Source of the DNA: Xanthobacteraceae bacterium
GTDB lineage: Bacteria > Pseudomonadota > Alphaproteobacteria > Rhizobiales > Xanthobacteraceae
DNA length: 64,000 nucleotides
Direction of reading: 5' to 3'
NCBI GenBank assembly: GCA_028290465.1
Contig: JAQGJU010000086.1
Coordinates: forward strand, 1 to 64,000
The position numbers and the translations under genes are program-made. Under the pieces are notes generated by a model that had not been told where the DNA came from, did not search any database, and saw only the letters and a program-made list of their open reading frames with translations. Numbering within the stretch: position 1 is the first letter of the stretch; each line of letters begins with the position of its first letter. Below, one piece after another: positions 1 to 64,000 of this stretch.

Positions 1-1
1 C

Positions 2-1372
2 GTTCCGTTGTTTCAGGAACAGGCCATGCGGCTCGCGATCGATGCGGCGAAATTCACGCCTCCGGAAGCAGATCGGTTGCGTCGCGCCATGGCAACGTTC
101 AAACGCTCGGGGACGATTCAATTTTTCGAAAAGAAATTTATCGATGGCATGAGCAACCGGGGTTACGACCGCGCCTTCGCGGTTCGTTGCTTCGATCAGA
201 TCAAAGGCTTCGGCGATTACGGCTTTCCGGAGAGTCACGCCGCGAGCTTTGCGTTGCTGGTTTATGACTCGGCCTGGCTGAAGTGCCATTACCCGGATGT
301 GTTCGCGGCGGCGCTGCTTAACGCACAACCGATGGGTTTCTATGCGTCGGCACAGATCATCCGCGACGTGCGCGAGCACGGTGTCGAAGTGCGGCCCGTC
401 GATCTCCATCACTCCGAATGGGACAACACGCTGGAGCCGGGACCGCACGCGGGTGCGCGCGTGCATAGCCTGCACCAAGAGATGGCGGGTGTCATCAAGA
501 CGACGCATGCGGTTCGTCTCGGCATGCGCGAAATCAAAGGCATGAAGGAGGAAGACGCGAAGCTGATCGTCGCAAAGCGGCGCGACGGCTACGACTCGAT
601 CCGCGATGTCTGGCTGCGCACCGGCCTTGATCCAAGCGTTCTAGAGCGCCTCGCCGATGCCGATGCGTTCGGCTCGCTCGGCCTCACCCGGCGTGAGGCG
701 CTATGGGCCGTCAAGGCGCTCGGACGCGTCGGCGACCAGGACGACGATCTGCCGTTGTTTCAAAATGGCGCCGCGACGCCGCTACTTTCTTTCTTGCAAG
801 AAGAATCGACTGCGAACCATCCCATCGCCATTCACGCGCAGAAGGAAGCCGAAGTGCTTCTCCCGCCGATGCCGATCGGCGAGGAAGTCGTGAACGACTA
901 TCGCTTCCTGCGGCTGTCATTGCGCGCGCATCCGGCGCAGTTTCTACGCGGCGATCTTGCCGCCCGGCGCATCGCCACCAATGACACATTGCGCGCCAGC
1001 AAATCCGGCACGCGCGTGTCCGTCTCCGGTCTCGTCACCTGCCGGCAGCGGCCGGGCTCGGCTAAAGGCGTCGTGTTCCTGACCATCGAGGACGAGACGT
1101 CCGTCGCCAATATCATCGTCTGGCCGGCCATGATGGAGCGCTTCCGTCCGGTGGTGCTGGGCGCGCGCTACATCGCGGTCACCGGCCGCATGCAGCAGGA
1201 GGCCGGCGTGATCCATGTGGTGGCCGAACGGCTGGAGGATCTGACTTTTCTGCTGACCCGGCTGGCGGACGGATCGGCGGCCGGGAATCTCACCGAGATG
1301 CCCGAACTCGCCGCCGATCTCGACGTCCATGCACGCGGCACCGCCCACGCGCCGACCCGGCGCGGGCGGTAG
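2..1372 (+). CDS. dnaE2: Error-prone DNA polymerase DnaE2 (ImuC), C-terminal part, 5' truncated by window edge
   Basis: This is the 3' part of a DnaE2/ImuC-type DNA polymerase III alpha paralogue, which carries out translesion synthesis with ImuA/ImuB after SOS induction. The reading frame is open to the first base of the window, and the first residues read VPLFQEQAM, a conserved DnaE-family segment, so the true start lies upstream. After the polymerase thumb/finger region come helix-hairpin-helix-like sequence and, near the C-terminus, an OB-fold-like stretch (GTRVSVSGLVTCRQ to about 75 residues on) typical of DnaE2. About 456 of an expected 1,050-1,150 residues are present. imuA/imuB normally lie upstream, outside the window. 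The first copy of a composite palindromic repeat starts 40 bases after the stop codon. Confidence 0.93.
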   Translation, partial: VPLFQEQAMRLAIDAAKFTPPEADRLRRAMATFKRSGTIQFFEKKFIDGMSNRGYDRAFAVRCFDQIKGFGDYGFPESHAASFALLVYDSAWLKCHYPDVFAAALLNAQPMGFYASAQIIRDVREHGVEVRPVDLHHSEWDNTLEPGPHAGARVHSLHQEMAGVIKTTHAVRLGMREIKGMKEEDAKLIVAKRRDGYDSIRDVWLRTGLDPSVLERLADADAFGSLGLTRREALWAVKALGRVGDQDDDLPLFQNGAATPLLSFLQEESTANHPIAIHAQKEAEVLLPPMPIGEEVVNDYRFLRLSLRAHPAQFLRGDLAARRIATNDTLRASKSGTRVSVSGLVTCRQRPGSAKGVVFLTIEDETSVANIIVWPAMMERFRPVVLGARYIAVTGRMQQEAGVIHVVAERLEDLTFLLTRLADGSAAGNLTEMPELAADLDVHARGTAHAPTRRGR

Positions 1373-1411
1373 AGCTTTTTCGATCTTAGATGGCATGCTC
1401 GGCGCCGCTTT

Positions 1412-1562
1412 CCCTCTCCCCGCAAAAGCGGGGAGAGGGTGACTTCCGAGCGAAGCGAGGAAGTCGGGTGAGGGGCCGATGCTGAGCAAGCGGCACGCGC
1501 GCCCCTCACCCGGCTCGCATAAGAACGCTCGCCACCCTCTCCCCGCAAAAGCGGGGCGAGGG
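1412..1562. repeat. Composite palindromic intergenic element, copy 1
   Basis: Two hairpins (CTCTCCCCGC-aaaa-GCGGGGAGAG at the left, CTCTCCCCGC-aaaa-GCGGGGCGAG at the right) flank a centre that carries GGGTGAGGGG and, further on, CCCCTCACCC in inverted orientation. The whole element is therefore an inverted repeat of two hairpin arms. It lies between the convergent ends of dnaE2 and the exported DUF5666-like gene. Six related copies occur in this window. Confidence 0.85.
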
Positions 1563-1620
1563 AGTGCGCAGCATTCGCGGCAACTTCCGAACTTAATTTC
1601 GCGCGGAAGCTAATGTGTTC

Positions 1621-2289
1621 TCACATCGGCGGGGTCAGGCCGTCGCGGCCGACCGAGATGTTCGGCGCCTGATAGGAGCCATCGGCCTGCTTGCGCGCGC
1701 CATTGATCATCACCTTGGCGCCGGGCTTGAGCTCATCCTTGGTGCCCGGCAGATAGGTCACAATCGGAATGCCCGCCGGCACGATGATCTTCTTCTCACC
1801 GTCCTTGTATTTCAAGGTCAGCACCTCGCCATCGACGCTGGCCACCCGGTTGTCGACCGCCGCGTTGGTCATGGTGCTGCCGGGCACATTGTCCCACTGA
1901 CTAAAACCTTCACCGGTGCCGCGCATCGTTTCCGGGAAAATGTGAATGTGCATCGCCTTCTGGCTGCCGTCGGGCTGCGGCATCGCCGAGACGCCGATAT
2001 AGGAACCGGCCTTCACATCGGCAAGCGTCACCGCCACGATGCCGCGCACGGTTCCGGTATCGGTCAGCTTCACCACCATGCTGGCGCCGTCGCGGGCCTT
2101 TACGGTGATGGCCGCGCCGTCGACCTGCTCGATGGTGCCGCGGATGCGGATCGGCCGGTCGGCCGCGCCGGGCACCGGCGCCATTCCTTGCGGTGCCATC
2201 CCCTGTGCCGAAGCCGCGCTGGTGGCGGCGACCGCCAGTAGCATCGCCAGCCCGCAGGCTGCCAGAATATCCCGTGTGGTACGTTTCAT
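1621..2289 (-). CDS. Exported DUF5666-like protein of unknown function
   Basis: A 222-residue protein with a clear Sec signal peptide (MKRTTRDILAACGLAMLLAV, cleavage near AASAQ). After a short Met/Pro/Gly linker (AQGMAPQGMAPVPGA) it has a beta-rich domain that begins RIRGTIEQVDGAAITVKA and has the repeated 'GTI..vdg..itV' pattern of DUF5666-type OB-like proteins. The start is placed at the ATG that has GGGAGAG eight bases upstream; the frame also extends 20 codons further up but without a ribosome site or signal peptide there. It probably acts in the periplasm. No enzyme motif is visible and I do not assign a function. It lies 96 bases downstream of the aroE paralogue on the same strand and may or may not share its transcript. 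Confidence 0.8.
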   Translation of the reverse strand: MKRTTRDILAACGLAMLLAVAATSAASAQGMAPQGMAPVPGAADRPIRIRGTIEQVDGAAITVKARDGASMVVKLTDTGTVRGIVAVTLADVKAGSYIGVSAMPQPDGSQKAMHIHIFPETMRGTGEGFSQWDNVPGSTMTNAAVDNRVASVDGEVLTLKYKDGEKKIIVPAGIPIVTYLPGTKDELKPGAKVMINGARKQADGSYQAPNISVGRDGLTPPM

Positions 2290-2385
2290 ATGATCTCTCC
2301 CGAAATGAAGCCGCGCCGAAACAAGCGGATGGCCGGTCTGAGCGAACAACCCCGCCGGGTCTACCCTATTCCGGGCCGATCACGG

Positions 2386-3234
2386 CTATTTGCGCACGTC
2401 CTTTCGCAAATCCGCCTCGACCAGCGCCCGCAATTCCGGCGTCACCTCCGGACGGACGCCGAACCACAATTCGAAACCATGTACCGCCTGATGCAGCAGC
2501 ATGCCGAGGCCATCGGCGGTGCGCAGCCCGCGTTCGCGGGCGGCCGCCAGCAGCTTGGTTTCCAGCGGCGTATAGACGATGTCGGCCACCACCGCGCTCG
2601 GCTGCAGATGGTCGAGTGGGAGCTCGATATCGCCCTGCCCGGTCATGCCGAGCGAGGTGGTATTGACCAGGAGGTCGGCGACGCCCAGCAGGCCTGACGC
2701 TTCCTCCCAACGCACCGGATTGATGCCTTTGCCGAACCGTTCACGGAATTCTTCGGCCCGCGCCAACGTGCGGTTGGCGACATGGATGCGCTCGACGCCG
2801 CGCTGCACCAATGCATAAACGACCGCCCGTGCGGCGCCACCGGCGCCGAGCACCAGCGCGCTGTCGAGACCGCGGTCCCAGCTTCTGCACGACGCATTGA
2901 GGTTCTCGACAAAGCCCTCGACGTCGGTATTGGTCGCGTGCAGCGTCTTGCCGTCGAACCACAGCGTATTGGCGGCGCCGACCGCTTCGGCGCGATCGTC
3001 GGGCTCGGACAATGCCAGCGCCGCTTCCTTGTGCGGCAGCGTGACATTGGCCCCGACATAGCCCTTCGACGCTAGATTGCGGACGAAATCCTCGAACGCT
3101 TCCGGCGGCACCGCCTCGCGACGATATTCGCCCTCGATGCCGTGCTGCTTGATCCAATAGTTGTGAATCAGCGGCGAGCGCGAATGCCCGGCCGGCCAGC
3201 CGATGACGCAGGCTGCGCGCGATGTGTCGCTCAT
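2386..3234 (-). CDS. aroE: Shikimate dehydrogenase family protein (AroE paralogue)
   Basis: 282 residues, the usual AroE length. The N-terminal substrate domain has GWPAGHSRSP (Ser18/Ser20 shikimate-binding pair), NVTLPHKE with catalytic Lys69, and TNTDVEG with Asp104. The NADP(H) domain has GAGGAARA (130-137) and NRT (154-156). All catalytic residues are present, so it should reduce 3-dehydroshikimate or a related cyclitol acid (quinate/shikimate). The start is the ATG of MSDTSRAACVIG; the 46 in-frame codons upstream belong to the SDR gene region. It is the last gene of a minus-strand run with a DapA-family lyase, FAH protein, HpaR-like regulator and SDR, an unusual place for a biosynthetic aroE. 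A catabolic role or a second copy elsewhere is an inference. Confidence 0.85.
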   Translation of the reverse strand: MSDTSRAACVIGWPAGHSRSPLIHNYWIKQHGIEGEYRREAVPPEAFEDFVRNLASKGYVGANVTLPHKEAALALSEPDDRAEAVGAANTLWFDGKTLHATNTDVEGFVENLNASCRSWDRGLDSALVLGAGGAARAVVYALVQRGVERIHVANRTLARAEEFRERFGKGINPVRWEEASGLLGVADLLVNTTSLGMTGQGDIELPLDHLQPSAVVADIVYTPLETKLLAAARERGLRTADGLGMLLHQAVHGFELWFGVRPEVTPELRALVEADLRKDVRK

Positions 3235-3274
3235 GAAGATCGCTTCCGTACGGTCGCCGGGCCGGGGCAGATCA

Positions 3275-4063
3275 TCAGGAATATCCAGGCGTCGAGCCGC
3301 CATCGACCGAGATCGCAGCCCCGATGATGTGGCGCGCCGGGGCGCTGCACAGGAACACGGCGAGCGCGGCAACGTCCTCCGGCTGGCCGATACGGCGCAA
3401 GCCCTGCTTGGCGAGCAGTTCGGCCTGCAGCTTTTCCGGCGTAGTGCCGAGCGTGGCGGCGCGCTGCTGGTGCAATTCGAGGACGCGCTCGGTCTGCGTC
3501 ATGCCGGGATTGATGACGTTGACGTTGACGCCTTCGCGCCGGCCAAGCTTGGACAGACCTTTGGAAAAATTCCCCATGGCGGCATTGACCGCGCCGCCGA
3601 TCAGGAAAGTGGTGTCCGGCGTGCGCGCCGCGCCGCCGCCAATGTTGACGACGTGGCCTTCCGCGGCGCGCAACAACGGCCAGAACAGCCGGGTGAGCCG
3701 CACGCAGCCGAAGAATTTCAGCGCGAAGCCGTCGAGCCAGACGGCGTCGGGTTGCTCCAGGAACCCGCCGGCCTTGGTGGCGCCGGCATTATTGATCAGC
3801 ACGTCGCAGCGCCCGAAACGCTCACTGACTGTCGCGAAGACCTGTTCGCAGGAGGCCAGTTCGCGCAGATCCGTCGCGATGGTCAGCGGCTCCAGGCCGT
3901 CGGCGGCGACGATTGCGGCCGACGCCGACTTGAGATTGTCAGCCGATGAGGCGACCAGCACGGTCTGCGCGCCCTCGCGTGCGAAGGCCAGCGCGATACC
4001 CCGGCCGATGCCGCGGCTGCCGCCGGTGACAACGACGATCTTGTCCTTGAAGGCGTTCGACAT
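3275..4063 (-). CDS. SDR-fold protein lacking the YxxxK catalytic pair
   Basis: 262 residues with a good Rossmann fold: TGGSRGIG (13-20) for the dinucleotide, a DVLINNAG segment (87-94) and a C-terminal VDGGSTPGYS tail. Where classical short-chain dehydrogenases have Ser...Tyr-x-x-x-Lys, this protein reads NIGGGAARTPDTTFLIGGAV; aligned on the helix AAxxxFxKxL, Tyr becomes Gly156 and Lys becomes Asn160, and the catalytic Ser is Gly. It therefore probably cannot do standard carbonyl reduction, though it may still bind NAD(P). It sits between the HpaR-like regulator (42 bases away) and the aroE paralogue (40 bases away) in one minus-strand run. It could be a 3-oxoacyl-reductase-like binding protein or an enzyme using another mechanism. 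Confidence 0.85.
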   Translation of the reverse strand: MSNAFKDKIVVVTGGSRGIGRGIALAFAREGAQTVLVASSADNLKSASAAIVAADGLEPLTIATDLRELASCEQVFATVSERFGRCDVLINNAGATKAGGFLEQPDAVWLDGFALKFFGCVRLTRLFWPLLRAAEGHVVNIGGGAARTPDTTFLIGGAVNAAMGNFSKGLSKLGRREGVNVNVINPGMTQTERVLELHQQRAATLGTTPEKLQAELLAKQGLRRIGQPEDVAALAVFLCSAPARHIIGAAISVDGGSTPGYS

Positions 4064-4105
4064 GTGTCCTCCGCTGTTTCCAGATTGGTAGCGGGAGGTG
4101 GCCTT

Positions 4106-4654
4106 CTAGTCCAGCGGCGGCGCTGTTCCGGTATCGCGGGTCCAGCGCGCGGTGCGTTTTACGGCAGCATCGCCCGACGGCTTGTCGCCCAGCGCCGCGA
4201 TGGTGTCGTCCAGCAGACGATAGAGTTCCTGCAGCCGCGCCGCGCCGACATCCTTGGCAATGCCCGCATAGATCGCCTCGGACTCGGCCGCCAGGGTCGC
4301 GAAAAGTTTACGCCCGCGCGGTGTCAGCGACACCAGCACCCGGCGCTGGTCATGGGCGTGGGCGCGGCGCGCCAGCACGCCATCCTCGGCGAGCTTGGGC
4401 AGCATCCGCGACAGGCTGGCCGGCAGAATGCAACAGCGCGCCGCGAGATCGAGAATCTCCAGCGCCTCGACCTCATTGAGCGCGCGGATCACCCGCCATT
4501 GCTGGTCGGTCAGGCCGCGCTCGGCGAGGTGCGGCCGAAACCGTTCCATCACGGCCTCGCGCGCGCGCATCAACTGCATCGGCAGCGAACGTGCGAACGG
4601 GCGCATGGCCGGCGTAGCGTCCGGCATAACTCCTGCCGGGCGCGGCTTCTTCAT
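4106..4654 (-). CDS. hpaR: MarR-family regulator, HpaR-like (homoprotocatechuate operon)
   Basis: 182 residues with a winged helix typical of MarR proteins: LTDQQWRVIRALNEVEALEI, the recognition-helix region ILPASLSRMLPKLAEDGVLA, and the wing HDQRRVLVSLTPRGRKLF. The pattern best matches HpaR, the repressor of homoprotocatechuate degradation operons. The start ATG overlaps the stop of the FAH gene by four bases (ATGA, 4651-4654), so the two are translationally coupled. A Lys/Pro-rich N-terminal tail and a basic C-terminal tail flank the core. Its likely operator is the palindrome at 6467-6478, in the divergent promoter region of this cluster. The hpaR name rests on family resemblance plus the neighbouring hpaF and hpaD genes. 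Confidence 0.83.
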   Translation of the reverse strand: MKKPRPAGVMPDATPAMRPFARSLPMQLMRAREAVMERFRPHLAERGLTDQQWRVIRALNEVEALEILDLAARCCILPASLSRMLPKLAEDGVLARRAHAHDQRRVLVSLTPRGRKLFATLAAESEAIYAGIAKDVGAARLQELYRLLDDTIAALGDKPSGDAAVKRTARWTRDTGTAPPLD

Positions 4655-5508
4655 GTCTCGGCCACGACGCGGTTGCGCAACACGCCGATCTCCGGCACTT
4701 CGATCTCGACCACGTCGCCCGGCACCAGCCAGCGCGGCGGATCGAAACGCGCCCCGGCGCCGGTCGGCGTGCCGCTGACAATCATGTCGCCGGGCTTGAG
4801 CGTCGTGAACGTCGAAATGTAGGCGAGCAGATCCGCGAACGGAAAGATCAGATTCGCGGTGGTGTCGTCCTGGCGCAACTCGCCATTGACCTTGGTGGTC
4901 AGATGCAGCGGGCGCGCGAAATCGATCGCGTCGGCCGTCACCATCCACGGGCCGATACTGCCGGACGCGTCGAAATTCTTGCCCTGCGTGACGTTGAACT
5001 TGCCGTGGCGCAGCCAGTCGCGCACGCTGCCTTCGTTGCACAGCGTCAGGCCGGCGATGTGCGACAGCGCGTTCTCCTTGGCGATGTGGCGGCCGGCCTT
5101 GCCGATCACCAGCACGATCTCGCCTTCGTAATCGAGCAGGGCCGACACTTTCGGCCGCACGATCGGCTGCTCATGCGCGACCACCGAACCCGGCGTGCGG
5201 AAGAACAGGCTCGGATATTTCGGCTGGTCGGTGTTGTCCTTGTACTCGGCATTGCGGTCGGCATAGTTGACGCCGACGCACAGAATTTTCTCGCCGCCCA
5301 GCACCGGCACCAGCAATTCGGCTTCGCTCAGCGCAAAATCCGGCCGCACGCCTGTGGCGCTCTGAATGGCCTCGCCGAGCGCGCCGCCCCGCAGCACGTC
5401 GAGCAGCGTCGGAAACCGGGCGAGCCGCGGCCGCAGATCGACCAGTCCGTCGCCCATAATGGCGCCGAAACTCTGCCGGCCGCGGATATTGTAGCTCGCA
5501 AGCTTCAT
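4651..5508 (-). CDS. Fumarylacetoacetate hydrolase (FAH) family protein, likely HpaG-type isomerase/decarboxylase
   Basis: 285 residues of the FAH fold. The active-site metal motif DYEGEIVLVIGK supplies Glu128 and Glu130. The third ligand position, usually Asp in a NDVSARD motif, reads CNEGSVRD here, so Glu159 would replace Asp. The segments ILCVGVNYADRNAEY and GSIGPWMV are typical of the 2-hydroxyhepta-2,4-diene-1,7-dioate isomerase/5-oxopent-3-ene-tricarboxylate decarboxylase branch. In a homoprotocatechuate pathway this is the step after HpaF. It follows the DapA-family gene by 7 bases and overlaps the regulator gene by 4, so it lies in one operon. Other FAH-family activities (acylpyruvate hydrolysis) cannot be excluded. 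Confidence 0.85.
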   Translation of the reverse strand: MKLASYNIRGRQSFGAIMGDGLVDLRPRLARFPTLLDVLRGGALGEAIQSATGVRPDFALSEAELLVPVLGGEKILCVGVNYADRNAEYKDNTDQPKYPSLFFRTPGSVVAHEQPIVRPKVSALLDYEGEIVLVIGKAGRHIAKENALSHIAGLTLCNEGSVRDWLRHGKFNVTQGKNFDASGSIGPWMVTADAIDFARPLHLTTKVNGELRQDDTTANLIFPFADLLAYISTFTTLKPGDMIVSGTPTGAGARFDPPRWLVPGDVVEIEVPEIGVLRNRVVAET

Positions 5509-5515
5509 AGCGTCC

Positions 5516-6412
5516 TCACATCAGCCCGGCGCGGGCCAGCACGCCATCGAGGCGCTTTTCCAGTTCCGGCGTCGCCGGAACCATCGGCAACCGATGCTCA
5601 TTGGCCGGAATGATACCGAGCTTCTTGGCCATGTATTTCATCGGAATCGGGTTGGTGTCGAAGAACACCGCCTTGTTGATCTCATGCAGCTTATGATGCA
5701 ACGCCTGCGCGGCCGCAAGATCGCCGCGCCACACCGCCTCGCATAGTTCGGCCAGCGGCTTCGGGCGCAGATTGCCGACCGCGTTCATCAGCCCGCAGGC
5801 GCCGATCGCCATCATCGGGAACGACAGATCCTCCAGGCCGACGAAAATCTTGAAATCGCGACCGACCGCCGCCAGGCAATCGGTGACGAATTCGAGATCG
5901 GTCGCGGCGTGCTTCATGCCGACGAAGCTAGGCGACTTGTCTTTGAGTTCCTTGACGGTGTCGACCGTGACATTGACGGCGGCGCGTCCCGGAATGTGGT
6001 AGATCATCCAGGGCACGTCGTTGTTCCTGGTGACTTCGAGATAATACTGGATGATGCCGCGCTGCGGCGGCCGCGTGTAATACGGCGTCACGATCAGCAG
6101 CGCGTCGGCGCCGGCCTTGACGGCGTGATCGGTGAGTTCTTTCGTCTCGGCCAGCGACTGCGATCCGCTCGCCACCACGACCGGCACGCGACCCTTGACC
6201 TGTTCGATCGCCAGCGTCACCAGCTGGTTGCGTTCCGCCACCGTCAGGCAGGCCGGCTCGGCCGTGGTGCCGTTCACCAGAATGCCGTGCGAACCTTGCG
6301 CGATCTGCATCTCGATCAGCCGTGCGTAGGTTTCTTCGTCGATGGCGCCGTTGCGGAACGGGGTGACGAGCGGCGGAATCGAGCCCTTCAAACGGTCGAG
6401 CGGCAACGGCAT
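5516..6412 (-). CDS. DapA/DHDPS-family pyruvate lyase or aldolase
   Basis: 298 residues, a complete class I (beta/alpha)8 lyase of the dihydrodipicolinate synthase family. Seen: PPLVTPF near the start, GTTAE (48-52), YHIPGR with Tyr138, and GMKHAATD with the Schiff-base Lys167. Such enzymes make or break a C-C bond next to pyruvate. Because it heads an operon with HpaR and FAH proteins and faces hpaF-hpaD, I infer that it does the last aldol cleavage of the pathway (pyruvate plus succinic semialdehyde), the job usually done by the unrelated metal-dependent HpaI. A true lysine-biosynthesis dapA is less likely here. Confidence 0.85.
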   Translation of the reverse strand: MPLPLDRLKGSIPPLVTPFRNGAIDEETYARLIEMQIAQGSHGILVNGTTAEPACLTVAERNQLVTLAIEQVKGRVPVVVASGSQSLAETKELTDHAVKAGADALLIVTPYYTRPPQRGIIQYYLEVTRNNDVPWMIYHIPGRAAVNVTVDTVKELKDKSPSFVGMKHAATDLEFVTDCLAAVGRDFKIFVGLEDLSFPMMAIGACGLMNAVGNLRPKPLAELCEAVWRGDLAAAQALHHKLHEINKAVFFDTNPIPMKYMAKKLGIIPANEHRLPMVPATPELEKRLDGVLARAGLM

Positions 6413-6545
6413 GGGATTTAGCTCCGGCAGGAAATGGCAAGGTTGACGGCGGGCCGCAGGCGATGATTAACATGTTAAGATTCGCCACAGCGACCGTCAA
6501 TTGCGCCTATGATGATCGCAGCGAGACTTGAGGGGGAAACACATT
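6413..6545. promoter_or_regulatory. Divergent promoter region of the homoprotocatechuate-type cluster
   Basis: These 133 bases separate the start of the DapA-family gene (minus) from hpaF (plus) and must hold promoters for both. A perfect 12-base palindrome, TTAACATGTTAA, lies at 6467-6478 near the middle, the size and symmetry expected of a MarR/HpaR operator. GAGGGGG before hpaF (about 6532-6538) is the hpaF ribosome site. No -35/-10 pair can be called with confidence. Confidence 0.6.
6467..6478. promoter_or_regulatory. Candidate HpaR operator palindrome TTAACATGTTAA
   Basis: A perfect 12-base inverted repeat between the two divergent arms of the homoprotocatechuate-type cluster. MarR-family dimers bind such AT-rich palindromes. 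The HpaR-like gene is the third gene of the left arm. Assignment is by position and symmetry only. Confidence 0.5.
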
Positions 6546-6932
6546 ATGCCGCACGTCATCGCGGAGTATTCGGCCAATCTGGAAGACCGTCTCGATATCG
6601 GCGCGCTGATCGCCGACCTGCATCAGGTGGTGGCGGCATCGGGCGTGGCCGATCTTGCCGCGATCCGGACCCGCGCGGCGCGGCGCGAACACTTCCGGGT
6701 CGGCGACGGCGCGCCGGCCAACGGCTTCGTGCACATCACCATGCGGCTGCGGGTCGGCCGCAGCCAGGAGATCCTGAATGCGCTCGGCCAGTCGCTGCTC
6801 GACGCCGCCGACCGGCGATTGCAGGACGTCCATGCGACACATCCGGTCGCCCTCACGGTCGAAATGCACGAGATCGATCAACTGACCTTCCGCCGCAATA
6901 GCCTGCGCGAACGCACCGACAGCGCCGCCTAG
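6546..6932 (+). CDS. hpaF: 5-carboxymethyl-2-hydroxymuconate delta-isomerase
   Basis: 128 residues of the CHMI/4-oxalocrotonate tautomerase superfamily. The mature protein begins with the catalytic Pro (MPHVIAEYSANL), so the start must be this ATG and not the one 18 bases upstream; GAGGGGG precedes it at good spacing. The enzyme isomerises 5-carboxymethyl-2-hydroxymuconate in homoprotocatechuate breakdown. It is followed after 10 bases by hpaD, its pathway partner, and diverges from the FAH/DapA/HpaR arm. The dehydrogenase that should precede it (HpaE) and the hydratase (HpaH) are not in the window. Confidence 0.88.
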   Translation: MPHVIAEYSANLEDRLDIGALIADLHQVVAASGVADLAAIRTRAARREHFRVGDGAPANGFVHITMRLRVGRSQEILNALGQSLLDAADRRLQDVHATHPVALTVEMHEIDQLTFRRNSLRERTDSAA

Positions 6933-6942
6933 GGACAACCCC

Positions 6943-7926
6943 ATGCCGGTCCGCCCTCCCAATCACGCGCCGCCGTTCAATATCGTACGCGCCAGCCATG
7001 CCGAACTCGGCGTGCGCGACCTTGGCGCTTCGCGCGCATTCTATGTCGACTGCCTCGGCTTTCTGGCCAGCACCGAGACCTCCGACGCGCTGCATCTGCG
7101 CGCCGTCGAGGAGCGCAACCACCATTCGCTGGTACTGACTAAAGCGACCGAGCCGACGGTGCGGGCGCTGGCCTTTAAAGTCGCGAGCGACGAAGACCTC
7201 GACAAGGCCGAACACTGGTTCAAGCGCCGGAACTATCCGGTGTCGTTTCCCGACATCCCGCATCAGGGCCGCACGCTACGCACCGCGGACCCGTTCGGCA
7301 TGCCGCTCGACTTCTATTTCAAGATGGATCAGAGCGAGCGCATGTTGCAGAAATACGCCGCCTACAAGGGCGCACGGATTCAGCGCATCGATCATCTGAA
7401 CTGCTTCACGCCGGACGTGCAGGCCAGCTACGACTTCTACGGCGATCTCGGCTTCCGGCTGACCGAGTATACGGAGACCGAGGGCGCCGACCCGAAACTG
7501 TGGGCGGTGTGGATGCATCGCAAGGGCAATGTCCACGACCTCGCCTTCACCAATGGCGCCGGTCCGCGCCTGCACCATGTCGGCGTCTGGACGCCGAGCG
7601 CGTCCGACATCATCCATATCTGCGACGTGATGGCGACCTGCGGCTACCTGCCCAACATGGAGCGCGGGCCCGGACGCCACGGCATCTCCAACGCGTTCTT
7701 CCTGTATGTTCGCGACCCGGACGGCCACCGCATCGAACTGTTCACCTCGGATTATCTGACGGTCGATCCGGATCTCGAGCCGATCCGCTGGACCCTGACC
7801 GATCCGCAGCGCCAGACGCTGTGGGGCCAACCGGCGCCGAAGTCCTGGTTCGAAGAGGGCTCGACTTTTGCCGGCGTGCCGGTGCGCGCGCCGGCGCTGG
7901 CCGCGCAGCCGATCGTGGCGAGGTAA
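6943..7926 (+). CDS. hpaD: 3,4-dihydroxyphenylacetate (homoprotocatechuate) 2,3-dioxygenase
   Basis: 327 residues, two tandem vicinal-oxygen-chelate modules as in type I extradiol dioxygenases of the Brevibacterium/Arthrobacter HPCD kind. Iron ligands are visible as His151 (IQRIDHLNCF), His212 (RLHHVGVW) and Glu265 (GHRIELFTSDY). The second-sphere residues His198 and Tyr255 fall at the same spacing from His212 and Glu265 as His200, His214, Tyr257 and Glu267 do in the B. fuscum enzyme. It opens the ring of homoprotocatechuate between C2 and C3. It lies 10 bases after hpaF with AGGGA as its ribosome site. Metal (Fe or Mn) cannot be told from sequence. Confidence 0.9.
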   Translation: MPVRPPNHAPPFNIVRASHAELGVRDLGASRAFYVDCLGFLASTETSDALHLRAVEERNHHSLVLTKATEPTVRALAFKVASDEDLDKAEHWFKRRNYPVSFPDIPHQGRTLRTADPFGMPLDFYFKMDQSERMLQKYAAYKGARIQRIDHLNCFTPDVQASYDFYGDLGFRLTEYTETEGADPKLWAVWMHRKGNVHDLAFTNGAGPRLHHVGVWTPSASDIIHICDVMATCGYLPNMERGPGRHGISNAFFLYVRDPDGHRIELFTSDYLTVDPDLEPIRWTLTDPQRQTLWGQPAPKSWFEEGSTFAGVPVRAPALAAQPIVAR

Positions 7927-7933
7927 TCTTCTT

Positions 7934-8042
7934 CACCCGCCCCCTTGCGGGGAGGGTCGGCCGGCGAAGCGCAGCGAAGCCGGACGGGGTGGGGGTTAAT
8001 TCTAAAACCCTCGTCACACCCCCACCCCGCAAGGGGGAGGGT
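7934..8042. repeat. Composite palindromic intergenic element, copy 2
   Basis: Left arm CCCCCTTGCGGGGAGGG and right arm CCCCGCAAGGGGGAGGG flank a short centre (GGGGTGGGGGTT...CACACCCCCACCCC) with inverted symmetry. It fills the gap between the convergent hpaD and amine oxidase genes and could act as a bidirectional transcription stop. Its arms are a variant of the CTCTCCCC type seen in the other copies. Confidence 0.75.
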
Positions 8043-8056
8043 AAAGAAAGTGCTCT

Positions 8057-9289
8057 TTACTTTCGCGCCTTGATCACCTGCTCGGCCGCCGCGATCCCCG
8101 TGAGGTACGCGCCATGCGCCGTCGAGAAATCATGCCGCGAGCAGGCTTCGCCGGCAAAGAACAAGCGGCCGTCGACCGGCGCCGCCAGCACGGCGCGACT
8201 CTCGGCCTTGCCGGGCAGTGCGGACGAATAGGAGCCGCGCGCGAAAGGATCGGTGCCCCACGCATGAAGCCCGACCGGCTTCACCCGGCGGGCGAAATCG
8301 CTGCCCAGCAGGCCGGTGAGTTCACTTAAAGCGAATTCGACAAACGCCGCCTCGCCGCCCGCCTCGAGTTCGTGCGCAAAGCTGCCGCCGAAATAGACTT
8401 CGATCAGCGGCCGGCCGAACGGCCGCATGTGATAGGTCGCGGTCTCGCGGCGATCGAGATGGCCGAACAGGCGGCTGTCGGCGTCGAACTCCTCGGCGCC
8501 GTCCAGCGACAGAAACAGCTTGTCGGCGAGGCCGAGCGGCAAGCCGAGCGCAGCGTCTGTCTTGTCCAGCAGCTTGGGTGTGAACAGCACTCTTTCCTCG
8601 GCCAGTACCGTGCTCGGCAGCGTGACGATGACGGATGCGGCGCTGATCGTGCCTTCGGATGTTTCAACACTCACCCGCCGGCCGCTGTGGTCGATCCGCC
8701 GCACCGGACAGTTGAGCGCGACCCGCACTTCGGCCGCATGCGCGGCGATCACTGTACCATAGCCCGCCGCGACCCGATAATTCACGCCGCTGTCCTCGTA
8801 GCGCGCCAGATCGCGGACCGAAACGCAGTCGATATCCGCGCCGGTCACATAACTGCCGACTGCGCCGATCAATCCGTTCCATCGGTTGTTTGGGTCGAGA
8901 CAGGCCGTGGCCGCGCGGTCCGGCTCAGCGTCAGCAAGTTCATCGACCCGCTGATAGAAGTCGTTCATCGCGGCCCGGAACGCCGCCTGCTCGTCTGGCG
9001 AAAATCCGATCGATATCGCGGGCCGTGTCCAGGGCGGTGGCGTCCGGTCGATCCCGCGGCCTTGCGCCTGCGCGATCCCGCACCACGGATTGCGGTCCGC
9101 CGAATGCAGCCAACCGCAGCCGAGATCGACCGGATGGCCGCCGACCTCCGCCGTCCAGGCCCGACCGCCGAGTCGGTCCCGCGCCTCCACGATCAGGCAA
9201 TCCACGCCAGCATCGGTGAGCCGCCGTGCCGCCGCGATGCCGGCGGCGCCGCCGCCAACAATCACCACTTCCGTTTCACTCACAATCAT
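8057..9289 (-). CDS. FAD-dependent amine oxidase (flavin monoamine oxidase family)
   Basis: 410 residues. N-terminal FAD-binding Rossmann motif VVIVGGGAAGIAAARRL, then the family EARDRLGGRAWT segment, and a C-terminal FAD cap motif FFAGEACSRHDFSTAHGAYL, in the order normal for monoamine/polyamine oxidases. It should oxidise a primary or secondary amine to an imine with release of H2O2. No signal peptide is seen, so it is cytoplasmic. It is divergent from the 2-hydroxyacid dehydrogenase at 9365 with 75 bases between, and convergent with hpaD. A link to aromatic amine use (producing phenylacetaldehydes upstream of homoprotocatechuate) is a guess from the neighbours. Confidence 0.85.
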   Translation of the reverse strand: MIVSETEVVIVGGGAAGIAAARRLTDAGVDCLIVEARDRLGGRAWTAEVGGHPVDLGCGWLHSADRNPWCGIAQAQGRGIDRTPPPWTRPAISIGFSPDEQAAFRAAMNDFYQRVDELADAEPDRAATACLDPNNRWNGLIGAVGSYVTGADIDCVSVRDLARYEDSGVNYRVAAGYGTVIAAHAAEVRVALNCPVRRIDHSGRRVSVETSEGTISAASVIVTLPSTVLAEERVLFTPKLLDKTDAALGLPLGLADKLFLSLDGAEEFDADSRLFGHLDRRETATYHMRPFGRPLIEVYFGGSFAHELEAGGEAAFVEFALSELTGLLGSDFARRVKPVGLHAWGTDPFARGSYSSALPGKAESRAVLAAPVDGRLFFAGEACSRHDFSTAHGAYLTGIAAAEQVIKARK

Positions 9290-9364
9290 GCGCTATTTAG
9301 ACTCGCACTGACGACGGTTTTCCGGCACCTGATATCGACATTTCCATCGCGAGATACAACCGGC

Positions 9365-10285
9365 ATGACCTCCCTGTTCATCGACTGCAACGACCAGCTC
9401 GCGCCCGTATGGACCAAAGTGCATCAGCCTGACGATCCGGCCATTAAGGTCAACCGAACGCCGTTCGCGCGCGAGGATCTGCCGAAGCTGCTCGACGGCG
9501 TCACGATCTGCCTTGACGATCATTCCTACATGCCAACCGAGCAGATCGCGCAGTGCAGGAGCCTCAAGCACATCGTGTTCCTGGGCACCGGCGCCGCCAG
9601 CTATATGAGCATCGCCGAATTGAAGGATCTCGGCGTCGAGGTCCACACCATCAAGGGCTATGGCGACACCGCCGTGGCCGAGCACACCGTCGCCCTGATG
9701 TTCGCCTGCGCGCGCGGTGTCGCCCGCATGGACCACGAGGTGCGCGGCGGCATCTGGAAACCGCGCGAGGGCATGCAACTCCAGGGCAAGACGCTTGGTG
9801 TGATCGGGCTCGGCGGCATCGGCGGCGAGGTCGCCCGCATCGCCAGGGGAATCGGCATGGAGGTGATCGGCTGGAACCGGACACAACGGCCGGAGAGCGG
9901 CGTGACGCAGGTCGAACTCAATGCGCTGCTGGCGCGCGCCGACGTGGTATCGCTCAACCTGACCCTTGGCGACGAGACGCGCGGCTTCCTCGATGCCGCG
10001 CGCATTGCCAAGATGAAACCCGGCGTCCTCTTGGTGAACACGGCGCGCGGCGCGCTGGTCGATGAGGCCGCGCTGCTCGCGGCGCTGGAAAGCCGGCATA
10101 TCGGTCATGCCGGATTGGACGTGTTTCACGCCGAACCGCTCAAGGCCGAAAATCCGTTGACCCGGCTGGAAAATGTCACCTTGACCTCGCATTGCGCGTT
10201 CCGCACCCCCGAGGCCTCGATGACGCTGCTGCGCCGCGCCATCGATATCGTGCGGCGGATCGAGGGAATGCAGCCCTCAGCCTGA
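9365..10285 (+). CDS. D-2-hydroxyacid dehydrogenase family protein
   Basis: 306 residues with the full catalytic set of NAD(P)-dependent D-2-hydroxyacid dehydrogenases: GLGGIGG (148-154), Arg228 in NTARGALVDE, Glu257 in HAEPL, and His276 in TSHCAFRTPEA. It interconverts a 2-oxoacid and a D-2-hydroxyacid; substrate unknown. The ATG is chosen because homology starts at MTSLFIDCNDQL; the long in-frame extension to 8372 runs antisense through the amine oxidase gene and is an artefact of high GC. It precedes the ROK-like gene by 55 bases on the same strand. Confidence 0.87.
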   Translation: MTSLFIDCNDQLAPVWTKVHQPDDPAIKVNRTPFAREDLPKLLDGVTICLDDHSYMPTEQIAQCRSLKHIVFLGTGAASYMSIAELKDLGVEVHTIKGYGDTAVAEHTVALMFACARGVARMDHEVRGGIWKPREGMQLQGKTLGVIGLGGIGGEVARIARGIGMEVIGWNRTQRPESGVTQVELNALLARADVVSLNLTLGDETRGFLDAARIAKMKPGVLLVNTARGALVDEAALLAALESRHIGHAGLDVFHAEPLKAENPLTRLENVTLTSHCAFRTPEASMTLLRRAIDIVRRIEGMQPSA

Positions 10286-10340
10286 GGAAACCTTTGGCCG
10301 AGTTCCCCGTTGTCGCAGTCAGGACACAAGGGGGCATCTC

Positions 10341-11468
10341 ATGGCCGACCAAAGCACATTGCCTGCCATCGCGACTCATGGCGCAGTCCGCCTGCCCAGC
10401 GTCGAGGTCGACAACTACAATCTCGAACTCAAGGACGACGAGGGTTTTCTCGGCGACCGCGCCAGCAAGGGTGCGTTCCGGGAGATTCTGGAGAACTGGC
10501 GCAGGCCGCTGCGCAAGGCCGGCAAGGATCCATTCGGCGACGAAGCGAGCGCCGATATCAGCAAGAAAAAGCTCGATGCCGTGCTGTCCAGCGGCGAGTC
10601 CGAAGCGGCCGGCGTCCTGCATGGCGCGATCGAGGATTTCGCGCAGGAACTCGCGCTGATCATTCGCCGGTTTCTGAAGACCAAAGGCTGGCGCGATACG
10701 CAGCGCATCGTGATCGGTGGCGGATTTCGCGGCAGCCGGGTCGGAGAAACCGCCATCGGCCGGGCATCGGTCATTTTGACCGCCGACGGCATCGACCTTG
10801 AACTGGTGCCGGTGCGCCATGATCCGGACGAGGCCGGCCTGGTCGGCGCCGTGCACCTCGCGCCGTCCTGGCTGTTCCAGGCGCAGGATGCGATTCTCGC
10901 CGTCGATATCGGCGGCACCAACATCCGGGCCGGCGTCGTGCAGCTCAACCTTAAGAAGGCGACGGACCTGTCGAAAGCGGCGGTCGCGAAATACGAGTTG
11001 TGGCGTCACGCCGACGAAAAAGGCATTAAGCGCGAGCACGCGGTCGAGGGCCTGTCCGACATGCTGTCCGGCCTGATCAAATGGGCCAAGCGCGAAGACA
11101 TCAAATTGGCGCCGTTCATCGGCATCGGCTGTCCGGGCCGCATCGAGAATGACGGTTCGATCGATCGCGGCGCGCAGAACCTGCCCGGCAATTGGGAGAG
11201 CAGCAAGTTCAACTTGCCGGCGGAACTGCACGAAGCCATTCCGACCATCGGCGAGCATGACACCGCGATTGTGATGCACAATGACGCCGTGGTGCAGGGC
11301 CTGAGCGAAGCGCCGTTCATGCGCGATGTCGAACGCTGGGGGGTTCTGACCATCGGCACCGGCCTGGGCAATGCCCGCTTCACCAACCGCACGACTAAGG
11401 CTGAAGCTAAGGCAGAGGCTAAGGCAGAGGCTAAAGCTGAAGCCAAGGAGTCTGCCAAAAGCGGTTAG
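10341..11468 (+). CDS. ROK-family sugar-kinase-like protein with swapped (circularly permuted) halves and an AEAK tail
   Basis: 375 residues. Residues 72-174 look like the C-terminal half of a normal ROK kinase: a helical stretch, then RIVIGGGFRGSRVGE (122-136) and DEAGLVGAVHLAP (163-175), which in canonical ROK proteins closes the chain. Only then comes the part that normally starts a ROK protein: LAVDIGGTNIRAG (186-198, phosphate-1), GIGCPGRI (261-268), HNDAVVQG with the presumed catalytic Asp315, and TIGTGLGN (337-344). The Zn-binding HxxCxxCxxxC motif is not seen. The C-terminus is a lysine/alanine/glutamate tail with AEAK four times (354-369). A sugar kinase or regulator role is possible; substrate unknown. 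It follows a 2-hydroxyacid dehydrogenase. Confidence 0.82.
   Translation: MADQSTLPAIATHGAVRLPSVEVDNYNLELKDDEGFLGDRASKGAFREILENWRRPLRKAGKDPFGDEASADISKKKLDAVLSSGESEAAGVLHGAIEDFAQELALIIRRFLKTKGWRDTQRIVIGGGFRGSRVGETAIGRASVILTADGIDLELVPVRHDPDEAGLVGAVHLAPSWLFQAQDAILAVDIGGTNIRAGVVQLNLKKATDLSKAAVAKYELWRHADEKGIKREHAVEGLSDMLSGLIKWAKREDIKLAPFIGIGCPGRIENDGSIDRGAQNLPGNWESSKFNLPAELHEAIPTIGEHDTAIVMHNDAVVQGLSEAPFMRDVERWGVLTIGTGLGNARFTNRTTKAEAKAEAKAEAKAEAKESAKSG
11400..11447 (+). repeat. 12-base tandem repeat encoding AEAK x4
   Basis: Four imperfect copies of a 12-base unit (gctgaagctaag, gcagaggctaag and variants) in the 3' end of the ROK-like gene, each coding Ala-Glu-Ala-Lys. The copies differ mostly at third positions. 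It makes a charged, probably helical tail and could vary in copy number by slippage. Confidence 0.85.
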
Positions 11469-11494
11469 ACTGCTCGCGGCATTCTCGTTCATCC

Positions 11495-11566
11495 GTAGGG
11501 TGGGTTGAGCGAAGCGAAACCCACCATCTGACTGCTATGGGTTTCGCTTCGCTCAACCCATCCTAC
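11495..11566. repeat. Long inverted repeat, 29-base arms
   Basis: Arms at 11495-11523 and 11538-11566 are complementary at 28 of 29 positions, with a 14-base loop. Each arm contains GGGTTGAGCGAAGCGAAACC. It lies 26 bases after the ROK-like gene and before the molybdenum hydroxylase operon, and can fold as a strong RNA hairpin. No T-tract follows. Repeats of the GGGTT...GCGAAGCG...AACCC kind are widespread in bacterial intergenic regions. Confidence 0.85.
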
Positions 11567-11695
11567 GAGTCACACGAGACTGTATGATCTCCGCGACGAT
11601 GTCGCAGCCGCTCGACTAGCCATTGACCTCGCAGCGTTCTCGTTCAGAATAAGAACAAGCAGAACGAGATAAAGACAAACGTCGCGGGGGGATGT

Positions 11696-12544
11696 GTGAA
11701 GCCGGCACCTTTTGGCTACGCCAAGGCGAGGTCACTCGATGAAGCGATCGGACTGCTCGGACAGCAACCGGATGGCGTCAAGCTGCTGGCCGGCGGGCAG
11801 AGCCTGATCGCCACGCTCAATATGCGGCTCAGCGAGCCGCGATTGCTGGTCGACATCAACGGTCTCCATGAACTTTCCGGCATAAGGCTCGACAACGATC
11901 ACCTCGTGATCGGCGCGATGACGCGGCAGGTCGAGATCGAACGCTCGGCCGACATCGCCCGCCATGCGCCGCTGCTGGCCAAAGCTCTCCCCCACATTGC
12001 CCATCCGGCGATCCGCAATCGGGGCACCATCGGCGGCTCGATCGCGTTCGCGGATCCGGCCGCCGAACTGCCGGCCTGCCTGACGGCGCTCAGCGCCGAG
12101 ATCGAGATCGCCGGCCCTTCCGGCAAGCGCACGGTGCGGGCCGATGACTTCTTTAAAGGTTTGTTCGAGACCGCGCTCGGGCCGCAGGACGTGCTGACCG
12201 CGATCCGCATTCCGACAGCCTTGGCCGATCATCGCTGTGGCTTTGACGAATTCGCACGGCGGCTCGGCGACTACGCCATTGTGGGTCTCGCGGCCACCGC
12301 GCGCGCCAACGGTGCCGGACTGAAGGACGTGCGGCTCGCTTATTTCGGTGTCGGAGCGACACCGGTGCGGGCGAGCCGCGCTGAAGTTGCGCTGGCGGCT
12401 GGCGATCTCGATAAAGCGGTGGCTTCGCTCTCTGGCGATATCGATCCGCAGGACGACGTGCAGGAGAACGCTGCCGTGAAACAACACTTGGCCGGTGTGC
12501 TGCTGCGGCGCGTCGCGAAGCAAATGACGGAAGCGCGATCATGA
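11696..12544 (+). CDS. Molybdenum hydroxylase, FAD-binding medium subunit (CoxM/XdhB-like)
   Basis: 282 residues. FAD-binding motifs AGGQSLIATLNMRL (32-45) and RNRGTIGGSIAFADPAAE are those of the medium subunit of xanthine-oxidase-family enzymes. It passes electrons from the [2Fe-2S] subunit to an acceptor. The start is GTG, preceded by a G-rich ribosome site (GGGGGGA); the start codon follows 230 bases of non-coding sequence containing an inverted repeat. Its stop overlaps the next gene's start by four bases (ATGA), the first of two such overlaps in this three-gene operon, so the subunits are co-translated in the order M-S-L. Confidence 0.9.
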   Translation: MKPAPFGYAKARSLDEAIGLLGQQPDGVKLLAGGQSLIATLNMRLSEPRLLVDINGLHELSGIRLDNDHLVIGAMTRQVEIERSADIARHAPLLAKALPHIAHPAIRNRGTIGGSIAFADPAAELPACLTALSAEIEIAGPSGKRTVRADDFFKGLFETALGPQDVLTAIRIPTALADHRCGFDEFARRLGDYAIVGLAATARANGAGLKDVRLAYFGVGATPVRASRAEVALAAGDLDKAVASLSGDIDPQDDVQENAAVKQHLAGVLLRRVAKQMTEARS

Positions 12545-13029
12545 GCAGTCTGCAATGCGACATCACGCTGACCGTCAACGGCGAAACCATTCGCGAGACC
12601 GTCGAAGCCCGCAAGACGCTGGTCGACTTCCTGCGCGACGATTTGGGCCTCACCGGTTCGCATGTCGGCTGCGAGCATGGCTTTTGCGGTGCCTGCACGG
12701 TACGACTCAATGGCGTCATTGTGCGCGGCTGTCTGACGCTGGCGGTGCAATGCGACGGCGCCAAGGTCGAAACCATCGAGGGCCTGTCGGACACCGGCGA
12801 ATGCGCGGATCTGCAAACCGCGTTCGAGACCCGCAACGCGCTGCAATGCGGCTTCTGCACGCCCGGCATGCTGCTGACCGCGCAGGAGCTGCTCGCCTCC
12901 GACAGGGTGCCGAGCCGCGAGGCGATCCGCGAACATCTGTCCGGCAACTACTGCCGCTGCACCGGCTATCACGCCATCGTCGATGCGGTCGAAGCGGTCG
13001 CGAAAGCACGCGCGGGAAGCGGCACATGA
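12541..13029 (+). CDS. Molybdenum hydroxylase, [2Fe-2S] small subunit (CoxS-like)
   Basis: 162 residues with eight cluster cysteines in the expected order: Cys44, Cys49, Cys52 and Cys64 (plant-ferredoxin-type cluster, CEHGFCGACTVRLNG) and Cys103, Cys106, Cys138 and Cys140 (CGFC...CRC, the alpha-helical cluster next to the molybdopterin). It carries electrons from the molybdenum centre to the flavin subunit. It overlaps both neighbours by four bases. Function follows the large subunit. Confidence 0.92.
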   Translation: MSSLQCDITLTVNGETIRETVEARKTLVDFLRDDLGLTGSHVGCEHGFCGACTVRLNGVIVRGCLTLAVQCDGAKVETIEGLSDTGECADLQTAFETRNALQCGFCTPGMLLTAQELLASDRVPSREAIREHLSGNYCRCTGYHAIVDAVEAVAKARAGSGT

Positions 13030-15425
13030 AAATCACCGACGACGTGCCGTCCACCCTCACCGCGCTCGACCGGCCGAACTCCTATATCGGCCGCTCGGTG
13101 CCGCGGCCGAATCTCGCGCGGCTGACGCAAGGCCGCGGCCACTACGTCACCGACGTCACCCTGCCCCGCATGGCGCATGTCGCCTATGTGCGCTCGCCGC
13201 ACGCCCATGCCCGCATCGTGCGGATCGACACCACCGCCGCCAAGAAAATGCCCGGCGTCATCGCGGCCGTCACCGGACCCGAACTCGCCAAGGTGATCAC
13301 GCCTTGGGTTGGCGTGCTGACGCATCTCAAGGGTCTGAAATCCGCGCCACAAAGCGCCATCGCCATCGACCGCGCCTGCTGGCAGGGCGAGGCGGTCTGT
13401 GCGGTGGTCGCGCGCACCCGCGCCGAAGCCGAGGACGCCTGCGCGCTGGTGCAGGTTGATTACGAAGAGCTGCCGACCGTCACCGATCCGGAGACCGCGC
13501 TCGACGCCGCGACGCACGTCATTCATGCGGATCTCGGTGACAATCTGTGTTTCGAGCGCAGCCTCGATGTCGGCACCGTCGACGCCGCCTTCGCCGGTTC
13601 AGATGCGGTCGTTGAAACCACTTTTGTTTTCGGCCGCCATACCGGCGTCACCAACGAACCGCGCGCCATCGTGGCCGACTGGAACCCTGGCGAGCAGCGG
13701 CTGACGGTCTATCACGGCACCCAGGCGCCGCACATGATGCAGAACCTGTTCGCCAAGCATCTCGGCCTCGAAGAAAGCCAGGTGCGGGTGCTGACCAAGG
13801 ATGTCGGCGGCTCGTTTGGCATCAAGGTGCACACCTACGCCGACGAGATGGCCGTGGTGGCGCTGTCCAAACTGCTGAAGCGGCCGGTGAAGTTCGTCGC
13901 CGACCGCATCGAAAGCTTCGTCACCGACATTCACGCCCGCGATCATCGCGTCAAGGCCAAGATCGGCGTGATGAACGACGGCACCATCACGGCGTTCGAG
14001 ATCGACGACCTCACCGGCATCGGGCCCTATTCGGTCTATCCGCGCACTTCGGGCATCGAGGCCAACCAGATCGTCAACCTGACCGGCGGGCCGTATGCGT
14101 GCCCGAACTACCGGGCGCACACCCGTGTCGTGTTCCAGAATAAAAATGTCATGTGCCAGTATCGCGCGGTCGGTCATCCGATCGCCTGCGCGGTCACCGA
14201 GGGCCTCGTCGAACTCGCGGCCGCCAAGATCGGCATGGACCCGCTCGATATCCGCCGCAAGAATCTGATCGCTGACAATGCCTATCCGACCGGTTCGGCG
14301 TCGGGCCTGAAATTCGAGGCGCTGTCGCACCACGCGTCGCTCGATAAACTGGTCAAGATGATGGACCACGACGCGCTGCGCGCCGAACAGACGGCGCTGC
14401 GCCACAAGGGCATCTATCGCGGCATCGGCTTTGCGTCATTCATCGAGGTCACCAATCCGTCGGCGGCATTCTACGGCGTCGGCGGCGCCAAGATCTCCGC
14501 GCAGGACGGCTGCACCATCAAGCTCGACGCGCAGGGCGCCATCGTGTGCCACACCGGCGTTACCGAACAGGGCCAGGGCGCCGAAGCCGTGATCGCGCAG
14601 GTCGCGGCCTCTGCGTTCGGCGTCGCCATCGAACGCGTACGCGTCATCACCGGCGATACCGACAACACGCCCTATGGAGGTGGAACGTGGGCTTCCCGCG
14701 CGGCCGGCATCGGCGGCGAAGCCGCGTGGCAGGCCGGCAAGGCTCTGCGCCAGAACGTGCTGGCGGTGGCCGGCAGCATTCTGCAAGCTAAACCCGAAAC
14801 GCTCGACATCCGCGACAGCCAAGTGGTCGACGCCGGCACCGGCAAGGAACGCATCGGCCTCGATGAGGTGGCGCGCATCGCCTATTTCCGGCCGGACACG
14901 CTGCCGCCCGGCTTCCAGGCCGAACTGATGGCGACGCGGCATTATGTGCCGCGCGCCTTCCCGTTCTCCTTCACCAACGGCATCCAGGCCTCATATCTGG
15001 AGGTCGATACCGACAGCGGCTTCGTCAAGCTGCTGAAGCATTGGTGCGTGGAGGATTGCGGCACCGTCATCAACCCGCAACTGGTCGACGAACAGGTACG
15101 CGGCGGCGTGGTGCAGGGCATCGGCGCGGCGCTGTATGAGCAATGCGTCTATGACGAGCGCGGCCAGATGCTGAACGGCAACATGGCGGATTATCTGGTG
15201 CCGATGGCGTCCGAAATGCCCGATATCCAGTGCGGCCATGTGGTGTCGCCCACCGCCGATTCGGAACTCGGCGCCAAGGGCGCCGGCGAAGCCGGCACCG
15301 CCGGGGCGCCGGCCTGCGTGATGAACGCGATCAATGACGCGCTGCGCCCGCTCGGGGCGGCGCCGCTGACCGACATGCCTTTCACCCCTGGAAAGATCCT
15401 GCGGGCGCTCGGACGCGTGTCCTGA
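13026..15425 (+). CDS. Molybdenum hydroxylase, molybdopterin-binding large subunit (xanthine dehydrogenase family)
   Basis: 799 residues. Molybdopterin-binding motifs DVGGSFGIK (259-267) and GAKGAGEAGTAG with the catalytic Glu755 are intact. The active-site loop reads MCQYRAVGHP (376-385): neither the AYXCSFR of form I CO dehydrogenase nor the AYRGAGR of form II, and the selenium/copper-binding Cys is Ala381. It is therefore not an energy-conserving CO dehydrogenase but an aromatic/heterocycle, aldehyde or similar hydroxylase of unknown substrate. The start ATG overlaps the small-subunit stop; the longer in-frame extension back to 12555 is antisense-like noise. No CoxD/E/F/G-type maturation genes follow; the next gene is a cyclase-family hydrolase. 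Confidence 0.9.
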   Translation: MKITDDVPSTLTALDRPNSYIGRSVPRPNLARLTQGRGHYVTDVTLPRMAHVAYVRSPHAHARIVRIDTTAAKKMPGVIAAVTGPELAKVITPWVGVLTHLKGLKSAPQSAIAIDRACWQGEAVCAVVARTRAEAEDACALVQVDYEELPTVTDPETALDAATHVIHADLGDNLCFERSLDVGTVDAAFAGSDAVVETTFVFGRHTGVTNEPRAIVADWNPGEQRLTVYHGTQAPHMMQNLFAKHLGLEESQVRVLTKDVGGSFGIKVHTYADEMAVVALSKLLKRPVKFVADRIESFVTDIHARDHRVKAKIGVMNDGTITAFEIDDLTGIGPYSVYPRTSGIEANQIVNLTGGPYACPNYRAHTRVVFQNKNVMCQYRAVGHPIACAVTEGLVELAAAKIGMDPLDIRRKNLIADNAYPTGSASGLKFEALSHHASLDKLVKMMDHDALRAEQTALRHKGIYRGIGFASFIEVTNPSAAFYGVGGAKISAQDGCTIKLDAQGAIVCHTGVTEQGQGAEAVIAQVAASAFGVAIERVRVITGDTDNTPYGGGTWASRAAGIGGEAAWQAGKALRQNVLAVAGSILQAKPETLDIRDSQVVDAGTGKERIGLDEVARIAYFRPDTLPPGFQAELMATRHYVPRAFPFSFTNGIQASYLEVDTDSGFVKLLKHWCVEDCGTVINPQLVDEQVRGGVVQGIGAALYEQCVYDERGQMLNGNMADYLVPMASEMPDIQCGHVVSPTADSELGAKGAGEAGTAGAPACVMNAINDALRPLGAAPLTDMPFTPGKILRALGRVS

Positions 15426-15561
15426 CATAGCTGGTATCTGGGCGGCTATTTTGCGCCGCGACCCGGTGGACGAATGTGCCCGGGCACGCCAGTATTGCGC
15501 CGAACGGCCAAAACGCCGAAACAGTCGACAAGACCAATACAAGACCAGCGAGGAAGTGCCG

Positions 15562-16515
15562 ATGAATATCAAAGTGGGCCGGGCCGCTATCGAAGAAGCC
15601 TCCAAGAAGCTGTCGAACTGGGGCCGCTGGGGCAAGGATGACCATATCGGCACCTTGAACCACATCACCCAGGAAGACATCGTCAAGGCCTCCTCGCTGA
15701 TCAAGACCGGCAAGGTGTTCGCGATGGGCATTCCGCTGGACCGCGAGGGCCCGCAGAACGGCCTGTTCGGCGGCCGGTTCAATCCGATCCACCAGATGCT
15801 GGCGACCGGCACCGACGCGGTCGCCGGCCAGCAGGACTGGAACAAGATCCGCTATGCGGACGACACGCTCAATCTGTGCGTGCAAGGCGCGACGCATTGG
15901 GATGCGCTCGGCCACATCTTCTTTGACGACAAGGCCTACAACAACCATGACGCCAAGCTGATCGACTCGCGCGGCCTCAGCGTGCTCGGCATCGAGCATT
16001 CCAAGAGCAAGATGGTCGGGCGCGGCGTGCTGCTCGACATCGCGCGCTTCCGCGGCGTCGAGTGGCTGAAAGACGGCGAAGGCATCTCCAACGACGAGCT
16101 CGACAAATGCGCCAAGGCGCAAAACGTCTCGATCGGCCGCGCCGACTTCGTCCTCGTCCGCACCGGCCAGATGGAACGCTGCCTGAAGGAAGGCGTGTGG
16201 GGCGGCTATGCGGGCGGCGACGCGCCGGGCGTGATGTTCGAGAATTGCTACTGGTGCCAGGACAAACAGATCGCCGCGATCTGCTCCGACACCTGGGGCG
16301 TCGAGATGCGGCCCAATGAGACCACCGAGGCCAACCAGCCGTGGCATTGGGTGGTGATCCCGGCGATGGGCCTGTGCATGGGTGAGATCTTCTACATGAA
16401 GGAACTCGCCGAAGATTGCGCGGAAGATGGCGTCTACGAATTCTTCTTCTGCGGTCCGCCGCTGATCATCACCGGCGGCACCGGCTCGCCGATCAATCCG
16501 CAGGCGATTAAGTAG
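15562..16515 (+). CDS. Cyclase-family (kynurenine-formamidase-like) metal hydrolase
   Basis: 317 residues of the cyclase/putative metal-dependent hydrolase family (PF04199). The metal motif, HxGTHxDxPxH in most members, reads QGATHWDALGHIFFD here: Gln108, His112, Asp114, His118. The His-to-Gln change at the first ligand and the following 'DDKAYNNHD' belong to the longer (about 320-residue) branch of the family. These enzymes open cyclic or formyl amides such as isatin or N-formylkynurenine. The ATG follows GAGGAAG. It lies 136 bases after the molybdenum hydroxylase, whose product could be its substrate (for example a hydroxylated N-heterocycle); that is inference. Confidence 0.85.
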   Translation: MNIKVGRAAIEEASKKLSNWGRWGKDDHIGTLNHITQEDIVKASSLIKTGKVFAMGIPLDREGPQNGLFGGRFNPIHQMLATGTDAVAGQQDWNKIRYADDTLNLCVQGATHWDALGHIFFDDKAYNNHDAKLIDSRGLSVLGIEHSKSKMVGRGVLLDIARFRGVEWLKDGEGISNDELDKCAKAQNVSIGRADFVLVRTGQMERCLKEGVWGGYAGGDAPGVMFENCYWCQDKQIAAICSDTWGVEMRPNETTEANQPWHWVVIPAMGLCMGEIFYMKELAEDCAEDGVYEFFFCGPPLIITGGTGSPINPQAIK

Positions 16516-16525
16516 CCCTTTCTTT

Positions 16526-16684
16526 CCCTCTCCCCGCTTTTGCGGGGAGAGGGTGCCGAACGAGCGAATGCGAGCGAGGCGGGTGAGGGGCAACTCGCCG
16601 CACGCTTTGAACCGACACGGCCCCTCACCCGGCTTCGCGCCTATCGGCACTCAGCCACCCTCTCCCCGCTGCGCGGGGCGAGGG
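16526..16684. repeat. Composite palindromic intergenic element, copy 3
   Basis: Left arm CTCTCCCCGC-tttt-GCGGGGAGAG, then GGGTGAGGGG; right side CCCCTCACCC and arm CTCTCCCCGC-t-GCGCGGGGCGAG. It lies between two same-strand genes of one cluster (cyclase and histidinol-dehydrogenase-like), ending only 17 bases before the latter's ATG. The ribosome site AGGAG is just outside it. Confidence 0.85.
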
Positions 16685-16701
16685 AAGACAAGGAGTTTTC
16701 A

Positions 16702-18009
16702 ATGCCCAAATTCCTCAAGCGCGGAATGGACGCCAGCGCCATCAAGGAGGCCGACACCAAGGTGCGGCAGACCGTCGAGCAGATCCTCGAACAGGTCGAG
16801 ACCCGGCGCGACGCGGCGGTGCGCGAACTGTCGGAAAAGTTCGACAAGTGGTCGCCGGAGAATTTCCGGCTGTCGGCGCAGGACATCGAGCGCGCCATCG
16901 CGCAGGTGTCGAAGCGCGACCTCGAGGACATCAAGTTCGCGCAGGCCCAGGTGCGCAACTTCGCGCAGAAGCAGCGCGAGAGCATGAAGGATATCGAGGT
17001 CGAGACGCTGCCCGGCGTCGTGCTCGGCCATAAACACATTCCGGTTGAAAGCATCGGCTGCTACGTGCCGGGCGGGCGATATCCGATGGTCGCGTCGGCC
17101 CACATGTCGGTCGTGACCGCCAAAGTGGCGGGCGTGAAGCGCATCATCGCCTGCGCGCCGCCGTTCAAGGGCGGGCCGCATCCGGCGATCGTCGCCGCGA
17201 TGCATTTCGGCGGCGCCGACGAAATCTATGTGCTGGGCGGCGTGCAAGCGGTGGCCGCGATGGCAATCGGTACCGAGACCATCGCGCCGGTCGACATGAT
17301 CGTCGGCCCCGGCAATGCCTATGTGGCCGAGGCCAAGCGCCAGCTATACGGCCGCGTCGGCATCGACCTGTTTGCCGGCCCGACCGAGACCCTGATCATC
17401 GCCGACGACAGCGCCGACGGCGAAATCTGCGCGACCGATCTGTTGGGCCAAGCCGAGCACGGCCCGACCTCGCCGGCGGTGCTATTGACCAATTCGGAAA
17501 AACTCGCCCGCGACACCATGGCCGAAGTCGAGCGGCTGTTGAAGATCCTGCCGACGGCCGACGCCGCCGGCAAAGCCTGGGAAGATTTCGGCGAAGTGAT
17601 CGTATGCGACGACATCGACGAAATGGTGCGCGAGGCCGACCGCATCGCGTCCGAACACGTCCAGGTGATGACCCGCGACCCGGATTACTTCCTCAAGCAC
17701 ATGCGCAATTACGGCGCGCTGTTCCTCGGCGCGCGCACCAACGTGGCCTATGGCGACAAGGTGATCGGCACCAACCACACGCTGCCGACCAAGAAGGCGG
17801 CGCGCTACACCGGCGGACTGTGGGTCGGCAAATTCCTCAAGACCTGCACGTATCAACGGGTGCTGACCGACGAGGCCTCGGCCATGATCGGCGAATACTG
17901 CTCGCGGCTGTGCATCCTGGAGGGATTTTCGGGTCACGCCGAGCAGGCCAATGTGCGCGTGCGCCGCTACGGCCGGCGCAATGTCGGCTATGCGGAGGCG
18001 GCCGAGTGA
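16702..18009 (+). CDS. Histidinol-dehydrogenase-family enzyme, HpsN-like
   Basis: 435 residues, with the histidinol dehydrogenase active site conserved: Zn ligands Gln250 and His253 ([10 protein letters not shown]), Asp352 ([13 protein letters not shown]) and His412, and the catalytic Glu318-His319 (ASEHVQVM). NAD site [10 protein letters not shown] at 119-128. The stretches [15 protein letters not shown] and the surrounding catabolic genes recall HpsN (sulfopropanediol 3-dehydrogenase) rather than HisD of histidine synthesis. No his gene is near. It would oxidise an alcohol to a carboxylate in two steps. The ATG has AGGAG eight bases upstream. The exact substrate is unknown. Confidence 0.82.
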
Positions 18010-18019
18010 ACTTTCTTTT

Positions 18020-18129
18020 CCTCCCCCGCTTGCGGGGGAGGTCGGCGCGTGTAACGCGCCGGGAGGGCGCCAAACGGATTACGAATACGCTGCCCCCTCC
18101 CCAACCCTCCCCCGTAAACGGGGGAGGGA
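18020..18129. repeat. Composite palindromic intergenic element, copy 4
   Basis: Arms CCTCCCCCGC-t-TGCGGGGGAGG at the left and CCCTCCCCCG-taaa-CGGGGGAGGG at the right, around a centre of about 65 bases that includes GGCGCGTGTAACGCGCC, itself a small hairpin. It lies between the HpsN-like gene and the SDR gene on the same strand, ending 18 bases before the SDR start. Confidence 0.8.
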
Positions 18130-18147
18130 ACTCCAAGGCTGAGACCG

Positions 18148-18924
18148 ATGAACACAAAAGTTGAACTCACCCAAAGCCCCTCGTTCCGTCTCGACGGCAA
18201 GCGCGCGCTGGTCACCGGCGCCGGCCGCGGCATCGGCCTCGCAGCCGCTTCCGTGCTGGCCAGCGCCGGCGCCAATGTGTCGCTGGTGGCGCGCGGCGAG
18301 AAGGACGTCGAGGAAGCCGCCGCCGCGATCCGCGCGCGCGGTGATAAAGCCGACGCGTTTGCGCTCGACGTGCGCGACATCGACGCGGTGCGTTCCGCCA
18401 TCGCGGTGCGCGGGCCGTTCGACGTGCTGGTCAACAATGCCGGCACCAACCGGCCCGGCCCCTTTGTCGACGTCACCGAAGAGGATTTCGACTTCATCGC
18501 CAGCATCAATATCCGGGCGGCGTTCTTCGTCGCGCAGGCGGTAGCCAAAAGCCTGATCGCAGCCAAACGGCCCGGCTCGATCATCAACATCTCGTCGCAG
18601 ATGGGCCATGTCGGCGCCGCGCGCCGCACCGTCTATTGCACCACCAAGCACGCGCTGGAGGGCATGACCAAGGCGATGGCGGTCGAACTCGCGCCGCACC
18701 AGATCCGCGTCAATTCGCTGGCGCCGACGTTTGTCGAAACGCCGATGACCAAGCCGTTCTTCCAAAACGAAGCGTTCCGCACCGACGTGCTGTCCAAGAT
18801 CAAGCTTGGCCGGCTCGGCCAGGTCGAGGACCTGACCGGCGCCGTGGTGTTCCTCGCGTCCGACGCGTCGTCGCTGATGACCGGCACGTCACTAATCATC
18901 GACGGCGGCTGGACGGCGGAATAA
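18148..18924 (+). CDS. SDR-family NAD(P)-dependent oxidoreductase
   Basis: 258 residues, classical short-chain dehydrogenase with all catalytic parts: TGAGRGIG (23-30), NNAG (96-99), Ser149/Ser150, and Tyr163-x3-Lys167 (VYCTTKHALEG). It ends in the usual DGGWTAE tail. It oxidises an alcohol or reduces a ketone. It follows the HpsN-like gene, separated by a palindromic element, and is probably part of the same catabolic module as the cyclase and the molybdenum hydroxylase. Substrate unknown. A 49-base palindromic repeat starts right after its stop codon. Confidence 0.87.
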   Translation: MNTKVELTQSPSFRLDGKRALVTGAGRGIGLAAASVLASAGANVSLVARGEKDVEEAAAAIRARGDKADAFALDVRDIDAVRSAIAVRGPFDVLVNNAGTNRPGPFVDVTEEDFDFIASINIRAAFFVAQAVAKSLIAAKRPGSIINISSQMGHVGAARRTVYCTTKHALEGMTKAMAVELAPHQIRVNSLAPTFVETPMTKPFFQNEAFRTDVLSKIKLGRLGQVEDLTGAVVFLASDASSLMTGTSLIIDGGWTAE

Positions 18925-18925
18925 A

Positions 18926-18974
18926 GAGCATGATCCCGAAAAGTGGGAACCGGTTTTCGGAAAGGATCATGCTC
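18926..18974. repeat. 49-base palindromic repeat (GAGCATGATCC type)
   Basis: Begins GAGCATGATCCCGAAAAGTG and ends GGATCATGCTC, with a central GGAACCGG; the two halves are complementary. A nearly identical 48-base copy lies in the opposite orientation at 63735-63782, differing by one base gained or lost. It starts two bases after the SDR stop codon (18924) and may act as its transcription stop. Such elements recur in genomes of Hyphomicrobiales. Confidence 0.85.
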
Positions 18975-19025
18975 AACTAAAGATAACGGCGACCAAAAAA
19001 CTGGCGCCGACACAGGGAGGCGACC

Positions 19026-19505
19026 ATGCGCGCGATTTGGCTTGTCGTTCTGCTATGCCTCGGCTCGTCGGCCTTCGCCAGCGATACCGACAAGATCGTC
19101 GGCACCTGGAAGCTGGTGTCGGTGATGTACGAGGACGCCGCCACCAAGGAGAAGACCCCCGTGCTCGGTGCCCATCCGCGCGGCTACCAGATCGCGACCG
19201 CCAAGGGCCGCTGGCTCGCTTTGGTCACCGGCGAAGGCCGGCCGGTGCCGAAGACCGACGAGGAGCGCGCACAGGCGCTGCGCACCATGATCTCCTATAC
19301 GGGCGGCTACCGGGTCGAAGACGGCAAGGTGATCACCAAGGTCGAGGCCGCCTGGAACGAGGCCTGGGTCGGCGGCGAGCAGATCCGCTTTATCCGCTTC
19401 GAGGGCGAAGACCTGCTGCACATCGAAAGCCCGCCGATGCCGCACCCCAACGTCAACAACAAGACCGTAAAGGTGATCGTAAGCTGGCAGCGCGACGATA
19501 AGTGA
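19026..19505 (+). CDS. Exported lipocalin-like domain protein
   Basis: 159 residues with a signal peptide (MRAIWLVVLLCLGSSAFA, cleaved near FAS) and a lipocalin-like beta-barrel domain that begins with the family signature DKIVGTWKLVSVMYED. Members of this family (Lipocalin_5 type) are small ligand-binding proteins of unknown role found near catabolic enzymes. The start has AGGGAGG upstream. It probably acts in the periplasm. It closes the plus-strand module that begins with the molybdenum hydroxylase and is convergent with the 2-hydroxyacid dehydrogenase gene 15 bases on. Confidence 0.83.
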   Translation: MRAIWLVVLLCLGSSAFASDTDKIVGTWKLVSVMYEDAATKEKTPVLGAHPRGYQIATAKGRWLALVTGEGRPVPKTDEERAQALRTMISYTGGYRVEDGKVITKVEAAWNEAWVGGEQIRFIRFEGEDLLHIESPPMPHPNVNNKTVKVIVSWQRDDK

Positions 19506-19520
19506 CGCGCCGAGAGATCA

Positions 19521-20504
19521 CTACCCGCCCAACACCTGCGGATTGATGCAGTTCGGCGGCATGCGGCCTTCGATGATCGCCAGCACGTTGTCGGTCACGA
19601 CATGCGCCATGTTCTCACGCAGCGCGAACACCGCGCTGCCGAGATGCGGCGTCAGCACCACATTCGACATCGCGACCAGTTCCGGCGACACCTTCGGCTC
19701 GAACTCGTAGACGTCGAGCCCGGCGCCCGCGATCACGCCGCCTTGCAGCGCCTTGACCAGCGCCGCTTCGTCGATGATCGGGCCGCGCGACGTGTTGATG
19801 ACAAACGCCGTTGGCTTCATCTTGGCGAACAGCGCCGCATTCATCAGATGCCGCGTCTCGGGCGCGAGCTGCACATGCAGCGACACGTAGTCGGCCTGCG
19901 CCAGAAGCTCATCCTGCGGCACGTGCGTCATACCGATCTTCTGCTCGGTCTCGGCCGGCAGCCGGTTCGGATCGGAATACAGCACGGTCATGCCGAAGCC
20001 CTGCGCGCGCCGCGCCACCGCCTGCCCGATCCGCCCGCCGCCGATCAGGCCGAGCGTGCGGCCGCTGACGCCCGCGCCAACAAGGTGGTTGGACTGCGAG
20101 CCCGGATACATGCCGCCGCGAAACAGCCGGTCGCCTTCGACGACGCGGCGGCCGACCGACAGCATCAACCCGAACGCAATGTCGGCGGTGGCGTCGGTCA
20201 CCACGGCCGGAATGTTGGTGACCGGAATGCGCAGCCGCGTCGCCTCGGCGACGTCGATATGATCCGGCGTGATCACCATCGAGTTGACGGCCCGCAGCTT
20301 CGGATTGGCGGCCAGCACTTCCTTGTCGACCACGTCATGCAGCAGCGAAAACAGAATGTCGTTGCGCTTGCACCCTTCGATCAGAACGGATTTGGCCGGC
20401 ACGCGACTGGAATCCGGATTGACCTCGACATCGGCGACGGCACGCAGGCGCACCAATGCGCTCTCGGCAACCGGCTGAGTGACGAAGATACGGGGTCTGC
20501 TCAT
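19521..20504 (-). CDS. D-2-hydroxyacid dehydrogenase (glyoxylate reductase type)
   Basis: 327 residues with NAD(P) motif GGGRIGQAVA (155-164) and the catalytic triad Arg240 (NTSRGPIIDE), Glu269 (YEFEP) and His287 (LTPHLGSAV). It reduces a 2-oxoacid such as glyoxylate or hydroxypyruvate, or runs in reverse. Its ATG overlaps the stop of the LLM-class flavin enzyme by four bases (20501-20504), so the two form an operon controlled from the region shared with the LysR gene at 21735. It is only distantly like the second family member at 9365. The overlap suggests that the two enzymes act in sequence on one substrate. Confidence 0.88.
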   Translation of the reverse strand: MSRPRIFVTQPVAESALVRLRAVADVEVNPDSSRVPAKSVLIEGCKRNDILFSLLHDVVDKEVLAANPKLRAVNSMVITPDHIDVAEATRLRIPVTNIPAVVTDATADIAFGLMLSVGRRVVEGDRLFRGGMYPGSQSNHLVGAGVSGRTLGLIGGGRIGQAVARRAQGFGMTVLYSDPNRLPAETEQKIGMTHVPQDELLAQADYVSLHVQLAPETRHLMNAALFAKMKPTAFVINTSRGPIIDEAALVKALQGGVIAGAGLDVYEFEPKVSPELVAMSNVVLTPHLGSAVFALRENMAHVVTDNVLAIIEGRMPPNCINPQVLGG

Positions 20505-21589
20505 TTGGAGATCGCCGCGTTGACTTTGGGCATGACTTTTTCGGCAAGCAGCACCATCGACCGGCGTCCGAGATCGCGGTCGCGCCAGTCCTTGCCGGCA
20601 TACAGCAAGGTGCCGAAGTCGCCAACCTCATCGCGATAGGCCAGCAATTCATCCGCAACTTTTTCCGGCGTGCCGTAGGTGATCAGCTTGTCGCAGATCG
20701 AGTCGAGCGTGACTTCCTCGTCCGGTTGGTCGCGGTGGGTCTTGAACAATTCGATGCGACCGTTCTTCTTCAGCTTGGTGAAAAGCTGACTGTAGTAATA
20801 GCGATACGGGCTGTTCGGATCGGTCACGTAGGCCTTTGCGGTCTTCTCGTCGTCGGCCACGAAGATGCTGCGCGCGACGCGCCAATTGGCCGGATCGGCC
20901 GGACGCCCGACGCGCTCGCAGCCCTCGACATATTTCGGCCAATGGCTCTTCACCCATTGCGGCATCAGGAAGTTCGCCGAAATCGGCTCCCAGCCGCGCG
21001 CCGCTGCTTCGGTGACGCCCTTGGAGAACGGCGCCACCGCCGTCACCACGATCGGCGGATATGGCTTCTGCAACGGCTTCGGCAGATAGCCCTGGCCGAG
21101 TTCCGGCAGGAACTGGCGCTCGACGCTGATGTTCCAGTATTTGCCTTTGAGATTGTACGGCGGCTCGCTGGTCCAGATCGCCAGCACCTGGTTGATCGCC
21201 TCCAGGAACATCGCGTTACGATCGGCGTCGAGATTGCCGTACACCTCGGCGTCCGACAGCAGGCCGCCCGGGCTGATGCCGAAGATAAAGCGGCCATCGA
21301 GCATGTGGTCCAGCATCGCGATCTGGGCCGCGATGGTGGCCGGATGACTGTTCGGCATGTTCACGGTGCCGGTGCCGAGCTTGATGGTCTTGGTGGCGTC
21401 GATCAGGCTGGCGATGAACATCGCGCAGGAGGTGATGTTCTCGGCCTGGTCGGTCACGTGCTCGCCGACATAGCCCTCGGCAAAGCCCAGTTCATCGGCC
21501 AGGATGAACGCCTCGCGGTCCTCGCGCAGCGATTTGCGCCAGTCCTTGTCGAGCGGATGGATCGGCATGGTGAAAAAGCCGAGTTTCAT
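20501..21589 (-). CDS. LLM-class (bacterial luciferase-like) flavin-dependent oxidoreductase
   Basis: 362 residues, beginning MKLGFFTMPIHPLDKDW and carrying the luciferase-like barrel features (EEVTLD...,LGTGTVNMPNSHPA, GRFIFGISPGG). These are FMNH2-dependent monooxygenases that oxidise organic or sulfur compounds, usually needing a separate flavin reductase, which I do not see nearby. Start taken at the ATG with AGGAGGA upstream; the frame extends 21 codons further without support. It is the first gene of a two-gene operon with the 2-hydroxyacid dehydrogenase and is divergent from the LysR gene. Substrate unknown. Confidence 0.88.
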   Translation of the reverse strand: MKLGFFTMPIHPLDKDWRKSLREDREAFILADELGFAEGYVGEHVTDQAENITSCAMFIASLIDATKTIKLGTGTVNMPNSHPATIAAQIAMLDHMLDGRFIFGISPGGLLSDAEVYGNLDADRNAMFLEAINQVLAIWTSEPPYNLKGKYWNISVERQFLPELGQGYLPKPLQKPYPPIVVTAVAPFSKGVTEAAARGWEPISANFLMPQWVKSHWPKYVEGCERVGRPADPANWRVARSIFVADDEKTAKAYVTDPNSPYRYYYSQLFTKLKKNGRIELFKTHRDQPDEEVTLDSICDKLITYGTPEKVADELLAYRDEVGDFGTLLYAGKDWRDRDLGRRSMVLLAEKVMPKVNAAISK

Positions 21590-21734
21590 CGCCGGGGGTT
21601 CCTCCTGGAAGGGCGTGTGCCCGCAAAAGCGTGGGCCACGCTCTGTTATCAACCGGCCGCACCCTATGCCAAACCGGCCCCTGTCCGAAATAATAATATT
21701 TGCGGCCTTGCATCAAGTTTTCTAATAATGAGAT
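21590..21734. promoter_or_regulatory. Divergent promoter between LLM operon and LysR gene
   Basis: 145 bases separating the two divergent starts. An AT-rich patch, GAAATAATAATATTTGC (about 21687-21703), is unusual in this GC-rich DNA and is partly self-complementary (AATATT core). It is a good candidate for the LysR protein's operator and the two promoters. No firm -35/-10 call. Confidence 0.5.
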
Positions 21735-22688
21735 ATGACCAATATTCCGCTCCGGCAGATCCGCGCCGTCATCGCCGTGTGCGAGGCCGGCTCCTTCACC
21801 CGCGCGGCCCAGCGCGAGAACGCCACGCAATCCGGCATCTCGCAGCATGTCGCCGCGACCGAGCGGACGCTCGGCGTGAAGCTGTTCGAGCGCACCGCGC
21901 GCGGCGTGACACCGACCCCGGCCGGGCTGCGCTATTACAAACGCTGCGTTGCGGCCGTGGGCGCGCTGGACAGCGCCGGCGAGGAGGCACGTGGGCTGTC
22001 GGGCACCGTCACCGGCGATCTGCGCATCGGCCTGATGCCGACCTTCACCCGGGCCGTGCTGGCGCCGACCCTGCAGGATTTTGTGCCGCGCTATCCGGAC
22101 GTGCGGTTGCACGTCGTCGAGGGTTACAGCGCCGCGCTGACCGACATGGTGCTGGCCGACGAACTCGACCTGGCCGTCGTCCCGGCGTTCGAAGGTCGCG
22201 TCGGATTGAAATCGCGGCTGCTGGTACGCGACCGCGAGATGCTGATATCGGGCCGCGAACGCGGGCTGACGCCGCTCGCGCCGGTGCGCCTCGCGGCATT
22301 GTCGCCGCTCAAGATCGTGACGCCGGGTCCGCACAATATTCGGCGGCGCAACCTGGAGACCTATTTTCAGACCCATGGCGTCCAGGTCGAAGCGACGCTG
22401 TCGATGGACGCGATGATCGGCACGCTGGAATTCGTCTCCCGCACCGACTGGGTGACGGTGCTGCCCAGCATCATCTCGGTGAACGACATTCCGGGACGCG
22501 ACCTGGTTATCAACCCGATTGATCCGCCGCTGGTGATGGACTTCGTGGTGATCCAGCCAGCACGGCGCCCGCTCAGCAAACAGGCGCGGCTGTTTTTGGA
22601 TCGCTTCGAGGCCGAGATCGCGTATATTCAGGCGGTGTGGGATACGGCGCTCGCCGCGCCGGCGAAGCCGAAGCGGGCGAGAAGGTAG
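21735..22688 (+). CDS. LysR-family transcriptional regulator
   Basis: 317 residues. N-terminal winged helix-turn-helix (PLRQIRAVIAVCEAGSFTRA, GISQHVAATERTLGVKLFER), then a periplasmic-binding-like effector domain (GDLRIGLMPTFTRAVLAPTL onward). It has the usual LysR size. It is divergently transcribed from the LLM oxidoreductase/2-hydroxyacid dehydrogenase operon, the standard arrangement for a LysR activator and its target. The effector is unknown. A composite palindromic element follows 31 bases after its stop. Confidence 0.9.
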   Translation: MTNIPLRQIRAVIAVCEAGSFTRAAQRENATQSGISQHVAATERTLGVKLFERTARGVTPTPAGLRYYKRCVAAVGALDSAGEEARGLSGTVTGDLRIGLMPTFTRAVLAPTLQDFVPRYPDVRLHVVEGYSAALTDMVLADELDLAVVPAFEGRVGLKSRLLVRDREMLISGRERGLTPLAPVRLAALSPLKIVTPGPHNIRRRNLETYFQTHGVQVEATLSMDAMIGTLEFVSRTDWVTVLPSIISVNDIPGRDLVINPIDPPLVMDFVVIQPARRPLSKQARLFLDRFEAEIAYIQAVWDTALAAPAKPKRARR

Positions 22689-22719
22689 CGCGCTGACGTA
22701 CAGACGAACGCTGCGCGCT

Positions 22720-22831
22720 CCCTCTCCCTGTTAGGGAGAGGGTTGGGGTGAGGGTCACTAGGACTTTCGATAGGCAATCCCCCTCACCCGGCGGGCTACG
22801 CACGCCGACCTCTCCCCACCGGGGAGAGGTG
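22720..22831. repeat. Composite palindromic intergenic element, copy 5
   Basis: Left arm CCCTCTCCCTGTTAGGGAGA with the following GGGTTGGGGTGAGGG; right side CCCCCTCACCCGGCGGGCT and arm CCTCTCCCCACCGGGGAGAGG. The centre contains GACTTTCGATAG, similar to the centre of copy 6 (GACTATCGATAA). It lies between the convergent LysR and GST genes. Confidence 0.82.
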
Positions 22832-22836
22832 AAAAC

Positions 22837-23487
22837 CTACCCGGTGGGCGCTCCCGGCTGCTTTAACGGATGCGCGCGCGCGATGGCGTCGATGGCCTGA
22901 CAGGTTTCGACGATGCGGCGCACCGTCGGATATGGCGCCATGTCGAGCTTGAAGAAATTGGCGCCGACCGCCTGGCTGACCATGCAGATATCCGCAATGG
23001 TCAGTTGATCGCCCTGGCAGAACTTCCCGGTCTGCGGATTGCCGGCAAGATGCGTTTCTAAAGCTTTCAGCGCCGCCGCGAGCCAATTGTGAATCCACTT
23101 GGTGCGCGCCGCGTCGTCGAGCTTAAGTTCATGCTCCATGTATTCGCGCACGCGCGGCACGATCAGTGGATGCGAGTCGCAGGCGACGATCTGCGCCAGC
23201 CCGCGCACCCGCGCCCTCGCCTTCGGGTCGGACGGCAAAAGCGGCGGCTGTGGATGAGTCTCGTCGAGATATTCGAGGATCGCCAGCGACTCGAACAATA
23301 CAGGTCCGTCACCATCCACCAGCGCCGGCAACGCCATCATCGGGTTGACGGCGCGGAACGCCTCCTCGCGCTGCTGACCCTTGAGCAGATCGACATCGAC
23401 GACTTCGTCGGGCACGACGCCCTTCAAGTTGAGCGCCATGCGTACGCGATAAGCGGCCAGCGAACGCCAGAACGAGAAAAATTTCAT
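22837..23487 (-). CDS. maiA: Maleylacetoacetate isomerase-like glutathione S-transferase (zeta class)
   Basis: 216 residues of two-domain GST fold. The N-terminal glutathione site reads SFWRSLAAYRVRMALNLKG, the position where zeta-class enzymes have SSxxWRVRIAL; ALPALVDGDG and FESLAILEYLDE complete the thioredoxin-like half. The C-terminal half has QLTIADICMVSQ. Maleylacetoacetate/maleylpyruvate isomerases of homogentisate and gentisate breakdown have this form. The start has GGGGAGGG upstream; the longer frame from 23550 is not supported. The neighbour is a GlcG/HbpS-like gene on the same strand. No homogentisate dioxygenase is nearby, so the pathway is not certain. Confidence 0.78.
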   Translation of the reverse strand: MKFFSFWRSLAAYRVRMALNLKGVVPDEVVDVDLLKGQQREEAFRAVNPMMALPALVDGDGPVLFESLAILEYLDETHPQPPLLPSDPKARARVRGLAQIVACDSHPLIVPRVREYMEHELKLDDAARTKWIHNWLAAALKALETHLAGNPQTGKFCQGDQLTIADICMVSQAVGANFFKLDMAPYPTVRRIVETCQAIDAIARAHPLKQPGAPTG

Positions 23488-23510
23488 TGCGCCCTCCCCT
23501 ATGTTTGGAG

Positions 23511-23552
23511 CATTGCCAGGCGAAGTGGCATCCGGTTCGCCGTCCGGCAATG
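23511..23552 (-). terminator. Two-step hairpin between GlcG/HbpS-like and GST genes
   Basis: Outer stem CATTGCC (23511-23517) with GGCAATG (23546-23552), inner stem GGCGAA with TTCGCC. It lies 15 bases after the stop of the HbpS-like gene and upstream of the GST start. No T-run follows, so it could be an attenuator or RNA processing site instead of a terminator. Confidence 0.4.
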
Positions 23553-23567
23553 CGACCTAATATATTG

Positions 23568-24008
23568 TCAGCTTTTCGCGCCGCCCGGATCGGCCTTGAG
23601 GCCCGCCGCCGCGATGCCGGCCAGTCCGCATTCCTCGTCGCGATCCGAGGTGTCGCCCGAAATGCCGACCGCGCCGATGACGTCGCCCGCTTCATTGCGA
23701 ATAAGAATGCCGCCGGGATTTGCAATCATGCGCCCGCCGCTCGCCGCCGCCAGCATGGTGAAGAACTGCGGCGTGTTCGCCGCGCGTTCCGCCAGGGTGC
23801 GCGAGCCGAACCCCATGCCGAGCGCGCCCCAGGCCTTGCCGTAGGCGATGTCGAAGCGCAGCAGGCCGGACTTGTCCTCGCGCTTGAAGGCGACGAGATG
23901 GCCGCCGGCGTCCAACACCGCGACCGTGAGTGGCGCGCTATTGGTGTCGCGCGCCTTCTTGAGGGTGACATCGACGATGGTGGACGCCTGAGCGAGCGTG
24001 ACGGACAT
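23568..24008 (-). CDS. GlcG/HbpS (DUF336) family protein
   Basis: 146 residues of the GlcG/HbpS family: VAVLDAGGHLVAFKREDKS, the ANTPQFF segment, and the glycine-rich GGILIRNEAGDVIGAVGISG. Members include heme-binding HbpS and the GlcG protein of glycolate operons; many lie next to catabolic genes with unknown role. No signal peptide is seen. It lies between the GST (80 bases downstream) and the 3-hydroxyisobutyrate-dehydrogenase-family gene (47 bases upstream), all on the minus strand. Heme binding cannot be judged from sequence. Confidence 0.85.
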   Translation of the reverse strand: MSVTLAQASTIVDVTLKKARDTNSAPLTVAVLDAGGHLVAFKREDKSGLLRFDIAYGKAWGALGMGFGSRTLAERAANTPQFFTMLAAASGGRMIANPGGILIRNEAGDVIGAVGISGDTSDRDEECGLAGIAAAGLKADPGGAKS

Positions 24009-24055
24009 GAGAGACCTCGTGAGTGGATGATTGAATGACGAACGGAATTATGGGA

Positions 24056-24943
24056 TCAGGCTTTGCCGCGATTGGCCCAATAGGCGGCGACGGCGGAACC
24101 ATCGCGTTGATCCCAGCCCTTCTTGTTGGCTTCGTCGAAACAGGTCAGCGTCCGCTCGACCAGCGGCAGTTCGACGCCGCGCGCTTTTCCCTCGGCCAGC
24201 ATGGTGTGCAGATCCTTCACCGCGTTCTCGATTGCGAAGGTCACGGGGCCGGAATGATCGCCGCCCAGCATCGCAGCGAGCGGCGCGGCCCGCGACTTGA
24301 TGGCGTTGGTGGTGCCGGACGTATCGGTGAACAGATCGACCAGCCGCTTCGGATCAAAGCCGACGTCACGGCACAGCGCAAACGCCTCGCCGAACGCCTG
24401 CCACGACACCATCAGGGGCAGATTGACGGCCAGCTTCACGGTCGCGCCATTGCCGACCGGACCGACATGCTCGAGGCGCCGGCAGAGTTTTTCCAGGATC
24501 GGCTTGGCGCGTTCGGCGTCGGCCGGTTCCGCGCCCATGATGCCGAGCAGCGTGCCCTGCCGGGCCGGACCGACCGTGCCGCCAACCGGGCATTCGACGA
24601 ACGCCGCACCTTTGGCGCGAACCTTCGCGGCCAGCGCCACTTCAGTGGCGCGCTCTACCGTGCTCATGTCGATGATCAGTTTGCCGGCGACGTCGCCGCT
24701 CAGCAGCCCGTCGGGACCGTGATAGACCTGATCGATCGCCTTGGCGTCGGTCAGCATCGTGATGACGGCTTCGACGCTCGAGGCCAGCGCGGCGGGCGTT
24801 GCCGCCACCTTGGCGCCCGCCTCTTGCAATGGCTTGGCCTTGTCGGGCGACCGGTTCCAGACCGTAACCTCGTGCCCCACTTCGAGGAGACGCGCCGCGA
24901 TAGCGCCACCCATTTTCCCGAGACCGGCCAATCCAATGCGCAT
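24056..24943 (-). CDS. 3-hydroxyisobutyrate-dehydrogenase-family NAD(P) oxidoreductase
   Basis: 295 residues. N-terminal Rossmann motif GLAGLGKMGGAIA, substrate-binding ECPVGGTVGPARQGTL (118-132) and catalytic Lys170 in GNGATVKLAVN. The family (3-hydroxyisobutyrate dehydrogenase, tartronate semialdehyde reductase, beta-hydroxyacid dehydrogenases) oxidises beta-hydroxyacids. Start set at MRIGLAGLG, where homology begins; the 30 codons upstream are not supported. It faces a second member of the family at 25165 in divergent orientation. With the GlcG/HbpS-like and GST genes it may form a minus-strand operon. Substrate unknown. Confidence 0.88.
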   Translation of the reverse strand: MRIGLAGLGKMGGAIAARLLEVGHEVTVWNRSPDKAKPLQEAGAKVAATPAALASSVEAVITMLTDAKAIDQVYHGPDGLLSGDVAGKLIIDMSTVERATEVALAAKVRAKGAAFVECPVGGTVGPARQGTLLGIMGAEPADAERAKPILEKLCRRLEHVGPVGNGATVKLAVNLPLMVSWQAFGEAFALCRDVGFDPKRLVDLFTDTSGTTNAIKSRAAPLAAMLGGDHSGPVTFAIENAVKDLHTMLAEGKARGVELPLVERTLTCFDEANKKGWDQRDGSAVAAYWANRGKA

Positions 24944-25164
24944 GTAGTTTCGCTCCCGATGCAACTTCTTGAAGGTAGAGTACCGCAACGATAGGCGATC
25001 GTAACGGCCGGCGAAAGGCCGGCGCTTCCGCACCCTCTTACATCGAATTCATATCATGAAACCATCGCCTGACTTTTGGCCTTGAAGCCCGGCGCGTTCA
25101 ATGTGCTAGCTTGCTGCCCAACAACAACCAGTCGTTACAACAACGGAACGTGGGAGATCGCCTC

Positions 25165-26070
25165 ATGGCGCGCGCAAAGCGGAAGAAGGGCACTGTCGGC
25201 ATCGTCGGCCTCGGCATCATGGGCGGCTCGTTCGCCCGCAATCTGGCTGCGGCCGGCTGGCATGTCGTCGGGTTCGACCTCGATGCCGGACGCCGCCGGT
25301 CGCTGGCGCGGGTCGGCGTCGAGATCGCCAAGGACGCGGTCGATGTCGCGGCCAAATGCGCGATGGTGATCACCAGCCTGCCGAGCCCGCAGGCGCTCGA
25401 GGCCACGGTCAACGCGCTGGTCGCAGCCAAGCTGAAGAAGCGCATCATCATCGAATGCAGCACCTTCACGCTCGACGACAAGCAGCGCGCCGAGCGCGCA
25501 TTGCGCAAGGCCGGCCACACGCTGTTGGACTGCCCGGTCAGCGGCACCGGCGCGCAGGCCGCCGTCAAGGATCTGGTGATCTATGCCAGCGGCGATTCGG
25601 CCGCGATCAAGAAGACCAAGCGCATGTTCGCCGACTTCTCGCGCGCGATGCACGACCTCGGCGAATTCGGCAACGGCAGCAAGATGAAATACGTCGCCAA
25701 CCTTCTGGTCGCGATCAACAACGTGGCCAGCGCCGAAGCCATGGTGCTCGGCATGAAGGCCGGACTTGATCCGCAGATGATCTTCGAAATGGTCACCGGA
25801 GGCGCCGGCAATTCGCGGGTATTCGAACTGCGCGCGCAGATGATGGTGAAAAATCGCTACGACGAAGCCACCATGAAAATTAAAATTTGGCAGAAGGACA
25901 TGGCGGTAATTGGCGCCTACGCGCAGGAACTCGGCGTGCCGACGCCGACCTTCAGCGCTACGCTGCCGGTCTACGCGGCCGCGATGTCGACCGGCCATGC
26001 GATGGACGACACCGCGGCGGTGTGCGCGGTGCTGGAAAAGCAGGCCGGCGTGCGGCGGAAGAAGCGTTAA
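25165..26070 (+). CDS. Second 3-hydroxyisobutyrate-dehydrogenase-family oxidoreductase
   Basis: 301 residues: a basic start (MARAKRKKG), Rossmann motif VGIVGLGIMGGSFA (11-24), DCPVSGTGAQAA (122-133) and catalytic Lys175 in GNGSKMKYVANL. Same family as the gene at 24056 but clearly diverged. Start chosen at the ATG preceded by GGGAG; the 18 codons before it lack support. Divergent from the first member with about 220 bases between starts. Beta-hydroxyacid or glyoxylate/semialdehyde conversion is likely, with unknown substrate. A hairpin and about 180 non-coding bases follow before the CocE esterase. Confidence 0.87.
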   Translation: MARAKRKKGTVGIVGLGIMGGSFARNLAAAGWHVVGFDLDAGRRRSLARVGVEIAKDAVDVAAKCAMVITSLPSPQALEATVNALVAAKLKKRIIIECSTFTLDDKQRAERALRKAGHTLLDCPVSGTGAQAAVKDLVIYASGDSAAIKKTKRMFADFSRAMHDLGEFGNGSKMKYVANLLVAINNVASAEAMVLGMKAGLDPQMIFEMVTGGAGNSRVFELRAQMMVKNRYDEATMKIKIWQKDMAVIGAYAQELGVPTPTFSATLPVYAAAMSTGHAMDDTAAVCAVLEKQAGVRRKKR

Positions 26071-26129
26071 GGTGGGCAAGAACCCCCATTAGAAAACTTG
26101 ATGGCGGTACTTAGAGCTTATTATTTGCC

Positions 26130-26149
26130 GCGCCCCCCTGACGGGGCGC
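26130..26149 (+). terminator. Candidate hairpin after oxidoreductase gene
   Basis: GCGCCCC (26130-26136) pairs with GGGGCGC (26143-26149) around a 6-base loop, in the 184-base gap before the CocE gene. No T-run follows on the plus strand, so termination here is only possible. Confidence 0.4.
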
Positions 26150-26254
26150 TAGGCTAGACTAGGACGACCGTCGGAATCGGCCTGCCGGTTCCCGCGTACT
26201 TTTAAAGATGCGACGTCACAAGAAACGTCGGTCAACATTGCTAGGGAGATGCTT

Positions 26255-28141
26255 ATGGCCAGCGATCGCGCAACCACGACTCCGCGTGCGGCACAGCCGC
26301 TCGAAATGCGCACTGAGACGCGCGACGGCATGCGGATCGATTGGGATGTGCCGATCGAAATGGATGACGGCCTGATCGTTCGAGCCGATGTGTATCGGCC
26401 GATCGAGCCGGGTAAATACCCCGTGATCCTGACATATGGTCCCTACGCCAAGGGCCTCGCGTTCCAGGACGGCTATCCGAGCGCCTGGGAGCGCATGGTA
26501 ACTAAGCATCCGGACGTCGCGGCCAACTCGACCAATCTCTACCAGAGTTGGGAAGTGGTCGATCCCGAGAAATGGGTGCCGCACGACTACGTCTGCGTGC
26601 GCGTCGATTCGCGCGGCTGTGGCTGTTCACCCGGCTACATCGATCATTTCTCGCCGCGCGAGACCAAAGACTTCTACGACTGCATCGAGTGGGCCGGTGT
26701 ACAGGACTGGTCGAACGGCAAGGTCGGCCTCAACGGCATCTCGTATTTCGGCAGCAACCAGTGGCACGTCGCGACGTTGCAGCCGCCGCATCTCGCCGCA
26801 ATGTGCATCTGGGAAGGCTCGGCCGACTGGTACCGCGACATGACGCATCATGGCGGTATCCTGTCGACGTTCTGGGCCAACTGGTACGACATGCAGGTCA
26901 AGACCGTGCAGTACGGCGCCGGCGAACGCGGCCGGTACAGCCGCGTGCATGGCGGCTTGGTGTGCGGTCCGGAAACGCTGTCCGAGAAAGAACTCGCCGA
27001 TAACCGCTGCGATTTCGGGGGCGAGATCCTCGCGCATCCGCTCGACGACAAGTATCACAAGGACCGCTCGCCGCAGTGGGACAAGGTCAACGTGCCGTTC
27101 CTGTCGGCCGCCAACTGGGGCGGCCAGGGCCTGCATCCGCGCGGCAATTTCGAAGCCTTCGTGCGCGCCGTCGCCAAGGACAAATTTCTCGAAGTACACG
27201 GCATCGAGCATTGGACGCATTTCTATACCGATTATGGCCGCGAACAGCAGCTCGCGTTCTTCGACAAGTTCCTGCACGGCAAGAAGGACGCGTTCAAGAA
27301 GCAGCCCAAGGTGCTGCTGCAGGTGCGCCACCCCGGCGAGAAATTCGTCGCGCGCGCGGAGAGCGAATGGCCGCTGGCCCGCACGCAGTGGACCAAGCTG
27401 TATCTCGACCCGGCCGAGATGATCCTCGGCAAGAAGTCATCCAAGGCGACGACCCTGGCGTTCGAAGCGATGGGCGACGGCCTCACCTTCCTGACGCCGG
27501 CCGTGGATGAAGATACCGAGATCACCGGCCCGTCCGCGCTCAAACTGTTCGTATCGTCATCGACCAAGGACGCCGACCTGTTCATCGTCGTGCGGGTCTT
27601 CACCGGCGATCTGAAGGAAGTCGTGTTCCAGGGCGCGATTGATCCGCATACGCCGATCGCCCAGGGCTGGCTGCGGGCCTCGCACCGCAAGCTCGACAAG
27701 AAACTGTCGACGCCGTACCGGCCCTATCATCCGCACGATGAAAAGCAGCCGCTGAAGAAGGGCGAAGTCGCCGAGCTCGACATCGAGATCTGGCCGACCT
27801 CCATCGTGGTGCCGAAGGGCTATCGCGTTGGCGTTTCGATCCGCGGCAAGGACTATGAATATGGCGGCGCCAGCGGCGGCAAGCTGTCGAACTTCAAGAA
27901 CGAACTGACCGGTTGCGGCCCGTTCCTGCACAACGATCCGAACGACCGCCCGCCGGCGATCTTCGGCGGCACCACGACGCTGCATTTCGACAAGGCGCGC
28001 CAACCCTATCTGCTGCTGCCCGTGATCCCTGCAAAAAGTGCTGCCCGTAAACCGGCTGCGAAAGCCAAATCTGCCAAGTCTGCCAAGCCTGCAACCAAGC
28101 CTGCCGCCAAATCCAAGAGCAAGCGCGCCAAGGGACGATGA
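26255..28141 (+). CDS. CocE/NonD-family serine hydrolase (X-Pro dipeptidyl-peptidase S15 type)
   Basis: 628 residues. An alpha/beta-hydrolase domain with nucleophile Ser163 in GISYFGSNQW and the preceding CVRVDSRGCGCSPG segment, followed by the C-terminal jelly-roll domain (about 380-600) of the cocaine-esterase/glutaryl-acylase family. It hydrolyses an ester or amide. The last 30 residues are a Lys/Ala/Pro-rich tail (AAKAKSAKSAKPATKPAA). The ATG six bases after GGGAG is used rather than the one that overlaps that site. It lies upstream of the first Liv-type transporter, which may import its product or substrate. No signal peptide, so cytoplasmic. Confidence 0.86.
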   Translation: MASDRATTTPRAAQPLEMRTETRDGMRIDWDVPIEMDDGLIVRADVYRPIEPGKYPVILTYGPYAKGLAFQDGYPSAWERMVTKHPDVAANSTNLYQSWEVVDPEKWVPHDYVCVRVDSRGCGCSPGYIDHFSPRETKDFYDCIEWAGVQDWSNGKVGLNGISYFGSNQWHVATLQPPHLAAMCIWEGSADWYRDMTHHGGILSTFWANWYDMQVKTVQYGAGERGRYSRVHGGLVCGPETLSEKELADNRCDFGGEILAHPLDDKYHKDRSPQWDKVNVPFLSAANWGGQGLHPRGNFEAFVRAVAKDKFLEVHGIEHWTHFYTDYGREQQLAFFDKFLHGKKDAFKKQPKVLLQVRHPGEKFVARAESEWPLARTQWTKLYLDPAEMILGKKSSKATTLAFEAMGDGLTFLTPAVDEDTEITGPSALKLFVSSSTKDADLFIVVRVFTGDLKEVVFQGAIDPHTPIAQGWLRASHRKLDKKLSTPYRPYHPHDEKQPLKKGEVAELDIEIWPTSIVVPKGYRVGVSIRGKDYEYGGASGGKLSNFKNELTGCGPFLHNDPNDRPPAIFGGTTTLHFDKARQPYLLLPVIPAKSAARKPAAKAKSAKSAKPATKPAAKSKSKRAKGR

Positions 28142-28295
28142 AAGGACGGGATCACGTCCCGTTGATGCCAAATCTTGTTGAACCAAGTCTTGTTGAAGCC
28201 ATGTAGCCAACGGCCCGGATCGCGGGCATGCTCGGGAACGACAAGCTGAACGACAACGGCCAGATGTCCAAAGGACACATGAGGGAGAGAAAGCC
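28142..28295 (+). promoter_or_regulatory. Leader of the first Liv-type transporter operon
   Basis: 154 bases between the esterase and the binding-protein gene. It holds a small hairpin (ACGGGA-tcacg-TCCCGT, 28146-28162) and a direct repeat of TCTTGTTGAA (28173-28182 and 28188-28197, 15-base period) that could be a regulator site. GGGAGAG just before 28296 is the ribosome site. No promoter can be called firmly. Confidence 0.4.
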
Positions 28296-29543
28296 ATGAC
28301 CATGCATCGCCGAAAAGTATTGAAGGGCATTGCCGGCGCGGGTGTCGGTCTCGCCGCGTTGAAGGCGCCTTACGTTTGGGCGCAGGATGCGCCATTCAAG
28401 ATCGGCCTTTTGACGGTCAAGACCGGACCGCTGGCGCAAGGCGGCATCCAGATGGAACAGGGCATCGCCACGTTCCTCAAGCAAAAGCAGAACACGCTGG
28501 GCGGCCGCAAGATCGAATTCATCTCAGCCGACACCGGCGGCAACGCGGCCGGCGCCAAGACCAAGGCGCAGGAACTGATCGAACGTGAAAAGGTCAACGT
28601 GGTGCTCGGCCCGCTCGCGGCCGCCGAACTGCTGGCCATCACCGATTACGTGCGCGACAACCAGACGCCGCTGATCAGCCTCGGCGCCGCCGAGGACGTA
28701 ACGCAGCGCAACGCCAATCCGTTCGTCATCCGCGCCTCGTCGACCTCGGGCCAGTGCACCCATGTGCTCGGCGACTATGCGTTCAAGGAACTCAAGTTCA
28801 AGCGCGCCGCGACCGTCGCCGAGGATTGGGCATTCGGTTATGAGCAAATGGCCGGCTTCCAGCGCACCTTCGAAGAAGCCGGCGGCAAGGTCGTCAAGAA
28901 GCTGTGGGCGCCGCTGAACACGCCCGACTTCACGCCCTATATCGCGCAGCTGGCCAATGTCGACTGCGTCGCCAACGGCTTTGCCGGATCCAACCCGGTG
29001 AAGTTCATGCGGGCCTATGCGGATCTCGGCGCCAAGGCCCGGTTCCCGCTGCTGGCCGGCTGGACCGCGATGGACGACGCGCTGCTGCGCAGCCTCGGCG
29101 ACGAGGCGGTCGGCGTCGTGTCGGCGCATTGGTATTCGTCGAGCTTCGATACACCGAGCAACAAGCAGTTCGTCGCCGACATGCGCAAGGACTACAACGT
29201 GCTGCCGGGTGGCTACTCGGCCGGCATGTATATCGCCGGCCAATGCGTCGAGGCGGCCATCAAGCTGGTCGGCGGTAAGTCGGTGGACGGCAAGACCTTC
29301 GCGGACGCACTGCATAAAGTCACCCTCGACGACACGCCGCGCGGCAAGTTCAGCCTGGACCGTTTCGGCAACGTCGTCGGCACGGTGTTTGTCCGCAAAT
29401 GCGAGCGCAAGGACGGTCAGCTCGTCAATACGGTCGTGAAGACCTATCCGGATGTCAGCCAGTTCTGGACCTATGACGAAAAGGCGTTCCTGGCGAACCC
29501 GGTATACGCACGCGACTATCCGCCTGCCAAGAACCTGGAATAA
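28296..29543 (+). CDS. Branched-chain-amino-acid-type ABC transporter, substrate-binding protein
   Basis: 415 residues. An export signal with twin arginines (MTMHRRKVLKGIAGAGVGLA, cleavage near VWAQD) suggests Tat or Sec export. The mature part is a Leu/Ile/Val-binding type I periplasmic protein: FKIGLLTVKTGPLAQGG, NVVLGPLAAAE, and later TVAEDWAFGYEQ. In this organism type such proteins often bind aromatic acids or amides rather than amino acids. It leads the operon binding protein - livH - livM - livG - livF. An 11-base-pair hairpin separates it from the permease gene, which would give more binding protein than channel. Confidence 0.9.
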   Translation: MTMHRRKVLKGIAGAGVGLAALKAPYVWAQDAPFKIGLLTVKTGPLAQGGIQMEQGIATFLKQKQNTLGGRKIEFISADTGGNAAGAKTKAQELIEREKVNVVLGPLAAAELLAITDYVRDNQTPLISLGAAEDVTQRNANPFVIRASSTSGQCTHVLGDYAFKELKFKRAATVAEDWAFGYEQMAGFQRTFEEAGGKVVKKLWAPLNTPDFTPYIAQLANVDCVANGFAGSNPVKFMRAYADLGAKARFPLLAGWTAMDDALLRSLGDEAVGVVSAHWYSSSFDTPSNKQFVADMRKDYNVLPGGYSAGMYIAGQCVEAAIKLVGGKSVDGKTFADALHKVTLDDTPRGKFSLDRFGNVVGTVFVRKCERKDGQLVNTVVKTYPDVSQFWTYDEKAFLANPVYARDYPPAKNLE

Positions 29544-29555
29544 TTCGCGCAAAAG

Positions 29556-29582
29556 ACCGCCCTCGCAAATAGCGAGGGCGGT
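29556..29582 (+). terminator. Strong hairpin between binding-protein and permease genes
   Basis: ACCGCCCTCGC (29556-29566), loop AAATA, GCGAGGGCGGT (29572-29582): a perfect 11-base-pair stem followed by TTG. It starts 12 bases after the binding-protein stop and ends 26 bases before livH. Such hairpins act as partial terminators or RNA-stability elements that raise the level of binding protein over the membrane parts. Confidence 0.75.
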
Positions 29583-29608
29583 TTGCCACTGGGGACCGCG
29601 TACCTGTC

Positions 29609-30565
29609 ATGCTGCGTTACATTGGATTTGAAGAAGCCAGATTGTTGGCCATCAGCAGCTTCGCCTACGGCGGACTTCTGTTCCTGCTGTCGTCCGGGTT
29701 CTCGCTGATTTTCGGCTTGATGCGGATTCCGAACCTCATGCATGGCTCGTTCTTCATGCTCGGCGCCTATTTTGGTGTGAGCATGCTGGAGAAGGGCCTG
29801 ACCACCGACGCGCTTAAAGCGATCCCGAAGATCGGCGGCGCCTTCAACTTCCTGCCGTCCTTTACCATCCTTCCACCTAACTTCTTTCTGATCGCCATCA
29901 TCAGCGGACTACTGGTAGCCGGCATCGGCGCGTTGGTTGAGCGCTATCTGCTGCGCCGGCTCAACGGCCAGGAGTTGCCGCAGGTGCTGCTGACCCTCGG
30001 TCTGTCGTTCGTGATCGCTGATCTTTGCCTGATGATCTGGACCGGCGATCCGTGGCAACCGGCAACGCCGGCCGAGCTTCGCGGCGTCGTACAGTTCGGG
30101 ACGCTGTTCTTTCCGCTCTATCGCGTGGCCATCATCGGCATCGCGGTCGTGATCGCCGTGGCGCTGTGGCTGATGGTCGACTGGACGCGACTCGGCGCGA
30201 TGATCCGCGCCGGCGTCGACGACCCGCAGATCGCCAGGGTCTGCGGCATCAAGGTATCGCAGCTATTCACGCTGGTGTTTGCGCTCGGCGCCGGCTTGGC
30301 AGCCTTCGGCGGCGTGGTCGGAGCACCCTATCTGTCCGTCTATCCCGGCCTCGACGCCGACATGCTGCCGCTCGCGCTGATCGTCGTCATTCTCGGCGGC
30401 ACCGGCAGCCTTCTTGGCGCGCTGGTCGGCAGCTTCCTGATCGGCCTCCTGTACAATTTCGGACAGGCGATGGTGCCGGACCTGTCCTACGTCATTCTGT
30501 TCCTGCCGATGCTGCTGGTGCTGGTGTTGCGGCCGCAAGGCCTGTTCGGCCGGTCGATCCCATGA
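29609..30565 (+). CDS. livH: Liv-type ABC transporter permease (LivH)
   Basis: 318 residues, very hydrophobic, with about eight membrane spans. The family stretch SSGFSLIFGLMRIPNLMHGSFFMLGAY (35-60) and the later GTGSLLGALVGSFLIGLLYNFG mark it as LivH. It forms the inner-membrane channel with LivM. Its stop overlaps the start of livM (30562-30565, ATGA). An extra stretch, KAIPKIGGAFNFLPSFTILP, near residue 70-90 lengthens the loop compared with the second LivH at 37902. Substrate follows the binding protein and is unknown. Confidence 0.9.
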   Translation: MLRYIGFEEARLLAISSFAYGGLLFLLSSGFSLIFGLMRIPNLMHGSFFMLGAYFGVSMLEKGLTTDALKAIPKIGGAFNFLPSFTILPPNFFLIAIISGLLVAGIGALVERYLLRRLNGQELPQVLLTLGLSFVIADLCLMIWTGDPWQPATPAELRGVVQFGTLFFPLYRVAIIGIAVVIAVALWLMVDWTRLGAMIRAGVDDPQIARVCGIKVSQLFTLVFALGAGLAAFGGVVGAPYLSVYPGLDADMLPLALIVVILGGTGSLLGALVGSFLIGLLYNFGQAMVPDLSYVILFLPMLLVLVLRPQGLFGRSIP

Positions 30566-31575
30566 GCTTTGCGCCCGCAGGCTTCATCACGGTGCGTCGC
30601 GTTGCCCTGGCAATCACTTTCGCGCTGCTGCTCACCTTGCCGTTCTGGGTCGGCAATTCCTATTACATCAACATTTCGAGCCAGATTCTGCTCTACGCGG
30701 TATTCGCGCTCGCGCTTAATGTGCTGGTCGGTTATGGCGGCTTGGTATCGCTCGGTCATGCCGGCCTGTTCGCCATCGCCGGCTACACAGCGGCGCTGCT
30801 GCTCGATGCCGGGCACGGTCATTTCGTTGCCGACGTGGCCGCCATCGTGGTGACGCTTGCCGCCTCGGCCGTGTTCGCCGTACTGGCGTTGCGCTCGACC
30901 GGCATCGGCTTCCTGATGATCACGCTGGCGCTCGGTCAGATCGTCTGGGGCATCGCCTATCGCTGGGCCAGCCTCACCAACGGCGACAACGGGCTCAAGA
31001 TCACAACTCGCCCCTCGCCGTTCGGCCTGTCGCTGAACGGCGCACCGGCTTTCTATTACACGACCCTGCTGGTGTTCGTGGTCGCGCTCGTCACCATGAT
31101 CCTGTTCGTGCGGTCCCCGCTGGGCGCCAGCCTGCGCGGCACGCGGGATCAGCCCCGGCGCATGAACGCGCTCGGCTACAATGTGTGGCTGATCCGGTTC
31201 TTCGCATTCCTGTTCTCGGGCTTCTGGACCGCCGTGTCCGGATTGCTGTTCATCTACTACAATCAGTTCATCAGCCCGCCGATCGCGGCGCTGCAGACCT
31301 CGGCCGAAACATTGCTGATGGTGATTTCCGGCGGCACTGCGACACTGCTCGGGCCGATTGCCGGCGCCGCCATCCTGGTGATCATGAAGAACGTGGTCAG
31401 CAGCTACATCGAGCGCTGGAATCTGGTGCTCGGCATCATCTTCGTGCTGATCATCACCTTCATGCCGGAGGGCCTGGTGCCGGGCGTCACGCGGCTGTGG
31501 CGCAAGGGCTGGAGCACCTTGCGCGGTCGCAAGCCCGAACCTGAAGCGCGCAAGACCGGAGGGCATGGATCATGA
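30562..31575 (+). CDS. livM: Liv-type ABC transporter permease (LivM)
   Basis: 337 residues, hydrophobic, with the LivM signature NVLVGYGGLVSLGHAGLFAI and the loop SPLGASLRGTRDQPRRMNAL that meets the ATPases. It pairs with LivH in the membrane. The ATG overlaps the livH stop by four bases; the in-frame extension to 30025 lies inside livH and is not real. It overlaps livG by four bases at its end, so translation is coupled along the operon. The C-terminus is basic (KGWSTLRGRKPEPEARK). Confidence 0.9.
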   Translation: MSFAPAGFITVRRVALAITFALLLTLPFWVGNSYYINISSQILLYAVFALALNVLVGYGGLVSLGHAGLFAIAGYTAALLLDAGHGHFVADVAAIVVTLAASAVFAVLALRSTGIGFLMITLALGQIVWGIAYRWASLTNGDNGLKITTRPSPFGLSLNGAPAFYYTTLLVFVVALVTMILFVRSPLGASLRGTRDQPRRMNALGYNVWLIRFFAFLFSGFWTAVSGLLFIYYNQFISPPIAALQTSAETLLMVISGGTATLLGPIAGAAILVIMKNVVSSYIERWNLVLGIIFVLIITFMPEGLVPGVTRLWRKGWSTLRGRKPEPEARKTGGHGS

Positions 31576-32298
31576 CCGCGCTTTCCGTCACCAACCTGTG
31601 CAAGGCGTTCGGCGGATTGCGCGTCACCCGCGACGTCAATCTGCGGGTCGAGGCCGGCGAACGGCGGCTGATCATCGGGCCAAACGGCGCCGGCAAGACC
31701 ACGCTGTTCAACCAGATCGCCGGCGAACTGACGCCCGACAGCGGCACCATCGAGATGTTCGGCCAGGACATCACCAAACTGGCGAGCCGCAAGCGCACGC
31801 ATCTGGGCATGGCCCGCACCTATCAGATCATCACGCTGTTCGGGCGCGACACCATCCTGCGCAACGTCACGCTGGCGCTGCTCGGCTTGTCGCCGCTGCG
31901 CTGGAACCCGGTGATCGACCTGGAGCGCGAGCAGCATCTGGTCGACCGCGCCCATGAAGCCCTCGCCAGCGTTGGCCTGTCGCATATCGCCGAGCGGCCG
32001 CTGGCGCAGACCTCCTATGGCGAGCGCCGGCGGGTCGAGATCGCGATGGCGCTGGCGCAAAGCCCGAAGCTGCTGCTGCTCGACGAACCCTATGCGGGCC
32101 TGTCGATCGACGAGCGGCGCGACGTGCAACAGTTGCTCATGAAAATCCCGCGCGACGTCACCATCGTGATGATCGAGCACAACATGGATGTGGCGCTCGA
32201 ATTCGCCGAGCGCATCACGCTCTTGCACTTCGGCGAGGTCATCGTCGAAGGCACCAGAGCCGAAGTGGTGGACAATCCGCGCACCCGGGAGGTCTACC

Positions 32299-32309
<11 letters not shown>
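31572..32309 (+). CDS. livG: Liv-type ABC transporter ATPase (LivG)
   Basis: 245 residues. Walker A GPNGAGKT (36-43), signature region TSYGERRRVEIAMALA, Walker B LLLLDEPYAGLS and switch His in MIEHNMDVAL. It hydrolyses ATP for the LivH/LivM channel together with LivF. It overlaps livM by four bases and its stop lies inside the first codons of livF. The order livG then livF is the usual one. Confidence 0.92.
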
Positions 32310-33018
<709 letters not shown>

Positions 33019-33039
33019 ACGGGACGCCTACCGTCCCGT
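33019..33039 (+). terminator. Hairpin after livF
   Basis: ACGGGAC (33019-33025) pairs with GTCCCGT (33033-33039), directly after the TGA of livF. No clear T-run. It may end or trim the transporter transcript before the amidohydrolase gene 111 bases on. Confidence 0.5.
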
Positions 33040-33150
33040 GAGCAGAGCTCCAATGCCGGCGCGGAGGTTGAACACCGGAGGCTCCCGGGGTACTGGAGCA
33101 TCGAACTCATTCACGGTCTTGCGCGGACGCCATCCACGGAAAGGTAAGCT

Positions 33151-34215
33151 ATGAGCCAATGGAATAAATACGAACGGACCGCCGCGCGCACCCATGGCCG
33201 TCCCGGCCGCGAGTCGCGGCCGAAGACCGTCACCATCGACAGCCACGCCCATGTGGCGGTGCCGGCGGCGGCTGAGTTCGTCAAGCCGCATCTCGACTGG
33301 TCGACGATTCCGCTGGCGCATTTCGCGACCGCCGAGACCAAGGCGCTCGGCGCCAAGCAGGAAGGCGATATCGGGCCGGCGAGCCTCGGCTACGACAAGC
33401 GCCTCGCCGATCTCGACGCGATGGGCATCGATATCCAGTTGGTCTGCCCGCCGCCGCCGCAATGCTATTACACGCTGCCGATCGACATCGCCGTGCCGGC
33501 GACCCGCATGGTCAATGACGGCATCGCGGCTTATGTGGCCGGCAAGCCGGACCGTTTTGTCGGCCTCGGCAGCGTGCCGATGACCGATGCGGCCGAGGCC
33601 GTGAAGGAGCTTGAGCGCTGCATGGGGCAGCTCAAGTTCAAGGGCGTCGAGGTGCTGACCAATGTCGACGGCAAGGAGCTGTCCGACCCGGCCTATGCGC
33701 CGTTCTGGAAGCGGGCCGAAGAGCTTGGCGCGCTGGTGCTGATCCATCCGAACGGTTTTACCGAAGGCAGGCGGCTGTCGCGGTTCTACTTCAACAACAT
33801 CATCGGCAATCCGATGGAGACCACCATCGCGCTGCATTACCTGATCTTCGACGGCGTGCTGGAGCGTCATCCGAAGCTGAAGCTGTTCGCGGTGCATGGC
33901 GGCGGCTATCTCGGAGCCTACTCCGGCCGCATCGACCATGCCTGGGGCGCGCGTTCGGATTGCCACGGCGACCTGCCGCATCCGCCGAGTTCGTATCTGA
34001 AGAAGATCTTCGTCGACACCGTCGTGTTCACGCCGAACCAACTCGCCGAACTGATCCGGGTATTCGGCGTCGATCAGGTGCTGATGGGCACCGACTATCC
34101 GTACGACATGGCCGAGTATGACCCGATCGGCCACGTCGCGTCGGTCAGCACCTTCGGTGCCGCGACCATCGAAGCGATCGTCGGCGGCAATGCGAAGCGG
34201 GTGCTGGGGCTTTGA
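33151..34215 (+). CDS. ACMSD-type amidohydrolase / decarboxylase
   Basis: 354 residues of the amidohydrolase-2 family, whose members include aminocarboxymuconate semialdehyde decarboxylase and gamma-resorcylate decarboxylase. Metal-site residues: His32 and His34 in IDSHAHV, His199 in LIHPNG, His249 in AVHGGG, and Asp315 in GTDYPYD. Residues 1-28 form a basic extension before the barrel. The ATG has AAGG nearby (GGAAAGGTAAGCT). It is the last plus-strand gene after the Liv operon and may act on the imported compound, most likely an aromatic or ring-cleaved carboxylate. Whether it decarboxylates or hydrolyses cannot be read. Confidence 0.86.
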   Translation: MSQWNKYERTAARTHGRPGRESRPKTVTIDSHAHVAVPAAAEFVKPHLDWSTIPLAHFATAETKALGAKQEGDIGPASLGYDKRLADLDAMGIDIQLVCPPPPQCYYTLPIDIAVPATRMVNDGIAAYVAGKPDRFVGLGSVPMTDAAEAVKELERCMGQLKFKGVEVLTNVDGKELSDPAYAPFWKRAEELGALVLIHPNGFTEGRRLSRFYFNNIIGNPMETTIALHYLIFDGVLERHPKLKLFAVHGGGYLGAYSGRIDHAWGARSDCHGDLPHPPSSYLKKIFVDTVVFTPNQLAELIRVFGVDQVLMGTDYPYDMAEYDPIGHVASVSTFGAATIEAIVGGNAKRVLGL

Positions 34216-34235
34216 CAAGGCAACACAAGCTGCTT

Positions 34236-34318
34236 CGTCATTGCTGGGCTTGACCCGGCAATCCATCTTATTGAAAGACCGCTTTTCAAGATGGGTGCGC
34301 GGGTCAAGCCCGCGCACG
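34236..34318. repeat. Inverted intergenic repeat (GGGCTTGACCC type)
   Basis: GGGCTTGACCC (34246-34256) and GGGTCAAGCCC (34301-34311) are perfect inverted copies, with a second pair, AATCCATCTT and AAGATGGGT, nested inside. The element sits between the convergent amidohydrolase and MEDS-LuxR genes. Repeats with this core are common in Bradyrhizobium-like genomes. It may serve as a bidirectional terminator. Confidence 0.78.
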
Positions 34319-34350
34319 ATGCATCAGTACGTAGGACGGGTGGCGAGACC

Positions 34351-35310
34351 TCATTCACCCAAAACTTTGCGCACGAGATCAACGGTGTTTTTCGCACCGA
34401 GTTTCTTCAGCAGATTGGCCCGGTGGAAATCCATGGTCCGCGGGCTGATGCCGAGCGCACGGCCGGCCTCCTTGCTGGAGGCGCCGCGAACGATTTGAAC
34501 GAGCGCAACACGTTCCCGGGGCGTTAACGTCTCATGGCCCGGAAATGATTGGGACAGGATGTCCAGCGCGCGGTTGAGTCGATTGATTTCCCGCTTGGCT
34601 TCTTTGAGCTCCGGCGTTTCCAGAAATTCCCAATCGCCTTTCCGCCGCACGATGGAGCACTGATGAGCACGGGCGACATCCAGCATGTCGACGGTCCGGC
34701 TGGCGTGCAGCGAATAGGTACAGAGCGCAATCATTTTCTGACCGGCAAGAGACCGATCGAGTTCTTCCTCGTACTCGCAAAACTCCTTCCAATGGTTAGT
34801 TCCGATCCAGAACGCGTTTCCGCTGATTCGCGCTCCGTCATAGCCCTTGGCCAGAGCCCCGCGGAGCTTCTCGGCCCAGCCGCCGGTGATCCGCTGCAGG
34901 TCGAATTCGCCCCCATTGAGATACCAGTCCTTGCCCGCGAGCAGTTCGATCTGCCCGGCGGCCAGATAGTCCTCAAAACCAGGAATAGCGCGGCGTAATG
35001 CGCCCAATGCCTCCTGACGGGTGATCGGATTGGCGACAGCCCATACGCAAAATTCGTTGTTGTCCAATCCAGCCTTGAAATACCGAACGGCGGTGTCGAG
35101 CAAATCCTCCTTGGTGTCGTAGAAAATGCACAGATGCGATCCCCATGGCATATCGCTGATGATGCGAATACCCGTCTGGCGTCTCGAGGAATTCAATTCC
35201 GACGGATCGGCTTGCACTCTGGCAATGTGGGGCTTGGCAATTTGGGATGTGGCAGTTTGGGGCTTGGCCGCCTTACCGAGGCGATCCAGGGTTGGGCTGC
35301 GGGGGGTCAT
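34351..35310 (-). CDS. MEDS-domain LuxR-type transcriptional regulator (DcmR-like)
   Basis: 319 residues. A MEDS sensory domain (about 50-215), with HLCIFYDTKEDLLDTAVRYF and the ISGNAFWIG segment, then a linker helix and a C-terminal LuxR-type helix-turn-helix (LTPRERVALVQIVRGASSKE, and SPRTMDFHRANLLKKLG). MEDS proteins include DcmR, a regulator of dichloromethane use in methylotrophs. The N-terminal 45 residues hold a short repeated segment, AKPQTATSQI and AKPHIARVQA, encoded by a 30-base DNA repeat. It is convergent with the amidohydrolase and divergent from nothing obvious, so its target is unknown. Ribosome site weak; an inner start is possible. Confidence 0.85.
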   Translation of the reverse strand: MTPRSPTLDRLGKAAKPQTATSQIAKPHIARVQADPSELNSSRRQTGIRIISDMPWGSHLCIFYDTKEDLLDTAVRYFKAGLDNNEFCVWAVANPITRQEALGALRRAIPGFEDYLAAGQIELLAGKDWYLNGGEFDLQRITGGWAEKLRGALAKGYDGARISGNAFWIGTNHWKEFCEYEEELDRSLAGQKMIALCTYSLHASRTVDMLDVARAHQCSIVRRKGDWEFLETPELKEAKREINRLNRALDILSQSFPGHETLTPRERVALVQIVRGASSKEAGRALGISPRTMDFHRANLLKKLGAKNTVDLVRKVLGE

Positions 35311-35502
35311 GGATCTGCCCTCTATCGAGCGTGTCCGGCGTGCCGCAAGCGGCCGCCATGGAAACTGCTGCCCTAAGGCTAGGCCGTCCGGTTATGGAGG
35401 ACAATGCCAAACTAAGGATGGCGCGCTGCCGCCACAGGCGCCGAGCGCCCCCCGACTTCCGGATCGCGTCCTTCGCGCGCCACCGGGCGCCTTCCAACGG
35501 CG

Positions 35503-35724
35503 TCAATTTTCCGCCCATGGAATCGGCAGCCGGGCGATCTCATCGCCATCTGAATCACTTACCGAAACCCAACCGCCGTACCAGGCGCCATCTCGCGACA
35601 ATTCCTTGGCGAGTTGTATCGCATGTGCTTCCGCCGCCGAGGGGTCAGGGAATGCGTCCTCGTCGACGTGCGTGAAGGCAGCCCCATCCGAAACCCGGAA
35701 GCGATAACGTTCCAAAATGCTCAA
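35503..35724 (-). CDS. DUF6894-type small protein
   Basis: 73 residues. The pattern YRFRVSDGAAF...D..A.AHAIQLAKELSRDG.W....VSVSDSDGDEIARLPI matches the small DUF6894 proteins common in Bradyrhizobium and relatives; function unknown. The frame opens with a TTG (MSILERYRFRV) and no strong ribosome site is seen, so the start is uncertain by a few codons. It stands alone on the minus strand between the MEDS-LuxR and FAD monooxygenase genes. Confidence 0.75.
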   Translation of the reverse strand: MSILERYRFRVSDGAAFTHVDEDAFPDPSAAEAHAIQLAKELSRDGAWYGGWVSVSDSDGDEIARLPIPWAEN

Positions 35725-35859
35725 TGTCCTGTGTGTGCCGCCATGGCATCTACGACAGGCTTGAACCGGAAATAACTGGTAGGATTGCCAGTACGCCCGC
35801 GCATCTCGCGACGGAGCAAGGCTGCGACCGCTACGGGATTACGTTCGACGTCATCCGCA

Positions 35860-37080
35860 TCAATGATGCAGAAAATCCATCAGCGCGGTTTCAGCCAGCA
35901 CCGCCTGCGGGATCGAATGCTGGGCCGATAGCGCCTGCTCCTCGGCGGTCTGTTGCGCCTGTAAGTAAGCGCCGAGCCGCCGCGCGTATTGGATGATCTG
36001 CCGCCCGACCGGCAGCCGTTCGGCTTCGAAGCGCAACAGCCCGCTCTCGACATCGCCCGCCTGCTCGAGCGCTGCCGCCAGCGCCGCCGCGTCGTCGGCC
36101 GCCTTGGTGACGCCGGCCCCGACATGCGGACGCGCGACGAACGCCGCGTCGCCGATGATCGCGACCCGGCCGAACGCCATCTTGGGCGTCTCCAAATCGT
36201 AGATCGGTTGCAGGACCAGTTCGTCCATCAAGCGCACGACTTCGCGAAACTGCGGCGCCAGCAGGCGTTCGGCCGCGTCGCGGATTTCCGCAATCTTCTC
36301 CGGCCGGATCAGCGGCGGCGGAATCGAGATCGTATGCGTGACGCCCTTGGCGTCGGTCAGCAGATCCTTGAGTTGCGTATGCTCGTCGGCCGGCCGGTAC
36401 CAGATCACGTTGTAACGCCGATGGCCGGGCCGCAGATCGTTGTCCGGCCCGGCGACCGGATAGCCGAGGAATTGTTCGCCGGGCGGCAGGCCGAACGTCA
36501 TGGTGCCGAAAACGTCGCGGCGCGTGCCGGGCGACATCGCATCCTCATTGACCAGCGAGCGCCACGCCACATAGCCGGCATAGAGCGGCATCAAGTCCGG
36601 CAGAAATTGCGCCCGCACATTCGACCGGATGCCGTCGGCGCCGACCAGCAGATCTGCCGTTTCGGTACCGCCGTCGGCAAAACTCGCCGTCACGCCATGC
36701 GCGTCCTGCGTGAAACTCTGGAACGCCCTGCCCCGATGGTAGTGCGACGGCGGAAAGCCGTCGCGCAGCATCCGGTAGGCCCGCTCCCACGAGGTCAGCA
36801 CCTGTGGGCAGTCCATCTCGACCACCAGATCGCCCTTGGCGTCAATGATCTTTCGCATGGTGATATGAACACCGAGACCGGTCGGATCGAGACCGACGCC
36901 GCGCAGCTTTTCGATCAGTTCGGGCTGCGCCACGATGCCGGCGCCGCGGCCAGACAATTCGCTGGCGACCCGCTCATAGACATCGACCTGCCAGCCGGCG
37001 CGCCGCAACATCAGGCCGGCCAGCAGGCCGCTCATCGAGCCGCCAATCACAATGGCGCGTTTGCGCGCGGTTCCAGGCAA
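35860..37080 (-). CDS. FAD-dependent aromatic-ring monooxygenase
   Basis: 406 residues. FAD site AIVIGGSMSGLLAGLMLRR (10-28), DG motif LLVGADGIRSNVR, and the second FAD motif VAIIGDAAFVARPHVGAG. The FPPSHYHRG segment and the overall form resemble 2,6-dihydroxypyridine 3-monooxygenase and related group A flavin hydroxylases. It likely hydroxylates an aromatic or N-heteroaromatic ring using NAD(P)H. The start is TTG (MPGTARKRAIVIGG) with GGGAGG upstream. It is divergent from a cupin gene 70 bases away. If the Liv systems import heterocyclic acids, it would fit their breakdown; this is inference. Confidence 0.87.
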   Translation of the reverse strand: MPGTARKRAIVIGGSMSGLLAGLMLRRAGWQVDVYERVASELSGRGAGIVAQPELIEKLRGVGLDPTGLGVHITMRKIIDAKGDLVVEMDCPQVLTSWERAYRMLRDGFPPSHYHRGRAFQSFTQDAHGVTASFADGGTETADLLVGADGIRSNVRAQFLPDLMPLYAGYVAWRSLVNEDAMSPGTRRDVFGTMTFGLPPGEQFLGYPVAGPDNDLRPGHRRYNVIWYRPADEHTQLKDLLTDAKGVTHTISIPPPLIRPEKIAEIRDAAERLLAPQFREVVRLMDELVLQPIYDLETPKMAFGRVAIIGDAAFVARPHVGAGVTKAADDAAALAAALEQAGDVESGLLRFEAERLPVGRQIIQYARRLGAYLQAQQTAEEQALSAQHSIPQAVLAETALMDFLHH

Positions 37081-37150
37081 CGGCAGGCCTCCCTTTTGGC
37101 GATCGATTTTCTTATGCTATATATCGCCGTAACGAAGATTGGAGGAAGCC

Positions 37151-37594
37151 ATGGCGCTGACAATGTTGGATAAGCAAGCGGTAAACGCCCAGAAGTCCCC
37201 ATGGACGCCGGAACTCACCGCCGAATTCGAGCGCGAGGCCAAGAATCCGAACCCGTGCGTCGGATCGACGCTGCTGTCGGAAACCGACAAAGTCCGGGTC
37301 TGGATGATCAACCTGCAGCCCGGCGAGCGGATCGGCTTCCACCGTCACGTCCTGAATTACTTCTGGACCTCGGTGAATGGCGGCCATGGCCGCCAGCACG
37401 TCCATGACGGCACCACGGTCGAATATACCTATGTGCCCGGCGAGACCCGGCACGAGGTCTATGGAGCCGGCGAATTCAAGGTCCATGACCTGACCAACCT
37501 TGGCGACAAGGAAATGATCTTCATGACCATCGAGTTCAAGGACAGCGCCAACAAGCCGATGGCCCTGCCGGCGGACGTACGCAAAGTCGCCTGA
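37151..37594 (+). CDS. Small single-domain cupin protein
   Basis: 147 residues with a cupin barrel: motif 1 residues in GERIGFHRHVLNYFW and NGGHGRQHVHD, motif 2 around GETRHEVYGAGEF. His residues at the usual metal positions suggest a metal-bound fold. The first 30 residues are a linker with no signal. The ATG has GGAGGAAGCC directly upstream; an earlier in-frame start at 37139 is less likely. It is divergent from the FAD monooxygenase, so the two may be co-regulated. Function could be a dioxygenase, isomerase or ligand sensor; it is not clear. Confidence 0.83.
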   Translation: MALTMLDKQAVNAQKSPWTPELTAEFEREAKNPNPCVGSTLLSETDKVRVWMINLQPGERIGFHRHVLNYFWTSVNGGHGRQHVHDGTTVEYTYVPGETRHEVYGAGEFKVHDLTNLGDKEMIFMTIEFKDSANKPMALPADVRKVA

Positions 37595-37901
37595 CAGTTT
37601 GGCAGCGAAGCCGCCGCTTGCCCACGCGGCGCTGTGAAGCCAACGGGCCGGCTTGACAAGGCCCGGCGTGGCGCCACATTGATGGCCACGCCGGAATAAC
37701 GGCACGAATAAGAAAGCGCTCGTTTGAAGCGCTCACAAAAAACAGACCGGAACTAAATTCCGGCATTCAGGGATTGGGAACGGCTGCGAGGGGATGGCGA
37801 TGCCGCATTTTGTCGATCGGAAATCAACGCCGCCGCGTGCCGCAAGGCGCGCGCGGTGACCATGCCGGCACCCCGGCTGTAACCCTCCGATCGAGGCAGG
37901 C
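37595..37901. other. 307-base gene-free stretch before the second Liv operon
   Basis: No convincing coding sequence is seen. It holds a run of small features: two AGCGCTC copies near 37720, a short A-rich tract (CACAAAAAACAGA), and a 6-base-pair hairpin CCGGAA-ctaaa-TTCCGG (37747-37763). The promoter of the Liv operon that starts at 37902 must lie here; I cannot fix its boxes. The lower GC content of 37690-37780 relative to its surroundings fits a regulatory region. Confidence 0.5.
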
Positions 37902-38777
37902 ATGGACATTTCCTACGACCTCTTCATCAATGCCGTGATCGCGGGCCTGCTGCTCGGCGGCTTCTATGCCGCGGTGACGATCGGCGTTTCGATCTCGTTC
38001 GGCATTCTCGACATCGTCAACATCGCCCATCCGGCGTTCATCATTCTCGGCTCGTATATCGCCTACATTCTCAACACGACGTTCGGCCTCGATCCGATCC
38101 TGGCCAGCCTCATCGTGTTGCCGCTCTTCTACGCGCTCGGCAGCGCGATCTATCAGGTCTACTATCAATCGTTCGAACGGCGCGGACAGGAAGCCTTGCG
38201 CGGCCTCGCGTTCTTCTTCGGCCTGCTGTTCATCACCGAAGTGCTGCTGATCCTGGTGTTCGGCGTCGACTATCGCTACGTCGAAGCCGCCTATATCGGC
38301 CCGAGCCTGCGCCTCGGCGTGATGGACTTCCCGCTGCGCATGCTGGTGCCGTGCCTGGTATCGCTGGCATTGTTCGGCGCGCTGCACGTCTATCTATCGC
38401 GGACCTTCATCGGCCGCGCCATAGCGGCGGTGTCGCAGGATCAACTCGCCCTGCAACTGATGGCCGCCGATCCGATCCGCATCAAGCGCATCGCCTTCGC
38501 GATGTCGATCGCCACCGCGTCGATCGCCGGCGCACTGCTGATCGTCATTCAGCCAATCGAGCCTTCCGTCGGTCGCGAATATATCGGCCGGGTGTTCGCG
38601 ATCTGCGTGCTCGGCGGGCTCGGCAGCCTGCCCGGCACTCTGGTCGCCGCCATGCTGCTCGGCCTGTTCGAAAGCTTCACCTCGACCTTCTATGGCCCGT
38701 CCTGGGCCCCGGCCGTGTCGTTCGGCTTCCTCCTGCTAACGCTGGCGTTCCGTCCGGCGGGATTGTTTGGACGGTAG
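37902..38777 (+). CDS. livH: Liv-type ABC transporter permease (second LivH)
   Basis: 291 residues, about eight membrane spans, with the LivH stretch VSISFGILDIVNIAHPAFII and ends in FRPAGLFGR, a usual LivH C-terminus. It forms the channel of the second Liv system with the LivM at 38781. No binding-protein gene precedes it; the probable partner is the protein at 41998 on the minus strand. The start is 3 bases from the LivM start on the other side (38777/38781). It is clearly diverged from the first LivH, so the two systems carry different substrates. Confidence 0.9.
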   Translation: MDISYDLFINAVIAGLLLGGFYAAVTIGVSISFGILDIVNIAHPAFIILGSYIAYILNTTFGLDPILASLIVLPLFYALGSAIYQVYYQSFERRGQEALRGLAFFFGLLFITEVLLILVFGVDYRYVEAAYIGPSLRLGVMDFPLRMLVPCLVSLALFGALHVYLSRTFIGRAIAAVSQDQLALQLMAADPIRIKRIAFAMSIATASIAGALLIVIQPIEPSVGREYIGRVFAICVLGGLGSLPGTLVAAMLLGLFESFTSTFYGPSWAPAVSFGFLLLTLAFRPAGLFGR

Positions 38778-38780
38778 ACC

Positions 38781-39725
38781 GTGAGCACATTCAAATTCTC
38801 ACTCGTCCTGCTCGCGGTCGGCGCCCTCGTGTTCGCCGCCGCCCGCTATGTCGGCAACGACTACGTCTTCTTCGCCGGCTACACGGTGCTGCAATTCATC
38901 GTGCTGGCGACCGCCTGGAACATCCTAGGCGGCTATACCGGCTATGTGAATTTCGGCTCGGCGGCATTCTTCGCGGTCGGCGCCTACACCACCGTGTTCT
39001 TCCACAATCTCTACCCGCTGCCGATCCCGCTGCTGGTGGTCATCGCCGGCATCGTGGCCGGCGTCATCGGCATCGGCATGGGCTATCTGACGCTGCGGCT
39101 GCGCGGCGCGTTCTTCGCCATCGCGACATTGGCGCTCGCCGTCGTGCTGCAGACCTTGGTGGTCAACTGGGATTTTGTCGGCGGCTCACGCGGCGCCTAT
39201 GTGATCCGGCCCGAAAGTGTCCCCATCCTCGGCAACTACATCAACTACCTGTTCCTGGTGATGCTGTTGCTTACCATCATCGCGCTGGTAGTGGCCCGCA
39301 CCATCGAGCGCTCGCAGCTCGGCTACGGCTTCGCGACCATCCGCGACGATGAGCAGGCCGCCGAAGCCTCCGGCGTGCCGACGCTTAAACTCAAGCTGAT
39401 CGCGACCGCGATCTCGGGCGCCTTCATGGGCATGGCCGGCGCGCCGTTCCCCTACTATATCGGCTACCTTGAGCCTTCGTCCGCTTTCGGGCTCGCCTAT
39501 GCGGTGAACTCGATCGCGATGCCGATGATCGGCGGCACCACCAGTTGGATCGGTCCGCTGGTCGGCGCGCTGGTGCTCGGCATCACCCAACAGGTCGCGA
39601 CCGTGACCATCTCTTCCGCCGTCAACCTGCTGATCGTCGGCGTGCTGCTGGTGGTGTTCGTCGTGGTCGCGCCCAACGGCATCGTCGGGCTGATCCAGGA
39701 CCGGCTACGCGCGAGGTCGAAATGA
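38781..39725 (+). CDS. livM: Liv-type ABC transporter permease (second LivM)
   Basis: 314 residues, hydrophobic, with NILGGYTGYVNFGSAAFFAV and the ATPase-facing loop RSQLGYGFATIRDDEQAAEA typical of LivM. The start is GTG just after the LivH stop. It overlaps the next gene (LivG) by four bases. It pairs with LivH of the same operon. Late in the chain a PMIGGTTSWIGPLVGALVLG stretch forms the last spans. Confidence 0.9.
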   Translation: MSTFKFSLVLLAVGALVFAAARYVGNDYVFFAGYTVLQFIVLATAWNILGGYTGYVNFGSAAFFAVGAYTTVFFHNLYPLPIPLLVVIAGIVAGVIGIGMGYLTLRLRGAFFAIATLALAVVLQTLVVNWDFVGGSRGAYVIRPESVPILGNYINYLFLVMLLLTIIALVVARTIERSQLGYGFATIRDDEQAAEASGVPTLKLKLIATAISGAFMGMAGAPFPYYIGYLEPSSAFGLAYAVNSIAMPMIGGTTSWIGPLVGALVLGITQQVATVTISSAVNLLIVGVLLVVFVVVAPNGIVGLIQDRLRARSK

Positions 39726-40456
39726 CGGCGTTGCTCGAAGTCACCGGTGTCGGCAAACGGTTCGGCGGGTTCGTCGCGCTCGACGGCATCAACCTGTCGG
39801 TTCCGGCCGGCGAGCGCATCGGCCTGATCGGCCCGAACGGCTCCGGCAAATCCACTTTGGTCAACTGCATCTGCGGCACGCTGACCAACGAAGTCGGCCA
39901 GGTGACGTTCGACGGCAAACACCTTAATGGCCTGAGCGCGCATGCCCGCACCCATGCCGGCCTTGCCCGCAGCTTTCAGTTGCCGCGGCCGTTCGCCAGC
40001 ATGTCGGTCGCCGACAATCTGCGCGTGCCGCTGATGTTCACCGTCAATGCCCGGCCGGGCACCCATCTGTCGGCCGCGGAACTCGATGCGCGTTGTGCCG
40101 AACTGCTGACGCTGGTGGCGCTCGACCACAAGGCGCACCGGTTCCCGCGCGACCTGACACAGGTCGAGATGCGCAAGCTGGAACTCGCGCGCGCCATGGC
40201 GGCCGATCCGAAGCTGCTGATCGCCGACGAGGCAATGGCCGGCCTGTCGAACTCCGAGGTCACCGACATCGTCGCGCTGCTGATCCGGCTCAACGAGCGC
40301 GGCATCACCATCATCCTGATCGAACACATCATGCGCGCGGTGATGAGTTTCTCGCAGCGGCTGGTCGTGCTGGTCTCGGGCAAGAAGATCGCCGACGGCA
40401 AGCCCGAGGACGTGATCCGCGAGCCGGAAGTCGAGAGGGCGTATCTTGGCCAATAG
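39722..40456 (+). CDS. livG: Liv-type ABC transporter ATPase (second LivG), altered signature loop
   Basis: 244 residues. Walker A GPNGSGKS (37-44) is normal. The signature loop, LSGGQ or LSYGQ in most ABC ATPases, reads LTQVEMRKLELARAMA, without the usual glycine. Walker B reads LLIADEAMAGLS (Asp-Glu kept, Pro to Ala). Switch His in LIEHIMRAVM. From memory a LivG branch with LT...RK.LE and 'DEVMAGL' exists, so this is a subfamily feature and not damage. It overlaps livM and is overlapped by livF. It partners the second LivF. Confidence 0.9.
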   Translation: MTALLEVTGVGKRFGGFVALDGINLSVPAGERIGLIGPNGSGKSTLVNCICGTLTNEVGQVTFDGKHLNGLSAHARTHAGLARSFQLPRPFASMSVADNLRVPLMFTVNARPGTHLSAAELDARCAELLTLVALDHKAHRFPRDLTQVEMRKLELARAMAADPKLLIADEAMAGLSNSEVTDIVALLIRLNERGITIILIEHIMRAVMSFSQRLVVLVSGKKIADGKPEDVIREPEVERAYLGQ

Positions 40457-41177
40457 CATCAGGATCGAAAATATCGATGCGGCCTACGGCGCGGTCCGCG
40501 TGCTGGAGGACGTGTCGCTGACCGCCAGCGACGGCGAGACCGTCGCGCTGCTCGGCACCAACGGCAACGGCAAGAGCACCGTGATGAAGTGCATCATGGG
40601 CATCGTGCGGCCGAGCGCCGGGCGGATCGTCGCCGAGATCGACGGCGTCAGCCATGATCTCATCGGACGCAGCACCGAACAGATCGTCGACCTCGGCATT
40701 GCGCTGGTGCCGGAAGGCCGCCGGCTGTTTCCGCGCCAGACCGTCGAGGAAAATCTGCTGCTCGGCGCGTTCCGGCCGAAAGCCCGCGAACAGATCAAGA
40801 AGAACCTGGCATTCTGCTACGAGGCGTTCCCGCGCCTCGCCGAGCGGCGCTCGCAGCTTGCCGGCTCGATGAGCGGCGGCGAACAGCAGATGCTGGCGCT
40901 GGGCCGCGCCATCATGACGGCGCCGCGCATCCTGCTGATCGACGAGCCGTCGGTCGGCCTCGCACCGGTGCTGGTCAGCCGCACCATCGACAAGATCAAG
41001 GAGCTCAAGGAGGTCTATCAGCTCACCGTGCTGATGGCCGAGCAGAACTTCACGCAGGCGATCCGCATCGCCGACCGCGGCTACGTCATCGTGCACGGCA
41101 AAATCGCGTTCGACGGCCGCTCGGCGGCCGAGTTGAACAACAACGACCTGATCCGGAAGTTTTATCTGGGGCTGTAG
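40446..41177 (+). CDS. livF: Liv-type ABC transporter ATPase (second LivF)
   Basis: 243 residues. Walker A GTNGNGKS (37-44), signature MSGGEQQMLALGRAIM, Walker B ILLIDEPSVGLAP. The start is TTG (MANSIRIENIDAAYG), overlapping the livG stop in the sequence TTGGCCAATAGC, which repeats the arrangement at 32299. It ends with FYLGL. A composite palindromic element follows 43 bases after its stop. Confidence 0.9.
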   Translation: MANSIRIENIDAAYGAVRVLEDVSLTASDGETVALLGTNGNGKSTVMKCIMGIVRPSAGRIVAEIDGVSHDLIGRSTEQIVDLGIALVPEGRRLFPRQTVEENLLLGAFRPKAREQIKKNLAFCYEAFPRLAERRSQLAGSMSGGEQQMLALGRAIMTAPRILLIDEPSVGLAPVLVSRTIDKIKELKEVYQLTVLMAEQNFTQAIRIADRGYVIVHGKIAFDGRSAAELNNNDLIRKFYLGL

Positions 41178-41220
41178 GGCGTCGCCACGACCTTGTACAC
41201 GAACGACGCCGGCACTGCTT

Positions 41221-41329
41221 CACCTCTCCCCTGTGGGGAGAGGTCGGCGCACGAAGTGCGCCGGGTGAGGGGGGATCGACTATCGATAATCGAGATTCCT
41301 AGACCCCCTCTCCCCAACGGGGAGAGGGA
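41221..41329. repeat. Composite palindromic intergenic element, copy 6
   Basis: Left arm CCTCTCCCCT-gt-GGGGAGAGG, then GCGCACgaaGTGCGC, GGGTGAGGGG; a centre with CGACTATCGATAATCGAG; right arm CTCTCCCC-aac-GGGGAGAG. It lies between the convergent livF and VOC genes. Confidence 0.85.
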
Positions 41330-41394
41330 GCGCGCAGCAGTCGCGGCATCTTCAGAATATCAATCGAGCAACAGCAACTAAGGCCGGCCCTAAC

Positions 41395-41871
41395 CTACCC
41401 CGCCTTCTGCTTGAAGAACGACACGCCGGCCTGATAGCGCCGCGCGTCGCTGACGTCCGGCGTCGCACGGCCCTCGGCGCGGCCATCGAACGTGATTTCC
41501 AGCAGCACGCCGCTCGGGTCGTACACGAATATCTGCCACAGCGAGGTGCCGGGCACGATGGCCTCGCGCCAGTCGTCGCCATTGGCCTTGAGCCGCATCA
41601 GGCAATCGTCCCAGCCGACCGCCGTCAGACTGATGTGGTCGATCGCGCCGGTGCCGACCGGCGTCGTGCCGCCCTCGCCAAGCGCCGGCCCGCCCGCATA
41701 AACGTGGACGATGGCCTCGCCGACCGGCGTCGGCACCGCGATCCAGGCACCCGGAAAGCCGAAATCCGGCCGGTGGATCAGCTTAAGGCCGAGCACCTCG
41801 GTATAGAACAGCGTGGTGGCGGTCAGATCGTTGGTTTTGATGGCAACGTGAAACAGGCCGGTGATCAGCAT
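41395..41871 (-). CDS. VOC-family (glyoxalase/dioxygenase-fold) protein
   Basis: 158 residues, one vicinal-oxygen-chelate domain pair: begins MLITGLFHVAIKTNDLTATT and has IDHISLTAVGWDDCL and YDPSGVLLEITFDG near the end, giving candidate metal residues His8, His74 region and Glu in LEITF. Such proteins are lyases, dioxygenases or isomerases of small substrates. It lies on the minus strand between the second Liv operon and the binding protein at 41998, probably as a separate transcript because strong hairpins precede it. Function not assigned. Confidence 0.8.
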   Translation of the reverse strand: MLITGLFHVAIKTNDLTATTLFYTEVLGLKLIHRPDFGFPGAWIAVPTPVGEAIVHVYAGGPALGEGGTTPVGTGAIDHISLTAVGWDDCLMRLKANGDDWREAIVPGTSLWQIFVYDPSGVLLEITFDGRAEGRATPDVSDARRYQAGVSFFKQKAG

Positions 41872-41915
41872 GGCGTCCTCTTCGATGCAGCCGCTAACGA
41901 TAGTCCAAAATGAAA

Positions 41916-41942
41916 ACGCGGCGCGGGATTACCGCGCCGCGT
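41916..41942 (-). terminator. Hairpin downstream of binding-protein gene (distal)
   Basis: ACGCGGCGCGG pairs with CCGCGCCGCGT around a GATTA loop: an 11-base-pair stem. On the minus strand it is followed by TTTTC, so it fits a Rho-independent terminator of the binding-protein gene at 41998-43278, just before the VOC gene. Confidence 0.75.
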
Positions 41943-41958
41943 AGTCTTCCAGTCAACC

Positions 41959-41988
41959 CTTCATGTGGCAACAGCGTGCCACATGAAG
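41959..41988 (-). terminator. Hairpin downstream of binding-protein gene (proximal)
   Basis: CTTCATGTGGCA (41959-41970) pairs with TGCCACATGAAG (41977-41988): a perfect 12-base-pair stem with loop ACAGCG. It starts 9 bases after the binding-protein stop. The second hairpin follows 16 bases on. The pair probably protects the mRNA 3' end and stops transcription. Confidence 0.7.
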
Positions 41989-41997
41989 TACCCGCCA

Positions 41998-43278
41998 TTA
42001 CATGTTCTTGGCTTTTTCGTACGGATACACCACGTCGCCGGACTTGATGTCGGTCGGCGTGATGATGACCTGGGTGCTGGGATCCTTGAACTGGTCGACG
42101 CCATTGCCCTTGATGCCGCGGAACTGAACCTGCAGCACGCGGGATTTGGCCCATTCGCCGTTCGGCGCGAAGGCCACGTCGCCGACCAGGGTCTTGAACG
42201 TTGTCTTGCGGATGTGGTCCGCGATTTCCGTCTGATCGAGGCTCTTGGTCGCGTTCACGGCCTGTCCGAGCACGTCGATATACGAATAGGCGAACGGTCC
42301 CATGTAGTAACCGAGCGGATCGACGCCTTCCTTGGCGGCGCGCTCCTGATAGGTCTGCAGGAACTCGGCGGTGCCCGGGAACATCAGCGCCTTCGACGGC
42401 AGCCAGAAGTCATAATTCACCCAGCCGTTCAGCGCCGGGCCGAGCTTGGTCTTGAACACCGTCGACTGCAGGCCGACCATCGCGCCGCCGATCATCTTCG
42501 GCTTCAGGTTGGCTTCGTTGGCGGCCAGCACCATGCCGACCGAGTCGAGCGGATACGAGCAGATCACCACCAGATCCGGATTGGTCGCCTGGATCGCCCG
42601 GACGATCGGCGCGAAGTCGGCGGTGGAGGGCGGATAGCTCTTGTCGTAGACGACCTTCAGGCCATGCGCCTTGGCATTGGCCCGGGCTCCATCCGCCGCG
42701 TTCTTGGAGAACTCCGCGTCGGCCGCCACGATAGCAACGGTCGTCGGCTTGTCGGACTGCGCCATCGCGGTGTCGAAGAAGCCCTTGGTGAAGGACGTCT
42801 GCGGCTCCGGCCCGGACGGGATCATGGCGAAGTAGCGGTCGTATTTGAAGTTGTGGTTCACATCGAGCCCGAACAGGCCGACGAACGCCATCTTCTTGCG
42901 CATGATGATCGGCATCGCCGGCGCCAGCATGTTGGTCGCGTAGCCGCCGACCACCAGATCGACTTTATCGACCTCGAGCAGCTTGGTGTAGATGCCTGGC
43001 ACCGTCGAGGGGTTGCTCTGGTCGTCGTAATAGATGAGCTGGACCGGCCGCCCGATCAGGCCGCCCTTCTTGTTGGTCTCTTCTTCCCAGATCTTCATGC
43101 TCAGCAGCGCGGACTTGCCGAGCGGACCGAGCGGTCCGGTCAGCGCCATGCCGAAGCCGATTTTGATCGGCTGTTTGTCCTGCGCCGAGGCGCCGGACAG
43201 GAACATCAGGCAGGCCACGAAGGCCAATGCCAGCTTGGCCAGACCGGCCACGCCACGCATGTGCAGCAATGAGCGCAT
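41998..43278 (-). CDS. Branched-chain-amino-acid-type ABC substrate-binding protein (probable partner of second Liv system)
   Basis: 426 residues with a signal peptide (hydrophobic VAGLAKLALAFVACLMFLSG, cleaved near GASAQD) and a type I periplasmic-binding fold: IKIGFGMALTGPLGPLGKSA, VDLVVGGYATNM, KPTTVAIVAADAEFSKNAAD. It is on the opposite strand to the Liv permease/ATPase genes at 37902-41177, which have no binding protein of their own, so I infer that it serves them. GGGAGGATGGA precedes the ATG. Two hairpins follow its stop. The bound compound is unknown. Confidence 0.88.
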   Translation of the reverse strand: MRSLLHMRGVAGLAKLALAFVACLMFLSGASAQDKQPIKIGFGMALTGPLGPLGKSALLSMKIWEEETNKKGGLIGRPVQLIYYDDQSNPSTVPGIYTKLLEVDKVDLVVGGYATNMLAPAMPIIMRKKMAFVGLFGLDVNHNFKYDRYFAMIPSGPEPQTSFTKGFFDTAMAQSDKPTTVAIVAADAEFSKNAADGARANAKAHGLKVVYDKSYPPSTADFAPIVRAIQATNPDLVVICSYPLDSVGMVLAANEANLKPKMIGGAMVGLQSTVFKTKLGPALNGWVNYDFWLPSKALMFPGTAEFLQTYQERAAKEGVDPLGYYMGPFAYSYIDVLGQAVNATKSLDQTEIADHIRKTTFKTLVGDVAFAPNGEWAKSRVLQVQFRGIKGNGVDQFKDPSTQVIITPTDIKSGDVVYPYEKAKNM

Positions 43279-43369
43279 TCCATCCTCCCAGATGAGTCTT
43301 ATTTTATTGGGACGATCTTATGCCCATTCGCCGGGAACACGCCAGAGCATTTCGGATGGCGCAAATACA

Positions 43370-43391
43370 ACCGGCGCCAATCGCGGCGCCG
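43370..43391 (-). terminator. Hairpin after DUF1330 gene
   Basis: CCGGCGCC (43370-43377) pairs with GGCGCCGG (43384-43391) with a 6-base loop, 39 bases beyond the stop of the DUF1330 gene; on the minus strand a GTTGTATTTG stretch follows. It is a likely transcription stop between that gene and the binding-protein gene. Confidence 0.6.
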
Positions 43392-43430
43392 GCTTCCTGA
43401 CATCTATGCGACATTGTGAAACCTTAGGAA

Positions 43431-43736
43431 TTAACGCGGCGTCGCTTCGCCACCCTCGACGATGATGGTCTCGACCTCGCCGGCGCCGGCCCGGCGGAAC
43501 GCGGCGGCCTCGTCGTATTCCTTCGACGTGAAGCAGGCGACGCCTTGTTCGAGGGTCGGGAACTCGATCACGACAAAGCGCTGAAACTTGTCCGGCCCTT
43601 CCATGATCTGAAACTTGCCGCCGCGCGCCAGCACCTTGCCGCCGAACTTGGCGATGATGCCGGGTACCAGATCGGTGTATTTCTTGTACTGAACGGGATC
43701 GTTGATTTTCGAACGCGCGACCCAATAAGCAGGCAT
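43431..43736 (-). CDS. DUF1330 family small protein
   Basis: 101 residues of the DUF1330 dimeric alpha/beta-barrel (ferredoxin-like) fold: MPAYWVARSKINDPVQYKKY, GGKVLARGGKF, and FRRAGAGEVETIIVEGG. Related proteins are found near aromatic catabolism genes, with no known reaction. The ATG has GGAGGAAAGC upstream; the 23 codons before it are unsupported. It is divergent from the cyclase gene at 43864 with 127 bases between. A shared promoter region may serve both. Function unknown. Confidence 0.85.
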   Translation of the reverse strand: MPAYWVARSKINDPVQYKKYTDLVPGIIAKFGGKVLARGGKFQIMEGPDKFQRFVVIEFPTLEQGVACFTSKEYDEAAAFRRAGAGEVETIIVEGGEATPR

Positions 43737-43863
43737 GCTTTCCTCCACACGGATATTGGATGACGGCGGCCGACAAGCCGCGACATCGGAGCGAAGTTGA
43801 AGCACGCCGGCCGCCTCGCGGCCAAGACCAAAAACACGAGATCAAAAACATCAGGAGGACGCC

Positions 43864-44637
43864 ATGGCGCGACAATTGATCGACATCTCGATTCCGTTGG
43901 ACAACGACACGATCGCCGATCCGCCGGGCTATGGGCCGCAGATCGAATATCTCGACCACCAGCAGACCGCCGCCGATGTGCTCAAGTTCTTTCCCGGCAT
44001 GCGCAAGGACGAACTGCCGGACGGCGAAGGCTGGGGCTTCGAATGGATCCGGCTGTCGACGCATTGCACCACGCATCTCGATGCGCCGTATCATTTCGCC
44101 TCGACCATGAATGGTGGCGAGCGCGCCATCACGATCGACGAAGTTCCGCTGGAATGGTGCCTGCAGCCCGGCGTGAAGCTCGACTTCCGGCATTTCCCGG
44201 ACGGCTATGTGGCGACCGCGAACGACGTCGAGACCGAGTTGAAGCGCATCGGTCACACCCTGGCGCCGCTGGAGATCGTGCTGATCAACACCTCGGCCGG
44301 CATGGCGTTCGGCCAGCCCGATTATGTGTCGCGCGGCTGCGGCATGGGCCGCGAGGCGACGCTGTACCTGCTGGAGCGCGGCGTGCGCGTCACCGGCATC
44401 GACGGCTGGAGCTGGGACGCCCCGTTCATTCACACCATGAAAAAATACGCCGAAACCCGCGACGCCAGCCTGGTCTGGGAAGGCCACCGCGCCGGTCGCG
44501 ACATCGGCTATTGCCACATCGAGAAGCTGCACAATTTGGAGGCGCTGCCGGCGCACGGCTTTCAGGTGAGCTGTTTCCCGGTCAAAATACGCGGCGGCTC
44601 GGCCGGCTGGACCCGCGCGGTGGCGATCATCGATTAA
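43864..44637 (+). CDS. Cyclase-family (isatin hydrolase/kynurenine formamidase-like) metal hydrolase
   Basis: 257 residues of the PF04199 family with the full metal motif [12 protein letters not shown] (His67, His71, Asp73, His77) after RLST. This is the shorter, canonical branch, unlike the longer paralogue at 15562. It opens an amide or formamide ring, such as isatin, or hydrolyses formylkynurenine. AGGAGGAC precedes the ATG. It is followed 134 bases later by the Bug-type binding-protein gene of a tripartite transporter, which suggests that the transporter imports its substrate or exchanges its product. Confidence 0.87.
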
Positions 44638-44771
44638 AGTGTTCGCGGCTCAATACGTTGACCGGATACGCCGCAAACCGGTACCATCCCGGCAGGTGGG
44701 CAACGCCCCGCCCCTCAATGACAAAATGACCAGCCGGCGCCTCGAAGCGTCGCTCGCCCAGGGAGGACATC

Positions 44772-45755
44772 GTGGACAGACGCAGTTTCGTCGCCGGCTC
44801 GGCCGCTTCCGCGGCCGCGCTCCTGACCCGGCCCGCCGCCGCGCAGGAAGCCTATCCGTCACGCCCGATCACGGTCATCAATCCGTTTCCGCCGGGCGGC
44901 GCCGCCGACGTCGTGATGCGGCCGCTGGTCGCCGTGCTGGAACCGTTGCTCAAGCAGCCGGTGGTCGTCGACACCAAGGCCGGCGCAGCCGGCGCGATCG
45001 GCGCGCAGGTCGGCGCCAACGCCAAGCCGGACGGCTACACGCTGCTGGCCCACATCACGTCGATTTCCGGCTTCGCCGAGGTCGATAAGCTGTTCGGCCG
45101 TACACCGAAATTCACCCGCGATAATTTCATTCCGATAGCGCGTTTCGTCGCGGACCCATGCGTACTGATCGTCAACGACCAGCAGCCCTATAAGACCTTG
45201 AAGGAATTCACCGACGACGCCAAGAAGCGGCCGGACGAAATCATCTACTCGTCGTCGGGCCTGTACAGCGCGCTGCATATTCCGATGGCGCTGTATATGA
45301 AGGCGGCCGGCGATCTGAAGCTGCGCCATCTGCCGACCAATGGCGGCGGACCGGCGCTGACCGCGCTGCTCGGCAATAATTCGCAGGCGCTGGCGTCTTC
45401 GGTGTCGGCGTGCCTCGCGCAGATCAAGGCCGGCAAGGTGCGCCCGCTCGCTTTGTTCGGCGCGCAACGCTCCAAGGCACTGCCCGACGTGCCGACCATG
45501 AAGGAGCTCGGCTACGACATCGAATACTATCTGTGGGTCGGCCTGTTCGCCCCGAAGGGCACGCCGGACGCCATCGTTACCACGCTGCGCGGCGCGCTCG
45601 ACAAGGCCGCGCATACCGACCAGTTCAAGACCGCGATGACCAATCTCGGCCAGGACCTCGATTACATGGACCAGCCGGCATTCCAGAAATTCTGGGACGC
45701 CGATGCCAAGCGCATCGAGGAGGCGGTCAACCAGATCGGCAAGGTGCAGGGCTAA
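44772..45755 (+). CDS. tctC: Tripartite tricarboxylate transporter binding protein (Bug family), tandem copy 1
   Basis: 327 residues with a Tat-like signal (MDRRSFVAGSAASAAALLTR, cleaved near AAAQEA) and the Bug fold: YPSRPITVINPFPPGGAADV with the PPGG ligand loop, VDTKAGAAGAIGAQ, PDGYTLLAH, and PTMKELGY. It binds a carboxylated ligand in the periplasm and passes it to TctA/TctB. The start is GTG with GGGAGG upstream. A second, clearly homologous copy follows directly at 45910, with matching length throughout. The ligand loops differ (INPFPPGGAAD versus INAFPPGGVND; HITSISGFAEVD versus HNNGISGYAEVD), so the two may bind different compounds. Confidence 0.9.
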   Translation: MDRRSFVAGSAASAAALLTRPAAAQEAYPSRPITVINPFPPGGAADVVMRPLVAVLEPLLKQPVVVDTKAGAAGAIGAQVGANAKPDGYTLLAHITSISGFAEVDKLFGRTPKFTRDNFIPIARFVADPCVLIVNDQQPYKTLKEFTDDAKKRPDEIIYSSSGLYSALHIPMALYMKAAGDLKLRHLPTNGGGPALTALLGNNSQALASSVSACLAQIKAGKVRPLALFGAQRSKALPDVPTMKELGYDIEYYLWVGLFAPKGTPDAIVTTLRGALDKAAHTDQFKTAMTNLGQDLDYMDQPAFQKFWDADAKRIEEAVNQIGKVQG

Positions 45756-45909
45756 CTACTACGCACTTGCCGCACGCTACGGGCCCGGCAGCCACGCACG
45801 GATGCCGGCTTCGCAGCGAACATAACCTCGCCTCGTGCGATGCACGAACAATCTCTCGTCGTCCGCCAGACATGAGCCGGACGATGTCAACGCTTTGGAA
45901 GGACAGACC

Positions 45910-46890
45910 ATGGATCGCCGCAGTTTCGTTATCGGCACGACCGCCTCGGCCGCCGCCCTCGCGACCGGCTCCGCGTTTGCGCAGGAGACCTATCCGACCC
46001 GCACCATCACCATCATCAATGCGTTTCCGCCGGGCGGCGTCAACGATCTGGTAACGCGTCCGGTCGCGGCGTCGCTCGAGCAGATCTTCAAGCACCCGGT
46101 GGTGGTCGACACCAAGGCCGGCGCCGGCGGACAGATCGGCGCGCAGGTCGCCTCGGCGGCCAAGCCCGACGGATACTCCCTGCTGTCCCACAACAACGGC
46201 ATCTCGGGCTATGCCGAGGTCGACAAGCTGTTCGGCCGCGCGCCCAAGACCACGCGCGCCGATTTCATTCCGCTCGCGCGCCTCGTGGCCGATCCGGTCG
46301 TCGTGCTGGTCAACGACCAGCAGCCCTACAAGACGCTGAAGGAATTCGTCGACGACGCCAAGAAGAAGCCGGACACCATCGTGTATAGCTCCGGCGGCCT
46401 GTATGGCGCGACCCACATTCCAGTGGTGCTTTTCGAGAAAGCGGTCGGTGGCCTTAAGCTGCGTCATCTGCCGACCAATGGTGGCGGCCCGGCGATCACG
46501 TCCGTGCTCGGTAACAATGCGCAACTGACCGTCCAGACCGTCTCGGCCTCACTGTCGCACGTCAAGTCCGGTAAACTTCGCGCCCTGGCGATCCTGGCCG
46601 ACCAGCGTTCCAAAGCTTTGCCCGACGTACCGACCATGAAGGAGCTCGGCTACGATCTTGAGTATTATCTTTGGGTCGGCCTGTTCGCCCCGAAGGGCAC
46701 GCCCGCCAATATCGTGTCGACGCTGGTCGACGCCATCGGCAAGGCCGCGAACACCGATCAGTTCAAAACCGCCATTACCAATATTGGTCTCGACGTCGGC
46801 TATCAGAACGCGGCGGACTTCGCCAAGTTCTGGGAAATCGATGCCAAGCGCTCCGATGAGGCCGTGCTGGCGATCGGCAAGCAGGGCTAA
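45910..46890 (+). CDS. tctC: Tripartite tricarboxylate transporter binding protein (Bug family), tandem copy 2
   Basis: 326 residues, same layout as the copy before it: Tat-like signal (MDRRSFVIGTTASAAALATG, cleaved near AFAQET), TITIINAFPPGGVNDL, VDTKAGAGGQIGAQ, and a C-terminal half that is nearly the same between the copies (VNDQQPYKTLKEF; PDVPTMKELGYD; EYYLWVGLFAPKGTP). It is the copy next to tctB, so it is probably the main partner. The ATG lies 154 bases after the first copy's stop; the frame opens further upstream without support. Together they point to a local gene duplication. Confidence 0.9.
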   Translation: MDRRSFVIGTTASAAALATGSAFAQETYPTRTITIINAFPPGGVNDLVTRPVAASLEQIFKHPVVVDTKAGAGGQIGAQVASAAKPDGYSLLSHNNGISGYAEVDKLFGRAPKTTRADFIPLARLVADPVVVLVNDQQPYKTLKEFVDDAKKKPDTIVYSSGGLYGATHIPVVLFEKAVGGLKLRHLPTNGGGPAITSVLGNNAQLTVQTVSASLSHVKSGKLRALAILADQRSKALPDVPTMKELGYDLEYYLWVGLFAPKGTPANIVSTLVDAIGKAANTDQFKTAITNIGLDVGYQNAADFAKFWEIDAKRSDEAVLAIGKQG

Positions 46891-46978
46891 ATTTAAGTAT
46901 GGCTTTGCGCAGGGCCGCGGAGCCGGCCGCAGCCTTGCGCAAGCTCAGACGTAAAAGCGAAGAAGTGAAAGCGTCAAC

Positions 46979-47425
46979 ATGACCTTACGTACAGATCACG
47001 TGGCCGGTGCCGCGTTCGTCGGCTTCGGCTTGCTGATCATTGCCTTGAGTGGCGATCTGCCGGCCGGCCGCCTGTCGATGCCCGGTTCGGGCTTTCTGCC
47101 GATGCTCGTTGCCGGCCTGACGATCGTGCTCGGCATCGCGTTGTTCCTGCGCGCCCGCGAGAGCGAGCCGTTCGCCAGCATCGACTGGCAGGACCTGACG
47201 CATGCCGGCCCGGTCATCCTGGTCACCGCCGGCGCGATCGCGGCCTATACGGTGCTCGGCTTCATCATCACCATGGTGCTGCTGATGCTGGTGGTGCTAA
47301 TCGGTGTCGAACGGCGTCGTATCGTCCACGCGGCCATCTATGGTATCGGTGTCGTGATTTTGACCTATGTGATCTTCGCCATCTTCCTGAAGTCCCCGCT
47401 CCCGCTCAGCCCGTTCGGCTTCTGA
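46979..47425 (+). CDS. tctB: Tripartite tricarboxylate transporter small membrane subunit (TctB)
   Basis: 148 residues with about four membrane spans (VAGAAFVGFGLLIIALSG, FLPMLVAGLTIVLGIALFL, VILVTAGAIAAYTVLGFI, IYGIGVVILTYVIFAIFL), the normal TctB size. It is the poorly conserved small subunit of the transporter. The tctA start follows 10 bases after its stop, so they share one transcript. Energy coupling is by an ion gradient, not ATP. No clear ribosome site precedes the ATG. Confidence 0.88.
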   Translation: MTLRTDHVAGAAFVGFGLLIIALSGDLPAGRLSMPGSGFLPMLVAGLTIVLGIALFLRARESEPFASIDWQDLTHAGPVILVTAGAIAAYTVLGFIITMVLLMLVVLIGVERRRIVHAAIYGIGVVILTYVIFAIFLKSPLPLSPFGF

Positions 47426-47435
47426 AGGCATCTCC

Positions 47436-48962
47436 GTGGAAAGTACCCTCGTCAGTCTGCTGCATGGCTTTTCGGTCGCGTTCGAACCCATCAATCTTTG
47501 GTACGCATTTATCGGCTGTTTGATCGGTACGCTGGTCGGCGTGCTGCCCGGCATCGGCCCTCTGTCGGGCATCAGCATCCTGCTGCCGATCACCTTCGGC
47601 CTCAACGCAACGCAAGCCGTGATCATGCTGGCCGGCATCTATTACGGCTCGCAATATGGCGGCTCGACCACGTCGATCCTGATGCGGATTCCCGGCGAGG
47701 CCTCGTCGGTGATGACCTGCGTCGACGGCTATGCGATGGCGCAGCGCGGCCGCGCCGGCTCGGCGCTGTGCATCGCGGCGGTCGGCTCGTTCATCGCCGG
47801 CACCTTCGGCATCGTGATGCTGACCGTCGTGGCGCCGCCGCTGGCCACGCTAGCGTTAAAGTTTGGCCCGCCGGAATACACCGCGCTGCTGACGCTCGGC
47901 CTGATTTTCCTCGCCTATATGTCGTCGTCGTCGCTGATCCGCACGCTGCTGATGGCCTGCACCGGACTGATGCTCGGCATGATCGGCATCGACAACATGA
48001 CCGGGCATTTCCGCTACAGCTTCGATCTCGTCGAATTGGGCGACGGCATCGGCATCGTGCCGGTCGCGGTCGGCCTGTTCGGGCTGGGCGAAATCCTGTC
48101 GACGCCCAGCAAGAACGTGACCGGCAAGGTCATGGCGCCAAAGCTGCGCGAATTGCTGCCGACCACCCAGGAATGGCGCGAGGCCGCAATGCCGATCGCA
48201 CGCGGCAGCGTCCTTGGCTTCATCATCGGCATCATTCCGGGCTCCGCGCACATCATCTCCAGCTTCCTGTCCTATGCACTGGAAAAGAAACTCTCTAAGC
48301 ATCCCGAACAGTTCGGCCATGGCGCGGTGGCCGGCGTCGCTGGACCTGAATCCGCCAACAACTCCGCCTCGACCGGCGCCTTCGTGCCGATGCTGGCGCT
48401 CGGCATTCCGACCGGACCGATCACCGCCGTCCTGATCGGCGCCCTGATGGTGCACGGCGTCTCGGCCGGGCCGCAGCTCGTCACCGAGCATCCCGATGTG
48501 TTCTGGGGCTTCGTCGCCTCGATGTATGTCGGCAACCTGATGCTGCTGCTGCTCAACCTGCCGCTGGTCGGCATGTTCGTCAGCGTGCTGCGGATTCCCT
48601 ATGCGTATCTATATCCGCTGATCATCATGTTCTGCATCATCGGCGTCTACGAGGTGTCGCATTCCATCGTCGACGTCTGGATCATGCTGATCATGGGCGT
48701 GTTCGGCTATGGGCTGCGCAAGTTCGGCTTCGACCCGGCGCCGCTGGTGCTTGGCCTCGTGATCGCACCGCTGTTCGAGCAGAGCCTGCGTCAGTCGCTC
48801 ATCATGTCGAACGGCGATTATCTGATCTTCTTCAGCCGGCCGATCGCGCTCGGGCTGATGCTGGTGTGCATCGCGCTGCTGGCGATGTCGGCGCTGTCGT
48901 TCTTCCTCAAACGCAACGACTGGCGGACCAAGCTGGCCGTGGCGGAAGCGGGCGAGACGTAA
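47436..48962 (+). CDS. tctA: Tripartite tricarboxylate transporter large membrane subunit (TctA)
   Basis: 508 residues, about twelve membrane spans. The first conserved glycine/proline-rich region, GTLVGVLPGIGPLSGISILL (25-44), and the second, ALGIPTGPITAVLIGAL (around 325), are the TctA hallmark pair. GTG start with GAAGG upstream. The order tctC-tctC-tctB-tctA, with a cyclase-family gene upstream, makes one uptake module. A composite palindromic element follows the stop codon by 19 bases. Confidence 0.92.
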   Translation: MESTLVSLLHGFSVAFEPINLWYAFIGCLIGTLVGVLPGIGPLSGISILLPITFGLNATQAVIMLAGIYYGSQYGGSTTSILMRIPGEASSVMTCVDGYAMAQRGRAGSALCIAAVGSFIAGTFGIVMLTVVAPPLATLALKFGPPEYTALLTLGLIFLAYMSSSSLIRTLLMACTGLMLGMIGIDNMTGHFRYSFDLVELGDGIGIVPVAVGLFGLGEILSTPSKNVTGKVMAPKLRELLPTTQEWREAAMPIARGSVLGFIIGIIPGSAHIISSFLSYALEKKLSKHPEQFGHGAVAGVAGPESANNSASTGAFVPMLALGIPTGPITAVLIGALMVHGVSAGPQLVTEHPDVFWGFVASMYVGNLMLLLLNLPLVGMFVSVLRIPYAYLYPLIIMFCIIGVYEVSHSIVDVWIMLIMGVFGYGLRKFGFDPAPLVLGLVIAPLFEQSLRQSLIMSNGDYLIFFSRPIALGLMLVCIALLAMSALSFFLKRNDWRTKLAVAEAGET

Positions 48963-48981
48963 GGTCGTCGCGGTGCTTCTT

Positions 48982-49136
48982 CACCTCTCCCCGCGTGCGG
49001 GGAGAGGTCGACTTGTGAGCGCCGAGCGCGAGCAAGTCGGGTGAGGGGGCGTCGCCGTCGTGCGCTACTTCAACGCCCCCTCACCCGCCTCGCCGCTTTG
49101 CGGCTCGGCACCCTCTCCCCGCAAGCGGGGCGAGGG
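48982..49136. repeat. Composite palindromic intergenic element, copy 7
   Basis: Left arm CCTCTCCCCGC-gt-GCGGGGAGAGG, then CGGGTGAGGGGGCG; right side CGCCCCCTCACCCG, a small GCCGCtttGCGGC hairpin and arm CTCTCCCCGC-aa-GCGGGGCGAG. It fills nearly the whole gap between the convergent tctA and msrP genes. Confidence 0.87.
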
Positions 49137-49144
49137 TAAAAAAC

Positions 49145-50116
49145 TCACGTCCACAGCCGCTCCTGCTCCATTCCGGCATACAGTCCCGCGACATACTCGC
49201 CATAGCCGTTGAACTTGAGCGTCGGCCGCCGCTCGCCGGTCCCGATGTCTTCTTCGGTGGCCTGGCTCCAGCGTGGATGCGGCACGTCGGGATTCACATT
49301 GGCCCAGAAGCCATACTCGGCGGCCAGCAACAATTCCCAGAATCCCTTCGGCTGCTTGTCCGTAAACGTAAAGCGCACGATCGATTTGATCGACTTGAAG
49401 CCGTATTTCCACGGCACCGCCAGACGCAGCGGCGCGCCCATCTGCTTCGAGACCGGTTTGCCGTAGGCGCCGGTCACCAGTAAGGCGAGTTCGTTGGTGG
49501 CCTCGGCCATGGTGAGGCCTTCGACATAGGGCCACGGATACCAGGTCTGGCGCTGGCCGGACGCGACCGCCTTGTCGTGGAAGGTTTCCATCCGCAGGTA
49601 TTTGGCCGACGACAGCGGCCGCGCCAGCTTGACCAGTTCGGCGAGCGCAAAACCCGACCAGGGGATCGCCATCGACCACGCCTCGACGCAGCGATGCCGG
49701 TACAGCCGTTCTTCCAGCGGCATACGGGCCAGCAACTCGTCGATGCCGAAGGTCTGCGGCTTCTCGACCATGCCGTCCAGCGTGACGGTCCATGGCCGCA
49801 GCTTCAGCGCCTGCGCAGCGCCGGCGATCGATTTCGACGAGCCGAATTCGAAGAAATTGTTGTAGGCGAGATTGATGCTCTCGTTGGTGATCGGCCGGTC
49901 GAGCGGATATTTTTCGTTGCGCTTGAACGGATACAGCGATGCGCTTGGGTCCGGCAGGTCGGCGATGCGCTGCGCGAACGCGGTGACCGGCATCGTGGCC
50001 GGCGACAGTGCCAGCGCGGCGGCGCCCGCCACGAACCGGCGGCGGTCGAGAAACAGCGCTTCCGGGGTGGCGAGGCGTTCCGGCAAATGCCACGGGCGGC
50101 GACGAATCACTTGCAT
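49145..50116 (-). CDS. msrP: Protein-methionine-sulfoxide reductase catalytic subunit MsrP
   Basis: 323 residues of the periplasmic sulfite-oxidase-like MsrP (YedY) molybdoenzyme. A Tat signal (DRRRFVAGAAALALSPATMP, 24-43) leads to the mature protein; the molybdenum ligand is Cys143 in YRHRCVEAWSM, and the WYPWPYVEGL segment binds the pterin. It repairs oxidised methionine in envelope proteins. The heme membrane partner MsrQ, usually next to it, is not found: its neighbours are a tctA gene and an EAL protein. The start ATG lies at 50116. A periplasmic Tat-exported location is expected. Confidence 0.9.
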   Translation of the reverse strand: MQVIRRRPWHLPERLATPEALFLDRRRFVAGAAALALSPATMPVTAFAQRIADLPDPSASLYPFKRNEKYPLDRPITNESINLAYNNFFEFGSSKSIAGAAQALKLRPWTVTLDGMVEKPQTFGIDELLARMPLEERLYRHRCVEAWSMAIPWSGFALAELVKLARPLSSAKYLRMETFHDKAVASGQRQTWYPWPYVEGLTMAEATNELALLVTGAYGKPVSKQMGAPLRLAVPWKYGFKSIKSIVRFTFTDKQPKGFWELLLAAEYGFWANVNPDVPHPRWSQATEEDIGTGERRPTLKFNGYGEYVAGLYAGMEQERLWT

Positions 50117-50201
50117 GGCGTCGGCTCCAGCAGTGCCCTACTGGTACGGCCAAGCACCCCCATCGGCAAGTCACGGATACAAAAAGCCGAACGTATTTGC
50201 G

Positions 50202-51086
50202 TCAGGTCTTGCTGAGGCCCGGGATCAGCGACGCCAATCCGGAGCGTTGCGGCGCGGCGCGCACGGCCGGGCCGGCCATGCGGCGGCCCATCATGGTGAT
50301 CAACTGCTCCTTGGCCATCGGCTTGGCGAACAGATAGCCCTGCCCGACATGACAGCCGAGGCCTTGCAGCTTGTGGCTCTCATGCGTGGTCTCGATGCCT
50401 TCCGCTACCGTCTTCAGGCCGAAGCGGTGCGCCATCTCGACGATGGTTTCCAGCACGCCGGCATTGGTCTTGTCGGTATGGCAGTCGGTCACGTAAGCGC
50501 GGTCGATCTTCAACTCGCTGAACGGCAATTGCCGCAGCCGCGCCAGCGACGAATAGCCGGCGCCGAAATCGTCGATCGCCAGGCTGCAGTTCTGCGACTT
50601 CAATTCGGTCGCGACCTCGTTGGCGATATGCAGATCGCGCATCACCTGATCTTCGGTGACTTCCATCACCATGCCTGGCCAGTTGCTGGCGCTCGGGCGT
50701 TCCTCGCGCACCATCTGGGCGATCGGCAGTTCGACGAACGCGTTGGCCGGCACGTTGACGGCGAGCTTGAGGTGGGGAACGCCGGAGGCAGCGAAATCTT
50801 CCCAGTCGCGCAGCGCGGTCAGGATCACACGCTCGGTCAGCACCAGCAACTCAGCGTCGGTGGCGTCCGGCAGGAACAGATAGGGGGCCAGCAAGCCCCG
50901 GGTCGGATGGCGCGCGCGCACCAGCGCCTCGGCGCTGGACAGCCGCATGGTCTTCAGGTCGATCTTCGGCTGGTAGAACAGCTCGAACCAGTTGTTCTCG
51001 AGCACCTGGGTGAGCGTGATCTTGCCATTGCTGGGCTCGGCGACAGGCTTCTCGCCGCTCCACCAGTCGCGCATTTTGGTCAGCAT
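50202..51086 (-). CDS. EAL-domain cyclic-di-GMP phosphodiesterase
   Basis: 294 residues, nearly all EAL domain. Catalytic and metal residues look complete: Glu53 (EALVR), Asn111, Glu142 (EVTED), Asp172-Asp173 (IDDFGAGYSS), Lys193 (LKIDR), Glu229 (VAEGIET) and Gln249 (GQGYLF). It should hydrolyse c-di-GMP. No GGDEF or sensor domain is present, and a short N-terminal stretch (MLTKMRDWWSGEKPVAEPSN) could interact with a partner. The start is the ATG at 51086; the open frame also has a TTG just before it. No strong ribosome site. Lone gene, 85 bases upstream of msrP on the same strand. Confidence 0.88.
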   Translation of the reverse strand: MLTKMRDWWSGEKPVAEPSNGKITLTQVLENNWFELFYQPKIDLKTMRLSSAEALVRARHPTRGLLAPYLFLPDATDAELLVLTERVILTALRDWEDFAASGVPHLKLAVNVPANAFVELPIAQMVREERPSASNWPGMVMEVTEDQVMRDLHIANEVATELKSQNCSLAIDDFGAGYSSLARLRQLPFSELKIDRAYVTDCHTDKTNAGVLETIVEMAHRFGLKTVAEGIETTHESHKLQGLGCHVGQGYLFAKPMAKEQLITMMGRRMAGPAVRAAPQRSGLASLIPGLSKT

Positions 51087-51218
51087 CAAAAACCCGTTGG
51101 CTGCGGCGTACGCCGATCCCGTTTCGCCTGCTATCCCGGGTATTTAGCGGACGGCGGGGTGCTTTGCGGTTAATTCCCACCGCGCGACATGGCGCTATGC
51201 TTTGCAAAATATGACCGG

Positions 51219-51240
51219 CGGCGCACTAAGGTGTGCGCCG
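51219..51240 (-). terminator. Hairpin after EF-G-like gene
   Basis: CGGCGCAC (51219-51226) pairs with GTGCGCCG (51233-51240) around TAAGGT. On the minus strand it is followed by ...CATATTTTGC. It lies 26 bases after the EF-G-like stop and probably ends that transcript. Confidence 0.6.
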
Positions 51241-51266
51241 CGTTAATGCCTTCGGTCCAATGCGGC

Positions 51267-53345
51267 CTATGCGGCGTTCTTGCGCGACGCAACGATCTGA
51301 TCGGCGGTGCGTCCGGTCAGTTCCGCCATGTGATCGAAGCTGAACGTGAAGGTGCCGACGCCGGCCGTCGCCGAGCGGACTTCGACGATCAGACTGCCGA
51401 TCTCGGACTCCGGCATCATGGTGCGCACCACATCCCAGCCGTCCCAGCCCTCGCGGGTATCGAATCCGAGGATCTGGCCGCGCCGGCCCGCCATGATGGC
51501 GTTGATCTTCGCCGTGGCATCCGACGGACAGAGGATCTCCACCGAATGAATCGGCTCCAGCAGCACCGGCTGGCATTGCGGCAGGCCTTCGACCACGCCG
51601 ATCCGGCCGGCGGTGCGGAACGCCATGTCGGAGGAATCGACGGTGTGATACGAACCGTCGGTCAGCGTCACCGCGACATCGACCACCGGAAAGCCGAGCG
51701 GGCCGTGCTTTAGCCCGTCGATCACGCCTTCCTCGACCGACGGAATGTAATTGCGCGGCACCACGCCGCCGGTGATCTCTTCGGTGAACACGAAGCCGCC
51801 GCCGCGCGGCAGCGGCTTGATGTCCAGCACCACATCGCCGAACTGGCCGTGACCGCCGGACTGCTTCTTGTGCCGGCCGCGCTGGCTGACGTGCTTGCGG
51901 ATGGTCTCGCGGTAGCCGACCGTCGGTGGCCGCGTATCGATGGCAATGCTGAAGCGATCCGCCAACCGCTCGGTCGCGACCCGCAGGTGCATCTCGCCCT
52001 GGCCCCACAGCACTACCTCGTGGGCTTCGGCATTGAGCACCACACTGACCGACGGATCCTCCTCCAGCAGCTTGGTCAGCGCCTGGCCGAGCTTGACGTC
52101 GTCCTTGCGTTCGCGCGCCGCGACCGCGATGGCCAGCACCGGCGCCGACGCCGTCACTTGCGCGACCGCCGCATGCGCCTGTTTGCCGGCGGATAAAGTG
52201 TCCGACGTATGGGCGCCGTCCAGCTTGCCGAGCGCCACCGTGTCGCCGGTCTGCGCCGGGCCGCGCTTGTCCGGCGTCTGCCCGGTCAACTGGAATACGC
52301 CCGACACCCGCCCGGCCTCGCGATCCGGCGCCAGGAACGTCGTGCCGTCGCCGACCGGACCATTCAATACACGGGCGACCGACATCTTGCCGCCATGCGT
52401 GGTGTGAAACGTCTTCAGCACATAGGCGAGCGGGTCGGCGTTCGGCTTGACGCCAAGCCGCTTCATCGTCTGTTCGATACCCGGCGCCTCATGGCGCAGC
52501 GCCTTCATCAGGCGCAGCACACCATTGGTGCGGGTGGCGGCGCCGAGAAAGACGGGACAGATCAGCCCGTCACGCAATTCCTTGGCGAGATCGTCGAACA
52601 CCTTGTCGCGCGGCGGCGGAATGTCTTCGAGCAACTGCTCCATCAATTCGTCGTCGTGGTCCGCCAGCTTTTCCAGCATGGAGAACCGCGCTTCCTTCTC
52701 GCGGTCGAGATTCTCGCCGGTGAGATCGATCACCTCGGAAGCGGTATGCTCGCGATAGACATGGGCGCGCTCCAGCGCGAGATCGACAAAGCCGGAAATG
52801 ATGTCGCCCGACCAGATCGGGATCTGGCGCAGCACCAGGGGCTTGCGCGAGGCCGGCTGCAGCAGCGCCAGCGTTTCGCGCACGCGCTTGTCGGCCTTGT
52901 CGATCTTGTTGAGAAACAGAAACCGCGGAATGCCGAGATCTTCCAACTCGCGCATGATCAACTGTAGTTGCGGCACCTTGCGCTCGTCGGCCTCGCACAC
53001 CACGATCGCGGCATCGACCGCCGGCAGCACGGCCCGCATGTCGTGCACGAATTCGACCGAGCCGGGGCAATCGACAAAGGTGTAGCTCTCATCCATGAAG
53101 GTCGTCGACGCGATCGACACTTCGACGCTCATCCGATGATGACGGGATTCCTTGCTGGCGTCGCCGACGCTGGTGCCGGCATCGACACTGCCCTGGCGCG
53201 CGATGGCGCCGGTACGTGCGAGGATCGCCTCAAGTAATGTGGTCTTGCCGCTTTGGAACGGGCCCACCAGTGCAATGCACCGGGGACCCGCCCGTTTGGT
53301 GCCGTTTGGTGCCGAACCGTTCGTTGCCGAGCCTTGCTCTGCCAT
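51267..53345 (-). CDS. EF-G-like translational GTPase paralogue with altered switch motifs
   Basis: 692 residues with the full domain order of elongation factor G (GTPase, II, III, IV, V; RTAGRIGVVEGLPQCQPVLL in domain IV, C-terminal FDTREGWDGWDVVRTMMPES region). The G1 loop reads GPFQSGKT (28-35) instead of AHIDAGKT, the G3 motif reads DCPGSVEF with Ser96 in place of the catalytic His of DTPGH, and the switch I Arg-Gly-Ile-Thr is RMSV. G4 NKID (146-149) is intact. It therefore can bind GTP but probably hydrolyses it differently. The N-terminal 20 residues are low-complexity. Not the housekeeping EF-G; the role (ribosome recycling, stress, or regulator) is unknown. Confidence 0.88.
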   Translation of the reverse strand: MAEQGSATNGSAPNGTKRAGPRCIALVGPFQSGKTTLLEAILARTGAIARQGSVDAGTSVGDASKESRHHRMSVEVSIASTTFMDESYTFVDCPGSVEFVHDMRAVLPAVDAAIVVCEADERKVPQLQLIMRELEDLGIPRFLFLNKIDKADKRVRETLALLQPASRKPLVLRQIPIWSGDIISGFVDLALERAHVYREHTASEVIDLTGENLDREKEARFSMLEKLADHDDELMEQLLEDIPPPRDKVFDDLAKELRDGLICPVFLGAATRTNGVLRLMKALRHEAPGIEQTMKRLGVKPNADPLAYVLKTFHTTHGGKMSVARVLNGPVGDGTTFLAPDREAGRVSGVFQLTGQTPDKRGPAQTGDTVALGKLDGAHTSDTLSAGKQAHAAVAQVTASAPVLAIAVAARERKDDVKLGQALTKLLEEDPSVSVVLNAEAHEVVLWGQGEMHLRVATERLADRFSIAIDTRPPTVGYRETIRKHVSQRGRHKKQSGGHGQFGDVVLDIKPLPRGGGFVFTEEITGGVVPRNYIPSVEEGVIDGLKHGPLGFPVVDVAVTLTDGSYHTVDSSDMAFRTAGRIGVVEGLPQCQPVLLEPIHSVEILCPSDATAKINAIMAGRRGQILGFDTREGWDGWDVVRTMMPESEIGSLIVEVRSATAGVGTFTFSFDHMAELTGRTADQIVASRKNAA

Positions 53346-53505
53346 GACCGTCTCCCTTGGGTGGTGGGATCGGCCCTCTCACGGGGCTTATGCGGTATCG
53401 TCTTCGCGTCGGGACGCGTTGGCAAGGGGGGTAGTGGGGACGAGTTTTCGCCTGACGGTAATTGATTGCCGAATGACTCGCGTACAAGTTCGATTCCGGA
53501 TTGGG

Positions 53506-53736
53506 CTACACGCCGACTGGACCGCTCTCTTGAGCGATGGCCGCATCCAGATCCGCCGGTTTATGGTCGCCCGGCAGGGTCAAAGTCCGCGTCTGTCCCG
53601 ACACGGTGTCGCGCACCGTATAGGTGATGTCCGGCGGCTCCGGCACCATTTGACCGAACTGCCCCAACACGAACTTCACCCAATAGCCGATCGTGTAGTG
53701 GCTGCGCTGCTTCTCGATCACCCAATTTCCCGGCAT
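53506..53736 (-). CDS. Small hypothetical protein
   Basis: 76 residues (start at MPGNWVIEKQRSHYTIGYWV, which has AAGGA seven bases upstream; the frame also runs 19 codons further up to an ATG at 53793 that lies next to a terminator hairpin and has no ribosome site). One domain with aromatic residues (YWVKFVLGQFGQ) and an EPPDITYTVRD strand; no signal, no membrane span, no known motif that I recognise. The stop is at 53506. It could be part of a larger uncharacterised family in these bacteria. Function unknown. Confidence 0.55.
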   Translation of the reverse strand: MPGNWVIEKQRSHYTIGYWVKFVLGQFGQMVPEPPDITYTVRDTVSGQTRTLTLPGDHKPADLDAAIAQESGPVGV

Positions 53737-53800
53737 GTCATGGTCCTTGATATTCGGTCTGGCGACGGTCACATCGTTATTGAACTGAGCCATAAACGCA

Positions 53801-53826
53801 AACGGCCGCCCCGAAGGGCGGCCGTT
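53801..53826 (-). terminator. Rho-independent-type terminator of the DUF992 gene
   Basis: AACGGCCGCCC (53801-53811) pairs with GGGCGGCCGTT (53816-53826) around CGAA: an 11-base-pair stem. It lies 24 bases beyond the DUF992 stop codon and is followed on the minus strand by TTTGCGTTT, a loose T-rich run. Confidence 0.78.
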
Positions 53827-53850
53827 CCGTCGAAACGAAGTCGAAAAAGC

Positions 53851-54336
53851 TTAGCGCGCCGGGCGCAGGATCAATTCGGCGACGCCGACGGCGAGATTGA
53901 GGCCGGTCTGGCCGGTGACCGACAGCGGCTGCAGCGCGACCGTGCGGTCCGAACCGCCGACCAGCACATTGGCGCCGAGGCCGCCCGCGATGGTCGCTTC
54001 GGCGGTCGCGCCGCCGTAATTGCCCGCGAGGGCGCCGGGACGCGCGCTGCCGCCCGCGAACACCGACCACACCATCTGGCCGCCGGTGGTGGCGCCGATA
54101 TCCAGGCCGAACTTGGAGATCGATCCGACGTAGATTTCAGACGGCCAGCCGGGTGCGGCTGGGTCGAAGCGACAGGTAACGGTTTTTTGCGAACCGATGA
54201 CCATGCCGATGCCGCCCGATACGTCGCAGTTCAGCGCGCCGACCTTACCGGTGGCCTGTTGCTGGGCCGACGCGGAAATCGGGGCGACCAGCGTCGCGGC
54301 GAGCGCCAGAGCGGCAAATCCAACGATAGCTTTCAT
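53851..54336 (-). CDS. Exported DUF992 protein
   Basis: 161 residues with a signal peptide (MKAIVGFAALALAATLVAPI, cleaved near SASAQQ) and the DUF992 pattern: GALNCDVSGGIGMVIGSQKT, CRFDPAAP and a glycine-rich ANYGGATAEATIAGGLGANV-like second half, ending in LRPAR. Such proteins are probably periplasmic or outer-membrane associated in alphaproteobacteria; function unknown. The start ATG is preceded by GGAGATC. It carries its own strong terminator and appears to be a single-gene unit. Confidence 0.86.
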   Translation of the reverse strand: MKAIVGFAALALAATLVAPISASAQQQATGKVGALNCDVSGGIGMVIGSQKTVTCRFDPAAPGWPSEIYVGSISKFGLDIGATTGGQMVWSVFAGGSARPGALAGNYGGATAEATIAGGLGANVLVGGSDRTVALQPLSVTGQTGLNLAVGVAELILRPAR

Positions 54337-54405
54337 CTGATGATCTCCATGAAATACATTTTTCGATCGCAAGCCGAAATCGCCGGCCCGGACCCGTATC
54401 CTAGA

Positions 54406-54437
54406 TCACGATCCGTTTCGATGAAATCGGATCGTGA
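54406..54437. repeat. Short inverted repeat (TCACGATCCG)
   Basis: TCACGATCCG (54406-54415) and CGGATCGTGA (54428-54437), a 10-base perfect inverted pair with TTTCGATGAAAT between. It lies upstream of the DUF992 gene and downstream of the aminotransferase. Could be a regulator site or a repeat of the kind frequent in this group. Confidence 0.65.
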
Positions 54438-54500
54438 CCCAGCCTTAAGCTATCGAAGCGATTTTCGGACGGTACCGGTCTATCAAATTCCGGCGAACGG

Positions 54501-54526
54501 GAAAAGCGCGGCCCTTTCGGGCCGCG
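54501..54526 (-). terminator. Rho-independent terminator of the aminotransferase gene
   Basis: CGCGGCCC (54507-54514) pairs with GGGCCGCG (54519-54526) around TTTC; on the minus strand the stem is followed by CTTTTC (54501-54506). It lies 46 bases after the aminotransferase stop at 54572. Confidence 0.8.
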
Positions 54527-54571
54527 TCAACCAGTGCCAACGCGCGGACAGCAGCCAGGTTCCGGCGTGGA

Positions 54572-55789
<1,218 letters not shown>

Positions 55790-56013
55790 TCAGCCGACAG
55801 TTTCGCGGCGGCCCCGTCCTAAATGCCCTGGCGGCCTCCGGCAAGGGTGAAAGCAGTGATGCATCGATCAACTTGGGTGATACCGGCCGCGCTCCCGGCC
55901 ACTGCCCAGAGGCCGCCATGCGGGCTGCAACCGGGCGGCACCTCCTAAATCCCATGGATACCGGCCGTTAGCCGTTTGCGCCTAAAACGGCGGCTTCGGA
56001 TACGGGGGCCGGG

Positions 56014-57273
56014 ATGGGCGCTTTTCACGATGCGGTGCGCAGTGGCGCCTTTCTGACCGTCGACCGGATGCGGCTGGTGGCCCTGGCCGTGCTGATCGCG
56101 TCGGGCGTCGGGCTGGCCTACCTCCTGATCACCTCCACCGGCCTCAATGACGCCCTCGGCCGCCCGCTCGGTACCGATTTTTCCAACGTCTACGCGGCCG
56201 GGACCTATGTGCTAGAGGGCCGGCCGGCCGCCCCGTTCGACATTATGGCCCAACAGGTCCGCGAGCGGGCGATCTTCGGCCCCGACACCCAGCTTTACGG
56301 CTGGCACTACCCGCCGTTCTTCCTGTTTCCGGCCGCCGCATTGGCGCTACTGCCCTATCTGGCGGCCCTGGCGGTCTGGCAGGGCGTCACCCTGGCGCTG
56401 TATCTGACGGCCATCCTGGCGATCCTGCGCCCGGCATTGTCCGCGACCTTGCCCGGCAAAAGACCGGACGGGCTGGTGGTGCTGGCCGCCCTCGCCTACC
56501 CGGCCGTGTTCGTCAATCTCGGCCACGGCCATAACGGCTTCCTGACCGCCGCCCTGATCGGCTTTGCGCTGGTGCAACTCGACCGCCGGCCGGTGCTCGC
56601 CGGCATCCTGTTCGGGCTGCTGGCCTACAAGCCGCAATTCGGCGTGATGATCCCGCTGGTGCTGCTGGCCACCGGCCGCTGGCGCACCTTCATCGCGGCC
56701 GCCGCCACCGTGGCCGCGCTGGCGCTCGCCGCCACGCTCGCTTTTGGCTGGGAGGTATGGCCGGCGTTTCTTGAAGGCACGCGCTTCACCCGCGACGTCA
56801 TTCTCGAACAGGGCAGTACCGGCTGGCACAAGATCCAGAGCCTGTTCGCGATCGTGCGGATGTGGGGCGGTGGTATCGCGCTGGCTTATGCGGCGCAGGC
56901 CATACTCGGGCTGGGGCTGGCGGTCGCGCTGGTATGGCTGTGGCGCCGCCCGACAAGCTCCGCATTGAAAGCCGCGGCGCTTTGCCTCGCGGCAATTCTC
57001 GCAACGCCATACAGCCTGGACTACGACATGATGGTGCTGGCGCCCGCCATCGCGTTCTTCGTCGCCGATGGTTTGCAGCGTGGCTTTCTGTCCTACGAGA
57101 AAACCGCGCTGGCGGTGCTGTGGCTGACACCGCTGATCGCCCGCAGCGTCGCGGAAGCGACGCTTATTCCGCTCGGTGTGCCGGCGATGCTGCTGGTATT
57201 CGGGCTGATTTTACGCCGCGCTGCAACAGAGCCTAGCCACGGCCAAGGTGGATTTCTGCCCGTCGCGCCCTAA
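56014..57273 (+). CDS. GT87/DUF2029-type membrane glycosyltransferase
   Basis: 419 residues with about ten membrane spans and the GT87 pattern: the LGTDFSNVYAAGTYVLEGRP segment with the probable catalytic Asp in the first loop, and the later YDMMVLAPAIAFFVAD. Enzymes of this fold use polyprenyl-phosphate sugars (mannosyl- or arabinosyltransferase-like), acting at the periplasmic face. Start ATG follows GGGGGCCGG. Its 3' end overlaps upstream sequence of the PhyH gene by a few bases of non-coding frame; the PhyH start is 31 bases after the stop. Which glycan it builds is unknown. Confidence 0.85.
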   Translation: MGAFHDAVRSGAFLTVDRMRLVALAVLIASGVGLAYLLITSTGLNDALGRPLGTDFSNVYAAGTYVLEGRPAAPFDIMAQQVRERAIFGPDTQLYGWHYPPFFLFPAAALALLPYLAALAVWQGVTLALYLTAILAILRPALSATLPGKRPDGLVVLAALAYPAVFVNLGHGHNGFLTAALIGFALVQLDRRPVLAGILFGLLAYKPQFGVMIPLVLLATGRWRTFIAAAATVAALALAATLAFGWEVWPAFLEGTRFTRDVILEQGSTGWHKIQSLFAIVRMWGGGIALAYAAQAILGLGLAVALVWLWRRPTSSALKAAALCLAAILATPYSLDYDMMVLAPAIAFFVADGLQRGFLSYEKTALAVLWLTPLIARSVAEATLIPLGVPAMLLVFGLILRRAATEPSHGQGGFLPVAP

Positions 57274-57304
57274 GATAGCGCAAACAGCGCGCGAGGAGGA
57301 CGCC

Positions 57305-58117
57305 ATGCAGCTCTCTCCCGAGCAACTGCGTCAGTTCGATGAGCAAGGCTATCTGTTCTTTCCGAATTGCTATTCGGAAAACGAGATCGCGCTGCTGCGC
57401 GCCGAAGCCGAAAGTATCCTTACGGCCGACCGTCCGGAAATCTGGCGCGAAAAATCCGGCGCGCCGCGCACCGCTTTCGCGGCGCACACCTTCAGCGAAG
57501 TCTTCCGGCTGCTCGCGCATCATCCGCGCCTCGTCGAACCGCTGCGACAATATTTCGGCGAGGAGGTCTACGTTCACCAGTTCAAGCTCAACGCCAAGGC
57601 GGCGTTCGAGGGCGAGGTCTGGCAGTGGCATCAGGACTACGGCACCTGGGCGCGTGACGACGGCATGCCGGAGCCGCGCGCGATGAACATCGCGGTGTTT
57701 CTCGATGAGGTGATGCCGATCAACGGCGCGCTGATGATCATTCCGGGCAGCCACAAACACGGCACGCTGGATGCCGGCCACGACAAGCTCACCACGTCCT
57801 ATCCGCTATGGACGCTCGACAAGGAAACCGTGACGCGCCTCGCGCACGACGCCGCGCCCTATGGCGGCATCGTGGCACCAACCGGCAAGCCCGGCTCGGT
57901 GCTGATGTTTCATGGCAATCTGGTGCACGCCTCGCCGCCCAACATCACGCCGTATCCGCGCAAGATCGTCTATCTGACGCTGTGCGCGGTCTCCAACCAC
58001 ATCACCAAATTCACCCGGGCCGAGTGGATCGCGCATCGCGATTTCACGCCGATCGTGCCGGTCGCCGACGATGCGCTTGAAACTTACGCGCAGGCGCACC
58101 AGATAGCCGCCGAATAG
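57305..58117 (+). CDS. Phytanoyl-CoA dioxygenase (PhyH)/ectoine-hydroxylase-like protein
   Basis: 270 residues of the Fe(II)/2-oxoglutarate dioxygenase PhyH family. Iron ligands His109 and Asp111 in QWHQDYGTW, and His208 in FHGNLVHASPPN; the 2-oxoglutarate Arg is probably Arg219. The WHQDYGTW stretch recalls ectoine hydroxylases (WHSDFETW). Start at MQLSPEQLRQFDEQ with GAGGAGGAC upstream; the longer frame from 57248 is not supported. It hydroxylates an unactivated carbon. The gene follows the GT87 gene by 31 bases and precedes two GST genes; a shared pathway is not evident. Confidence 0.87.
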   Translation: MQLSPEQLRQFDEQGYLFFPNCYSENEIALLRAEAESILTADRPEIWREKSGAPRTAFAAHTFSEVFRLLAHHPRLVEPLRQYFGEEVYVHQFKLNAKAAFEGEVWQWHQDYGTWARDDGMPEPRAMNIAVFLDEVMPINGALMIIPGSHKHGTLDAGHDKLTTSYPLWTLDKETVTRLAHDAAPYGGIVAPTGKPGSVLMFHGNLVHASPPNITPYPRKIVYLTLCAVSNHITKFTRAEWIAHRDFTPIVPVADDALETYAQAHQIAAE

Positions 58118-58315
58118 TTTTGTTGCGTGATGGGCGCGTTCACAGCGTCATTGTCACGTGGGCGATACAAGTGGCGCGAATTTCTTCTCCGTGCTGCCAT
58201 CGCATTGCCCAGCTTGGGCTGTAACTCACGGTCGGCGCGCGCCGGTTATTTTATTGGGCGGCCCCTTGGTCTGGCGCGCACTAGCACTAGATCAAATCGG
58301 CACGAGGGGGACCTG

Positions 58316-58951
58316 ATGTATACGCTCTATTCGATGAAGCGATCCGGCAACAGCTACAAGGTGCGCCTGACGCTTGCCCGCCTCAACACGCCATATCGGC
58401 TGATCGAAGTCGACATCTTGAAGGGCGAAAGCCGCACCCCGGATTTCCTCGCCAAGAATCCCAGCGGCCAGGTGCCGCTGCTCGAAGTCGCGCCGGGCCG
58501 CCATCTCGCCGAGTCGAACGCGATCCTGTGGTACGTCGCCGGCGGCACGTCGCTCGCGCCCGACGACCGCATCGAGCGCGCCGAAGCGTTGCAATGGATG
58601 TTCTTCGAACAGCACAGCCTGGAGCCGAATCTCGGCGCCGCATATTTCTGGCTCAACCTGATCAAAGGCGGTCGCGACCTGCAGCGCCACGCGCTCGAAG
58701 ACTGGATGGAGCAGGGCTATACGGCGCTCAGCGTGATGGACAAGCATCTGCGCGATAACGCTTACTTCGCGGCCGGTCACTTCACCATCGCCGATATTGC
58801 GCTGTACGCCTACACGCACCTCGCGCACGAGTGCGAATATGATCTCAGCGCATTTCCGGAAATACGTGCCTGGCTGGCCCGCATCGAATCCGAACCCGGT
58901 CATGTGTCGATGGACTGGGAGCCGGCGCCGGAAGCGCAAGCCGCCGAATAG
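58316..58951 (+). CDS. Glutathione S-transferase family protein
   Basis: 211 residues. Thioredoxin-like N-terminal half (MYTLYSMKRSGNSYKVRLTL, GQVPLLE, LAESNAILWYVA) with Ser11 region as glutathione site, then the helical half with FTIADIALYAYTH. The start ATG is preceded by GAGGGGG; the open frame continues upstream to 58127 without a ribosome site. It is the second of three GST genes in the window and is not close to the others in sequence. Function (detoxification or isomerase) cannot be assigned. A CtrA-type box lies 30 bases after its stop. Confidence 0.87.
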   Translation: MYTLYSMKRSGNSYKVRLTLARLNTPYRLIEVDILKGESRTPDFLAKNPSGQVPLLEVAPGRHLAESNAILWYVAGGTSLAPDDRIERAEALQWMFFEQHSLEPNLGAAYFWLNLIKGGRDLQRHALEDWMEQGYTALSVMDKHLRDNAYFAAGHFTIADIALYAYTHLAHECEYDLSAFPEIRAWLARIESEPGHVSMDWEPAPEAQAAE

Positions 58952-58980
58952 GCGTTGAAGGACGGCGAAATCATGCGCCG

Positions 58981-58996
58981 TTAACCTTTGGTTAAC
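58981..58996. promoter_or_regulatory. CtrA-type box TTAA-N7-TTAAC
   Basis: TTAACCTTTGGTTAAC: two TTAA half-sites separated by exactly seven bases, matching the CtrA consensus TTAA-N7-TTAA(C) of alphaproteobacteria. It lies 120 bases upstream of the start of a small membrane-protein gene on the plus strand and would place that gene under cell-cycle or CtrA control. Confidence 0.6.
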
Positions 58997-59115
58997 CTCG
59001 ATCATGAATTCGCCGTGTTTCCCCAACCGCGCCGCCCGAATCCGGCCGAATGCGCGCCGGTATCGAATTCCATTGTGTTCCTGGGGCCGGATGATTCGGG
59101 CACGGACACACCACG

Positions 59116-59442
59116 ATGAACGACAATTTGGCGCGCGGCGACGACCTGACGCGCGAAGCTTGGGCCACGCGGGAAGTTGGCTTTGAACGCCCTGCCGCGC
59201 GGCGGCCGGCGCTGCGGCATCGCGCCATCTGCTGGCAGCTTGTCACGACGCTTACACTCGCGCTCTCGACCCTGTTGGCCGCGACCGTGCTGACACTCGG
59301 CTATACGCGCGCCGACACGCTGTCGCTCGGCGATGGCGCTTCGCTGGCGCTAGAGCGCGTCCAGCAAAAGTGGACACCGGTTTTGCGGAAAAGCGATCAA
59401 GCGTGCGCAGTTCGCGTAAACTTACCTGCGTACGCGCTCTAA
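59116..59442 (+). CDS. Small single-pass membrane protein with repeat-derived C-terminus
   Basis: 108 residues: a charged N-terminal cytoplasmic part (MNDNLARGDDLTREAWATRE, later an Arg-rich patch RPAARRPALRHRAI) and one strong membrane span (LVTTLTLALSTLLAATVLTL, 42-61). The last 30 residues (from ERVQQKWTPVLRK) and the stop codon fall within a palindromic repeat at 59351-59441, so the original end may have been different. No ribosome site is clear. A CtrA box lies upstream. Function unknown; it may be a recently altered reading frame. Confidence 0.5.
   Translation: MNDNLARGDDLTREAWATREVGFERPAARRPALRHRAICWQLVTTLTLALSTLLAATVLTLGYTRADTLSLGDGASLALERVQQKWTPVLRKSDQACAVRVNLPAYAL
59351..59441. repeat. 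Repeat with 10-base terminal inverted repeats (TAGAGCGCGT)
   Basis: Begins TAGAGCGCGT (59351-59360) and ends ACGCGCTCTA (59432-59441), a perfect 10-base inverted pair bounding 91 bases. Inside is AGTGGACACCGGTTTTGCGGAA, related in pattern (AAAGTGG.A.CCGGTTTT) to the 49-base repeat at 18926. It overlaps the end of the small membrane-protein gene and supplies its stop codon. Confidence 0.75.
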
Positions 59443-59456
59443 CATTCTAAACTGAC

Positions 59457-59500
59457 GCGTTTTCTTCACGCGAAGTGGATTCCACTTCGCTTGAAAACGC
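59457..59500. repeat. Inverted repeat GCGTTTTC...GAAAACGC
   Basis: GCGTTTTC (59457-59464) and GAAAACGC (59493-59500) enclose a second pair, GCGAAGTGGA (59470-59479) and TCCACTTCGC (59481-59490). It stands 15 bases after the preceding repeat and may be part of the same family. It could form a hairpin stop after the small membrane-protein gene. Confidence 0.7.
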
Positions 59501-59574
59501 TCTGAACGCGTTATCGTGATTTTTCGAAACCTCCCGGCCGCGCCATGGTTGTCGTCGGTTAGGGAGTTTCAATA

Positions 59575-60702
59575 ATGCGCCGTTTGATTATCACCGTCGC
59601 TGTGTCCATCACGCTGATATCCGCGCCCGCCTTCGCGCAGCAGTCTTACAAATCCGCAGCCGGACCACTGCGGATCGAAACCGTGGCGACCGGCCTGTCG
59701 AATCCCTGGGCCCTCGCCTTCCTGCCCGACGGACAGATGCTGGTCAGCGAACGGCCCGGGCAAATGCGCCTGATCGACCGGGACGGCAAACTGTCGCCGC
59801 CGGTGTCCGGTGTTCCCAAGGTGATGGCATCCGGCCAGGGCGGCTTGCTCGACGTCGTGCTCGATCGCGCTTTTGCGCAGAACCGCACGCTGTATTTCTG
59901 CTATTCCGAATCCACCAGCGGCGGCGGCCGCACCGCGCTGGCCCGCGCGACGCTGGATGCCGGCGCCAACCCCAAGCTCGACGACCTCAAAGTGATCTTC
60001 CGCCAGGACGGCCCGCCAACCAGCGGCAATCACTACGGTTGCCGCATCGCGCAAGGCCGCGACGGCAATCTGTTCCTGACCGCCGGCGATCACCGCACCC
60101 ATCAAGACCAGGCGCAGAACCTCGGCAATCACCTTGGCAAAATCGTGCGCATCGCGCCCGACGGATCGGTGCCGGGCGACAATCCGTTTGTCGGCCGCGA
60201 TGGGGCCAAGCCCGAGATCTGGAGCTACGGCCATCGCAATCCGCAGGGCCTCGCCATCCATCCGGCGAGCGGCCAGTTGTGGGAGCACGAACACGGGCCG
60301 CGCGGCGGCGACGAGGTCAACGTCATTGCCAAGGGCAAGAATTACGGCTGGCCGGTGATCGGCTTCGGCATCGACTATAGCGGCGCCAAGATCCACGACA
60401 GCACGCAGAAAGCCGGCATGGAGCAGCCGGTGAAATACTGGGTGCCGTCGATCGCGCCGTCCGGCATGGCGTTCTACACCGGCGACCTGTTTCCGGCCTG
60501 GAAGGGCAGCCTGTTCGTTGGCGCGCTGGCTGGCCAGATGCTGGTGCGGCTGACGCTCGACGGCGAGCGCGTGACCCAGGAAGAGCGGCTGCTGGACGGC
60601 ATCGGGCGCATCCGCGATGTGCGCCAGGGCCCGGACGGGGCACTCTATCTGCTGACCGACAGCTCAACCGGCCGGCTGCTGCGGGTGGCGCCAGCCAAGT
60701 AG
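59575..60702 (+). CDS. PQQ-dependent sugar dehydrogenase (soluble aldose dehydrogenase, YliI-like)
   Basis: 375 residues with a signal peptide (MRRLIITVAVSITLISAPAF, cleaved at AFAQQ) and a six-blade beta-propeller of the glucose/sorbosone dehydrogenase family. Family landmarks: IETVATGLSNPWALAFLPDG, TSGNHYGCRIAQGRDGNLFL, WSYGHRNPQGLA and WEHEHGPRGGDEVN, including the His and Arg residues that bind PQQ and substrate. It oxidises sugar C1 hydroxyls in the periplasm. No PQQ biosynthesis genes are in the window. The ATG has GGGAG upstream. It stands alone between repeats and the ABC exporter gene. Confidence 0.87.
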   Translation: MRRLIITVAVSITLISAPAFAQQSYKSAAGPLRIETVATGLSNPWALAFLPDGQMLVSERPGQMRLIDRDGKLSPPVSGVPKVMASGQGGLLDVVLDRAFAQNRTLYFCYSESTSGGGRTALARATLDAGANPKLDDLKVIFRQDGPPTSGNHYGCRIAQGRDGNLFLTAGDHRTHQDQAQNLGNHLGKIVRIAPDGSVPGDNPFVGRDGAKPEIWSYGHRNPQGLAIHPASGQLWEHEHGPRGGDEVNVIAKGKNYGWPVIGFGIDYSGAKIHDSTQKAGMEQPVKYWVPSIAPSGMAFYTGDLFPAWKGSLFVGALAGQMLVRLTLDGERVTQEERLLDGIGRIRDVRQGPDGALYLLTDSSTGRLLRVAPAK

Positions 60703-60863
60703 CCGGTGCCGGAAGTAGCCTCGCCTGCCCTCACCCGCCTTAGTGCGGTCATCAACACCGCCTAAATCGCGCCATCCGATCCCTACGCCGCCCGAGCCGG
60801 CCGCATCTGTTATGCGGCCGCGATCCATTGTCAGCGCGGCCCGACCCATGCGAGTTTCCTGTC

Positions 60864-62711
60864 GTGTTTGCCCTTTTTGAAAGACTTTTGAACCCCACCC
60901 GCCAGCCGGAGCAGCCCGCCCCGCCTTCCGGCCTGGCAGCGTTCTATTGGCACTTCGCCCGCCAAGCGAAGGGCCTGTTCATTGGCCTGTTCGTGGTCGG
61001 GCTCGCGGTCGCGCTGGTCGACACGCTGATCCCGGTATTCATCGGCAAGGTGGTCACACTGGTGACGACCAGCCGGCCTGACCGGCTGCTCGTCGATCAT
61101 TGGCCATTGCTCGCCGGCATGGCGTTGGTGCTGCTGGTGGTGCGTCCGCTGGCCATTACGGCGCAAAACCTGGTCAGCAACCAGGCGATCTCGGCCAACG
61201 TGTCGAACATGATCCGATGGCAGAACCATTGGCATGTCGCGCGCCAGTCCTGGGCGTTCTTCCAGAACGATTTCGCCGGCCGCATTGCCAACAGGGTAAT
61301 GCAGACCGGACCGGCGGTGCGCGACACGATGGTCGCGCTGATTACGGGCGTCTGGTACATTCTGGTCTATGGCACCGCCGCCGTGATCTTGCTGGCGCGC
61401 GCCGATCCCTGGCTGGCGCTGCCGATCCTGATCTGGTTCGCCGGCTATGTGGTGCTGCTGCGTGTGTTCGTGCCGCGCATGCGCGACCGCTCCAAGGAAG
61501 TGTCCGAAGGACGTTCGCTGGTCACCGGCCGCGTCGTCGACACCTACACCAACATCCTCACCGTCAAGCTGTTCGCGCGCGCCACGCACGAGGATGCCTA
61601 TGTGCGCGAGGCCATCGAGGATCATACCGATCTGTTCTACGCCTCACTAAGGCTGAATACGTTGTTCAGCTTCACGCTGACGACGCTGAACGCCGCGATG
61701 GTCACGGCGACCGGTGGCCTTGCGATCTATCTGTGGACACGCGGCGTGGTCGAAGTCGGCACCGTGGCGATGGCGCTGCCGCTGGCCTGGCAGATCGTCA
61801 GCATCGCCGGTTGGGTGGCGATGCGGGTCACCGACATCTTCGAGAACATCGGCGTGGTGCAGGAAGGCATGATGGCGATCGCGCGGCCGATCGGACTGGT
61901 CGACCGCGACGAAGCGCCGGAACTGACCGTGCCGCATGGCGAAATCCAGTTCGAGGCGCTGCGTTTCGGCTATGGCCGGGAATCCGGCCTGATCGACGGG
62001 CTGAACCTGACCGTGAAGCCGGGCGAGAAGATCGGTCTCGTCGGCCGCTCCGGCGCCGGCAAGTCGACGCTGGTCAACCTGCTGCTGCGGTTCTTCGACA
62101 TCGAGGATGGCCGCATCCTGATCGACGGCCAGGACATCGCCCGCGTCACGCAGGAGAGCCTGCGCACCAATATTTCGGTGGTCACACAGGATACCTCGCT
62201 GCTGCATCGATCGATTGGCGACAACATCCGCTATGGCCGCCCGGACGCCACGCAGGCCGACATCGTGCGTGCCGCCAAGCTGGCGCATGCGCATGATTTC
62301 ATTCTCGACCTGGAGGACTGGAAGGGCCGTCGTGGTTACGACGCCCAGGTCGGCGAGCGCGGCGTGAAACTGTCCGGCGGCCAGCGCCAGCGCGTCGCCA
62401 TCGCGCGCGTGATCCTGAAGAACGCGCCGGTCCTGGTGCTGGACGAGGCCACGTCGGCGCTCGACAGCGAAGTCGAAGCCGCGATCCAGCAGAGCCTCGA
62501 TACGCTGATGCAGGGCAAGACCGTGATCGCCATCGCGCACCGGCTGTCGACCATCGCCCGCATGGACCGGCTGGTGATCCTCGATCGTGGCCGCATCGTC
62601 GAGCAAGGCACGCATGACGAACTGCTGCGCGCCAACGGCCACTACGCTGCGCTGTGGCAGCGCCAGTCCGGCGGATTCATTGACGCGCCGGACGTGCAGG
62701 CGGCGGAGTAA
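60864..62711 (+). CDS. ABC exporter, fused permease and ATPase (type I exporter)
   Basis: About 615 residues: six membrane spans (about 35-320), then an ATPase domain with Walker A GRSGAGKST, signature LSGGQRQRVAIARV, Walker B VLVLDEATSALDSE and switch region AHRLSTIARMD. It is a half-transporter that works as a dimer. The start is uncertain: I use the GTG at 60864 (MFALFERLLNPT); an upstream TTG at 60828 is also in frame, and neither has a clear ribosome site. Related proteins export lipids, peptides or drugs. It ends with a short acidic tail. No partner gene is adjacent. Confidence 0.87.
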   Translation: MFALFERLLNPTRQPEQPAPPSGLAAFYWHFARQAKGLFIGLFVVGLAVALVDTLIPVFIGKVVTLVTTSRPDRLLVDHWPLLAGMALVLLVVRPLAITAQNLVSNQAISANVSNMIRWQNHWHVARQSWAFFQNDFAGRIANRVMQTGPAVRDTMVALITGVWYILVYGTAAVILLARADPWLALPILIWFAGYVVLLRVFVPRMRDRSKEVSEGRSLVTGRVVDTYTNILTVKLFARATHEDAYVREAIEDHTDLFYASLRLNTLFSFTLTTLNAAMVTATGGLAIYLWTRGVVEVGTVAMALPLAWQIVSIAGWVAMRVTDIFENIGVVQEGMMAIARPIGLVDRDEAPELTVPHGEIQFEALRFGYGRESGLIDGLNLTVKPGEKIGLVGRSGAGKSTLVNLLLRFFDIEDGRILIDGQDIARVTQESLRTNISVVTQDTSLLHRSIGDNIRYGRPDATQADIVRAAKLAHAHDFILDLEDWKGRRGYDAQVGERGVKLSGGQRQRVAIARVILKNAPVLVLDEATSALDSEVEAAIQQSLDTLMQGKTVIAIAHRLSTIARMDRLVILDRGRIVEQGTHDELLRANGHYAALWQRQSGGFIDAPDVQAAE

Positions 62712-62987
62712 AAGCACCCGAACAATTCTTTGACTCAAGGTCGCCGGATAAAAGCTGCTCGATGACTTCGGTCAATCAGACGAAGCGGTCGACCCGGCCT
62801 TTGCCGGCGTGACGTTGCCTATCGGTTTCGCGACGGGCAGGCCGAGGCCTTGAGCGATTCCGTGGTCTACGCGGTGATGCGCTGGATGCGGATCATGCGC
62901 TGAGCGTTTTTGCAGCATGCGCTTATGACGTGACGGGCCGGCCCGTCCGTCTATATAGTCCCGGACGATTTCCACCGGGGACGCACC

Positions 62988-63686
62988 ATGATCGATTTCT
63001 ACACGCTGACCAGCCCGAACGTGATCAAGATCTTCATCGCGCTCGAAGAGACCAAGCTGCCCTACAACGTCAAGACGGTCGACATCTGGAAGGGTGAACA
63101 GTTCACGCCGGAATTCACCAAGATCAATCCGAACCAGAAGGTGCCGGTGATCGTCGATCATGAAGGTCCGGGCGGCAAGCCGTACACGGTGATCGAATCC
63201 GGTGCGATCCTGATGTATCTCGCCGACAAGACCAACAGCCTGCTGCCGGCCGACAAGGCCAAGCGCTTCGACGCGCTGCAATGGCTGATGCTGCAGATGG
63301 CCAGCCTCGGCCCGATGTGCGGACAATTGGTGCATTTCAGCAAATTCGCGCCCGCCGGCAACGACTACGGCCATAGCCGCTACCGCACCGAGATCAACCG
63401 GCTGTTCGACCTGTTCGACAAGCGTCTTGCCGAAAACGCCTATCTGGGCGGCGACGAATACAGCATCGCCGACATCGCCGCGTTCCCGTGGCTGCGCAAC
63501 ACGGCGCTGCTGGGCATCGACTTGGCCAGCCGGCCCAACATCACCCGCTGGGTTGCGGCTCTCGCCGAGCGGCCGGCCGTCAAGCAGGCGCTGGCCAAGG
63601 TCGCCACCATCACGTCGGTGCGCGACAGCGCCACCGACGATGCCAAGGACCGGCTGTGGGGTCGCGGCAAGTACGCCCGGGCTTGA
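62988..63686 (+). CDS. Glutathione S-transferase, Nu-class-like (YfcG/YghU type)
   Basis: 232 residues. N-terminal half MIDFYTLTSPNVIKIFIALEE and IESGAILMYLADK, and helical half with YSIADIAAFPWLRNTALLGI. The pattern (TSPNV, KINPNQKVPVIVD, FDKRLAENAYLGG) fits the nu-class disulfide-reducing GST branch with YfcG. These use two glutathione molecules and reduce disulfides. The ATG follows CCGGGGACGCACC. It lies after 276 bases of non-coding DNA and before a palindromic repeat. It is the third GST of the window. Confidence 0.85.
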   Translation: MIDFYTLTSPNVIKIFIALEETKLPYNVKTVDIWKGEQFTPEFTKINPNQKVPVIVDHEGPGGKPYTVIESGAILMYLADKTNSLLPADKAKRFDALQWLMLQMASLGPMCGQLVHFSKFAPAGNDYGHSRYRTEINRLFDLFDKRLAENAYLGGDEYSIADIAAFPWLRNTALLGIDLASRPNITRWVAALAERPAVKQALAKVATITSVRDSATDDAKDRLWGRGKYARA

Positions 63687-63734
63687 GGAATAGAATGCGG
63701 CTCGGCGCGACGCCGGGCCGCTAGCTTTCTATTT

Positions 63735-63782
63735 GAGCATGATCTTTCCGAAAACCGGTTCCCACTTTTCGGGATCATGCTC
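63735..63782. repeat. 48-base palindromic repeat (GAGCATGATC type), inverted copy
   Basis: GAGCATGATCTTTCCGAAAA through to GGGATCATGCTC: the reverse complement of the 49-base element at 18926, with one base missing. It lies between the GST and DUF1501 genes, which end towards each other, and its last base is the first base of the DUF1501 stop codon on the minus strand. The palindrome could stop transcription from both sides. Confidence 0.85.
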
Positions 63783-64000
63783 TAAACCGACAACAGCCCG
63801 CGCATCGGCTGCACGGTTTCGCTGCCCGGGAACACATCGGCATTGAGCGCCTTGTCGGCGACCCGCAGATGATCCTTCAGTACGCCCTTGAGCACGGCCC
63901 GCAGATCGGTGGTCGGCTTCAGGTCGCGATCCTCATACAGATCCTTCGGCTTCAGGCCCGGCCAGTCGGCGACCACGCGGCCGCCCTTGAGCGCGCCGCC
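63782..64000 (-). CDS. DUF1501 family protein, C-terminal fragment (5' part outside window)
   Basis: The minus-strand frame is open to the end of the window, giving 72 residues: GGALKGGRVVADWPGLKPKD, LYEDRDLKPTTDLRAV, and VFPGSETVQPMRG near the end. This matches the C-terminal part of DUF1501 proteins (VxGDWPGL, LYEGRDL, TTDxRxVL), which are Tat-exported, sulfatase-like proteins of unknown role, often next to DUF1800 genes. The start lies beyond the window. A partial call only. The stop codon touches a palindromic repeat. Confidence 0.8.
   Translation of the reverse strand, partial: GGALKGGRVVADWPGLKPKDLYEDRDLKPTTDLRAVLKGVLKDHLRVADKALNADVFPGSETVQPMRGLLSV

Follow-up and report, generated by a model that had tools for sequence, protein, structure and literature searches.

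The closest described relatives of the protein analyzed here are the ROK glucokinases and N-acetylmannosamine kinases (PF00480; S. griseus 3vgk, N-acetylmannosamine kinase 2yhw, and C. hutchinsonii 3r8e), which have both halves of their fold in common with it and whose DIGGT, CPG, ND, GTGxG, and GGG motifs also occur in its family. Many ROK proteins are repressors, and most members, not all, carry the Zn-binding CxCGxxGCxE motif. The polyphosphate/ATP glucomannokinase, also without the ROK Cys motif, adopts the ROK fold (1woq; Z 10.7 to the C-terminal half of the permuted protein), and the glucomannokinase family NF045942 gave the natural chain its lowest NCBIfam E-value (1.3e-4; 21.8 bits, cut-off 250). 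Unlike the permuted protein, 1woq is linear in order; the rows listed for the N-terminal half do not contain it, which excludes nothing. The family described below differs from canonical ROK proteins by its swapped halves, termini placed after GTGxGN, the lack of the Zn motif, and an altered region 1 to 70.

Metabolic enzymes are seldom circularly permuted in nature. According to PMC11046441, the GH13/GH70 glucansucrases underwent the same kind of event, with the same fold and catalytic motifs rotated; their fold and reaction are unrelated to those of the permuted ROK protein. The earlier note on this DNA held that a permuted ROK member was not known to be a described family, and among the open-access papers listed in the searches, no report of a permuted ROK, sugar-kinase, or actin-like-fold protein was found; the strings "permut," "rearrange," and "Rhizobi" do not occur in PMC12696579, which deals with the glucose kinase superfamily and dates from 2025.

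Motif order and profile comparisons

The window, a stretch of 64,000 nucleotides from a Xanthobacteraceae bacterium, contains at 10341..11468 (+ strand) an ATG-initiated coding sequence, supported by the ORF list, its translation, a conserved family, and purifying selection. The encoded 375-aa protein almost certainly has the ROK sugar-kinase fold in circularly permuted form. Its motifs run in the order GGGF, DEAGLVGA, DIGGTN, CPG, QNLPGNW, HND, and GTGLGN, that is, with the canonical end first. Residues 20 to 165 (10398..10835, +), delimited by VIA-align and hhalign, represent the C-terminal half of canonical ROK, placed first; the glycine-rich GGGF (residues 126 to 129, 10716..10727, +, read from the translation) lies near the C terminus in canonical ROK, and DEAGLVGA occupies residues 163 to 170. 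A new linker (residues 176 to 184, 10866..10892, +), assigned from the best rotation cut at 176, leads from the old C terminus to the old N terminus, with a short helix at 176 to 180 in the AlphaFold2 model. Residues 183 to 349 (10887..11387, +; Pfam, VIA-align) represent the canonical N-terminal half, placed last, with phosphate-binding motif 1, DIGGTN (residues 189 to 194, 10905..10922, +; translation, conservation), CPG (residues 264 to 266), QNLPGNWE (residues 279 to 286, 11175..11198, +), HND (residues 313 to 315, 11277..11285, +), and phosphate-binding motif 2, GTGLGN (residues 339 to 344, 11355..11372, +), the last three marked by conservation. By the roles of these motifs in ROK kinases, we take QNLPGNW to be a sugar-binding-type motif and D315 to be the expected catalytic base. 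The new C terminus is only a few residues beyond GTGLGN. All motifs quoted in support of a swapped order are found in the translation where they had been placed.

A 12-bp tandem repeat (11395..11448, +; TRF) codes for an Ala/Lys/Glu-rich C-terminal tail, which is variable among homologues and absent from several. Just downstream of the gene, a near-perfect hairpin with a 30-bp stem (11494..11567, no strand assigned; fold z −13.7, MFE −61.1 kcal/mol) has a pattern, GGGTTNAGCGAAGCGNAACCCACC, that occurs once in its own genome, at 11494 to 11567; we regard it as a terminator-like or repeat element, separate from the claim about the protein. On the opposite strand, a 438-aa ORF (10176 to 11492, −) spans the whole gene, and antisense ORFs recur in relatives; they are most likely shadow ORFs of a GC-rich gene. 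PADLOC gave no match.

The permuted order and its conservation are established by sequence comparison. Pfam ROK matches residues 186 to 349 only, corresponding to profile positions 2 to 141 of 294 (31.5 bits, with the cut-off at 22.9), and NCBIfam NanK weakly matches residues 97 to 174 to its last quarter (214 to 286 of 288; E 0.01). The whole PF00480 profile is not matched in linear order: there are two swapped matches, which become linear only after rotation. For profile comparison, 131 distinct family sequences (61 after the hhalign filter) were set against 48 canonical ROK proteins chosen for having the Zn motif. In the natural order, hhalign aligned residues 71 to 175 with ROK 199 to 297 (E 9.9e-6) and residues 186 to 344 with ROK 2 to 135 (E 2.7e-5), the two matches not overlapping, and rotation at 179 yielded a single alignment across ROK 2 to 298 (E 8e-6).

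In a global rotation scan, the best score was 67.1 at cut 176, compared with 28.7 for the natural order, whereas column-shuffled profiles reached at most 9.8 (12 shuffles, 8 rotations each) and reversed profiles at most 10.2 (22 rotations). The maximum is not sharp: cuts 128 to 188 score 56 to 67, and cut 240 still scores 52.5; eight canonical ROK proteins, used as an independent control, scored best unrotated (273.9), with a similarly broad fall-off. Rotation left the local hhalign score nearly unchanged, cut 184 (72.0) being the exception; the reason is the poor match of residues 1 to 70. Gains were also small in single-sequence HMMER searches (whole score from 16.7 to 18.5 and best domain from 7.4 to 13.0 bits), NCBIfam scores moved by about one bit or less, and the similarity of the permuted protein to canonical ROK is low at the sequence level. 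The permuted order scored better than the linear one in the comparison that the earlier note had proposed, and the join falls where canonical N and C termini would meet, as that note had read it.

Predicted structure of the two halves

The fold of the permuted protein is a prediction. The full-length AlphaFold2 model (60 sequences) has a pLDDT of 84.4 and a pTM of 0.81. With VIA-align, its residues 183 to 349 were placed on the first half of solved ROK proteins, including 2yhw (Z 13.2), 3r8e (0..144, Z 10.5), and 3vgk_B (2..141, Z 10.2). The N-terminal half modelled alone (residues 1 to 180; pLDDT 75.9) was placed, through its residues 20 to 165, on 3vgk_B 141..302 (Z 7.1) and 3r8e 144..290 (Z 7.1), and ranks 1 to 29 were all ROK proteins and other sugar kinases. 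A Z of 7.1 is below the VIA-align caution level of 8; with the N-terminal half alone, Foldseek gave no match at an E of ≤0.001 (best ROK, 0.46), and a PDB sequence search with the profile of that half returned only chance-level matches.

On these models, it is the complementary placement of both halves, and not the middling Z of 7.1 alone, that decides the structural case. Eighteen PDB entries are common to both top-50 lists (a few of them paired through different chains), and in 16 of these, one range takes over from the other with an offset of −2 to +4 residues, for instance, 2..141/141..302 in 3vgk_B, 0..144/144..290 in 3r8e, and 405..553/553..708 in 2yhw; in the two that do not meet (3vov and 5f7p), the alignment on the side of residues 183 to 349 extends into the tail past residue 350. 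The full model is confident over segments 21 to 30 (87) and 161 to 180 (89 and 85), and the half by itself is not (55; 43 and 39), which is what packing of these segments on the other half would be expected to produce. Whole-chain Foldseek ranked hexokinases, PPX/GppA, and Hsp70-type proteins high, with TM of about 0.2 to 0.35; this is what a sequential aligner would be expected to return for a permuted two-domain fold and was not taken as family evidence. A two-domain ROK fold whose halves match the same solved ROK proteins is thus supported by prediction only.

Most of what had been proposed for the architecture is borne out: the halves stand in swapped order, by rotated score as well as by complementary placement, and the chain is opened just after GTGxGN, with the new termini lying in the hairpin after that loop. 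The moved segment had been taken to begin at about residue 72. The segment itself holds, through the profile match of 71 to 175, and its start does not, since the structural match begins at about residue 20, so that practically the whole ROK C-terminal half stands in front.

Conservation, distribution, and gene neighborhood

The family set comprises 137 distinct members including that of the window, collected as long matches to the window protein (E of ≤1e-50, or E of ≤1e-40 and >300 residues) with six more added. Motif order is identical by alignment column in all of them; since they were picked as long matches, the shared order is partly a product of selection and indicates consistency, not an unbiased count. 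A strict regular expression for four motifs in order was met by 127 of the 137, the other ten having variant letters, an earlier chance HND, or incomplete sequence. D189, G191, N194, G126 to G128, CPG, Q279, N280, P282, G283, W285, H313, N314, and D315 are invariant (137/137), G192 is present in 136 of 137, position 193 is occupied by Thr (123 members) or Ser (14 members), and G339, T340, G341, G343, and N344 are present in 136/136. The absence of the Zn motif had been noticed in the single protein, and it extends to the family, in which no member has CxCGxxGC or CxCGxxAC (0/137). No clear instance of the ExGH motif was seen; E29 (128/136) and D32 (130/136) are candidates, with residue pairing unresolved. 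PF00480 matched 60 of 60 members scanned (E of ≤0.01), and no other family matched more than 5. In four comparisons with relatives, pairwise dN was 0.18 to 0.22 and dS was 0.77 to 0.89, giving a dN/dS of about 0.23 to 0.26. The recurrence of the same cut and linker points to one origin of the permutation, an inference made without a tree. Comparisons made for other purposes brought up no fused ROK-ROK intermediate.

The permuted order proved to be widespread in genomes and plasmids once homologues were sought. A protein scan of the genome collection gave at least 597 pattern matches, and 579 of the 597 listed encode relatives; by title, the best 80 of these 579 are mostly Bradyrhizobium, Rhodoplanes, and other Xanthobacteraceae. 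Among plasmid records, 204 of 206 matches cover at least 80% of the query, and by the first word of the name, the records are Rhizobium (111), Sinorhizobium (79), Shinella (9), Bradyrhizobium (3), and one each of Methylobacterium, Phyllobacterium, Roseateles, and Ensifer. Labels on the listed plasmid records are mostly "ROK family protein," with once "glucokinase," twice "hypothetical protein," or none. Phage records gave no match to the permuted protein. Long matches to the permuted chain were found in 23 of 61 close-relative genomes, 16 of 385 genomes of the class, and 22 of 398 genomes of the phylum, five of these 22 lying outside the class. These counts exclude matches covering only residues ~175 to 350 (1 of 24 among close relatives, 1 of 17 in the class, and 25 of 47 in the phylum): the first (G003) is, by sequence reading, a chance match inside a molybdenum-hydroxylase-like ORF, the second (G256) is a canonical ROK by motif order and Zn motif, and of the 25 from the phylum, eight inspected were canonical ROK and the rest were excluded on coverage. 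The family is common in rhizobia, including model rhizobia (for instance, on S. meliloti pSymB), sparse in other Alphaproteobacteria, and present in few other Pseudomonadota.

Two further loci were noted in passing. A record titled "Frankia sp. RB7" (L068, JAUEPE010000043.1) carries a 64%-identical copy among Bradyrhizobium ones, which may reflect a wrong label or a mixed assembly. At L241 (G616:C151:167216-167341), a 97-aa ORF ~3.6 kb upstream of the gene repeats its first ~40 codons, with 66% identity to the start of the window protein over 38 residues, and looks like a partial duplication of the permuted gene.

No operon partner is conserved across genera (131 loci and 30 more diverse loci). 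A gene that reads as ribosomal-protein-L21-like lies near 74 of the 131 loci and is not among the recurrent clusters of the 30 diverse loci. In two Rhizobium records, a gene annotated as haloacid dehalogenase or trehalose-phosphatase (otsB) adjoins the permuted gene, and a relative of the otsB-annotated gene does so in L256 and L260; a NAGGN-system peptidase lies beside the gene in two S. meliloti records, and a ferritin-like protein lies beside it on one Bradyrhizobium plasmid. The otsB, NAGGN-peptidase, and ferritin-like neighbors are suggestive of a stress flavor. In the window itself, the neighbors at 5500 to 16500 (dihydrodipicolinate-synthase-type, glyoxalase, amine oxidase, 2-hydroxyacid dehydrogenase, molybdenum hydroxylase subunit, and cyclase) look like unrelated catabolic genes; among the 30 loci, molybdenum-hydroxylase-like ORFs are close by only in the window, L002, and L005, with a related ORF 5.5 kb off in L261.

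Several locus tags were considered for the homologues and set aside. SM_b20472 is named an ornithine carbamoyltransferase in PMC7268258, which removes SMb20472 as the S. meliloti tag; SMb20484 to SMb20487 and blr0420/0421 were guesses and were dropped. A ROK gene of E. meliloti from a gentamicin GWAS is on pSymA and is called a regulator in that report (PMC6200981), so it was not taken as the permuted gene.

Upstream sites and possible function

The stress-flavored neighbors led us to look for an EcfG box. According to PMC3892343, this box is GGAAC-N16-CGTT in R. etli and EcfG is confined to Alphaproteobacteria; among the ECF targets tabulated for S. meliloti in PMC6180224, one of RpoE2/RpoE6 has GAAAC. 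Strict GGAAC-N16-18-CGTT was present in 18 of 136 distinct 330-base upstream regions; the corresponding counts were 1 within the gene and 3 on the reverse strand, with 0.5 for shuffled sequence. Inspection of the upstream regions revealed that the second −35 base varies by lineage. The widened motif G[ACG]AAC-N16-17-[CG]GTT, chosen after the data had been seen and admitting variants at one −35 and one −10 base, had a site within 330 bases before codon 13 in 104 of the 136 regions. In 99 of them, the site starts 40 to 150 bases before codon 13 (GCAAC in 59, GAAAC in 21, and GGAAC in 19); 37 have no site in this narrow stretch. Among the 330-base controls, those taken from within the gene had 1 and 0 of 136, the reverse strand had 6, and Markov-resampled sequence averaged 3.4. 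Scrambled motifs (195) gave a median of 0 and a 95th percentile of 2; a single one at 52 reflects the non-independence of related sequences.

The candidate promoter of the window gene, GAAAC-N16-CGTT and not GGAAC (10287..10311, +), rests on like sites at like positions in relatives; the window holds one other match to the pattern where 0.42 is expected, so the site in the window alone means little. Five tested members outside the class (L235 to L239) have no EcfG-like site, in keeping with a restriction of EcfG to Alphaproteobacteria. The anti-sigma factor of EcfG, NepR, is encoded in the genome of the window and, by a hand cross-count, in 21 of 23 carriers versus 22 of 38 non-carriers. GGAAC-N16-CGTT sites are present in the nepR stretch of that genome and of G001; in the nepR stretch of G024, from the same family, even the loose pattern has no match, a point against a simple EcfG explanation in that genome. 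We infer from the promoters, with some reserve, that the gene rather more probably than otherwise belongs to the EcfG general stress regulon in many Alphaproteobacteria.

Could the unusual order be an illusion? Pfam detects only the ROK N-terminal half and residues 1 to 70 align poorly by sequence, so the protein might be such a half behind an unrelated N-terminal domain, without any permutation. This reading is very improbable and already contradicted: residues 71 to 175 match the ROK C-terminal part by profile, and residues 20 to 165 match ROK by predicted structure, with ROK proteins and sugar kinases filling ranks 1 to 29. Because residues 20 to 165 fit the second half of solved ROK proteins, residues 72 to 175 are not an unrelated domain, the outcome that would have overturned the original proposal. 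A frameshift, misassembly, or pseudogene has even less standing. Nothing was found in favor of such an artefact, apart from the fact that the region does hold long opposite-strand shadow ORFs, and it is refuted by the many independent genomes that carry the gene, by the coverage of at least 80% in nearly all matching plasmid records, and by the dN/dS values.

A harder question is whether the permuted fold has lost its sugar-kinase function and serves as a ligand-binding regulator or scaffold. That many ROK proteins are repressors, that the Zn motif is missing and ExGH is not evident, and that no sugar transport or catabolism operon recurs across genera would all suit such a role. It remains unlikely, as no DNA-binding domain was found by Pfam (no helix-turn-helix among matches at an E of ≤1, the ROK-like part starting at about residue 20 after a low-confidence beginning) and a non-catalytic protein would have no need of invariant or nearly invariant D189, N314, D315, GTGxGN, and QNLPGNW. 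A permuted ROK protein with a working kinase site is the reading we consider probable, its activity being inferred without an assay: the conserved DIGGTN, HND, and GTGLGN argue, with good though incomplete assurance, for a working ATP-dependent kinase, and QNLPGNW suggests a hexose substrate, which has not been shown. That the gene stands in for a missing glucokinase was ruled out, since the ordinary glucokinase PF02685 is present in its own genome and in 18 of the 23 carriers among the 61 genomes (hand count); the permuted gene is not simply the missing glucokinase.

For this putative kinase, we propose that the old N and C termini were joined via the short linker and that the chain was opened anew in the hairpin directly following the GTGxGN loop. 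Strand 343 to 349, the last of the chain, and the first strands (from ~20) would jointly rebuild the second domain, and the two-domain cleft with DIGGTN, QNLPGNW, HND, GTGLGN, and GGG would re-form. The F36, G38, D39, and R40 segment presumably substitutes for the zinc loop. The protein would then bind ATP-Mg and phosphorylate a hexose-like sugar, with D315 as the inferred base.

A broader reading, which we offer tentatively and do not yet favor, is that a single ancestral permutation created a new, widespread class of sugar kinase in Pseudomonadota, recruited to the alphaproteobacterial general stress response, with a substrate of its own acquired through chain opening next to the ATP loop and Zn-loop loss, perhaps in osmolyte metabolism; the last suggestion follows from the position of the gene beside otsB in some rhizobia and beside the NAGGN-system peptidase in S. 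meliloti. In model rhizobia, the permuted protein has been concealed by annotations such as "ROK family protein" and "glucokinase." It lets one see, in a case provided by nature, how a domain-closing kinase copes with relocated termini, and it is likely a new stress-response enzyme in nitrogen-fixing bacteria.
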